From assembly GCA_964036195.1 (NCBI GenBank), contig OZ038458.1, positions 19,233,832-19,297,831 of the forward strand: a stretch of DNA of 64,000 nt. The letters run 5' to 3'. Positions 1-64,000 of this stretch are shown here, in pieces (the first letter of the stretch is position 1; each line of letters opens with the position of its first letter). The DNA comes from Sphaerolaimus hirsutus (Eukaryota; Nematoda; Chromadorea; Monhysterida; Sphaerolaimidae). The position numbers and the translations under genes were made by a program. Under the pieces are notes generated by a model, which worked only from the letters and a program-made list of their open reading frames with translations, did no database searches and was not told the origin of the DNA.

Positions 1-412
1 TTGACATAAAATGGAAATTTTTGACAGATATCACCACTTATAATGTTATCCCATGGCTCCACAGCCATTATATGGCTATATTTAGCATCAGAGTACTGGC
101 ACCTGTCTGATATATCTTTATATGTTGACTCATTACCGAATTCGGGAGTTATTAAAAACAGTTTAAAAAAGTTTTATTTAAAAAGTTTTCTAAACAGGGT
201 GATTCAAAACATTTTTTCCCATCCCTAATAACCGTTGATATTTTTATACAATACACAAATAAGAATTTTTTTTCAACAGTTTCCCCGGTCACTACCTCCA
301 AAGCAAATTTCGTGACCACTCCCAGTGGCCATAGTGTGCCATTTCAAAACATTAGCAGCTAGTTCGTTTGGATAGCGAATTCAGCTCGCAATATAAATAC
401 AAAAACGACAAT
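1..412. other. Spacer left of the SLC35C2 gene
   Basis: AT-rich sequence with no convincing exon on either strand. Around 223-235 it contains the motif TTTTTTCCCATCCCTA, which resembles the TAGGGATGG terminal repeat of the hAT-like elements found later at 22673 and 31498. It may be the edge of such an element whose other end lies outside the window. The 3' untranslated region of the minus-strand gene that ends at 413 should also lie here. Confidence 0.4.
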
Positions 413-2820
413 CTACCGTAAACCATCAAAAAAGCACCCACCCACGCACCTATTGTGATTGTCATCAACAAAATCAGCACTATCCGCCATCAAAGGCTGT
501 CTATCGCCACTCGCACTTAACTCATCGATTTCACACTCATCAACAAATGTCTGCTGAGGTGTCTCGCTACTTTTGGAACTGGCCAGCGCCTTGGATGCCA
601 CGTGGAGGGAAATGCCAGTCAAACAGAGCATCAAGCCCAGGCCGTTCAGCGGGGAGAACTCGTCACCGGCGTAAAAGTGAGCCAGGATTAGTGTGGCTAC
701 CTCCTGGAGTGGGCGGGTTTGAGTTGGCGTTGAGCCAATCAACGTGTTGGGTCCATGAAATATGTGAAGATCAGAAACCTACCTTGGCAATGCCGCACAC
801 ATTCAGGGTTAAACTGGATGTAGTCACCAATAACAGATATTCTGAAATTGAAAATAACGAATTGTATAAATTTTACAATAGCAAACTGTATAAAGATACA
901 ATAACAAATTGTATAAATTATAGTTGTTTCAACCTGAAAGCTCCATGCACAGAGCAATTACACCGCCAATCGCAATGAGAAAAAGATAGTGCATTGGCGT
1001 CGCGAAATCCAAATATCGGAACACTTTTGTAGACATTGACAAATCTCGACCTGAAATAGTTTCTCGTGTTGTGAAACTGCTGAAAACGCAAAATAAAACG
1101 CAAGGCGGAATGTACAATGCTGAACTTCGTAAATGGCGAACCTTCAAATACGAAAACCAGCGGCAAGATGCTGACCAACATCCACGGCTGCACGTGGAAT
1201 ATCATGTCCACCGGACTGCTCAAGCCTAAAATGAAAAATGAAGAAAAAAAAGTGAAAAATGATTTTCGGGTTGTAGTTTTCAATAAAAGCTACTTCGTAT
1301 CAAATCCGTTTTATTTTTTGAATGACCTAGATACCAAAAAATGAACATCCCCAAAACGGTGCAAACAGCAGAAAAACCTCAAAAAGGACAACTAAAAACA
1401 AGCCAAAAACTCACCATACTTTCCATGCCCCTTGGAGACCCCCTTAGCACCCCCTTGCTGCATCATATGTTGACTGACGGCCCATCTGAAACCTGCGCAC
1501 ACCGCAGCCAATTCAACCAGCAAAAAGCCAGTCAAATCGAATTGAGCAGAGTGGTAGGTAAACAGGGCGAGTCCACCGGAAATTAGCGTGATGATTGCAA
1601 TAGTGCAGATTGTCTGAAAAACGGTAGGGTTGCCATTTTGAGATGGGAAAATTTCGTGGAAAAATGTGGCACCGACCAATTTTTCTAGACCGAGCACGGC
1701 GGCGAAAATAAGAATGAACACTATGCAAGTGGATTTGGACATCGTGTACCTGCGGATTGTGATGAAATTTTCTACTTTTGAAGTTTGCCGATATGGAGTA
1801 AAGTAAGCCCAGAAAACACACACTAGTTGACATCGCAAATAAATGTCAATTAAATAACACAAAACATATTTTAAAGCATCACACTTCACACAAACAAAGA
1901 AAATTAAGTGTCACAATATGATATTCACGATGCTCTATCGTCTAGGAAGTTTGAAATCACATAATTAACGAAAATTCAGTTGACATTAATTTGAATGTCA
2001 ACTAGTGAGTGAACTAAAATTGCTATATAGTACAGCACCAACTAGGGTTAGAAAAACGACATTATTGTCAAACGACCATTCAAAATAAACCCTCAAAAAA
2101 GCCCCCCAAACCCAGAACTCACAAGCTCACAGTAATATACTGCAACGCCCATTGACTGAGTCCAATATCCAAAGACGCAGCCAACCCAATAGGTGCCACC
2201 TTCGTAACATATTCATGCCACGGTAGACACACTCGTTCCACACCGCCACTTTTGTTCCGGTGTGGTTGGCAGCATGCCAAGCGACGCAGACCCACGGACG
2301 CGATGAACTTTATGACGTAATGCATGCAGACAACAAACAGGGAGAAGGGGAAACGCTGCGAGGTGGGTTTTGGTGGATAGTTATATATTATACGAGTCGC
2401 ATATTGGCGGTTAACTCATGTCAGTCAATTATGTCAACTGTTTTCGGTGTCAACTCGATTTTACTTCAAATTTAGATTGCAGGATAACTCCCAGTGTGCG
2501 TGGCGCCATTGTTGGGTAGTCGGAAAAGTTATATATGTTGACACAAGGTTATATCTGGGAGCTTTGAAAAAAACGTTTTTTATTAAAAAACGTTGTTTTT
2601 AAATAAAAAAACATAGAGTTAAAAAAACGTTTTTTTTTCCAACCCTAGTGACACCCATCTATCAGCACCAAAAACGAGAAAAATTCGCAAAACCCAAACC
2701 ACGCACCGTGAGCAGCCATTTCTGATAAAACGTCAAGCCAATCGAGAATGGATAGTAAAGTGCAACCAAGCCGCAAACTTTGCAAATCTGCAGCAAAAGG
2801 CCGCCGCCCGACGCAGCCAT
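413..2820 (-). CDS. SLC35C2: SLC35C2-like nucleotide-sugar transporter family protein, 7 exons
   Basis: Multi-pass Golgi/secretory-pathway membrane protein of the drug/metabolite transporter (EamA/TPT) superfamily. Human SLC35C2 is linked to GDP-fucose handling and Notch fucosylation; that role is family knowledge. Exons read on the minus strand: 2820-2707, 2355-2123, 1749-1415, 1225-1142, 1050-934, 841-783 and 703-413. Junctions keep frame and the sum is 1233 nt, giving 410 residues. Recognisable blocks in order are [54 protein letters not shown], the IFHVQPWML segment, [20 protein letters not shown] and [15 protein letters not shown]. All match the human protein block by block. The start is the ATG at 2820, 38 codons before the first donor. 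The exon 4 donor (GTTCGC) is weak but is the only one giving the conserved VFEG-R/L-LS joint. The C-terminal tail is acidic then Cys/Gly rich and not conserved. Confidence 0.92.
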
Positions 2821-3452
2821 CGCTGTCACAAAATGTCCATTGAAGTTGTGACTTTTCCCGCCTGCTTCGAATGAATTAATTATTTGGTTTGAGTTGAATT
2901 AGTTTTTTGATTTTTTAACCATTTGAGTTACAATTACAGAAAAAAATTAAACAGGCAAGTATATGGCATTCATTTGAATAATACCCCAGGGTGTTAAGCT
3001 ACTCTGATTTAGATTTTTATTGTTGTATCTGGTCAAACTTCAATCTACTGTCAGCTCAAATGGGGGATTATTCAAGGGAAGCTGGCAGAGAGAAATTGAA
3101 AACCAAGTGCTGGGAAATTTTAAGCCGATGACAAAAATTTGTTGTTTTTTTTTGGTTTATTGACAGGATCCCAGAGGGTGTGGAATGTGGATAAAGCAAG
3201 GATAGATTAAGGATGAGGAATATAAGGTGAATTGATGAAACTACTATTTATATCAATGAATGGATTTTCAATCAACATACAAAATAAAATAAAGTCATCT
3301 AATAATATCACAGAAAAAACGTGAGGGGCTTCAGCTAGTACCAATGACCAAGTGATTGTGGCTAATTGCGAGGAAAACAAAATCAAGGGTAAGTCGAATC
3401 ATTCAAAAAATAAATCGACTTCAAGGCGTGTCAACACTCAAAAACCCACAAA
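2821..3452. other. Spacer between the SLC35C2 and WDR91-like genes
   Basis: About 630 bp holding the likely promoter and 5' UTR of the SLC35C2 gene (leftward transcription) and the 3' UTR of the next minus-strand gene. I see no coding exon and no element with clear termini. AATAAA-like motifs occur near 3285, but on the wrong strand to be used by the minus-strand genes. Confidence 0.35.
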
Positions 3453-5710
3453 TCAGCTTTTCTTCGAGCTAAATTTTTCCTTCAATTTTGTCCTGAATCC
3501 CTTCCTGACGACATGGCTGGGCGACGATTTCGCAATAACCGAAAAATCATCCATTACATCGGTGGAAGGAATCACTTCGGAACCTGGCGCGCGCATTTCT
3601 AGTACACCGCGTGAAATCTGTTAATGAAGCAGGAAATTAATTAGGCGCCTTTTACACTGTGAGACTGTGACGACAAAAAATGCAATTTTTCAGCCATGTT
3701 TGTTGGATGCATATGAAATATTTTACATGTGTGAAGCCTCAATCGATCATGACTTGATCAGCCTTACTGCCTAAGAAAAACATCGAATTATATACATTGC
3801 TTGTTCATGCACACTAGATCACACTTTTTTTGTTGTCGGAGGCTGTCGCTGTATTTGTTCCAGGGGCGTTGTCGGCGGCCTCGTTAAGGGGCTGGCGACA
3901 ACAAATCAGTGACAACCTCCGACAACAAGAAAAAAAGTGTTATCTAGTGTGCATGAACACGCAATGTATATTATTTCATGTATGTGTTAGCACGGGTCTG
4001 GTAGGGGGGCCCTCAAAAGCTCATCTCGTCTTATTTGCATCACACCGGAACTTTCACAAAACAGTTCATTCCCGAAAACTTCTGATAATCAATCCAATTG
4101 TCGTTCTGACATTTTAAAATCTTCAATAGCTTGTGTGTAGTTAAGGGAGACTAGTGACTAGTAGGGATGATGATGCCGAATTAGATAATTAGATGCCGAA
4201 ACATTTCTTGATGCGTATTCCAATCCTTTTATATTTTTTTATAGCAAAATCACCAACTTTCTTTTCTTCAAAAAAAATCCCCATCACACAATAAAAATTT
4301 TTTTCAAACCAGCCCACCAACCCCAGCCAAGCCAACATAACTGCCACCAGATCTGTTGGCTTGCACCCCAGCGCCACCGACGGCCGCCAGCGCAGGCAGG
4401 TCCATCTGGTAGATTGCCATGGCCAGGAAGTTGTGCAATGTGACCAAAAATGTCTCGCGCCAGCATCGCATGAAGTATGGGCGGAAAGTGGCGTTGTCGC
4501 GGACATTTGCAGAATACTGGATCGCTGTGAGCGTGGTAAAGAAGTTTAGTAAAAAAAGTTGAGAGTAAAGTAAAAACTTGAGAGCAAAGAAAAATGAACA
4601 GTAACGTAAAATTTCTATATCTGAATTCATCTTATTATATTATATTACATTTATCTCCATATATTATTTACATTTCCATGTCACTTGCAATTTGTCTTTT
4701 AACTTTTTACTTCACTCTTTACATTGCTTTTGTCATTACACTTGTCTCTTGCGGAACCGGAACCAGAAGTCACACAAAAACAAGTGTTCCTATGAAACCT
4801 TTTATATTTAAAAAAAGTTTGCAAACACAAAAAGAACCGACCAAACCATTCAGCCCAAGTAGGATTGTTCTGAAAGCGGCAGCCCAAAAGAGAGAACACC
4901 TCGCTGACACATTCCATTTTATTGTGAGATACACAATTGGCTACGTACAGCTTGTACAGATCATTTTCTAAGTGATTTCCATGCGATTGCTGCTCCTATG
5001 AATTAGGGTGAAGAGAAAATTGTTGATGATGAATTTTTTTGTGGATTCTGTCTTTGAAAGCAGACCCCACATGATCAGATCAGATCACGTCATTCATGGT
5101 CAATGGAGTAAGAATTTGAATCTTTGTCCAGTATTCAAATGGTATCATTCCAAAAGTACATAACGCCACCAATTTCAATTTTTAAAAATCGCATTTTAAG
5201 GTTTGACGCTGACCCGACAGTTCTGTTTGATAGACAAACGTTGCCGCGCATATTTCTGATTCGCGACAGTGCTTTTCGGAAAGTACTGTGCTTTTACTGA
5301 ATATAAGCGAAAAGTACATAGTCAGCGCTTCAGCGTAAGTTAAGCACCGAAATAGTGCACAGACTTCCACAACTAAAAAAAGCAAAAATATGACGCAAAC
5401 AAGGAAATGAAACAAACTTCACTCAGCGTGGGGAACACCAATCGACGCATCTGGTCCCAAAGAGAATTGAGTGCATGCACTTCATATTTCTCAATGTGCT
5501 GACAGAAACGTTCCATTATCCGGCTGACCTGCAACACAAAAAATTGGACGTTTGCCAAAATAAACACTACGAAGAGACAGCAGCAGAGGTGAAACGAACA
5601 TCCAAACCGCAGCATTGTGGTTCATTTTGCGACGTGGCCGCATCCAGATAGCCCCTGGAAAGTAGGTAGTCCCGCGCGGCAGTGTCCAGCTGTTCCAACG
5701 CGGAACCCAT
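3453..5710 (-). CDS. Short protein similar to the N-terminal region of WDR91 (no WD40 repeats)
   Basis: Proposed exons on the minus strand: 5710-5600, 5528-5418, 4995-4842, 4524-about 4367, and 3617-3453 with a TGA stop, giving about 232 residues. The order matches the N-terminal half of WDR91. A LisH-like start (TAARDYLLSRGYLDAA) is followed by SRIMERFCQHIEKYEVHAL, then DLYKLYVANCVSHNKMEC, then the hallmark WAEWF...NATFRPYF...TFLVTLHNFLAM. Human WDR91 has WKDWF...NPTFATYF...TFIVSLHNFLSV. Human WDR91 inhibits Rab7-linked PI3P production on endosomes through its N-terminal coiled-coil and C-terminal WD40 domains. Here the last exon encodes a short basic tail (TKLKEKFSSKKS) and a stop, and no WD40 exon is visible before the OXA1L or SLC35C2 neighbours. 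It could be a truncated paralogue or a distinct LisH-CTLH family member. The exon 4 donor is uncertain, and the exon 1 donor (GTTCGT) was chosen by alignment. Confidence 0.62.
3804..3957. repeat. Palindromic MITE (154 bp) in the last intron of the WDR91-like gene
   Basis: Terminal inverted repeats of about 40 bp begin TTCATGCACACTAGATCACA and end with the complement at GTGTGCATGAA; the arms extend inward through TTGTTGTCGGAGG and CCTCCGACAACAA. The CACACTAG core of the termini recurs in the palindromes at 48957 and 52494, so these may be one superfamily of fold-back elements. Confidence 0.75.
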
Positions 5711-6837
5711 TTGGAAATCTTTTTCTTTTGTGAAAGTGGGAAATTAGCCAAGTTAGTTTGAAATAGTTGGCAAGCGGCCAGCTTCCGAGTTCAGCGAAAA
5801 AAATGGAAAAGTCCCGGCATGTAATCTTGGCAGCTAGCCAAAACAGCTGTTTGGATAGTGTCAATTAGTGTGTCGGCCGCCATTAGCGACCATTTCCGGT
5901 ATCTCAATCGTATTCCATGGCCATTATCAGTGACGTCACGTCACTGACGTGGATGGAAATCCTGTGTATTTTACTCTCCCTAGTACGATATCCAATTGTA
6001 CAGTGCGCGCAGAAATTCCTGTGCGTATTGGCACAGAGCCATGTGCCACTGTTACTCCGCGCACTCGCGCCAGCCTACATCTTAAAACTGCACGTGAATT
6101 TTGCTCGGCCGGGCGTGTCGTTTTCCCTATGCAAACTTGTCATTCTTACGAACCTTTCGAGGCCCACCACGCGCTTAAAAATGGGAATTGTGTGTCGAGC
6201 GTACGCACAGGGGGCTAAAATTATGTGCGTTCTCTGTCGAATGTAAGAAATCATAGAAATTTAACTGTTGTATTGAGCTCACACACAAAAAAAGCGAGCC
6301 TGACGGAACGTTGGTGATTTTTGGGGTTAGCGCTAGTGGGCATTTACACGAAAGTGGGCGGAGCTTGCGCCGACCGCCGCATGCAAAGCAAAATATCTGC
6401 GCGCACTGTATCCAAACGTATCCAATACAAACTTGTATTTACTTTATACAAGATTACATACGTGACCCGACCCGAAAAAATGGTAGCGCTATCAGCGCAC
6501 CGTAGTTTTAGCAATCCAACAATAGCAAATTCTGCGACACCACTAGAAAATGTGAAATTATTAGCGTCGATACATTTGAAAGGTAAAAAATTTATTTGCT
6601 GCGACAACAACGATAACGAAAAATATTGACTACAAATTTGACTGCTGTATAGAAGCAGAAAATAACTTGTATATTAGCTACTAAAATCGACTAAATAGGA
6701 CACAACAAAACTAGGAACAGCAACAAAATTGGTAAAAAAAGTTGAAAACAAGAGTCCATCACACATCCCAATGTGCAAATTCACTACCAAAACAAATCAG
6801 CCGCATATACCACCAATAAAATCTGGATACAATGTTT
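5711..6837. other. Spacer between the WDR91-like and OXA1L genes
   Basis: About 1.1 kb. It includes the presumed 5' region of the WDR91-like gene just above 5710 and the 3' region of OXA1L just below 6838. Between 5940 and 6500 the sequence is CG-richer than the flanks and contains several GCGC motifs (for example 6050-6075), but no open frame here carries recognisable protein or good splice sites. No repeat termini were identified. Confidence 0.3.
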
Positions 6838-9800
6838 TTACTTTATCCTAAATGGCCCCTTCCCATCAATAATTTTGGGCAGGGCGTCCGTCGCGGCGCG
6901 AGCAAATCTCTGCTGGTCCATCTTGCGCACCTTCGCCTCGATCGGCGTGCCCGACTTCCAGTTATCCACCGCTGAAAGTGAATAATAGAAGGTTTTGAAA
7001 GACGTAAAAATGTATGTATTTGCTCGCATAATTCCCCTGGTAATTGTTTTTTGTCAGACTTTTTTTTGAGGGAGACTATTCAAGAGGGGATTCATTTTCT
7101 CGTCGGCACATCTAGTGGAAAATTCTAAACATCTTTCTATTATGTTATTCACAACATAACATGCCATTTCAACAAATTCATCATATGCCTGGAGCGGGGA
7201 ATTATTCGAGGGGGGGGGGGTAATTTTTATCTCACTCGCTTAACAGGGGGAATTATTCAAGCAAATACGGTAAATTCCACTCCATTCCAGCTCACTCGAT
7301 TCCATTGCGTTCCATTGCTTTCCTTTATACGGCGCTTTTTCAGGTATTTTCAACAGGGCACACACTCGTTTCGATCGGAAAACGGCTGCCAACAGCAGGG
7401 ACAGTGTGTTGCTGCGATAAAAATAATTTACTGCGCATGAAACAATAAATACCTAAATACAAAGAGCTAGAACGCATGGAAATATCGCACATACTGGGTG
7501 GAAGTAAAAACGCGCACAAGCTGTTTCAAATAGTTTTTCTCCAATTCGCACACTGACTGTCAAGTTGACTAAAGCCAGTGACAATAAAAAGTGACCACAC
7601 AAATTTTGAATGAATCTAAAAAAACCCCACATAAACCACCAAAAACCACACGCACCTAGTGCACCAATAAAGCAGGAGTGCACATGGAAACTGCATGAAT
7701 GTGATCACACCGAAAATTCCAAATGGCACCATGCACATGGCCAGGCGCATGTTTCTACTCATTGTGCTCCACGTGGAGCCAGAGTCCACACCGACCTGCG
7801 TGTATAAAAAACTTGAGATTGTTTTTTTTGTATGTAGGCTGAAAAACGACACAATTCAATAAGTTTGTCGGTTTACTTGAGCTTATGACAAACTTTGGTG
7901 TATTGACTGAAAATGTCCATTGGAAAGCAATCTGCTATCTAACTATATCATCCTAAACCAAGTCCAAATAAAATAAACCCCAGATTAGTGATGTTAAAGG
8001 CTCTGGGAGAAATGGCATTATTGCGCAGCAACGGCACCGGTGCTATTTTTAAAAAAGGGCACAGGCACCAGAGTGCCACCTTCGAAAATTACCTACAAAG
8101 GCACCGCAACGGCACCGGTGCCGGTGCCTTTGGGTGCCTTTACACCACTCCCCATCATACAAGGTAAACGGTTGAAGTAAATTTCTCAAAAATCGCACAA
8201 AAACGATCCGACTCATCTACATCACCTCCCAAACCGACCACCATCACACCGCCCACAGTGATGGCGTTGTACAGCGGCAAGATCCAGGTGGGGTCGGCGG
8301 CGGCCAAGTTCGTGAACCACAGGTAGCCGCCCGTGTCGAAGCCGGCCATTGGGGCGTTCACCATCGCTGCGGGGGGATTTGGACGTCGATAGTTGTACAA
8401 ATGATGGAATGGGGTGGGCAGCGTGCTTGAGAGCTGGTAAGTCATAAGTTTTTACAAAACAGAGCAATAGGGCGGTCACAGTATAGAGAAAACACAAAAG
8501 ATCTTCACAGTGGGAAAATGGGTTACCCCCAAATCGCATAGTTACCTATCTATCAAAGAGCTATCAGCTGTCATCTATCCCAGAGGTAAATTTTCTGGCT
8601 ACTATCCCCTGAAGCACCCACCCCCCAAATCGGCCAGCTATCTATTTTTGAAACAAGACTCTCTCTACTAGGGTGTCAACTTTCCGTTTTCCGTTTTCCG
8701 TTTCCGCTTTCCGCAGCCAAATTTTTTTCCGTTTCCGTTTCCGTTTTCCGGCTGCCAAATTTTTTTTCCGTTTCCGTTTCCGTTTTTCCGGCTCATTTTC
8801 CGTTTTCCGGCTAAATTTTCAGTTTTTCCGGCATTTTTCAATTTTCCGGTTCAATTGTCTGTTTTTCCAACTTTTTTCCACTTTCTAGCTCAATTTTATG
8901 TTTTCTGTTGTAGCCAGACTGGTAAACATGCATGCAGGTTCTCAATTATGTGATTTTTTCTATTTTTAGTGAGATTTCTGCACATTTTTTTATTTCCGGA
9001 TAAATTTCAGCAATTTTTTTTCCATTTCCGGCAAAATTTCAGCAAAGTTTTTCCGTTTCCGGCATAATTTCAGCAAATTTTTCCGTTTCCGTTTCCGTTT
9101 TCCGGCCTTTTATTTTTCCGTTTTCCGTTTTCCGGCAAGTGCCAAAATTTTTCCGTTTCCGTTTCCGTTTTCCGGCAGGTGCCAAAATTTTTCCGTTTCC
9201 GTTTCCGTTTTCCGCCAAAAAGTTTTTGTTGACACCCTACTCTCTACAAAAAATGTTGCGCATTCAAAAAGTCCCCATCACTTCATTACCTCTCAGCGCT
9301 TGAAAATATGTAATAAATATAACAGCGGAAGGCAATGCTGTCTTGGCCATCTGTTTCATAGGGTTGATGTCATGCCTTTTTGTGTAGTGCAGCAGATCGG
9401 CTTGGGCGGTCATTTCTGCGATGATTTTTACAAATTCAAATTGGATGTTTATCAAACGGAGGTAGGTTTTAAATTTGAAAATCGATTTCTCTGGATGGGC
9501 ATCGGATGTTGGGAGTAGGGTACAGGAATGGGTAAATTGGGCTGCAAAAATTGTCCTGGCATGGACACAGGGCTGGTATTTTTGTTGGGATCGCCACCGC
9601 CATTGGAAAAAACGACGCTTCATATGGGATCCGGATCAAAACACCGTTTGAGCCATAAAAAGCGTTGTAATTTAAAAGAATATAAAAAGTTAACTTACGT
9701 TCAAACGCGTCGCCGCTCCTGTAGGCGTCTTTCTGCTTTTTCTGGAGTCGATTCAGTGCTTCCTGGTGATGCGACACGCGGTTGGCGTAGCGCCGCATGC

Positions 9801-10931
9801 TCACATTGAAGTAAAGCATACAGGCGCGCAGCACAAATGTCACTGCGAGTATTGGATGTGAAATTTTTATAGGTAAACTTGAAAATGTGTTTTTACTATA
9901 AAAAATTCCATTATTAGGGGATGACAGTGTTTTGCAATGTTTTTCTGTGAGAGTTGCGCTGATTGAATGTGACCGGTCCAGAGTATGTATATCACTTAAC
10001 ATTGGCTTGAATCAGTTACCAATACACATCTTTCAATTACACACCTCCCAAAAACTTCCCAACAAATCACCCAACCCCCCTCCCTCCCTAAAAAAGAACC
10101 CACACATCATAATACTGGCGCCCCACTCGAATCCACTGAAATCGTGTATCCACGTGACCAAGTGCTGCACCCAGCCAGTGGGCTTCCACCAGACGCCCAG
10201 GCCGGCCTCGGCGAGCGTGGAGGCCACCTTGGAGGTGAGCATGTCGGGCAGCACGTCGGGCACCGGCGGCGGCGTTGGCAACGGGCCAATGTCGGACAGG
10301 GATAGCTGTGGGGGTTGGGATAGGTTAATCAATGCGGGCTATGGGGGTTAACTAATTGGTTATCCTGCGGCTGGAGAGTTATCTTCATCAGATAATTTTG
10401 AAGTCAGAATTTAAAAAAAAAAAGTATTGACCTGATAAAACTCATTAAAAAGGAATCTACCAAATATCATTACCCTGGTCTGGGTGCAGCTTCTTTGAGA
10501 CCGTCAGTTTGATCAAAAATGATATTCTTAGTTTTTCATATGGGGAAAGATGAGGGGACTTACTCGGCCAATGCGCGGAGTGAACACAAAGCTTATATGA
10601 AAATAAAAAGCGCAAAACATACACCGAATTCCTTCAAAACTTCAGCATCGCTCTGCAACGTGGCTGGTCCAGTGGCCATATTACGCACTTGCATAAATCC
10701 AAAATTGACATCCAACAAAGCACCCCTGCCGCCAATGCCGGCAAAAGGGTGTCTCAAAACATTTCGACCAGAAACACGGCCACTTGGCATCGCGCCAACA
10801 TAGACTTTGCTTTGCCGGCACCTGGCGCCATCAGGCGCCGTACTTCTTGGCGCCAGGGAGCCATATGACGCCGAACAGGAGGGTGCCGCAGTGTTGGCCA
10901 GGTGCCGCATGCAGCGCGATAAGTGCAGCAT
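6838..10931 (-). CDS. OXA1L: OXA1L mitochondrial inner-membrane insertase, 8 exons
   Basis: YidC/Oxa1/Alb3-family insertase that places mitochondrially encoded and some imported proteins into the inner membrane. Minus-strand exons: 10931-10623, 10305-10116, 9842-9699, 9415-9290, 8366-8221, 7795-7656, 7411-7296 and 6971-6838. Their sum is 1305 nt in continuous frame, giving 434 residues (human 435 in the common isoform). Exon 1 encodes an Arg/Ser-rich matrix-targeting leader. Then come GLGVWWKPTGWVQHLVTWIH, the first insertase TM with the family's WGA motif, the matrix coiled segment RLQKKQKDAYRSG, ALPSAVIFITYFQALR, the GFDTGGYLWFTNLAAADP loop, and MVPFGIFGVITFMQFPCALL leading into YWCTSN (human YWLSSN). 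The C-terminal tail is basic, as expected for ribosome contact, but shorter in identifiable similarity. The hAT-like element at 8669-9239 sits inside intron 4. Confidence 0.95.
7985..8149. repeat. Short GGCACC-rich repeat with a TAGTGATG left end
   Basis: Begins TAGTGATG, as do the elements at 20006 and 36737, and ends in CACCACTC. The interior is built from GGCACCGGTGCC-type units. The two ends are only partly complementary and the flanking 8-mers match imperfectly, so this is probably a decayed member of the same family. It lies in OXA1L intron 5. Confidence 0.5.
8669..9239. mobile_element. hAT-like MITE filled with a TTTCCG minisatellite, in OXA1L intron 4
   Basis: Terminal inverted repeat TAGGGTGTCAAC at the left and GTTGACACCCTA at the right. 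It is flanked by a perfect 8-bp duplication, CTCTCTAC (8661-8668 and 9240-9247). An 8-bp TSD is diagnostic of the hAT superfamily. The 571-bp interior is almost entirely irregular repeats of TTTCCG/TTCCGTTTCCG with no open reading frame, so the element is non-autonomous. Confidence 0.9.
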
Positions 10932-11777
10932 GGCGACAACGCCAATCTGAGATGGGTTTCACGGGTTTGGTAGGGTTTTTAGGGGCACTATGAAGTACAC
11001 CTTGCAGATTGGAAAATCATTGGGAGCCTGGAGATCCAAGCACCTTAAGGGTTCAAACAGGATAACACTTTTTGGGATCGGGATTGTTTTTTTAATTTTC
11101 GGGATCGGGATGGGGCTTGGGGTTCCGGGATCGGCACCGCAAAATTCCGAAATTTTTTGAGATTCGAGATCGGGATCCCGTTTGGAACCTACTAAGCACC
11201 GTGCGGTGGATTCGCAAGCGTCAGCGCCGCAACGAGGAAAATTTGTCCGTAGGTAAAATTCACGTTTTTTTGGCGTCTTACAATCTCCTCACTGCCATTA
11301 ACCACCGTAGGTAAAGAATCATTTCTCGATTCTCGTGATCATTCGATATTGAATTGTTGTTATACACGACCGACTGCTTATTTGTGAATCAAAGTACTGT
11401 ATTACATAGCAAAAGTTTCATTAGCCATCGAACCGTTATTCGAATGACGTCACCACAGCCACTTTGATAAGCTGAACAATATCAAGTTACAATCAATATT
11501 CAACATGCGAATAAGCAACCAGAACGAACCGGTGAAACTTAATTACCGTATGTCCTCGAATAAGTCCACCACCCCCTCGAATACTACCCCTCTGAAAGCT
11601 GACCGAGAAAAACTAACTCACCCTCGATGAATTCCCCCTACTTTATCGGTGGGAAAGACGTAAATATATGTATAAAAAACGCTTATCTGTACATAAAAAT
11701 TCTGTTGCAGCTGATGTTCACTAGCATTGATTCCATTGCATGTATTACGGATTCATGCATGAATTCAACTCCATTCA

Positions 11778-13042
11778 TAAACTGGTGGAAAATATAAATG
11801 AGAAAATCACTTTATTGTATTTTACAAATCCCACATGCAAGCTGTTAGGCTTTCATTATGTGTGAGGGTGCCCCCAAATATTTACTATATATACCCTAGG
11901 GGGCACCCCCCTCAGGCCACCCTTGGTGCAGAAAAAAATTTTTTTTCACATTTTTTCTGGAAAATATAAATGAGAATTTCATACAAATTTTTGTTCCCAA
12001 TGAAATTAAAATTTTTAATAATTTTTATTCTGGACATTTGAGCCCAAAAAGTTTTTTTAACATTGGTAGATTAACAGTAAGTACAACTTTTCCACCCCCT
12101 CAGAACCCCCAGAATCCCCACACAATGATGGCATTGTTGATCAAACTGAAAAATTTTTTTGGACAAAAACATAGATTTTACAAAGTGAATAATCCACTAT
12201 CCCAAGCTATTCATAGAGCACATGGGGGCCAGAATTGGCGTGTTTGGTGTCAGGGGCAACATATGACTGCTCCTGGGCCCCGTTTTCGCACTCAAATATA
12301 GTTTATAGCAAATGATAAAAATGGCCCTGTGTAAAGAGAGCACTTGGGTGACATCGTGTCCGACGCCTCCAATGTCACCAGACAAATCACAAAATAATTG
12401 TGCCCATTTAATGTGGGCACTAATTATCTGTAAAAAATCTATGGGGGCCAATGGGCAATGTGCCATGTATCTAGTTTGAATGGGCCAGACAAAAAACTAG
12501 GTCATGTCCAGAAAGTTGAAAATCATGGTTTTTCAATAACAATCGCAATTTGGATTATCACAAAGTTCAAAATAATTGTTGAGCTGGCTTCATAGCACAT
12601 GTCTGCATATTGGGGGCCATTTTTATGTGGGGGTAGTGGAATGGGGGTCAAAATATACCCACAAATGACCAGCGGGTCAAAATATGGCTTTTGGCAAGCC
12701 ACAAGGAACTTTTATTTTTTGAAAAAGCACCAACACAAGTGAATTCATTACTCATGTTGTCAGCACACCAAAAAATGGCTGCACACTTTACCGCAGCCAC
12801 ATTTTGTGTGGTTTTTTGAAAATTCTCATTTATATTTTCTGGGAAAAAATTGGCAAAAAACCTTCATCGATCTGTAACAGCAGAACAGGGGGGTGCCATG
12901 GGGTGCCACTTGGCATTTATGTAGACAAATGTTGTGGGCACCCCCACAACAAATGGCAGCCATATTGGGCTGCACGTTTCCCTGTGAGATTGTTGTGAAA
13001 AATGAGGTACCTGATTTCTCATTTATATGTGCCACCAGTTTA
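11778..13042. repeat. 1.26-kb inverted-repeat element with nested ATATAAATGAG termini
   Basis: The left end TAAACTGGTGG followed by AAAATATAAATGAGAAA is matched in inverse orientation by TTTCTCATTTATATGTG and CCACCAGTTTA at 13012-13042. An inner inverted pair of the same ATATAAATGAG motif (about 11957 and 12820-12843) suggests nesting or duplication of termini. The interior contains GGGGGCACC/GGTGCCCCC-type palindromes around 11868-11910 but no long open frame. Confidence 0.65.
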
Positions 13043-13501
13043 CAATACATTGATAATGAATTTTACTTAATATTCTAACGAAAAATAATAACTCATCACC
13101 AGTCAAACATTTCTGATGAGAATATATCTCCCCTGGGGACTTATTCGGGGATGTACGATAACTCTTTCCTATATTACTTTTCGTATCTGCAATTACCCAA
13201 TGCAACATCACAAAAATACTCAACGTCAACGGTACTGAACTGGAACTATGTAGGTAGCTTCAAGTGAGAAGTTTCGGACAAGTTTCAAATTTCCCGACGT
13301 GTGTAGTGAGCGGTAAAGTTTCACATACCGTGCACAATCAATCAGGATGTGAAACTGCCGGGAATTTGTCACTTGGAATGATGTAGGATTCGCGGCTTTG
13401 GGGTGCCAGCCCTGAGCAGATTACTAATTACCAATGAAAGTCAAATAATAATAAAGGCGTGGGCGAGCCGGGTAATTAGTAATCAGAAAATAGGTTGAAG
13501 T

Positions 13502-13876
13502 ACCGTATTTCTTCTAATAGAAGAGCGCCGTTCTATTTTTGCGTCAACTTTTTTACCTGCCGTTCTATTAGAGGTGCCGTTCTATTGGAGGCTGCCGTTC
13601 TATTTTTTCACCAATAATTTTCAGACATGTTTCATTTGAACATAGTGTTTTTACTCAAAAATGAACAACATTTTACTATCAGAGCATCAATTCAAACAAA
13701 ACAAAATGTGAAAATAACACCAATAAATTATAGTTCTGAACAGCTTGGATGATCTCACCACCCATTTTTCTAATATTTGTGTGTTCTGGCATTCTTCCAA
13801 CGTAAATTCTACCTGCCGTTCTATTGGAGGTGCCATTCTATTGGAGGTATGCAGTTCTATTAGAAGAAATTCGGTA
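13502..13876. repeat. Dispersed repeat with ACCGTATTTCTTCTAATAGAAG ends
   Basis: The left end reads ACCGTATTTCTTCTAATAGA and the right end carries its near-complement TCTATTAGAAGAAATTCGGT. Internal CCGTTCTATT(A/G)GAGG units recur. A second copy with the same ends occupies 57036-57490. Confidence 0.75.
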
Positions 13877-14603
13877 CATGAAATGAATGAATTAGCTTGT
13901 TCCAACATGAAGTCTTACCAAGTCATGAATTTGCATGACATAGTACATATACAAAAAAAAATTAACAATTGCACAGTAATAAAATAAAACGGATATTTAT
14001 TACTTTTGATTTGTCGTAGGGCAGGAAATAAATATACATATATAATAACCCCAAGAAAACTAGGAATAATATCATTACGAATATCGCCAAACACTCAAAT
14101 AAAAATTTGATAAACAATCACATAATAAAAATATAATACATACAAACACACGTAAAACTAACACAAATCTTTGGAATTATTTACGTCAGCCTCTTCTCAT
14201 CACCTAATAAAAAACAGTGACATTACTGTGTACGTGAAAATTTATGTAACACAAAATTCAAATTGGCCAACAATGGAATTCACAACAACTACCATAACAA
14301 CTCGAATGAACAAACAACTTTACCGTGGTTATACTCGGCGGACCGCAATATATTCGTACATAATTGGTTATGCCTTATCAGATAAATGCGCGAGCAGGAT
14401 ACTTATGTACACACTTTAATAAAATAATATATTTTCACAAGAAATGGCGGAGCAGAGATATTACAACCAAGACATGTTTCGTGCCGAAATCATTTATTTT
14501 TATTTTGGAACAATTTTTATTTTATTAATGATGACGTTCAGGATGCAGTGTTTCGTTCAGAAAAATGCATAGCATGCGGTCCGCAGAGTATACGAACAGA
14601 CAT

Positions 14604-15961
14604 TCAACGCTTATATTTTACGGCCCTTTCCTTGCGTCTGCGTTTTCTATCGTCATCTCCATTTGCGTCATCTTCTGGAGCTGGCGCAAAAATCCACGGC
14701 GCTATAATTCCAGTCCATAGTTTATACAGGCCGTATAAAGGCATCTGTTAGAAATGGGGGGGCGGTCTAAACACTTTGCAAATATGAAGGTGGTGCAAGT
14801 GTAAAACTCACGAGCAAAAGCATGATCCAGAAGTAAATAGACAGCATGGCCAGAAATTGGGTGATTGTGGTCAATATAATAATGTCCTTGCATTGTCTGC
14901 AAGAAGGAATCTATCACAAATGTGCGTCTGTTCAAAAATATATATTTATAAAATTCCGCTTAAGCCGCACGGCAAAAACTTACAGAATTTTAGGCAGTGA
15001 TAAAAATTCATTATCATGACTCATTGAAGGTTTGACTCATTACAGGGATCATGCGTGATGTCAACGATGCAGTTTTTGATAATTAAAAACGCAAAGTAAC
15101 GCCAAAATTCACAAACAAATCCCATCACGCAAATTTCACAAAAAAAAGAAAAGAAAAAAATCCAACATACTCTCCAAACCCTCCCTCGGCATTGAGATCT
15201 AGGCCGGCATCGAGCAACTGCCCACTGGGTGACCACATGGCTTTGGCCATTTTCTTCATTAACACTACAGCACCCATTTGGGCAGAAAGTGAAGTAGTAA
15301 GCAGAACCTGTGGTGAATGTGTGAACATGTGTGACGTGTAGTGATAGAATGGAGACTAAGACACATTGTTTTCTGGTGGATTGGCCCTCCACACACTAGA
15401 CTACATCCGAATATTTGGAAACTAAGGTATCCGCTTTGAACAGATTCGAGTTTTACAGAGTGAGGAGTCCATCAACCATCTTTGACGGATATTGAAAATG
15501 ATTCAACGTGGTGCCCATTCAGCGAACTTTGTGAAGGAGTGAACTTTACTTGCCACTTATATTTGAGAAGTGGGATTGCAAACAAACGGCAATTCAAAAT
15601 ACAGTCTTGAATTACCCCCCCCACTGAATTTTACATATCACTTCCGGAATCGACACCCGATTTGTATTGCCATGTCACATCAACGTTTTTATTCCACACC
15701 AATCCACAGTAAATACAAAAACCTCACCCAATCTCTGGTAGTGGGCGAAAATATCAGTAGCTGAGCGGCACTATGGCTGACCTGTGAACATGAAAATTTC
15801 AACACAACCGCAAAACCCAGAATGAAAATCAAAAAGTGCCACACCAGCCCGATGGCAGCCATGATGGCGTAAAAGTTGACCGTGGCCACATTCTCCTCGT
15901 GAATCTGTTTCTGCCCTTTTGTGCCCTGTTTGCCCTTTTGCACACCGCCGGCGCTCTGCAT
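14604..15961 (-). CDS. TMEM208: TMEM208 (SND2 orthologue), ER membrane protein, 4 exons
   Basis: Small multi-pass ER protein of the SRP-independent (SND) targeting route, orthologous to yeast Snd2. Minus-strand exons: 15961-15782, 15307-15171, 14896-14812 and 14744-14604. The sum is 543 nt in frame, giving 180 residues (human 173). The N-terminus has the family signature GQKQIHEENVATVNFYAIM, matching human KKQIFEENRETLKFYLRII. A membrane segment follows, then the GLDLNAEGGFGEQCKDIIIL turn (human [20 protein letters not shown]), two further hydrophobic segments (TTITQFLAMLSIYFWIMLLL) and LYKLWTGIIAPWIFAPAPE. The C-terminus is highly basic (DRKRRRKERAVKYKR), as in the family. The start is the first ATG, at 15961. 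Donors and acceptors are all canonical. Confidence 0.94.
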
Positions 15962-17223
15962 GCTGCCAGTTCTGAGTTTTTAGTTATTTTTTCAGTTTAG
16001 GATAGTCAAAGTTTGTTCTTTAAGCGCTAGCTGTTTAGAAGAGTGCTTGTGCGCAGCACGGCACCGTGTGAATTGAGTTGACATGTGAAATGTAAATTGA
16101 GTTGACATTCCAAGTAACGTAAATATTTGCTAGAACAATTTCACTGGTGGACCGTTGGAGTTTTTTGAGGGGGAACTATTCGAGGGGGAACTATTCGAGG
16201 GGGAACTATTCAAAGGGAGGAATTATGTTGTCATAATTTCAAAGCATGTTTCTGTCAACTCATCCCACAGAATGAGCTTTATTAACACAATAACATGCCA
16301 TTTTTTGCGCAAATTGAACATAACAGAATTGATCATATGCCTTAGGGGGGGGGGGGGTATTCAAGAGAGGAAGTATTCTTTCCTCACTCGTCTTACAGAG
16401 GGGAATTATTAAAAACGAGGGATTATTCGAGGGGAATTATTCAAGCAAATACGGTATGTTCAATATTTTTTTGTGTCATACCATCAAAACATTTCCATGA
16501 TTCTTAAATATGAACTTCCATATGCAAATTACTTCAGCTTATCCCAGTTTATCGCAGCAATCATTTCGCCCAATACATGGGTGGGAAATTGCAACCGTTA
16601 AGCATTTTCACTGTAAATCATAAGAACGCTTTTAATTACACGGAAATGGGACAGCTATTGAGTTCACTTTTATCAAAAAAGAAATACAAATTGCACAGAG
16701 ATTGTAGTAGCAGCAGGGAGACAAAAACAGGACACGAAATATCCGTGATGAGCACAATCAAAAAAGATTTACCGATGATTGAAAATATGGACTAGGCAGG
16801 TATATATATCGAGCGAAAAGGAGACTAGTAGAAAAACACTTAAAAACAAAAGTTAACTCTAACGTTACCATGGACATCACCATACCTGATAAATATATAA
16901 ACTGGGTGCCACCCAGCAGCAACTTGACAATTTTCCGCAAATAGTTACCTACGAATTCCCCAGATGGCACTCAGTTTACAGGTGCACAATAAATTTTATG
17001 CACAATACGTTACTTTACGTGCATAAAAATAAAAGGAAGCAAGGTGAACATGGAATGTTAATTTTTACGCGACTTAAGTAGATCATTCCAATAGATTTTT
17101 ATGGATAAAAGGAGTATAAAACATATGCTGCAAAACGAACAACAGAAAAAAGCAATTCGAAGGAACTACCTAAATGTATCTAGTGGGAGTCTAAAATGTA
17201 TCACAGGCCAAGAATTCCACAGT
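15962..17223. other. Spacer between TMEM208 and TMPPE
   Basis: Holds the TMEM208 promoter region near 15962-16100. At 16160-16460 there is a block of tandem 'GAGGGGGAACTATTC' units ending in CAAGCAAATACGGTA, a member of the 'accgtatttcctcgaaa...GGGGTATTTCGAGG' family also seen at 7045, 11550, 18965, 27770, 45840, 49528 and 59500. The remainder is AT-rich and holds no convincing exon. Confidence 0.45.
16160..16460. repeat. ACCGTATTT / TTCGAGGGGG family repeat
   Basis: Three direct units of GAGGGGGAACTATTC at 16169-16212, then a G-run, then GAGGGATTATTCGAGGGGAATTATTCAAGCAAATACGGT. Dispersed relatives share the terminal ACCGTATTTCCTCGAA(A/T) motif and G-rich 'TATTTCGAGGGGG' core. The repeated units inside vary in number between copies. 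Confidence 0.65.
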
Positions 17224-20200
17224 CTACGCAGGGTTCTCAAAATTGGCGTTAGCACTGTACAGAGTGAGCACGGGAACTTCAGTCAGCCGCCACATTTTCA
17301 CTGGTGGTCCCCAAAAATTGACGCCAGCTGATACAAAAACCTGTGTGGAAATGGCTACTTTTTATATTGGTACAATGCAGAATATTTTGAAATGCTGCCA
17401 AGTGACCAATTCACGCAAGGTTGCTAATTCCCGGTTGATTGTTGTTAGAGAAAGTAAAAAAGTTACTGTAAGGTGGCACGTATACGACGTGATTTTACCG
17501 GTTTTCTAGTCAGTTGACAGCTCGCTTTAGGCCTGGTCGGAGTACATATTTAAAAAGTCATGACAGGAGGCAAAAACGAGGCATGTCTCAAAAAAGAGGT
17601 TGACCCCTACCGTGAACGTTTATTCTCGTAAAACGTAGACAAATAGTCTGTGGTTTTCTTCAACCACACCCATAAGATAGCTGAGATTGTGCTCTTTCAG
17701 AATCCACTGATTTCCAGAAGGTTCACCATCACGATTTTATACCTAAGAAATCAAAAAGGTGAAAATTTGACAATCTGACGTCATTGCATCACGATACACA
17801 GTAGATATTTTGCTGCCTGTCACAACCCTCACTTCGGGTGGATTATTCGAGCCACAATAAAATACAACACAAATAAACAACCCCCAATCCACCCTCACCC
17901 TCACCTGTGCCCCACTCGGCGTACTATACAATCCATGGTAGAACGGATTAGCCATGTAAGACAGCGGCGCGATGACGTACATCTGGCCGGCGTGCGTGTG
18001 CCCCGCCAGCACCAGGTCGATCTTGTCGCCGAGCCCGGCCAAGCGCAACATGTGCTGCGCCGCGGCCGGCTGGTGCGCCAGTACGATCACCGCGTCGCCG
18101 GGCATGCAGCCGGACAATGCGGCCGTGATGTTCATGCGGTGGCCGGACACGCTGAAAGGGCCCCGGCGGGATTAGGACTATATTATAGTGCCTACGCGCA
18201 CTAGTTTGCACCGTGACTTCGGTGTAAACTGAAATGGCCACATGGCCACGTCCAGTGTACAGTTATTGTATGCTATGTGTGTTTAGTCTTCAAATTTTCA
18301 AATGTAAACTGTCATTTATCTAAATTCATATTTAATATCAAAAAAATCATTCAACCGAGTTGATTCATTTGAATTTGAATTCATTTTCAGGTTTCACCAA
18401 AGTCACGGTGCAATTGCACTGCATTTGCTCCCAAGTCATATAGAAAGATATGTGCATTATAGCATCGAATATTTATATATCGAGCACTTTTATATCTAAT
18501 ATCGATTCCGAAAAAGTCATCAGATTCCCACGCTTAAACTTCTATCACATCGCCACGGTAAAAAAACCCCGCAAATAAAACCAACGAAGTGTGTTCCGCA
18601 CTGATATCATCAACGCCAGCCAAACAAAGGGCTTTTTTGGCGCCGCTTTTCATGCCCAACCTCCTGGCTTGATTTCTCAACGGAACCACGCTCAAATTGC
18701 GCTTCAAATAGCCCAACCATTCGTCGATTTTTCCATGATAGTATTCGTGATTGCCGGTGACGTAGAAGGTGCCCTTGGTGGACTTGATGTTGGCGATCGG
18801 CTCGGCGGCGCGCCACAATTTGGACACGTCGCCGTCTGTTAGGTCGCCGACTATTGCGACGATGTCTGTTGTGCGAAGTGGATCGATTTTGTGAGGTAAT
18901 TTGTGAGGCTGTGAGTAGAATTTTTTTAAATTTCTGTCAACTGCAAATTTATCATGACTAAATCTACAGTATTTCCTCGAAATACCCCCAGGGGGTTTTC
19001 TTTTGTATTTATATATCTAAAAACTAATGCATTTGTAGCAGCGATGCAAATTAGCATATACACATTGCATACATGATGTAGATTATTCCTGACGGGGGTT
19101 CTTTCGAGGGGGTAGTTTATTGAACCCTAAGCTCGCTCAGACCTGGGGGTATTTCGAGGGGGGGGCAATGCAAGTGGGTATTTCGAGGGGGTGGTTTATT
19201 TTTCCCTAAGCTTCGGCTAATACCTGGCGGTATTTCGAGGGGGTCAATTCAATGGGGATAATTCGAGGAGATATATTAATCATGGCTGGTTGAATGACAT
19301 CACTTCTCGTGCATTTTCAACGAATTTATTTAGAACTTTAAGTTTATCGGAAAGCTAGTGTGCATTTCGATTAGATGGAAAACCTGGACATTGCCCACAT
19401 CTAAACATCATTGTCTCTTCCTTTTCTACAAAAAAAAACAACAACAATCAAAATCCAAACACCCCAACCAAAACCTCTCACCGGGCGCGGCCTGGTTGAC
19501 CACATCCACGACGGTGTTGATCCTGGCGCGGCCGACCGTGGGCCCGATGTGCACGTCGGTCACCAGCGCCACGCGCATGCCGTTCAGGTGCGGCGGCAGG
19601 CGGCGCAGACGCACAGGCACCTGCAGCGGGGGGGGGGGGTGAGGGGTGATGCAAGAGTGTGTAGGCTGGGGGTGAAGTGAGGGGTGACGCATGGGTATGT
19701 AAGCAGGGACAGAAAGTAGAGTGAGTAGAGTAGAATGGATACGTCAACGCTAGGTACTGCCACTTGCGGGCTGAGGGACCTCGCTGCTACATCACAGCGT
19801 TCCAAAAATTGCAGTGGATTAATTTTTTATTATAAAATATCTTGTATTTATCTGTATTCTCGAGAGAAATTACCTATCTTATATTTTTATGAGAAGAAAC
19901 TATAAAAATATATCATTGTGATTTACATTTTTTAACGTTTTTTTCTTCAGAGATTTCATCATATTTTATGAAAACAACAAATTTTTTGAACATTAATCAC
20001 GACTAGTGATGGAAAAGCGCCAGAAAAAATGGCGCCAGGCGCCAAGGGCGCCATTCGGAAAGTGAGCGCCAAGCGCCAAGGGCGCCACAGAAAAAGGGCG
20101 CCAGGCGCCAAGGGCGCCATGGCGCCATTCAGAAAGTGGGCGCCAGGCGCCAGGGGCGCCACGGAAAGAGGGCGCCGAGCGCCAAGGGCGCCATGGCGCC

Positions 20201-23200
20201 ATTTGGAAAATAGGGCGCCAGGCGCCAACGGCGCCAGGATAAAAAAGTGCCTACAACACCATGCGTGTGCTAAAAATGTTTCTACAGCACCATTGTACGC
20301 GCATTCACTTCTTAATTCGCGTTCTCCAGGATGTAATGAACAAAAACAAGGCTAGCAACGACAAAAAATTTGAATAAAATCCACATGACGAATTCAAACG
20401 CAATGGAAATTGTCATTTGACAACAATCCATTCATTACAAATAGACCTTTCCAAACAATGTTTCCTAATTGCAACGATTTAAATCCGTTTATTTATGATT
20501 TTGCAAGTTCGTCGGTCCATCATTCCTGTCTTCTGATCCGTCAGACAGATCTGATGAACCGTTGGACGAAAGATTTCCACCCACTTTCCACCACTCCGTC
20601 CATTTTTCTGGCGAATTTAGATGTTCCACGGATGCGTTTTTAATTTTTTTTTCGTTTACACGGCACTCACCGTGAAACCCTGCTGGCGCCTTTTTGGCGC
20701 CCTTCTAAAGCAGGGCGCCAGGCGCCAAGGGCGCCACGGAAAAAGGGCGCCAAGCGCCAATGGCGCCATGGCGCCTTTCAGAATGTGGGCGCCAGGCGCC
20801 AAGGGAGCCACAGAAAAAGGGCGCCAAGCGCCAATGGCGCCATGGCGCGGCGCCCTTTGGCGCCCTCAAATGGCGCCAGCGCCATGGCGCCATTCCATCA
20901 CTAATCACGACCAAAGCCATTACTTTTATCACAAATAACTTAAAGCTGGTGCCAGTTACGCAAGTGGTAAAGTAAAAAAAAAAACTTTCCTCTTCACTCT
21001 ACTCTTTAATTTTCCACTTATAAAAAATAAGATTTGGATACACAGCTGACACTTTGGGACTGCCCCCTGGTGCCGTTTCCACGAGTGTGAAATAAAAGAG
21101 TAGGGTGAAGAGGAAAGTTTTCCTTTTTACTTTACCACTTGCGGAACTGGCCCTGTTTTCCAGCTTTCAAATTAACAACATTTTGTCTCATGTGCGCTGC
21201 GCCATCTGCGACCACACCAACCTCATTAATTATGGGTGGCAGACTGGTTGTATAAAGTCCTATAGACACCATCAAAGCGGACAGCAGCAAACAAAGCACT
21301 GTGTGCAGACGGGAGCACCTGCGGGTGAACTAATTTCCATGCAACATGTGAATAATTGCAGACAAAAGCTCAAGGAAAAAAGCGTGTACAGACCAAATGA
21401 GTCTATGCGGCCATGACGATCTCACATTCACGTCAGTATCCCAATCAATTCTGCAAAAAAATTGAAATAAAATGATAATTAGCGGGCAATAATGTTCTGG
21501 GAGTGCACTGCTACACATAAGCAAAGCATGGTCTATTTGATTACCATCGGGGAGCTCCAAATTTTCAAGAAAAAATGCAAATGATAATAGAAAATGTAGG
21601 CAAATCGCCGCGCCAAAGACAGGTAGCCGCCAACCTCCTCCTACTGCACCACTGGAAAATCCAGTCCACCTACAAACAAACAACCAGGGGTTTTGTAGAT
21701 TTTGACCCCCGCGGGGGTTCATATACATAGCAAATCGCTCCTCAGGAGGGATAGGTAGCTGAAAAATTTTCTGGGGGGGGGGGGTTGGGGGGGGGGTTCG
21801 CGGGGGTTCAATATATATAGGCAGAAGGGAGGAAAAGGAGAAAAATCGCTAAAAGTAGGTGAAAAATGGCTACAAATGGGTATATAAGGACATCTAGTAC
21901 TAAAATGGCTGATCAAAAGCAGTTAGACACATGAACTAGTGATTTTGGAGGTGAAAATCTATATAAGGGTATGAAAAATAGCGATTTTGAGAGAAAATTA
22001 GCGTATGGTTTCTGAAAAATCGCTCCAGGTAGATAGATAGCTGACCGATTTGGGAGGGGGGGGGGTTAGGGGATAGTAGCCCAAAATTTTGCCTTCGGGA
22101 TAGATAGATAGCTGGCGGATTTGGGGGGGTTACCCCCCCTAATAAAACCCTGCAAACAACCCATCAAAAGTCGCGCCAACCTCCTAGCGACGGCATTCAA
22201 GCAGAGCTCCAGCAAGGTCGCTCCCAACGTCAACGCAGTCATGTGGATGTACAGCGCCACCGCCAAGAAACACATCAGCGCCAGCCAATGGGGCTCGTCG
22301 CCCACCAGGAAATAGAACAGGGTGAGGCAAAAGTGCGCCAGACACAGCCACAAAAGGGTGAAGGATTTGATCAGGTCGCGGCGCCAGTGATAGTTGGCGT
22401 CCGGTGTGGTAGATCGCTGGAATCGTGATTGAGGAATTGTATCTCCAATATCTAAGGCACCCACAGAAACTGTAGAATGTCATGTAAAGTGTAAAAAAGC
22501 ACGTACAATCTCAAGTGAAATGTCAAATTTACTTTTCTTTTTTTTGTCGGGATTTGAGGGTCTGAGAATGCACCAGACAAACGGTTTGTGACTCCCATCG
22601 GTCACTTGCGAGAAATGCTTAAAAAGCCACTTCTCAAAACCAAAAACCAACACTACCCATCACTGTTCCCACTAGGGATGGAAAAAGCGCTTTTTTCAAC
22701 GGCCCCGCTTTATTTTTTTAAAAACGCGCTTTTTTCAAAAATGTCGAGACGTTACCTAAAAAGCTCCCCAAATATGGTTCTGGGTCAATATATAAAAGTT
22801 ATAAGAGAAGGCTAATACATTGAGACTGATGTTTCACACTGTGGAAAAGTGTGTGGAAGCACATTGGCTAGATATTAAATACTACACTGACATATCGCAA
22901 CTTATTTTTACATCATAGCTTGCAGGAATCAAAGGAATGCCACTAAAAATGCTTTAAAACCAATTCAAACCATCACCAATGGTAATGTGCATGTGAAATT
23001 GCGCGCTTGCGCGCAAAAAATTGCAAAATACCTAGTGCATGAGTACCAAAAATTTTGCAACCGCTTTTTTAAAAAAAATGCGCTGGGACCCTTGCGCTTT
23101 TTAAAAAAAGCAGAGTTTAAAAAAAGCGCTTGAAAAAAAGCGCCGGCCATCCCTAGTTCCCACCCAACAAACCCCCAAAACTATCCCCAACAAAACCGAC

Positions 23201-23964
23201 CTTGGGCACCAAATCGGTCAGCCTGTTCCACATGAGCGCCGACGAGATCGCCATGCAGTACTCCAGCCCCACGAGCATCGAGCCGCGCCGCAGCCAGGCG
23301 GACATGTAGCCCGAGCCCGACAACAGGCGCAGCGCCAGCAGAAAGACCTGTTTGGGTTGAAGGGTTTGTTTGTTGGCAACTGATAGGGTCTTTTGAGGTG
23401 AGAGTGGCTTTTATTAGTACTCGATTGGTGTGCCATTTTGTGAATACATTTGAAATGGGACACAATGAAATGGAAATGGGAATGTGCAATAATGCAACGG
23501 TGAAAATGTTGCGAAGAGTTGAATTTTGTTTGATTGAATATTTTGATGCGGTAAGAATTATTCGAAATGACATGTTCAAACACACGGAACATAAATAATC
23601 ATGACAGTCTAAAATATTTTTACCAATGGAGCAATTTTTTGAAGAATTAGATCTAACCGAATAAAACATACAAGACTAGAAATTCCTCAAAACGTCTTCC
23701 GCTGAGCCAGTCCCCACATCAACTTTCGGACTTTTTAAAAATTTCAATCCCCCAAAAAAACCAACAACCACATAAACTCAGATCCATTTCAAAACGGTTT
23801 TACAGCGCCCAACACACCTGGCATGCCGCAAACGACACCACAAACAGCAGCACACGTTTACCAGTTAGCACAATCATCGTTTCCGGCAGTCGATGTCGTC
23901 CGGCGTCAGCGGTGAAGTACAGCAAGCCGAAGGCGAGCAGCGAGCCCAGTTGCGACACGCCCAT
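17224..23964 (-). CDS. TMPPE: TMPPE-like transmembrane metallophosphoesterase, about 8 exons
   Basis: Polytopic N-terminal membrane domain followed by a calcineurin-like metallophosphoesterase domain; the substrate is unknown in the family. Minus-strand exons: 23964-23818, 23347-about 23197, 22469-22161, about 21330-21222, 19620-19482, 18865-18586, 18151-17905 and 17340-17224. Human-like blocks are GDEPHWLALMCFL (human AEEPYLFSLAAYS), LYTTSLPPIINE-VPVRLRRLPPHLNG, metal motif 1 DVHIGPTVGR, GDLTD, GNHEYY, CLAGVDDISAEH, LAHQPAAAQHML, GHTHAGQMY and LNPF-like MANPFYHGLY. The C-terminus is FVSAGVNFWGPPVKMWRLTE. All metal-ligand motifs (DxH, GDxxD, GNHE, H, GHxH) are present, so the enzyme looks active. 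The exon 3/4 junction is not resolved: phases do not match for the sites I see, and a small extra exon near 21560-21650 is possible. A hAT-like element begins one target duplication away from the exon 3 donor. Confidence 0.88.
18965..19270. repeat. TATTTCGAGGGGG family array in TMPPE intron
   Basis: Starts CAGTATTTCCTCGAAATACCCCCAGG and contains at least four GGTATTTCGAGGGGG units separated by CCCTAAGCT(C/T)G spacers. It is related to the repeats at 45840, 49528 and 59500. No protein-coding content. Confidence 0.65.
20006..20903. mobile_element. hAT-like element filled with GGCGCC arrays, TMPPE intron 4
   Basis: TIR TAGTGATGG at the left and CCATCACTA at the right, flanked by a perfect 8-bp duplication, ATCACGAC. 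The interior has two blocks of (GGCGCCAGGCGCCAAGG)-like repeats (20015-20240 and 20685-20900) in inverted orientation around a plain 440-bp core. No transposase frame is present. Related GGCGCC-bearing pieces occur at 28120-28200, 36737-36895 and 41640-41720. Confidence 0.88.
21685..22152. mobile_element. hAT-like MITE next to the TMPPE exon 3 donor
   Basis: TIR CAGGGGTTTTGTAGA at the left and TAATAAAACCCTG at the right. The perfect 8-bp duplication CAAACAAC lies at 21677-21684 and 22153-22160. The right duplication is immediately followed on the plus strand by TMPPE exon 3, so on the minus strand the intron starts with the duplicated GTTGTTTG. The interior has C/G homopolymer runs and repeated TAGATAGATAGCTG motifs. 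A relative without clear ends lies at about 36235-36660. Confidence 0.88.
22673..23155. mobile_element. hAT-like MITE with TAGGGATGG termini, TMPPE intron 2
   Basis: TIR TAGGGATGGAAAAAGCGCTT at the left and AAGCGCCGGCCATCCCTA at the right. The perfect 8-bp duplication GTTCCCAC lies at 22665-22672 and 23156-23163. The subterminal zones are A/T-run plus GCGC low-complexity sequence; the middle has no open frame. A shorter sibling with the same TIRs lies at 31498-31594. Confidence 0.9.
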
Positions 23965-24493
23965 TTGTTAAACTCGATTGAGAGGGACCTGCGTAGTTTT
24001 ACCGGCGGTGATTCAATCCATAAAAACTCTCCAGAAAACCAGTGGCGCGACAAAACGGAACAGCGTCAAATTTAGTGAATGAATCACTCACCAACGTAAT
24101 CAAAGTGGTGAAATTGCATGATTAATCACTGCAGAATGATGACGTTAGAATTCGTAGAACATTTTAACGATCTGCGAACTCAGTCTAGTGTAATATGGAG
24201 AAAAACGCTATCGTAAATATAAGATGTGAAAAATACACATATTTATGTAAACGGTACAATGACGTCCGCCTGAAGAGCAACAAAAATATGACTCAACAGA
24301 AAAATGAACAGTTGTTTTATATGACGATTCTTATTAATAAAGCGATACGCGACATCAACACGACTTAGCGAACAGGTGAACTAGAGAATGCTATGCAATA
24401 ACGCGACAATGACTACATAAGAAAAGTACGCAAAATTAATTGAAACTGACTAACAACCCGCTCAAGTAAACCGCAAAATTCTAAATATAACAA
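23965..24493. other. Spacer between TMPPE and LONP1
   Basis: 530 bp between the TMPPE start codon and the LONP1 stop codon. It is AT-rich and should contain the TMPPE promoter and 5' UTR and the LONP1 3' UTR. No repeat termini or exons are seen. Confidence 0.4.
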
Positions 24494-35527
<11,034 letters not shown>

Positions 35528-36034
35528 TTTGAAGCTGAAATTTCTTTAAATAGGAAAATGTCAGAGTGAATGCTGATTGGCCGCTTAAAAGTAGAGGTTT
35601 GAACCTCTGCATCACAGTGGATGCATATCTGAAGAAACAAACAAAAAATTCAATATCATTTCAGTAAATTGCTTCATTATGCTAATTAACGCATGATTTT
35701 GAAATACATTTAAAATTCCCGTAACATATCCATACAGTAACTGATCCAAACGGACAAATTGGATCACTGATTAGGTAGCAACAACCCTAAAAAAATCGTA
35801 AAGCACAATATCCCGAAAAGATAGAAAAAACGGAGACAGGGTACGAGTAGCTGTTCTCTGGAATTTGGCACCGTGCCAAGTTACGAACACCACCAAGAAC
35901 AACCGCCTCAGAATAATTACCAAAGGAATGGAATGGTCCAAAAAGCAAAAAAGCGAGTGGACGCTTAAAACAGTGATGCGAAAAAATTACGCCAAATCGC
36001 CCACACTAATCATTATTTCCAAAAAAGATAATTA
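35528..36034. other. Spacer between LONP1 and SPCS1
   Basis: About 500 bp holding the LONP1 promoter (just above 35527) and the 3' region of SPCS1. I see no repeat termini and no coding signal. Confidence 0.4.
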
Positions 36035-37378
36035 TCACTTGCGTTTCTTCTTACTGTCATATTTGGTCGCAGTAGTACCGACGGCATCGTATGTTCCCTT
36101 CTCGCCGGGGTCTTTTTGCCACTGAAAATGGAAAATTGTAGGCATGAACATGAGAATGGCAATTTGAAGAAAAGGTAGATTCAAAGTAAAAAGTTTACGT
36201 TTCTTTTCACTTTTTACTTGACACAGGGGTCTCGAATAGGGGGGGGGGGTTACCCCCCCCCCCAAACCGCCCAGCTTTCCCGAAGGCCGCTCAGCTATCT
36301 AACTATCCCGGAGGCAAAATTTTGGGCTACTACCCCCTATCTGGAGCGATTTTTGATAAACTATACCACAATTGGCGCTCCCGCTGTTCTTCATACTTTT
36401 TTATAGATTTTCACCTCCAAAGTACTAGTTTTTGTTCCTATTTACCTATTTTCAGCTATTGTAGTACTATATGCGCTTGTATACCCATTTTGAGCTATTT
36501 TACACCCACTTTTAGCGATTTTTTGCCCTTTTCTTCCTTCTACACCCTGGAATAGCCTATATAGCGAACCACCACAACCCCCCCCCCCAAACAAAAAATT
36601 GTGAAGGCTTTCTATCCCGAAGGCCGCTCAGCTATCTATCCAACCACTCGGAGGGTCAAAATTCAAGATACCCCTGACTTGCCATTTCACTTAGCACTTT
36701 TAATTTACTTTTCAACCTCGGAAATTCACCCAGGATTAGTGATGTAAAAAGCGCCAGGACTTTGGCGCCAAGCGCCATGGCGCTTTTCCGACACGAGCGC
36801 CAAGAGCCGGCGCCAGAGCAAAATGGCGCCAAGCGTCAGAAGCGCCATGGCTCTTTTTGCTTTGGCGCTAGCGCCATGGCGCTTTTACATCACTACCCCG
36901 GTTCTATTAATTTCGTTGAAAAGACACTAGACAGCGCATACGGCAGTGAACCCACTATCATACAGACAACGTAACCCAAAAACTGACCACCACCAACAAC
37001 AAAACTAAATAAAAGACATACCTTCAAGCCGGTCTGCTTTCTGAAACAAGGCCATGGGGGCAAAACAACAATGCAGGCGATTACGAAGCCAGCCATTACA
37101 GCGAAAACCGCATACGAGAGTTGTTGAAGAAAAAATCCCACCGCGAAGCCTATCACCCCGCTCAGCACTGAAAAATGAGGGCGTAATGACGAGAATTGAC
37201 GTGGACAACAAAATTTGGAACGATGCCAAAATGTCGTGGCATTTTAACGTGGCTGTTATGGGAGGTCAAGAAAGAACAGCTAACCCAAAATATATTGGAA
37301 AATGTGTTCGGAACGCCGCTGTCCCTCGTAATCCATGTGCGTCGAGATGGACGACATCAATTTGTTTACGAAATCCAT
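36035..37378 (-). CDS. SPCS1: SPCS1, signal peptidase complex subunit 1 (12 kDa), 3 exons
   Basis: Non-catalytic two-pass subunit of the ER signal peptidase complex. Minus-strand exons: 37378-37285, 37167-37022 and 36121-36035. The sum is 327 nt in frame, giving 108 residues (human 102). It starts MDFVNKLMSSISTHMDYEGQ, matching the conserved MDYKGQKLAEQ of the human protein. TM1 (VLSGVIGFAVGFFLQQ), TM2 (SYAVFAVMAGFVIACIVVL) and the family signature LPPWPCFRK follow. The C-terminal exon adds WQKDPGEKGTYDAVG and a lysine-rich end (KYDSKKKRK). Splice sites are GT-AG; the first donor is GTTAGC. The GGCGCC element at 36737-36895 lies in intron 2. Confidence 0.95.
36235..36660. repeat. Decayed relative of the 21685 element, SPCS1 intron 2
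   Basis: Contains the same segments as 21685-22152 in opposite orientation: GGGGGGTTACCCCCCC, CCCGAAGGC(C)GCTCAGCTATCTA, and TTTTGGGCTACTACCCCCTATCTGGAGCGAT. Clean ends and a duplication are not evident. Confidence 0.65.
36737..36895. mobile_element. TAGTGATG / CATCACTA element with GGCGCC interior, SPCS1 intron 2
   Basis: TIR TAGTGATGTAAAAAGCGCC at the left and GGCGCTTTTACATCACTA at the right. Flanking 8-mers CCCAGGAT and CCCCGGTT match at 5 of 8 positions, so the TSD is decayed. The interior is GGCGCCAAGCGCCATGGCGC repeats. Same family as 20006-20903. Confidence 0.75.
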
Positions 37379-37965
37379 CGCGAATGTTTCTAATGGGGAT
37401 TTCCACCTCTGTACGCTCCTCCTACTTAATACTGCTGGGCGTTTTGCCAAAAGCAACTATTTTGCACGTTTTATCTAAAAGACAAAACGCGCAACCACTG
37501 TCGCAATCATGTGACCAAAAAATTGGACACACGACCACGACAACCCCCCATCCTATGCACCAGGGGCCACTGGTCGGGAACACCCCCTACATAAAAATAC
37601 AATCCCAATATAGGAGGTAGAACCCTATATTGAGTCTAGGTGCAGACCCAAGTGGGTCTGACTTGAGCTCTGGCTGTCTAGGGAGCTGGTTTTATACTGG
37701 GTGGGTGACAGAGGTTAGAGCAGTTACACTAACACAGTGGGCGGAGCCTGCATGCAAGCTCTGCAAGCAAGCTGCTTTCAGGGGGCAGTCCCAGATTCTG
37801 TTAACTGCAAAGTAAGATGTCAAATGTCATGCAGTGTCAATTATCATGACAAATGCAAAGTAAAGTGTCAATTGTCACGCAAATTTAAGTAATAAAATAT
37901 TCTTTTATTGATTGACATGACATTTGACATTTGAGATTTGACATTTTACTTAACACTGTACATGG

Positions 37966-38094
37966 TCTGGAATTGGCACCAGCTGGCTCTGTTTGGACAT
38001 GTTTGCTGTGGTCTGGAATTGGCACCAGCTGGCTCTGTTTGGACATGTTTGCTGTGGTCTAGAATTGGCACCAGCTGGCTCTGTTTGGACATTT
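37966..38094. repeat. 46-bp tandem repeat, about 2.8 copies
   Basis: Unit starts GGTCTGGAATTGGCACCAGC and ends TTTGGACATGTTTGCTGT. The unit begins with the right terminus of the GGTGCCACTCCC family, so the array probably arose by tandem duplication of the element's edge plus its flank. Confidence 0.85.
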
Positions 38095-38350
38095 CAAATG
38101 CAAAGTCAAATGTGAAATGTAAAGTAAAGAGTAAAGTGTCAAATGTAAAGTAAAATGTGAAATGTAAAGAAAAGTATGAAATGTAAAGTAAAGAGTAAAG
38201 TGTCAAATGTAAAGTAAAATGTGAAATGTAAAGAAAAGTATGAAATGTAAAGTCAAATGCAAAGTCAAATGTCAAATGTAAAGAAAAGTGTCAAATGTAA
38301 AGTCAAATGCAATGTCAAATGTAAAGTCAAATGTAAAGTAAAGTGTCAAT
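38095..38350. repeat. Tandem AAATGTAAAGT minisatellite
   Basis: More than 20 irregular units of AAATG(T/C)(A/G)AAGT(A/C). The same AAATGTCAAATGTAAAG motif builds the interior of the palindromic family, so this looks like an expanded internal segment of one element. Confidence 0.8.
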
Positions 38351-38475
38351 TGTGTATCCAAATCTTATTTTTTGTATCCAAATCTTATGTTTTTTTTTGT
38401 ATCCAAATCTTACTTCGAAAAGTAAGATTTGGATACAAAAACATAAGATTTGGATACAAAAAAATAAGATTTGGA
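38350..38475. repeat. Palindrome of ATCCAAATCTTA units
   Basis: Three TATCCAAATCTTA(T/C) units on the left are followed, after TTCGAAAAG, by three inverse TAAGATTTGGATACAAAA units. The structure could form a perfect hairpin. A single TAAGATTTGGATACAC copy also occurs at 21030. Confidence 0.8.
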
Positions 38476-39826
38476 ATAAATAAAAAATAAGCTTAAAATG
38501 GTTAGTAGGCCTAAGCTTAAAATGGTTAGTTGGGCTAATTTTTTACCTAAGCCTAAGCCTAAGCTTAAGCCCAAAATAGTGAATTTTCCTAGAAAGTAGT
38601 TGGTAGAATAAAGAGAACACGTTTCATTAAAAAAGAAAACACGTTTCGTTAAGCTTTTTACTTTACCTGTAAAAAACCCACTTGTATATTGTCACCATCC
38701 CAAAAAGAGTCGTCAAAAAAGCGTATAGACATGAAAAAACCTTTCTAATGGCCGAAAATCAGGCGAAACCAATTTTCTTTATATTTTTTGTATCACGGGT
38801 CAGTCGTGGGATTGTTCTGGATATTGCGAGTTGTTTTTTACCCTTATTTTGATCTCAGCTGGAGAAATACGGCTTTCTTTGCAGCGATAAAATTTACGAA
38901 CGTGATGCAGGAATCGAGCACGTCGTATTCTACATAATTTGGCTCAATTGCCGGCATGGCAATTTTTCTTTCGGGATGTTACGTTTTTCTCGTACAACTG
39001 TTTCCATCAATGTTTCGTAATCCGTTAAGTTCCGCACTTTTGCCACCGAATGGATCATTTTTCATCTCCATCAACAGTAGTTGACTGAATCCTTATATCG
39101 GCAAACACAATTGCATTAAAACAGAATTATCAGATCAGGGGACAGTCCCGCACCCTGTTAAGTGTGAAGTAAAATGTGAAATGTCAAAAAAAAGATTTGC
39201 CCGACATTAGACACTTACAATTTTCAATTTACACGGTGCGGGGCTGCCATCTGGGAGTATTTATTGTAAACTAGTGCGTGTAGGTTCATTGGTGCACTAT
39301 ACACTGAAAGGATCGGGTCACGTATGAACACTTGGCCCTCAGCCCAGTTACCATTTGCGTGTTATACGAACGAGAGTGAAAGCTCAAAGTTAGCTTAAAA
39401 TCGCTCAAATTTACTCCACTTTGCAAATTTTCACATTGATAATCGCTATTTTCGTTTATATACATGGTTATAGAGCTAGTGTTAGCCTATTTTATTTATA
39501 TTTTTAACTGATTTCGGAATTTTGTACGGCTGCCAAGTTCTCACTACGCTCGCCAAGTACGGGGACTCTTCCCACTGAAAATTTCTGCGCGTTTTTGCGC
39601 CGTCGGAACTGATACGGAAACAAGAAAAAAGTGCTGAGTGCAAAATATGATTAAAACATTTCGGAAAATCACTGGCGGCCTTTTTCGACATAACTAAAAA
39701 AACATTAATACCGCTTTTGAGTTATCAGTTCCACGCAAACGTAAATGAAATTTTCAGTGTGTGGTGCGCCATTCCCAAATTTTCTAATCAGAGCTATTCC
39801 CTTGCAATTTTCCCAGAGCACAAAAA

Positions 39827-42800
39827 TCACAGATTTGCCTTCAGCCACGATTCAATTTCTCGCTGGTTTTCACTCAGCCACACAATATTCTCTTTTCCTT
39901 CCTTAATTGTCTGCTGAAAACTGCGCTCAAACTTCTTCGCGCTTGGTGTTGTTTCCAGGAAATTCTCCAGCTGGGTAGAACAAATTACGTTTTAGTGCAT
40001 GGTGACGGCAGTGCACTATTCCGCATGTAAACCCATCCCGCATGTTGACCCGGAACACATTTAACTATACCTGGCATGTTGAAAATAGGTAATAAAACAC
40101 ATGACCTAGTTATTTTGAAGGTGAAAATCTATAAGAAGTATGAAAATTGGGGAATTTTGGTGAAAATTAGGGTAAAATTGCTCAAAAGCGCTCCAGATAG
40201 CTAGGCAATTTGCGGGTGGGGGGGGGGGGGGTGGGTGTTCAGGGGAATGTAGCCAAAAAAATTGCGCCAGGGATAGATTTGTTACCTGGGCTGGGCTGGG
40301 GCGGGCGGGGCTGGGCGGTTTGGGGTGGTGTTACCCACCCCCCTTTCTTACCCCTGCAGGCATAATGTGGCTATAATGGATTACATGCGGAATTGGCTTT
40401 GATGCGGAATGGGCCCTAGCCCATGGTGACACTGACTGAAAACTTGTGACAAACCTTGTCGATTTGGCTGCTTTCCCAAATCTTTAGCGCAAAACGGATT
40501 ATCCGCCAGTTGCCCGGCACGCTGAAAACGACTTTTGATAGTTAGTTCGATCCACTACACATTAGGATGGTCCCTTTATTTACTATATTTTCTCTGCTAC
40601 TGTATTTCCTCAAATGAACCCCCCCTCCAAAATATACCAGGTTCTGGGAGCTGGGAAACATAATCCTTCAATATACCCCAGTATAATAGAAAAATAGTGT
40701 ATAATCAAAGGAAATAAGGCTACACTCACTTTTCTAGCATGGGCCAGTTATCTATAATGAAATCCACTATCAGAGTTCCACCAAATTCTGTCAATCCTAC
40801 CTTCTCAAGTATTGTTGTGATATCTGATAGCTGGAAGCCACTGCTTTCTCTAAGAGGAGCTTGGAGCAGCATGAAGTTTTGAAGTGTGAAATTAGAAATG
40901 TGTTTACATATTGTGCCTGCACACACTAGTTTTCTACCAAAATTTTAAAACTTTAGGAAAACACATAAAAGGTGTTGGATGCATTTTAGTCAACAGTGTT
41001 TTTGTTTATCGACATCAATGGTAATTGATACAAAACTCATTCTGGTCAAATGCATTCAAAGCTGATTTATGAGTTTTCAAATTTCCAATTCAGTTTTGAA
41101 TTTTTTTAAATTTCAGTAGAAAACTTGTGGTAGGGCCATTTTTTGCTCTTTTTGTTAGCAGAGTAGAAATGCCAACTGTAATATTTGTTCCTTCTTCCTC
41201 CCTGCACAGGCCAGTCCTTCAAAAATAGCTGTCCTCTCATGTGGTGCTTTCTCTACTGCCAGTTTTCTCCATAACAATTCAAATGCTGCATCATTTGTCT
41301 TCACCATGCTGCAGTACTGAGTGGCATGGAATGAATTGGGTTGCCTAAAATGTTTTCAGTACATTTTAGATCGTATTTTAAACTAGGTTAACCCGCTTTG
41401 AATAATGTTGTTGTCGTTGAATTTTCAGAAAAAAATGGAGATTTTCAGGATTACTTCAAATAGCAATATAGTACATAGCTAAGAAGAAGCTATAAAAGGG
41501 TTAATAATTTGGCATATTGTTACACAGTGCATCAGGGACGTATCCAGGATTTTTGAGCGGGGGGGGCTGCTTGTTTACGGAGGCCGGCGAGGGGGGGGGG
41601 GGCTCAGCCCCCCCCCCCCCTAAAATTTTAGCTACATAGTGGCGGAATGGCGCCATGGCGCTGGAGCCATTTGTAGGCGCCACGCCATGGCGCCATTGGC
41701 GTTGGCGCCAGCGCCATGGAACGCCGTATATGTATGTAAATATACATACAAAACAGCAAAAAGCACAACATTGAGTGTATTTATAGCGATTTGCGACCAC
41801 ATGGAGCAAATCTGATGATAATACCTTATGTCTGGTGAAGAATGCGCGCTTGCGCGCAAAATTTTTCACGCTGACGTTGAAAAAGTCGCATTTTCCGGTC
41901 ACTTTCTGGTCTCGCCCCGGGAAGGGGGGGGGCTGCAGCCCCCCCCCCCCCGCCCCCCCCTGGATACGGCCCTGCAGTGCATTTATTCTGGAGAGTAATC
42001 GACCTGTTGTAAATAAAATTGGATTACATACACTGTCATTGGATTGCATACAGTGTTTCATTTTAAAAATTGGATGACAATTTTTTAAGTTGAATCGAGT
42101 AGCCTGAAATGACTGACGTGTTACATGTACTGAGTGGTTCTGTCTGACATTGTGTCATAAGATCCTTGCTCAAATTCCATGATTTCTCAATACAGTCTTT
42201 TCCTCCATAAAAACACATCAAATTTGTAACCTTTGTGATGATCTCTCTGTGATGGGATGGATGTATTTTCAAAGGGTATTTGGTAAGTAATTTAATGGAA
42301 CTAAATGTGAACCTACTCTTCATATACATCATTTGTGCTGTCAGTTTTCCAACCATATTTATCATAGACATTTCTCATTAATTGTTGCATGTAAAGCTGC
42401 AAGGTATTTACAATTTTTAATACACTCTTCAAAGATTTCCAAAAACTATTTACCTTTGTCACGTTGTTGGCAGACGTAAACCTGAACTTTTCCATCAAAT
42501 TTTCCAGGTTCTTCAAAATCTCCAGCCAAACAAAGTTGTCTGTTTCAGTTGGTAGGAAGCTTAACAGTTGCAATGCATCAGTATATCCAATCCTATGAGC
42601 TTCAGCCAGGTTAAATGCATCATCAACCAGAGTGCACTTGGTGATAGCATCCATACCCTGTTTTTGTGTTTTTGCACAATTTGTTGCATGTAGATACCAA
42701 ATTAAGAGCTGATTAAAGGAATATTTAACAAATAAAATACTGACACTGTAGTATTTTCTGAGCATTTCTGCCAGCATGGGATACATTGCTTTTGGGTACA

Positions 42801-45800
42801 AAGTCCGGAAGAAACCCTCATTCTCTGGGTTAATAAGTGGTAAACTCTCTCCCTTAAAGGGACCAATATGTGCTGGATCCCCTGGAAAAAGTATAGGTAC
42901 ATTGATTACCATTGACGAGATATGTACTGGTGGTCAAAAGATAGAATACCATTGTATGGTCAGTTTTCAAGTGCATTCAATTTGCCATTCAAATGCACAG
43001 CAACTTATTCATTGGTGTTTAGGCAAAACGCTGATGATTTTGGCAGAGTGATACTGCTGCCATAATTCGTTCTAGGTTGATGATTGATATTATACTGCAA
43101 TGATACTTGAATGCAGTGATCCACAAATTGACTTCTAGAAGATCAGTTTTTCATCCAACACATACTGCTTGAATGTAAATGAATACATTGTATAATGTAT
43201 TTTTTAGTGATGTATTTGATAAAAAAAGTCAGGAGTACTTTGTAAATTCCCATACCATTGGGTGTTAGCCAGATAAATTGTTTTGGATCAGAAGGTCCTC
43301 CCTCATCCACAGTACTGTACCATATTGGAATATACCACGTGTAGCTGTAAAAAAAATAGAAAAGAATGATTGTTATTTTCTGATCGTACATGACCTACTT
43401 GAAAGGGGATGTTTCCTCAGGATTACCCAGACTGAATTTTTCTTGACTGAGCATGTACACCTTCTCCCCATTTGGTGTATTTGATTCAGTCACAACAACT
43501 AATGGATAGCGATTTTGATTTGTCCATGTTTTGGCAATTTCCTCCAGGTTCAGTTTCCCACCATCCCAGCCTTGGGTCTCTGACTCCACCTGGTTTGTAT
43601 TACACTACTGTGCAGGATAGTTGAGACTGTACACACTGAATGCACACAACATTTGGATACCATGGGTAGGTATGCTGGGCATTGACTGCTTCTTGTATTG
43701 TGATGTGCAGATATTGTGTAAATATGTAGTAACATTTTCTTTCAGTTTTTTGTGTTTTGGATAAGTTTGAATATTTGAACAAGTGTGATTTGCACCAATC
43801 CTCCATTTTCTCTATGGTTGGACAGTCTCAACTATTCTGTACAGTAGCATACTTGGCCTACTATATATATTGTTTATGTGTACATTTTTTAAAGTGTACA
43901 CAAATATGTTAATGCTTTAGCCTAATGCTAAAGGTTTCTCACCTGAGACAAGCTATCCCATAGATTAGTGTGATTTGCATTTCCATATGCATATGTTGAT
44001 ATATAATGCTGGAAATGGAAACAACAGTTTTCAGTTTAAAGCTGGAACATGGAAACAACACTGTCAACATTTTCAGCTCACTTTAAGACCATTTTGGAAA
44101 TTCTCAGACCCCATCAGTTTTTGTGTCATTCTGAGAATTGAGGCACCCTGAAATAACAAAGCTGTACATACTTTTTCAAGCATTTCAGGCTTAAAAACTA
44201 TAGATGACTCCTCACTTTTTTGTATGTAAGCTCATTTAGTGCAGTGTACATGTCATTGACTGTAGCAACTTTGAAATACATGGGTATTTGGATATCCGGG
44301 TTTTGGTCCATTCTTTTTGCATCATGTGATGCTGTTATGGCCAATCTATCGTCCTGTGTAAAATATGAACAGAAAGTGCACATAAGAATTAGAAGCAATA
44401 GATAAATTAATTTTTAAATGAAACTCAGGTGCAAGGATGGGGTTACCCTTCATTTTCAAGAGTACTTAGTTGAAATTTGTGAAGCTAACCATTCTCAGCT
44501 CTGCACCTGCAATGGCTCCTCCCACATAGGACATGAATGTTGCAAATCCTTCATTTAGCCACATGTCATCCCACCAACGAAGAGTGACCAGGTTTCCGAA
44601 CCACTTAAATTAAATGAGCAAATTTATATGAACAGTGGTGAACATTAAATGTGTTGCTTATTATTAGAGAGGTTGCAGGCTTTTACAATGTGAAACATGC
44701 TATTTATTACCTCGAATATTATTCTGCATGTGTTATTTTTTCGCAGTCTATTTTTTACTGTGGAGTGTGGTATTATTCGAGAGTGGAAGTTGTTCATTCA
44801 TCAGAATTTTCACTAGGATTCGCAATGAATTTTAGTAAAAAACTACACACTGAATTCTGCATCACCGAAGTGTCTTACGTAAAACGACGTTTTCTGCCGT
44901 AAATTTTGCATCAAAACTCTGGGTTAACGTTTTAAAACGTTTTTATCGGCAGTGCATAATTCCGCATGTAAACCCATCCCGCATGTTGACCCGGAACACA
45001 TGTAATTATACCTGACATGTTGAAAATAGGTAATAAAACACATGACCTAGTTATTTTGAAGTTGAAAATCTATAAGAAGTATGAAAATTAGGGAATTTTG
45101 TTGAAAATTAGGGTAAAATTGCTCAAAAGCGCTCCAGATAGCTAGATAGCTAGGCAATTTGCGGGTGGGGGGTGTTCAGGGGAATGTAGCCAAAAAATTT
45201 GCGCCAGGGATAGATAGATATTTAGCTGGGTGTTTTGGGGTGGTGTTACCCACCCCCCTTTCTTACCCCTGCGGGCATAATGTGTCTATAATGGGTCTAC
45301 ATGCGGAATGGGCTTTGATGCGGAATGGGCCCTAGCCGTTTTTATCGGCCGCATCAGCTCAGCACCCATGAATTTTCTTTTTCTCACCTGATGAGATACC
45401 TCATGGGCAATAGTTTCTGCAATCTTGATCTTATCGCTTGGAGTGCTACTTTCCGGTGCATACAGAAGTCTCCCTTTATCATTGTATATTATCAACCCCC
45501 AGTTCTCCATGGCTCCATTCTTGAAGTCGGGACATGCGACCATGTCTGGTGTTTAACACATTAGAAAAATTGGGAACTTTGTTATGAGAAGTGTCTTCCA
45601 GTGCACTAACCCAATTTGCGCAGGGGGTAGTCGATTTTGAAAAAGTTGTTGAAAAACTGCACCACTTTTGGCGCCAATTCTGCTCCGAATTGTGTTTGCT
45701 TTTTGGCCGCTCTTGTAGACCACAACCGAAACTGTGAAGCGATATTGAAGTAGTGCCGCTGATTTAAAAAGGCACCTGGCACTGGAAAATTTGTTTTATT

Positions 45801-47729
45801 TTCTCATTTTATTGAAACATATGCGTTCATAAAAACTTTTACCGTATTTCCTCGAAATAACCCCCGGGGGTTTATTTTTTCATAGTGCACATTTTGAGTG
45901 GGGGTATTTCGAGGGGGGATTATTTTTCATAGTGGTGATTTTCAGGGCATTTCAAGGGGGCATTTAGAGCAAGAAATACGGTACTTTGAATATGAAACAT
46001 TCTGCATGAATCCATAACATATCCAGAACAGCCAATTTCACCAGTGCTGGTAATATACCATCTGGTGTCTTTCTCTCACTATCAACTACACCTACCTTCA
46101 CATTGCCATCTTCCAATGTACTCTCCGTGCTCACCAGATCTGATACGAAAATTGCCAGCAAATATGAGGACATTTTTGGAGTTCCTTCAAACTTTGTTTC
46201 CAGCCACCCATCGCTGTCAGAATTGTAGATTTTGTTTGGATTGAGGAGAGACGATCGCAAGTAAAATAACTGGCATTTTGCTTTAATGTCGTATTTAAAA
46301 GACTAAGGAAAACGCCGGTGCCTGGCGCTAGCGCCAACACAAAAATGGCACATGTAGGCCTAATTTTCTGGTGCTTTTTTGAACAAAAAAGCACCAACTC
46401 AATATTCGTCGTATCAGTTTCCATTGAATTTGCCAGGGCTCGCGTGCCTATCGGGTGCTGCACAATGACTCTGAATACTGCCTTCATTTGTGGTTCATCG
46501 TACAGTGGCAAAATTGTCCTTGCTGCAGCTGGCGATAGATTTGAGTACGCCAGCCATCTGAAGATGGATGCAATGACATATTAGATTCGAATTAGATTAG
46601 TTTGAACACAGTTGTGAAAATGTATTTACGTTTACTCGAAAAATACGTATACTCGAGTACTGAGTAAATATTTACGTTTACGTTTCATCCAGAAAAACAC
46701 CTGTACTCACCTTTATGCATAGTTTTTGAAAGTACGCGAGTACACAAAACGTAAAATGAAAAATTTATTGGTGCATAAAGACCAAAAATTACCCAAAAGA
46801 ATTAAATTTCAACACCGACGAACTTTTCGATGCCATCCCCATCGTCGTACCGCACTCTGGAAATACCAAATCCTGATTCACCTCCATATTTCCCAGTATA
46901 AGTCACATACAACCGGTAAATTTCTCCTTTCTTCAAAGTTTCACCGTCACTAAAAATTACGTGCATCATTTCAGTGTCATTGTCAAGCTTTATTTCCATT
47001 GGCTGGATTGCATTACGGTCATTTTTTGTCGATTTTGTGGAATCAATGCTGCATTCGGGAGCTGCGAATTGATCAGTTTTTTTGAATTTTAAATCAAGTA
47101 CCTATTCACTTGAATAAAACTTACTTAAATGAAATACTTTCTCACTTATACTGTACTGGATAGTACTAACCTTCATAATCATACAAAAACTCCCACTTTC
47201 CAACGGCTTCTAGCTTGACCGAATTTCTGTCAATATTCAGATTTTTCTGGTTCAATGTGACTCTGTCTGTATTTTCGATGCACTCCAATGCTATCACGAC
47301 ACATCCATCCAGAGTGTCGAGTTTTGTTGTGAAAATATTGCGTTTTTTTGTGAAAGAATGTTATTAAATAGGGAGTCTTTTTTGTTTGAGAACCATGTGG
47401 GTCTATATAAAGTCTATCACACTTATTATCTATTAAAGATCTATAAAATATAAATACCTATCTATCTCCTATATCCAAGTCTTTTATTATATACCCATCA
47501 TTATTTTATAAAACACAAATTTTTGCACAACACCATTGAGGTCCTTTTCCGGGCCCTGCGGCAGTTTTACTCTCACTTTCCAGTCATAAGAAATCGGCCG
47601 GGTTTCTTTGGGAAGTCTGAGTTTCTCAGGAGGTACATTTGATGTGGGAAACATCTGCATTTGTATCATGCCGCAGAAGGTAGAAATAGTGATTAATAGT
47701 GAAAAAAATGTGACGTTTTTATTGTCCAT
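39827..47729 (-). CDS. M1-family zinc aminopeptidase (aminopeptidase N/ERAP type), about 21 exons
   Basis: Gluzincin exopeptidase with an N-terminal signal or anchor ([20 protein letters not shown]). Minus-strand exons I can place: 47729-about 47560, about 47345-47171, 47061-46824, 46557-46399, 46213-46096, 45731-45611, 45545-45388, 44603-44490, 44353-44216, 44147-44082, 44008-43943, 43589-43399, 43344-43256, 42881-42745, 42657-42454, 42396-42317, 42246-42118, 41344-about 41190, about 40885-40730, 40521-40455 and 39970-39827. Motifs: [13 protein letters not shown] and [27 protein letters not shown], and zinc site HEVSHQ followed 18 residues later by NEGFA. The catalytic core is complete. ERAP1_C-like helical repeats follow ([37 protein letters not shown] near the end). 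Two junctions lack a visible AG acceptor (see findings). The exact subfamily is not decided; the likely role is extracellular or luminal peptide trimming. Confidence 0.93.
40006..40421. mobile_element. hAT-like MITE, copy 1, aminopeptidase intron 20
   Basis: Ends CGGCAGTGCACTATTCCGCAT and ATGCGGAATGGGCCCTAGCC; perfect 8-bp duplication CATGGTGA (39998-40005 and 40422-40429). The interior has a G-run, GGCTGGGC repeats and TAGATAGCTAG motifs. Its right duplication lies 25 bp from exon 20. It is nearly identical to 44947-45337. Confidence 0.92.
41533..41974. mobile_element. hAT-like element with CAGGGACGTATCCAGG termini, copy 2 (aminopeptidase intron 17)
   Basis: Same termini and interior as 28015-28437. 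Perfect 8-bp duplication CAGTGCAT (41525-41532 and 41975-41982). The interior carries the GGCGCC block, ATGTATGTAAATATACATAC palindrome and CGCGCTTGCGCGCA. No open frame resembles a transposase. Confidence 0.95.
44947..45337. mobile_element. hAT-like MITE, copy 2, aminopeptidase intron 7
   Basis: Same ends as 40006-40421 (CGGCAGTGCATAATTCCGCAT and ATGCGGAATGGGCCCTAGCC). Perfect 8-bp duplication GTTTTTAT (44939-44946 and 45338-45345). It has a shorter G-run than copy 1 and an extra TAGATAGC unit. Confidence 0.93.
45840..45985. repeat. ACCGTATTTCCTCGAAATA family repeat, aminopeptidase intron 5
   Basis: Left end ACCGTATTTCCTCGAAATAA, right end AGAGCAAGAAATACGGTA; GGGGGTATTTCGAGGGGGG units between. 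The inverted termini are about 10 bp and there may be a TA duplication. Confidence 0.7.
46620..46750. repeat. TTTACGTTTACTCG low-complexity repeat (partial element)
   Basis: Starts ACAGTTGTGAAAATGTATTTACGTT and continues with TACGTATACTCGAGTACTGAG units. It is related to the complete element at 53009-53506, but the right TIR is not visible here. Confidence 0.6.
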
Positions 47730-48291
47730 TGTTGGTGGTTATTTTAATTAAATATATTTTTTTATACCCGTTTATCAAAATCTGGGTTCCGCTGGGGCTG
47801 AGGAAATTAAAATTAGGGAGGATTTGAGTCACTGTTTTATAAAAAAGTCCATTATAGTGTGTTAGGTATTCAATTACCATTGAATTACCTATTCAAGGCA
47901 ATATAGGTAGTATTTCTGATATTATATGTAGATTGTCTGCAAAAAAATATACCCACCGTGTGTCACACTATGTTTCCTGAACAAAATAGCTGCATTGTTT
48001 TGTATTTAGTTGGAACTAGAAATTTTTAACACGGCACAGCGAGCCGTGTTTACATTGAGGTGCATTAAAGAAACAAACAACATTGTCGGTAGGCCTCATT
48101 CAAACAGTGCGTTCTCGTTGACAGTAATTTTTTAGAAAAAAAACTATTGAGTGGATGAGAACGCCTAACACCTTCCTATGCCCGCGTACAAAACCACGAA
48201 TAAACAACACAACTACCCAAACCTCAACAACTGAAAAAATCCGAACTTTGAAAACATTAATCGCCACACGACCACAAAAACAAATCGAATC
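47730..48291. other. Divergent intergenic region between the aminopeptidase and the small plus-strand gene
   Basis: About 560 bp lies between the minus-strand ATG at 47729 and the plus-strand ATG at 48292, so it should hold both promoters if the plus gene is real. No TATA box stands out and no repeat termini were seen. Confidence 0.35.
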
Positions 48292-49503
48292 ATGGGTCGG
48301 TCTCGTTCGCGTCGCAGCCGCCGCCGTTCGATGCACAACGGCCGCCGGCGGGCCAATGCCAATCACAATGCCGCCGCGGCACACAATGTGGATGTGGATG
48401 TTGGGAATTTGGGGTGACGCCTGGCGCTTAAAAAATACACTTTTTCGCGCCGCTTGACGTCGCACTTTCAGACGGCGTTCACACTGCATTTTTGTGAAGG
48501 CTCCGACAACACTTGAAAAAATTCCATAAGTTGAGTGAAAAGTTCCATATTCATGAGTGAATGTGGCAAAGTATACATATTACCTAGGTGTATATGCATG
48601 TCAAATTTTAGATGAATCGTGTGTGTTGCTCAAGAGTTATACATGTTTTAAAAAAATTCGCCACTGTCGGAGCCCGACAGGTGCGCCAACAAAAAAAAGA
48701 AAAGTGGTCGTCACATTGCGCGAGTGTAACGACGAGTAAAATATTTGATCTAGTCGTCACAATGAGCGTGGTTAAAAAAGGGATCGCTATTTGTCGCCAA
48801 AAACGAGGCCGACCAGTCGTCACACTCATGAAAATCTGCTAAAAATAGATTTGTCATCACAAGTAAGATTTGACGAGTATGATCTATTGTCGTCACACAA
48901 GTGCAGTGTGAAAGGGGCCTTAGAGAGTGGATGTTGTCCACTTTGTGCACCGATTGCCAACACACCCACTAGTTAACCAACATGAAATGCTCGATATTTT
49001 GGTAAACTGTTTTGACAAAGCAGTACGAAACACTGTATGGAGCTGTACGGTGTTTCGTACTGTTTTGTCAAAACAGTTTACCAAAATGGTCGAGCATTTC
49101 ATGTTGGTAGACCAGTGTGTGTAGGCCCATTGTGAAAAATCAGCCACTGCAAAAATTTCGTCCACCATTACTAAAAGGATTGCGGCCTATGACGCCATTT
49201 ATGTTGCACGTCCTATTCGGTGCGGTTATCAGTTGACAAATGCCGTAATGTATTTTCAACACCACTGGCGCCAGCCTCTCAAAAGTGGCGCCTTCCCCGA
49301 TCCACCAGTGTCAGAACTGCCACATCCACACTGCGAATGCACCGGTACCACCCCCGCCCCCACCCCAAGAAATGCCGCAGCCCCCGGCTGGCTTTTTGCG
49401 TAGATTTCTGGGCAATGTGCTGCCATTTTCCAAGGAAGAAATGAGTGCGATCGCTGTGGGGATGCAGGGATCGCTCGATAACGGGTTGGAAATTAATATT
49501 TAA
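48292..49503 (+). CDS. Putative small basic protein, 2 exons, function unknown
   Basis: Exon 1 opens at ATG 48292 with MGRSRSRRSRRRSMHNGRRR and an Asn/Ala/His-rich stretch. It uses GC-rich third positions, and three in-phase donors are possible near 48387-48400. If unspliced it stops at 48415-48417 (41 residues). Exon 2, 49309-49503, follows a CCACCAG acceptor in phase 0. It encodes CQNCHIHTANAP, a run of seven prolines, then FLRRFLGNVLPFSKEEMSA and a TAA stop. The total is about 100 residues. The CxxCxxH motif could bind a metal. I do not recognise the family; other frames of both exons are also open. An intronic palindromic MITE lies at 48957-49123. Confidence 0.42.
48957..49123. repeat. 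Palindromic fold-back MITE, copy 1
   Basis: Near-perfect 167-bp palindrome. The left arm CACTAGTTAACCAACATGAA continues through GCTCGATATTTTGGTAAACT; the right arm is its complement ending ATGTTGGTAGACCAGTGTG. The arms meet at CTGTATGGAGCTGTACGG. A sibling copy is at 52494-52652. Confidence 0.88.
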
Positions 49504-50086
49504 GTTACATTGAAACATAGGTAATTACCGTATTACCTCGAAATACCCCCAGGGGGTTTATTATTTCGCCAGCAAAATTTGAGGGGGGATAATTCGAGGG
49601 CGGGGTCTATTATTTCGCCAGAAATTTTCGGAAATTACCCATACTCAGACGTAGAAAAATCAAACAATTACATAATGTATATGTGTTTATAGGCATACAT
49701 AACTGTGTATACACATAAACCCTGCCCTAACGTCACTCAATCATCAGTTTTAACGTGTGTTCTGCATTGTACAGATGACAAACTGTGGTATTTGTCATGT
49801 ACATTCGCTTTACACTCAATATTAGGGGGGGGGATTTCGAAAGGGGGGGGGTTATTATTTCCTCAGCCGAATTTTAGGGGGGTATTTCGAGGGTTAATTC
49901 GAGGTAATACGGTAGGTAGGATACAATTACAAGGCATTATAAATCTAGTCCTCCTAGGATACAGACCTCCTATCCAAATGCTGTTTTCTTATTATCGGGT
50001 AACTTCACTAATATTTTAAAAAACGTAGTAAATGTAATAATGAATGATAAAACGTGACCAAACTGAACAAATGCGCCTTTTGCAGT
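49504..50086. other. Spacer before GIPC with an ACCGTATTACC family repeat
   Basis: 49527-49915 is an element with ends ACCGTATTACCTCGAAATAC and GGTTAATTCGAGGTAATACGGT, internal GGGGGATAATTCGAGG units, and a mid-section with GTATATGTGTTTATAGGCATACA. The rest (49916-50086) is the presumed GIPC 5' region. Confidence 0.6.
49527..49913. repeat. ACCGTATTACCTCGAAATAC inverted-repeat element
   Basis: TIRs of about 20 bp (ACCGTATTACCTCGAAATAC and the complement of CGAGGTAATACGGT with preceding GGTATTTCGAGGGTTAATT). A TA dinucleotide flanks both ends (TTACCGT ... ACGGTAGG), which would fit a TA-duplicating superfamily, though I cannot prove it. Confidence 0.75.
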
Positions 50087-53000
50087 ATGGCCGACCCGTG
50101 CAGCAGCGCCGCACGCGGTACAGAAGCTGCCACCGTGCCAACAGGTGCCACTCCCAGACCCTGTGAAATGCCCTGTAAAATTTATAATGTCATGCAAAGT
50201 CTCAAATGTCATGAAAAATGCCCTGGCCAATGGAAAACGAACGTTTGCAGTGTCCCAGGGCATTTTACATGACTTTTAACACTTTGCATGACATTCCACA
50301 TTTTACAGGTAGATAATTTCACAGGGTCCGGGACTGCCCCAGCCCCAGTGCGACGGACGCGCGGCGGCGGCTCACGCGGTAGGCGGCGCGGCGGCCGCCG
50401 GCGCAATGTGCACCAGTTCAATGTGCAGTCGGGCGGCGCGCAGAAACAGTCGGCCAGCGCGCGCAGGGTGTTCTGCCAGCTGGCCCAGGGCGGCCCTGTG
50501 GTCGTTTTGAGGAATGTCGCTGTGGGTTATGTGCAACGATGGAAAAAAACACAGAAATTGAACACAGAAACTCATTGAGTTTCTGTGTTTTTGTTTTACA
50601 CAGAAACACGGAAACTCACAAATTTTGAAAAACTCAAAACTCAAATGAGTTTTTTTTTGGAGAACACAGAAACACAGAAACACGGAAACACAGAAAAGTT
50701 TTTTTGTGTTTTTTTTCAGCGAAGTGGTTGAACACATTTTCAGAACGCACATGAATTCAGTTAAACTAAACAAGATAAGATATGCATGTATAGCATGTAA
50801 ATATGTACATAATGTATTCATATTTTATGTTGGAACAAAAAATAAATTAAAGATGGCATGCACATCTCCTGGTGGACATGTTTAAATATAGTTGTAGTTC
50901 AAATCAATTCTGTGGTCTTCCATGGGGATCAGAAATCAGAATTTTTCCTGTTCCTGTAAATCAGAATTTTTTTGGGGAAAACTCGAGTTTTAACAAAAAA
51001 CACAGAAATAAAAACAGAGTTACTCAAGTTTTTTTCGATAAAAAAACTCAAAACACAGGTATTCATTTTTGAAAAACTCAAAACACAGAAAGTGTTTTTT
51101 GTGGAGAACTTACCCATCGTTGGTTATGTGCGGTTTGAAGGGTACATGGCTGCTAGACTATATTTATTGCCTGCAAGCATTCCTAGAACCGTGTGGAATG
51201 TCAAATGTCATGCAGAGTGTCAAAAGTAATGGAAAATGCCCTGCAAAATGGCAAACGTGTGTGCCATTTTCCAGCGCATTTTATATGATTTTTGACACTG
51301 CGTGACATGTGACATTTTACACTGTCTGGGATTGGCACCTGATGTGCGTCGTGATATTTATACTGCTGCAACTAATGGGCATGATATTTACCTACCTGTT
51401 ATCCAGCGCTTTTCGACAAAATTACCGAAAACCTACTACATCGACACCCTTCCCCCTCGCAGAACCTGGCCGACCTGTACAACCAGATCGCGAGCGAGTT
51501 CGCCCTGCCCAACGGCGTGGCCAGTCTGCTCTACTGCACCGTGAACGGCGCGCGCTACGACGCCGACAGGGTGGTCGCCAGCGCCGCCACCGCTGCAAGT
51601 CTGCCTGATGGCGCCCTGGTGACTGCGTTTTTGGCTGGTGTGTTGCAACTTGTTCCTGTACGTGAACTGTGTATTGAATGATAATCTTGGCCTCGGCTAC
51701 ATGGATGATAATACCTACATGGAATGACTTCCGCTTTGAATATGTATTACTCTTTTATGGTCCTCCACAGTAGTCGGAGTTTCCGTTCGAGGTAATCACA
51801 AAAAAAGCAAATCAAAACATTTCGATTGTCCAAGGCATAAGAACCCGCCTATTTATTTTCTTAATCACCCAGGGCAGCGAAAACTGATAACAGCCTCCAA
51901 GCCGGCCAAGGATGTCAGCAAAAACTTTGAATTCGGCGTCACAATCGCCGACAACGGCGTGGGCAAGCTGTACGTCAAACACGTCAAGCCAGGCACACTG
52001 GTTACTTGAGTTTTTGTCAAAAATTATGTAGTTAGCCCACTTTTTGTGCAGTCCGATTTATTAAGTGAAATTTGATGTGAAGTTGTCTGAAATTCCTGAT
52101 GCAATACGGTTTAAAAGGGTACCAAACCAAGCTGCAAATTAGAATATCTTACCCGTACATTCCGATTATTAATTAGTCGGGCTTCCCGAAGAACCTTTTG
52201 GCCACACTCAATTACGTCCCTAGGTCTTAATTTCATTGTTGATTATCCCAAACCACCACCACCGCCACTCAGGCGTCAACTCTGTCACCAGCTTTGTCGG
52301 CCGGCGACGCGATCCTCGAGCTGAACGGGCAGAACGTGTCCGGCATGCAGCACTACGCGCTCAGCAAGAGGCTCAAGCAGCTGCCCGATGGGGAGGCGTT
52401 CACGATCAAGTTGTGCCGCCCGCTGCTGAGTGAAGTGAACGGCGGCTGGTGAATTTTGCGTGCAAGATTCGAGTTTTTTTAAAAATTATAGCCAACACAC
52501 TAGTTTACCAATATAAAATGCTCGACCACTTTGGTAACTGTTTTGACAAAGCAGTACGAAACACTGTACAGAGTTGTACGGTGTTTTGTACTGTTTTGTC
52601 AAAACAGTTTACCAAGATTGTCGAGCAGTTCATGTTGGTAAACTAGTGTGTGTGGCCCGATTGTGCGCGATAAGAAAGCACTTCCGAAATCGGGTCTAAT
52701 CGAATGCTTGGCTTCGCGAGACAAGCCAATTTTTTTACGTTAAATGGCGGCTAGTAATGGGAAAAGTAACGCTCACTGTCCGTAACTTCCGGGATTTGAG
52801 GCCGAGAATGACGTCGATAGTCAACTAATGACCTTCCCCCACGAAATACCCCCCTCAAAATGAAATTTGAATTGAAATATTTTCAGCAGCAGCGCACCCT
52901 TGAGTTCTATTGGCCAGTCATCTGCCGCGATGCCACAACGCCTGCTGCCAGCACATTTCAAGAATCTGGACCCAGATGCGACTGTCCGCTTCAAGTTTGT

Positions 53001-55359
53001 CAAATTTCCATAGTTGTGAAAACGTATTTACGTTTACTCGATAAATACGGATACACGCGTACTGCGTAAATACGTTTACGTTTACTCCTGAAAAAATGCC
53101 AGTACTCACTTACTCGCGTACGTTTTGAAAGTACGCGAGTACAGAAAACGTATTTCAAAGGGCTTTTTAATAGGCTTCATCAAGGCATCAAGGCATAAAG
53201 GAAAAAAGGAGAGAAAACCTAAAAATAGAGACAAAATAGCATCAAAATAGGCAAAAACACATTAAATAGTGAATTTGTTAGTGACAAAGTTCGAAAATTA
53301 GTGATTTTGAACAAACATTGGGGCAAAAATTTTCAAAAATACCCACTGTTACGTTTTCCGGGGACAAAAGTAGTTTACTCACATTTACTCATGAGTAAAA
53401 GTAAAGAATCAATACTTTACGTTTTCTGTACTCACCTGTGAGTAAAAAATAAATACTTTATGTTTACGCTTACTTTCGAAAAAGTTCAGTACTTTTAACA
53501 ACTCTGCAAATTTCGCAATCATATATTGACATGTATTGACACACCGATAGAGCTCGAACTGGAAGACCTATTGTTTGTTTCTTTATTAACATGGTCGGGC
53601 TGAAAAGTCCCCGGGCAGTGCTCGCCATTCGCGCTAGGGGTAAGCTACGGTCATAACATTTTAACACGTCAATATATCAGGTGTTTTGAGTTTTCACCCA
53701 AAATTTCACCCCTCTAGCTCCACCCACTGTGGAATTGTGGGGGTTACAATTTCGGTCATTTGTACATCAGTACAAAATGACCGAAATTGTAACCCCCACA
53801 GTTCCACAGTGGGTGGAGCTAGAGGGGTGAAATTTTGGGTGAAAACTCAAAACACCTGATATATTAACGTGTTAAGATTTTATGACCGTAGCTTACCCCT
53901 AGCGCGAATGGCGAGCACTGCCCGGGGACTTTTCAGTCGGACCATGTACATCTGTGTTATGAAATTTTAGAATTTAACTACGTAACATTATACTAAAACA
54001 AAATTAAGTAAAATTTTTATGTAATGAAATTAATCCCATGGCGTATAAACTTTTTTTTCCGAAACCGATTAAACCAATACATATCACAAAAGTTAACCAT
54101 CCTGTTCGATTCTGGTTCACTTTTATCAAAATTTCAGCCCATGATATAAAAAATCGCGCCTTTTCCCAAATACAACTCAAAGCCACGATCTCAGAATGGA
54201 CCAAACGCCAAGTCACCAGTCCATCTTGTCCCCCAACAGCGAGGTGGACGACGAGCTCATCAAGGTGCACAAGAAGGTGGCCAAGCTCATCGACGAGTAC
54301 CTGGGCGTGGAGGATGAACAGCTGGCTGCTGCCTTTTGCCAGCATGGATTGACTGCGCGTTGGTTTTTTTGCACGCTTTAGGGTTAATTACCTATTTACT
54401 GCTTGATGAAAAATGAAAGTTGAAATGACAAATTTCAATGTCTTGAGAGAGTAAAAATACACAGAACGCTGATCCCTAATCTGACAGGTTGAAAGGGTGG
54501 TGCACTTGTACGCACAAATGCCTGGTACGCACAAACGCCCGGTACGCACAAAATTGTGCCCGCCACGCACATCTGCCCGATACGAAATAACATTACATTA
54601 CATTTTGAGCGTGTTTTTCACTTCACACTTGTGAGTGAAGCGAAAAAAAGTTGTGTAATGACATTGATTAACTTTTTGTCACTTCACATATATTTGAACA
54701 TCACTTGAAAAAGTGTCAAGTGAACAAATGGTGGATAATGGCCATTTTTGACCGTTTTTTTCACTTGACACTTTTTCAAGTGATTTTCAGATATCAGTGA
54801 AGTGAAAAAAGCTGTGCAATAACATTAGTGACCATCTGTCCGGTACGCAATGATCATCAGCCATGTATTTAAGTACCGGGCAGATGTGCGTGGCGGGCAC
54901 AATTTTGTGCGTACCGGGCGTTTGTGCGTACCAGGCATTTGTGCGTAGGAGGCCTGGCCCGTTGAAAGCACTGACCAATATCTACCTATATCATGTCCAA
55001 AAAGTATCCAAAAAGCATTTCTCAAGATATGACTTTTATGTCGAGATTTCACCACTTGTCGGCAAATTTCACCTTACATGTCCTTTAATGCCCATTTCCT
55101 AAACCCACCTCTCTTAGGCGACCCGATTTCCTACATCGACGCCGTGTCCAACTCGGTGTCGCTGGCCGCCTTCGACCTGCCTTCCGAGCTGCTCAACGAG
55201 ATTTACGCGGCCGTGCGCGACTGGCAGTGCGGCGCGCTCGTGGCGGCGGAAAAGTGCGATCGTGAAGTAGACGTTAATGATGTTGACGGGGAAAGTGATA
55301 AGTGTGAGCAGGCTGTGAAGTGTGATGAGTATTTTGCCTTCCTCGATGATGCGAACTGA
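50087..55359 (+). CDS. GIPC: GIPC-family PDZ adaptor, 8 exons
   Basis: GIPC proteins link membrane cargo to myosin VI on endocytic vesicles through a GH1 region, a central PDZ domain and a C-terminal GH2 domain. Plus-strand exons: 50087-50144, 50325-50515, 51463-51637, 51873-52000, 52273-52448, 52887-52994, 54195-54358 and 55118-55359. They stay in frame and sum to 1242 nt, 413 residues (human GIPC1 333). Exon 2 gives an Arg/Gly-rich leader and VFCQLAQGGP (human VFHTQLAHGSP). Exon 3 gives NLADLYNQIASEFALP (human NVKELYGKIAEAFRLP), and exon 4 GQRKL and the PDZ start with FGVTIADNGVGKLYVKHVKPG. Exon 5 gives AGDAILELNGQNVSGMQHYALS. Exons 7-8 encode GH2: DDELIKVHKKVAKLIDEYLG ... AAFDLPSELLNEIYAAVRDW. 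The tail after CGALVAAEK is acidic. Exon 6 is the least conserved. Intron 1 (180 bp) is a transposable element (see next entry). I cannot say which GIPC paralogue; it is probably the single invertebrate one. Confidence 0.93.
50136..50340 (+). mobile_element. Palindromic element that supplies GIPC intron 1 (introner-like)
   Basis: Left end GGTGCCACTCCCAGACCCTG starts exactly at the exon 1 junction (G/GTGCCA). The right end GGGTCCGGGACTGCCCC follows ATTTCACAG, so the donor GT is at 50145 and the acceptor AG at 50323-50324. The excised part is 180 bp. The right terminal repeat remains in the mRNA and is read as GSGTAP. The interior is a near-palindrome of CCTGTAAAAT, TGTCATGCAAAGTCT and their complements. 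Both exon frames join in phase 1 only if this AG is used. Confidence 0.78.
50534..51122. mobile_element. hAT-like element filled with ACACAGAAA arrays, GIPC intron 2
   Basis: Ends CAACGATGG and CCATCGTTG with a perfect 8-bp duplication, GTTATGTG (50526-50533 and 51123-51130). The 589-bp body consists of ACACAGAAACTCAAAACTC-type arrays in both orientations around a plain core (50750-50930). No open frame resembles a transposase. The left TSD lies 11 bp downstream of the exon 2 donor. Confidence 0.92.
51184..51345. repeat. Palindromic GGTGCC family element, GIPC intron 2
   Basis: Left CCTAGAACCGTGTGGAATGT, right ACATTTTACACTGTCTGGGATTGGCACC; internal CAAATGTCATGCAGAGTGTC and complement. The left terminus has diverged. 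It sits mid-intron and is probably not used for splicing. Confidence 0.65.
52494..52652. repeat. Palindromic fold-back MITE, copy 2, GIPC intron 5
   Basis: CACACTAGTTTACCAATATA ... CATGTTGGTAAACTAGTGTG with arms continuing through AACTGTTTTGACAAAGCAGT and its complement. Sibling of 48957-49123. It lies about 45 bp after exon 5. Confidence 0.9.
53009..53506. mobile_element. hAT-like element filled with TTTACG/ACTCG arrays, GIPC intron 6
   Basis: Ends CATAGTTGTG and AACAACTCTG (inverted with one mismatch). Perfect 8-bp duplication CAAATTTC (53001-53008 and 53507-53514). Subterminal zones are AAACGTATTTACGTTTACTC repeats; the centre is plain A-rich sequence. The left duplication starts only 7 bp after the exon 6 donor. 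Confidence 0.92.
53588..53950. mobile_element. 360-bp perfect palindrome, fold-back transposon, GIPC intron 6
   Basis: The left arm ATGGTCGGGCTGAAAAGTCC runs about 170 bp and is repeated as its complement ending GGACTTTTCAGTCGGACCAT. The arms meet at GTACATCAGTAC. Arm identity is nearly complete, so the copy is recent. The CGGGCTGAAAAGTCC terminus resembles mariner-type ends from memory; that assignment is tentative. Confidence 0.9.
54515..54949. repeat. Inverted-repeat element with GTACGCACAAA arms, GIPC intron 7
   Basis: The left arm (54515-54582) holds three ACGCACAAA(T/C)GCC(T/C)GGT units and CCCGCCACGCACATCTGCCC; the right arm (54872-54949) is its complement. The middle contains a nested palindrome of TTTTTCACTTCACA and AAGTGTCAAGTGA sequences. 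Confidence 0.82.
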
Positions 55360-56097
55360 ATGGTGCGGATACTTGTTCGTGAGGGTGAGGGATGGACATA
55401 CTATTAAAAGTGTTGAGAGTAAATTAGATAATGATGTAAAGATAACCTTGATGTTCAGAATAATCTGATGTGCACGCGGCGAAATGATGTGAAAATGAAG
55501 TCCAAAAATTCACAAAGCTTATTTATTTTGATAAAATGGATAAAGTTCTCACTTTTTCCAATCACTACAATTTTTGAATGTTTAGACGTAGTGAAATATT
55601 TAGGTACATAACATTTGTGTCCAGCGTCAATCAATTCAAACACGCCATTCAAAATTCATCGCAATACAACATGAACTTCTACACTGATTCCATTTCCGAC
55701 TTCCGAGCAACTAGTTCTTTCCATCAAATGCTAAAAAAAATAGATAAGCATACAGCGCCAATAAACTTTAAACATTACCACACTCTAAAAATTTCGACTC
55801 CGCATCACTTTCAAAATCAGAAACGAGAGAACTTTCGAAGCATTTAGGACCTTTGAAGACAGTGAAGGAGACCACTTTCCGAGCGAAAATTTAATTAGAC
55901 CGAGACGGAGGCGTAAATATATAGGTAGTAGAGTCGACCGCATACCATATTTGTTGCGTGCTATGAGTGCTACCATATTTTTATGAACTTAGGTGTGGAT
56001 TTATTCTGCGTCTGATTATCCTTTAGTCTACAAATCGGCAATTAACGTGGACAGATAAAAATAACCTTTTTATTGATCACATGAGCATGGTGCATAG

Positions 56098-56757
56098 AAT
56101 TGAGGCGTCTAATTCTAAAAGTCGACAAGTCAGCAAAATGTAATTTTGAGTAAACCGCATTTTAAGTTTCAGACCCAATTCCAGGCCCGTCGTACGTGTC
56201 CGATTTGGCTCTCCCATGTTTTCCATCAAGTTCCATATGTTGACAATAAAGTGTTAAATTTTCAGCCCCTGCTCTCAACGTATATGTGAAAAATGGGTGT
56301 CCATAAAATTCCATTCGGTCAGAGCAAAACTGTTTTGGGGAGGGAAATGGACTTGTCGCCTTCTTGCACGCGAGAACATTTTTGTTCCCGGCGATGAGGA
56401 TGCTGCCTTATGGGTAATTTATGGACTTGTCGACTTTTAGAAATCGGTGTCCATGATAGACTTATCACATTTCTTGCGTTTTTTCCCAAAAAAAACGAAG
56501 ACGACGGGTGGACCTGTCGACTTTTAGCCCAAAACTAAGTGGACTTGTCGACTTCTTGCCCAAATTTTTTGCATTTTTCCCAAAAAATGTCAAATTTGGC
56601 ACTTTGCCATATGGGCATGTGAGGTCAAAAAATTTATGGAAAATGATGAAAAATGTGCGGAAGTAGCCCCAGATCACGTTTCCGGGCCTAACTCGAAATT
56701 TTCATATTTTCGACTTGTCGACTTTTAGAATTGGACGCCTCAATTCAATGCGAAGTA
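56098..56757. repeat. 660-bp element with GAATTGAGGCGTC termini
   Basis: Left GAATTGAGGCGTCTAATTCT is inverted at the right as AGAATTGGACGCCTCAATTC; both are followed inward by AAAAGTCGACAAGTC. The internal GGACTTGTCGACTTTTAG motif recurs at least four times, so the subterminal repeats carry the same motif as the ends. No clear target duplication. Confidence 0.82.
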
Positions 56758-57035
56758 TATGCAGTCAGTAAACTCTATGCACGCTGCCGATTTATCTGTT
56801 TTCCAATCATCATATATTTAGGTAGGTACTTTAGGTCAATCGGGCCACCTCAAAAGTCTTGGGCTAATAAAATTCACCAGATTTTGCGAGATTGAGGGCG
56901 CAATATCAAGAGAAAATGAAAATATGCGTGTCTACCCCTGGCCTGGCGTTTTTTCTCATCATATCGTTAGAAGGTGTGGCATAAATGTATTTCTCACCAA
57001 GAAGACGTTTTTCGCCATTTTTCAATAATCTGAAT

Positions 57036-57490
57036 ACCGTATTTCTTCTAATAGAAGGGCGCCCTCCTATTTTTTCATCAACGTTTTTTACCAGCCCTTC
57101 TATTGGAGACGCCCTTCTATTGAACACCGCCTTTCTATATATTTCATTCGTCATTTCTTTAGCATATTTTTTTCACTATGTCCCAACGTTTTGCAAGGTG
57201 TTACGTCACAGATTCTTGATGAGGAAGACGATTCGTGGAGTTCATTCAACATTTTATGTTAAAATAGCACCATGTCAATGGACCAAAGCCACTAAATCGC
57301 AGCGTCCACTGATACTTTTAAATTTTTTATGCATTTGGCACAATTCCAGCACTATCTGTACCTTCTATTGGAGACTGCCCTTCTATTGATTTCGTGGCCC
57401 AAATATAGTCGAAAAAGTGTACCTTCCATAGAATGGCTACGCCATTCTATTGTAGACCCGCCCTTCTATTTATTAGAAGAAATACGGTAA
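57036..57490. repeat. ACCGTATTTCTTCTAATAGAAG element, copy 2
   Basis: Ends ACCGTATTTCTTCTAATAGA and TTATTAGAAGAAATACGGTA. Internal GCCCTTCTATTGGAGAC units are repeated about six times. Sibling of 13502-13876. Confidence 0.85.
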
Positions 57491-58111
57491 TATTATGTTT
57501 CCTTGAAAAACGTCCCGCAAATACATATTTTTATGCAGTTCTCACAAACTGGACGATTGATGCAATGGGAAATTACAAATATGGACAGAGGCAAGTTGAT
57601 TGGAATAAAAAAGAAACATCTATAACAAAATCACCAGGTGTGAGATATTATCAGTGAAACACGTCATTTTCCGAACACTCCCAATTCAGTATTTTCCGAC
57701 ACCCCTGTACTCACCTTCGTGCGTTCTTTTTATGTAAATACGCGAGTACAAAAAAGGTAACTAAGAAAAATTACGGGGTGCAGAAAAAGTGACTGCAGTG
57801 TTATATGTATATCTGCAGTGGCTCTCAATCTGAGTATTAAATATTTGTTAGGGAAATATCGAAATGGCTGTAAAAACGGCAGCGGAAATGATGGTAGTAA
57901 AAATTGAGATCCGAATTGGAACTTACTTTTATGTTTTCCCTGCAAAAATAGTTGCTTCTACGTTTTCCCTTAGAAAAAAGTATGTTACTTTACTTTTACA
58001 GAGTGTAAAAGTGAAAAAATTTTACCTACTTTATGTTATCTGTATTTACTCAGTGGTGAGTCAAAAGTAATGTCTACTTTACATTTATGTTTACTTTGAA
58101 CAACTCTGATT

Positions 58112-60031
58112 AAAACCCAATGAAGAATCAAGATCCAATGGAAAATCAAACATCAACAAAGCATCAACACCCAATGAAGAATCAAAATCCAATGGAAAAT
58201 CAAACATCAACAAAGCATCAACACCCAATGAAGAATCAAAATCCAATGGAAAATCAAACATCAACAAAGCATCAACACCCAATGAAGAATCAAAATCCAA
58301 TGGAAAATCAAACATCAACAAAGCATCAACACCCAATGAAGAATCAAAATCCAATGGAAAATCAAACATCAACAAAGCATCAACACCCAATGAAGAATCA
58401 AAATCCAATGGAAAATCAAACATCAACAAAGCATCAACACCCAATGAAGAATCAAAATCCAATGGAAAATCAAACATCAACAAAGCATCAAAAACCAATG
58501 AAGAATCAAAATCCATTGGAAAATCAAACATCAACAAAGCATCAAAACCCAATGGAGGATCAGATTCAAAGAGACCGACAAGTGGAACATCCAGTACAAC
58601 ATCAACCATAGCCAGTATAACGTCAACCAGGGGGCAGTCCCAAACCCTGTAAAGTGCAAAGTAAAGTATCTCAAGTCAATGAAAACAAAAAGAAAACGTG
58701 TTATTACTGAATTTTGCATAACAATTGACACTTTACGTTACATTTGTCATGACAATTGACACTTTGCATGACATTTTACATGACATGTGAAACTTGACAC
58801 TCTACACTTTACAGGGACTGGGATTGGCACCAGTACAACACCAACCATAGCCAGTACAACAGCAAACACACCCAATACAACAATCCTAACATCAGTTGCA
58901 ACAACGAGTGTGCTATCAACTACTCAGGCTACTACTGCTACTACTACTACATACACCTCAAGCACGGCGCACTACACCAGTGGACCCCTGCCATCAAACA
59001 AAACAAGAAACACAACTGGTGCCACTCCCAGGCCCTGTAAAATGCTCTGTAAAATGTCAAATGTCATGCAAAGTGTCAAAAGTCATGTGAAATGCCCTGT
59101 AAAATGACAAACAATTTGGCAATTGACATGACCTACTTTTGACACTTTGCATGACATTTGACATTTTACAGGGTATTTTACAGGGTCTAGGAGTGCCCCC
59201 TGGTAATCTGCCCGGCAACACCTCAAGTTTCACTTCAGCATGTTTGTTTTTGTGTTGAATGATTCTGAGCATATCCATAAAATCCATAAGGATATCCATA
59301 AAATATTCATTTCGGTGTCACAAACATTACTGGCATTAATTAATTGTTTTCTTATTAAATTTGTTGCTTGCGTGGAGATAAACGAAATCTTTTTTTTATT
59401 GCAGCTATGAAGACGACTATGAAAACTACAACTGAAGACGAACAAACAACACTTACATATGACACGACTGAAACAATCACTGTGAGCATACCGTATTTCC
59501 TCGAATTACCCCCAGCCCAGGGGGTTTCCTTTTTCAGAGTGGGAATTTTGAGGAGGGTGAAACGAGGGGGTATTTCGAGGGGGTGTATTATTTCGCCAGA
59601 ATTTTTCAAAAAGGCAAGGTGCAAAAACAAATTTCTACATTTTTTGTTGACACATAAAAATTTTTCTCTTCGCTTTGAAAACTGACTCTAAAATGTAAAA
59701 CGTCTAAAACATTTTACATTTTACCGTGTGCGGGACTGGCTCCTGTACACGTAGTGTACACATAAATACAGGTCCGTTCAGAACAGACGACGCCACCCAC
59801 ACGCAGGTGATCACACGCACTTCCATGAGCATGAGGCCCTACATTCTCGGGCTTGGCGTCACTGGCCTCTCCGTAATGTTGGTAACCGTCGCCCTCGGCC
59901 TCATCATACAGTTTGTGTTCCCGGACAAGTTCACGGGGATCAACAAAAAGAGGTCGATCATTCCAGTTCAAGGTAACAGAGTTTCTGGTAGAAGTGACGT
60001 TGTACTTCCATCGGGAAGCCCAGTGGGGTAA
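58112..60031 (+). CDS. Thr/Ser-rich mucin-like single-pass membrane protein (5' end not found)
   Basis: Proposed exons: about 58112-58620, about 58831-59018, 59405-59481 and 59807-60031. The first exon is a tandem array of 54-bp units, about eight copies, read as an 18-residue repeat containing NEESKSNGKSNINKASTP, then PTSGTSSTTSTIAS. The next exon is nearly all Thr/Ser (TIASTTANTPNTTILTSVAT), typical of O-glycosylated mucin stalks. The 77-bp exon continues TTMKTTTEDEQTTLTYD. The last exon has VITRTSMSMRPY, one strong TM segment (YILGLGVTGLSVMLVTVALG LII...), and a basic-start cytosolic tail ending at a TGA/TAA-class stop before 60032. Palindromic MITEs occupy the regions between exons 1-2, 2-3 and before exon 4. 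The repeat frame was chosen because the other two end quickly or lack S/T bias. The start codon, and whether the exon 1/2 junction uses CCT/GTAAAG, are uncertain. Confidence 0.55.
58114..58556 (+). repeat. 54-bp coding tandem repeat, about 8 copies
   Basis: Unit begins CCAATGAAGAATCAAAATCC and ends CAACAAAGCATCAACAC. Copies are almost identical, so expansion is recent. Because the unit length is a multiple of three, copy number can change without a frameshift. The end units differ (AAACCAATG, CCATTGG), consistent with a decaying edge. Confidence 0.93.
58621..58832. repeat. Palindromic GGTGCC family element in the mucin-like gene, copy A
   Basis: Left GGGGGCAGTCCCAAACCCTGTAAAG, right CTTTACAGGGACTGGGATTGGCACC; flanked by ACCAG on both sides (58616-58620 and 58830-58834 region), possibly a short target duplication. 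Internal GACAATTGACACTTTGCATG units. Confidence 0.78.
59018..59207. repeat. Palindromic GGTGCC family element in the mucin-like gene, copy B
   Basis: Left GGTGCCACTCCCAGGCCCTGTAAAAT, right ATTTTACAGGGTCTAGGAGTGCCCCC, with a duplicated TATTTTACAGGG near the right end. The left GT (59019) coincides with the proposed exon end (ACAACTG/GTGCC), the same donor position as in GIPC intron 1. The acceptor used is more likely the TTGCAG at 59404. Confidence 0.8.
59500..59600. repeat. ACCGTATTTCCTCGAATTAC family fragment
   Basis: CATACCGTATTTCCTCGAATTACCCCCAGCCC, then GAGGGGGTATTTCGAGGGGGTGTATTATTTCGCC. The right ACGGTA end is missing, so the copy is truncated. Lies in the last intron of the mucin-like gene. 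Confidence 0.6.
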
Positions 60032-60289
60032 GCTACCGTGAAAGCTCGAATGAAGACAACGAATGCATATATTTACCTAATTGTAATGCTTTAAAAAATT
60101 CTTTATACCACGCGTCTAACAAGCTTTTACGGTATTTACAAAAAAATGTATCGAATAACAACGAGAAATCTGATTTTTAATGTTATTGAGTGATTTTTGT
60201 GATCTCCATTAGTAGCAGAGATAAATTATTTGACTGGTATCACGTTTTTGTGCACTTCATACATGATAAAAAGCAATATACCTAGAAAC

Positions 60290-60505
60290 TAGGTAGGCAT
60301 ACTCGGCGTACTCCACACTTGGTTTGGAAACCTACCATAACACATGAACAACCTGAATAATGAACCATAACTTACCTATACAGTTTTTATCGTAATATTT
60401 CGTTTTTACTATGGAAATAATTAGTTAATCACGAAATTTCTCACAAGATTTGATTCATTAAATTATGGTAGGATTCCGCGCATACATTGCGGTCCGCCGA
60501 GTATA
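60290..60505. repeat. ACTCGGCGGACCGCA repeat, copy 1
   Basis: Ends with GCGGTCCGCCGAGTATA at 60490-60506. Its interior, ACCTACCATAACACATGAACAACC ... TTTTTACTATGG, matches the inverse of 33305-33480 in LONP1 intron 5. A short related piece (TACTCGGCGGACCGCAATAT) is at 14332. Confidence 0.6.
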
Positions 60506-62502
60506 TTTACCTACCTATAGCAATACCTGAATCTGGTTTCTAACGTAAATATGGACTCTTCAACATTAAAGGGGTATTTAAAATACAAAAATATTCTCAT
60601 CAAATCATAAATCCCCAGAGAATCAATGCAATGGCCATGATGGCGCACATCGGATAAAAATCTCCACTAAAACAAAACTCATCACTCAACCATAGTTGTT
60701 AAAACGTATTTACGTTTACTTGACTTTTACGTATACTCGAGTACTGCGTAAATACGTTTACTCGCGTAAACATGGTTGGTTTTAGTAAAATTCTTTTTAC
60801 TAAAATTGTATTTTATTTTTATTAAAATTGTATTTTATTTTTATTTTATTTGTCATGAATCCGTGTATTCAGCTGTTTTTCGACTACACGATTCACGAGG
60901 TTTTTTACCGCACTTTTCCCTCTATTCCCACTTCACCGGCCGCTCGCCGCTGCAGTGCACTGCGCTGGGCCCGGAGGTCCAGGTTATAAATGCGTGTTGT
61001 AAATTTTAAGGAAACGTGTCTGAAGACGGTAGGTTTTTCAGAACGTGCGATGAACCACTCGGTGGCTCACGCTGTTCCGTTTCCCGCAGCACGCACAGCA
61101 CTTACACTCAGCATAAGCAGCGCGGCAATTAGAGCAGTTGTTAATTAGCTAACTAAGGGAAAACAGTTAGTACTTAGTGCTAATACAAAAAAAGGGGGTC
61201 CGAGTTGGGTTGAGAAGAGAGTTTATTTTTAGGGCGATGGAAGAACAGTAGCGGCAGAGTAGAAGCAAAATCAGTTTTCGTCGCATCGACAAAGTTGGGG
61301 GGAAAAAACAATTTCAGCTACTTATAAGGTAATCAAGGCTACCATAATCGACGTGAATAAAAAGCTAAAAAAACATAAAACGGCAAGGTTACAAAATCAC
61401 TTCCAAATCACATAAGCTCTGATGTAAGCACTTAGTAAAATCGTATGTAACACAGCTGCTTATGAAAAGAGTACTAATTAATATCAGCTAACAACGGTAA
61501 TTAAAAGCTTCATGCGACATGGGGCTTAATCTATAATTTACAAGTTTACTTGGGGCGGCAATTATTTACTTCCATAATTACCTACAAATCCCTACTTAAT
61601 CTAGTGCGATAAAAAAAAGATAACAATGCAGTGCAATGCATATTCATCAAAAATGGAATGAACAAAAATGGAATGAAAATCTAATACAGCAATTTAAGCT
61701 AACAAGTAATTAGACAGCTAATACAAGCTTACAACTAATGTTAATTAATTAAGATACAAAACGATGAATTAAGCTCGTGGAAATGAAAGGCATTGGCGGG
61801 AAACGATATGTGCAACAATTTCTACATGTCACATGGAAACTTTGTTTGGGGGTTTTGTATTCATAAGTTACGGTAGCTAGAAAGTGCTCGCGGGCGCGAA
61901 ATGCTTATCACCTCCAACCCCGCGACCCACTATTGTGACTATCCGGTCAGCTAGCGCCCGTGAGAAAGGTTTCAGCCCGATGGCCACACCCTTCCGAGCG
62001 CGGGGAGATATTTATGCTAGGGCGGCGGAAAAGTATTTTTTGGACTGCGACTTGTCACTTGGGGCGTTATCAGAAGCTGTTCCTACCACCCACCGATACT
62101 AGATGACGCACGACAATCTAGTCAACATGGGGAGGAACGCAGAACAGTGTTTTTGTATTTTTTGAGTGAAATTCATTGTTCCTGGCTTCCGGTCGCCACC
62201 TACCTATCAGCCGTCAGTCTCCGCCTCTGCCCAAAGATAAGTAAAGGGTAGAATGTGCTTCAGACCGCCCAGAGAGTCACAACAGTGTGCCGGCAAGCCC
62301 AAAGGCGGCCACACGCCGCGCCGCGGCATTTCAAAGTGAAAAATGTGAAATTCCCCTCTCACCTTATGCCATGTGGAATGCAGTTACACCTAAGCTAGAC
62401 ATAACCTAGCCAACTTGACTTAAATAGATTTGGCGCACAAAATAGTAATTAAAATGGGGGGTAAGGGAACGAAATTGTGCAGAGCACTACAACCACTAGA
62501 AA

Positions 62503-62652
62503 ACATGGCGAACTCGGTCAGCCCATGTAGCGGCGTCGATCTTGCGATGCAGTGCTCTGACGGGGTACTGCGCAGCCCACTGCAGGGCTGTGCATGCCGT
62601 GCAGTCCCCGTTGCCGTCGAAAAGCCGTCGCAATGTCTGAGAAAGTTTGCCC
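62503..62652 (-). CDS. Candidate terminal exon, unknown gene
   Basis: On the minus strand, after the acceptor-like TTTCTCAG (62650), an open frame with high GC at third positions reads TLRRLFDGNGDCTACTALQW, then AAQYPVRALHRKIDAATWAD, ending VRHVF and a TAG near 62503. The opposite strand is also open over the same interval, with an ATG at 62505 and stop at about 62660 (MANSVSPCSGVDLAMQCSDG). Which strand codes, if either, cannot be settled here. I recognise no family. Confidence 0.28.
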
Positions 62653-62912
62653 AAATTTAGTTTACAAAATACATAGTAGTTTACGTTCCGTGAATTATTA
62701 TTGCATTTGTTTGTCTAAAATTTTGTGGGGTGGTGTTTTTCCCCTCGTAAAAACGCTCTTACAACCCACCAGCCATTGCGGTTTACCTCCTGGCTAAACT
62801 ATTGAGGTGTGACCGGTGATTATTTTTACGATCGCATGCACAAAATTTTTCGTTAAATATAAAAGTTGTTCATCTTTTCGAAATTTTCAAAAGTGGTTAT
62901 TTGCATGCAAAA

Positions 62913-63260
62913 ATGGCTTGCGTGCATTTCACAGTCGAAAATCAAATTCGGGAACGTGGCTGGCAATTACAAAAATGCAATAATAAGCTGAGAACGGTAT
63001 GGGAGTTAATCAACTGCCCTGCCTTTTGCAGTCGGGACTTTATAATGGAGTTGCCAATTGGATTCTTGAGGTATTTCCATTTTCAAAATTATTTTACTCT
63101 TTTCAAATTTACAAAAACTTGTTGTTTTTTTTCTCCAGAAAAGTGCCAATTTTGGACGGTCAACTGGGGGCGGCGGTTACGTTTGTCAACTCGGGGGGAA
63201 TAAACTTGGCCATTCGGTGCCGCAGCGAACGTCTTGGAAACTATTTGGTGTGTGATTTCG
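62913..63260 (+). CDS. Candidate short plus-strand gene, 3 small exons
   Basis: ATG at 62913 (MACVHFTVENQIRERGWQLQ), donor at 62997 (GTATGG), exon 2 63032-63070 (SGLYNGVANWILE), donor GTATTT, and a CTCCAG acceptor at 63138. Exon 3 reads VPILDGQLGAAVTFVNSGGI then LAIRCRSERLGNYL in its most protein-like frame, but that frame does not match the phase left by exon 2. The in-phase frame gives a Gly-rich stretch and stops near 63250. The mismatch lowers confidence. No family recognised. Confidence 0.3.
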
Positions 63261-63364
63261 AGATACTTAGTTAATTGTTTTGTTTGTTTCACTGTTGTTT
63301 ATAGTTTCCATTACGTTATCGGTTTCCAAAAGAAACTTTCAAAACAAAAATGTCCTGGGTTTAC

Positions 63365-64000
63365 TCAAACTCCCTCGTTAGTGCCCTCCATCAGCACATC
63401 TTCTTCGGTAGCAACCTCGGGCTGCATGTCGTCCTCTTTTGCCGGCGCCGGCGCTGGCGCAGCGACCGCCACGGGTTCGTCGGGCTCGATGTCGCTGCCG
63501 GGGGCTAGCAGCGCCTCCTCTTCCAGCGCGGAGAATGTGGCGTCGTCGCCATCGCCATCGGAGGTGCTGGCGATGTCCTCGACCTCGTCCGTAGGGTCGT
63601 ACGGCAGCGGCTCGTCCGCCGGCTGGGGCGCGTTTTGTACGTCCACGGGCTCGTCCATATTGACGTCCGGCTGGGCGAGCTCAGTCTGGGCGGCTTCGTT
63701 GTCGTCGTACTGGTGCTCGGGGCAGTGGGCCTGTGGCCTCCAATCGGGCGACCAGGTCCATATCCTGGATCCCCAGATTTTCTCTGCGTGATACTGGTAA
63801 AGACCAGCCGAAGCGAATTCATACGAAAAGAAAATGTGGAAGAAGTCAGACCACAGCAAGGTCTCCACGTTGGCCACTACGACTCTGGCGCAATGCGAGC
63901 GGGAGGTGGCCACGTTTCCACGCTCCAGCTGAGCCACAAAGCCGACTCGAGTGGTCTGCTGAGAATACTGGGTGGTCAACCTGTCGCGCGCGGGCGGCTC
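63365..64000 (-). CDS. 3' end of an unidentified gene with a long acidic tail (runs off the window)
   Basis: Continuous minus-strand frame from the window edge to a stop at 63365-63367, 211 codons, with strongly GC-biased third positions like other exons here. The visible N-terminal part is a folded-looking segment: RVGFVAQLERGNVATSRSHC, RVVVANVETLLWSDFFHIFF, YEFASAGLYQYHAEKIWGSR, IWTWSPDW. After PEHQYDD it turns into an acidic, Pro/Ala-rich tail (DGDGDDATFSALEEEALLAP, AAPAPAPAKEDDMQPEVATE). CGACAG/GTTG at 63980-63988 could be an acceptor, so the exon may start there, but the frame is open to 64000. I do not recognise the family; acidic tails of this kind occur in nuclear and chaperone proteins, which is only a guess. 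Confidence 0.6.
   Translation of the reverse strand, partial: EPPARDRLTTQYSQQTTRVGFVAQLERGNVATSRSHCARVVVANVETLLWSDFFHIFFSYEFASAGLYQYHAEKIWGSRIWTWSPDWRPQAHCPEHQYDDNEAAQTELAQPDVNMDEPVDVQNAPQPADEPLPYDPTDEVEDIASTSDGDGDDATFSALEEEALLAPGSDIEPDEPVAVAAPAPAPAKEDDMQPEVATEEDVLMEGTNEGV

Follow-up and report, generated by a model that had tools for sequence, protein, structure and literature searches.

The first intron of the GIPC gene in the 64-kb stretch of DNA analysed here (hereafter the window) was probably created by the insertion of a non-autonomous hairpin DNA transposon, of a family generating CWG target-site duplications, into the first coding exon, as judged from the sequence. In agreement with the original prediction, intron 1 is a single copy of a palindromic element, as indicated by its inverted repeat, its fold and its matches to a repeat family. 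The CAG target-site duplication that flanks the element had been missed in that prediction. The predicted insertion into coding DNA is supported by the duplication on both sides, the GC-rich open frames, the maintenance of the frame upon removal and the GH1 match from exon 2. GIPC intron 1 is thus one good candidate for a transposon-made intron, while the generation of introns by the whole family is a separate claim. The features referred to below are listed in Table 1.

Table 1. Features of the GIPC locus and copies of the repeat family within the window.
Feature	Position	Strand	Evidence or remark
GIPC exon 1 (proposed)	50087-50144 (58 nt)	+	ATG at 50087, end CAACAG; GC content, open frame with exon 2, coding score
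Left CAG of target-site duplication	50142-50144		last bases of exon 1; flank comparison
Palindromic non-autonomous DNA transposon (MITE), proposed GIPC intron 1	50145-50339	+	GTGCC...GCCC; inverted repeat, fold, nhmmer
Proposed donor CAG/GTGCCA, element-borne	50145-50150	+	score 3.27
Originally predicted acceptor ATTTCACAG	50316-50324	+	within right terminal repeat; adds GSGTAP; score 4.5, in frame
Right CAG of target-site duplication	50340-50342	+	acceptor for exact excision; score 1.7, in frame
GIPC exon 2, if acceptor is the duplicated CAG	50343-50515 (3' end provisional)	+	GC 0.72; GH1 gain from tail
Other GIPC exons (51463-55359)	51463-51637, 51873-52000, 52273-52448, ~54213-54358, 55118-55359	+	Pfam PDZ and GH2, PDB GIPC1, joins
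Family copy	22455-22577		decayed; intron of metallophosphoesterase gene
Family copy	29621-29736		nested in Lon intron; duplication CTG, CTG
Family copy	30100-30246		nested in Lon intron; flanks CTG and TTG
Family copy	37782-37979		duplication CAG, CAG
Family copy	39139-39250		flanks CAG and CTG
Family copy	51172-51338		nested within GIPC intron 2, with a decayed left end
Family copy	58631-58830		duplication CAG, CAG; interrupts Ser/Thr-rich frame; left end GG, border without GT donor
Family copy	59019-59199		duplication CTG, CTG; starts at predicted donor AACTG/GTGCCA, mucin-like gene
Marginal family fragment	59709-59742		E 0.0066

Structure of the GIPC gene

The GIPC gene lies on the + strand and extends from 50087 to about 55359. 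The exons downstream of exon 2 are open and joinable, and the protein obtained by joining them matched PDZ (1.5e-9) and GIPC1_GH2 (1.8e-6) in the Pfam search, with GIPC1_GH1 at 23.2 bits, under the cut-off of 28.4. The same protein matched PDB chains of human GIPC1 (1.2e-24 and 6.7e-24) and chains labelled mbGIPC, which we take to be those of a choanoflagellate. When a single GIPC exon was used for the PDB search, only one chain was returned, a repeat protein aligned over many weak stretches. Upon joining of exons 1 and 2 to the later exons, the GH1 score increased by 10.7 to 33.9 bits and the match began in the tail of exon 2, indicating that at least this tail is real.

Exon 1 is without homology support, and its coding status is based on composition, the ATG and the frame. 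The GC content is 0.30 in the 100 nt upstream, 0.69 in exon 1, 0.44 in the element, 0.72 in exon 2 and 0.31 downstream, in agreement with one exon split in two. In the proposed frame, exon 1 had a coding score of 6.9 bits, compared with 7.7 bits in another frame, and its best score was equalled by about 1.4% of 1262 intronic 57-mers. The proposed start codon follows an acceptor-like sequence, CGCCTTTTGCAG/T (50069-50087), and an intron in the 5' leader or a trans-spliced leader is possible there.

The element in intron 1 and its target site

The element is a long inverted repeat with 68-nt arms of 81% complementarity, the outer arms of 21 nt being 90% complementary. Folded as single-stranded DNA, it gave a z value of -13.3 against 200 dinucleotide shuffles, none of which folded as well. 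It covers 98% of intron 1, and its similarity to the family meets both predicted splice borders, with a distance of 0 nt on the left and 3 nt, corresponding to the duplication, on the right if 50342 is the acceptor. The empty site, in which 50144 is joined to 50343, reads MADPCSSAARGTEAATVPT-APVRRTRGGG and continues stop-free into GH1; after removal of the element together with one CAG, the two GC-rich blocks are rejoined into a single open frame with nothing added. Read-through of the element as coding sequence was ruled out by one in-frame stop at 50270.

Splice sites of GIPC intron 1

Both borders of the original prediction are present in the sequence, CCAACAG/GTGCCACTCCC at 50144/50145 and ATTTCACAG/GGTCC at 50324/50325, and the join runs from phase 1 to phase 1 as claimed (VPT-GSGTAP-APVRR). 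The GT claimed for the left end of the element is found in the GIPC copy, although among the family only some ends carry it. The AG assigned to the right end also exists, but it is located inside the right terminal repeat and the element continues to 50339.

With the donor at 50144, four acceptors within the scanned stretch are in frame and stop-free, scoring -0.5 (50312), 4.5 (50324), 1.7 (50342) and 8.2 (50348) on a matrix from 13 real acceptors, which themselves scored between -0.8 and 14.9 when each was left out in turn. The addition of GSGTAP, previously given as a fact, is therefore one option among four. Likewise, the attribution of both splice sites to the element itself is not supported as stated, for the duplicated CAG offers an acceptor for exact excision, even though it scores 1.7 against 4.5. 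Ten of the 13 real acceptors outscore 50324 and 11 outscore 50342. An out-of-frame AG at 50308 scores 6.6, above both of these sites; judged from the sequence, its use would place a stop no more than three codons downstream. The donor scores 3.27 compared with 3.1 to 9.1 for 12 real donors, 11 of which are higher. Every site of GIPC intron 1 is on the weak side. These scores come from a partly circular matrix, since one join was picked by eye wherever several were offered, a single possible join being available only for lonA, lonB, lonC, gipc4 and gipc6.

The distance from 50324 to the end of the duplication is 18 bases in the GIPC copy and 19 bases in the three others counted (59019, 58631 and 37782). 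Acceptor 50324 is in frame because the GIPC copy is one base shorter there; in the other three, the frame would be maintained solely by use of the duplicated triplet, provided that it is CAG. This difference suggests that exact excision by the duplicated CAG came first and that use of the inner acceptor may have become possible later.

The following order of events may be proposed. The element, probably mobilised by a putative NuwaI/Harbinger-like transposase, would have landed on a CAG of the first GIPC coding exon. Its terminal GT, placed directly behind this CAG, would have generated a CAG/GT donor, while the CAG duplicated at its right end would have served as the acceptor, so that splicing out of 50145-50342 would have restored the old message exactly. 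At present the spliceosome may use the duplicated CAG (50342), the upstream ATTTCACAG (50324, with addition of GSGTAP) or 50348.

The repeat family within the window

The window was searched by nhmmer using a model built from eight copies, which match by construction. Nine loci were counted as elements (E 3.5e-50 to 7.9e-8). The family had been claimed to number at least ten copies in the window; nine are clear, and the tenth is marginal. Six nhmmer rows at 38094-38363 (best E 3.6e-10) were left out because they represent a tract of simple repeats adjoining the 37782 copy. This tract consists of the inner motif of the element (TCAAATGTAAAGTAAA-like) and lies just past the full copy, and the terminal repeat of the family recurs near 38006 and 38052. 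Exact-match scans of viral_contigs and genome_contigs for the family end returned 0 matches in either set.

Most copies have one GTGCCANTCCC-like end and one GGGGCANTCCC-like end, and in several of them one end begins with GGG and the other with GTG; a GT at the left end is not universal. The flanking triplets are CWG (CAG or CTG) in 13 of 14 cases for the seven well-ended copies, and in 14 of 18 as drawn when the decayed copies 22455 and 51172 are added, the expectation being 0.028 per 3-mer. At the offset defined by GIPC, the two flanking 3-mers were equal in five of eight copies (chance of at least five with random 3-mers of the window, about 1e-7), a count that includes the 51186 copy in GIPC intron 2 as a mismatch, its left border having been set too far inward; identical flank pairs were found in 5/9 copies. 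As controls, shifting both windows by -1, -2, +1 and +2 gave equal 3-mers in 3, 2, 2 and 2 of the eight copies, and symmetric offsets gave none except for 4/8 at -5, which is inside the repeats.

Other palindromic sequences are present around GIPC. A second family, with nested inverted repeats and a TTTTGACAAA-like core, was observed at 48962-49122 and 52495-52651. In intron 5, a very long inverted repeat (53589-53947; arms of 173 nt, 97% complementary, spacer of 13 nt) resembles a palindromic element of much more recent origin, and intron 6 contains nested inverted repeats (54509-54947), with 85-nt arms of 94% and inner 55-nt arms of 89% complementarity.

The family as a source of introns

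A total of 17 introns were modelled in the window (6 in GIPC, 9 in Lon and 2 in the mucin-like gene), several borders being set by eye. A copy of the family was found in six of them, gipc1, gipc2, lonA, lonB, mucBC and mucCD, the last represented by the marginal fragment; in this count the borders of the two mucin-like introns are off by up to six bases. Only gipc1 is filled by the element, four copies are nested, and the mucBC copy starts at the predicted donor. The element reaches both borders in one of the 17 introns, with the 58631 copy as a further weak lead. With one of 17 introns nearly all element and four containing a nested copy, the claim of an intron-generating family in this animal is not supported as stated.

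That the family is an introner responsible for many introns in this genome, which is not exclusive of the single-intron reading, appears doubtful from the sequence. When a GT end follows a CAG target, CAG/GT...CAG/ arises by construction, and the mucin-like gene supplies second and third leads in the 58631 and 59019 copies. Against this, nested copies are commoner than an intron made of the element, the 58631 copy has a GG border, and frames A to C of the mucin-like gene are negative in codon use. In a more specific and equally tentative form, a MITE of the NuwaI/Harbinger type could be a built-in intron maker in an animal: owing to its CWG target preference and its GT terminus, each copy landing in the right orientation on a coding CAG would yield CAG/GT...CAG/ and exact splicing. 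As part of the same tentative proposal, other orientations would yield GG-AG introns or captured donors, as at 58631 and 59019, and an RNA hairpin would bring the splice sites together.

In the mucin-like region, the Ser/Thr-rich frame is continuous once the 58631 copy is removed. The exon ending in AACTG/GTGCCA at the 59019 copy can be joined in frame to two more exons, of which the last has a hydrophobic stretch. The codon scores in the proposed frames were -22.3, -31.2 and -8.4 for exons A, B and C and 20.8 for D, the frame proposed for the 58631 copy being negative on both sides. With this codon use and the low complexity of exons A to C, the 58631 and 59019 copies are weak leads. The 59019 copy (region 59019-59404) looks like a case in which the donor of a mucin-like intron was captured by the transposon; behind the copy the flank reads CTG/GTAATC, which may be an older donor. 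The Ser/Thr-rich exons at 58834-59973 continue in frame to the exon with the hydrophobic, membrane-like stretch, as in a mucin-like membrane protein, and the reading frame of the last exon gave no Pfam match. Nearby, a 54-bp unit is tandemly repeated 8.3 times at 58115-58562 with 98% matches, and this array is open in frame.

The 22455 copy was considered as a second element-made intron and rejected, the apparent frame at its right end being out of phase with the donor of the preceding exon. An acceptor about 40 nt beyond the copy (TTCCAG/CGATCT) fits the phase, and the copy was thus taken as nested.

Alternative explanations for GIPC intron 1

If exon 1 were not coding, transcription or translation would start elsewhere, for instance at an ATG within the element (50288); the element would then serve as a leader or as the first coding stretch. 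This ATG is in frame with exon 2 and lies past the stop at 50270, and the N terminus of GIPC is too little conserved to check an exon proposed on composition and frame only. On the other hand, the GC-rich block runs from the ATG at 50087 to the target duplication, following DNA with a GC content of 0.30, and few intronic 57-mers equal the coding score of exon 1. We consider such a start to be rather improbable.

The element could also have entered a pre-existing intron at the same place, the remainder of which was then lost. Of the six modelled intronic copies, four sit within larger introns and one at the boundary of an exon and an intron; at the GIPC site, in contrast, one CAG forms the end of the exon while its counterpart directly abuts coding sequence, and at the empty site no more than 6 bases separate the donor from the most distant of the acceptors considered, which is too short for an intron. 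This origin is very improbable. Hardly more probable is a disrupted gene in which the insertion stays unspliced. The weak splice sites and the in-frame stop inside the element would fit a broken copy, but the downstream exons are open and joinable, and the arms have diverged to 81% complementarity, indicating that the insertion is probably not recent. Creation of the intron by the insertion remains the preferred reading.

Comparison with known introners and transposons

In the survey by Gozashti et al. (2022), 548 families accounting for 27,563 introner-derived introns were described in 175 of 3,325 genomes, with only two animal groups among the carriers reported there, copepods being named (PMC9860276). 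The combination of an element-borne donor with a duplication-borne acceptor is described in that paper (Fig. 2C), and so are elements by which residues are added (Fig. 2F). The introners portrayed there resemble GIPC intron 1 in that a short element with terminal inverted repeats and a target duplication fills the intron; they are, however, defined by groups of similar introns, whereas the window has one such intron. The word Harbinger is absent from the main text of PMC9860276, and among the literature records searched for introners together with Harbinger, a single paper, on fungi, was found.

The closest likeness of the family is to NuwaI of the PIF/Harbinger (PHIS) superfamily, which is described as having 3-bp CWG duplications and terminal repeats usually beginning with GGG, and as reported from 16 animal genomes only (PMC4482050). 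The window family shares with this description the CWG duplications; one end of several copies begins with GGG, as is usual in NuwaI, while the other end begins with GTG. In the copepod Eurytemora affinis, introns with GA or GG donors, apparently recent, are described with an obligate AG at the upstream exon end (Robertson 2017, PMC5714493). Such an upstream AG is what a CAG duplication would give, and the left border of the 58631 copy is similar to the GG donors. In E. affinis, the third base of these introns is almost always A, in contrast to G here, and the account of these introns in PMC5714493 makes no mention of a transposon link in the sections available.

The origin of an intron from a transposon is a known but rarely reported route of intron gain in animals. 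If only GIPC intron 1 was made by the element, it would be a good example of a rare transposon-born intron, and no more. A clear animal case with a known 3-bp target rule would make the coding sites of intron gain predictable, and this prediction would be testable by counting.
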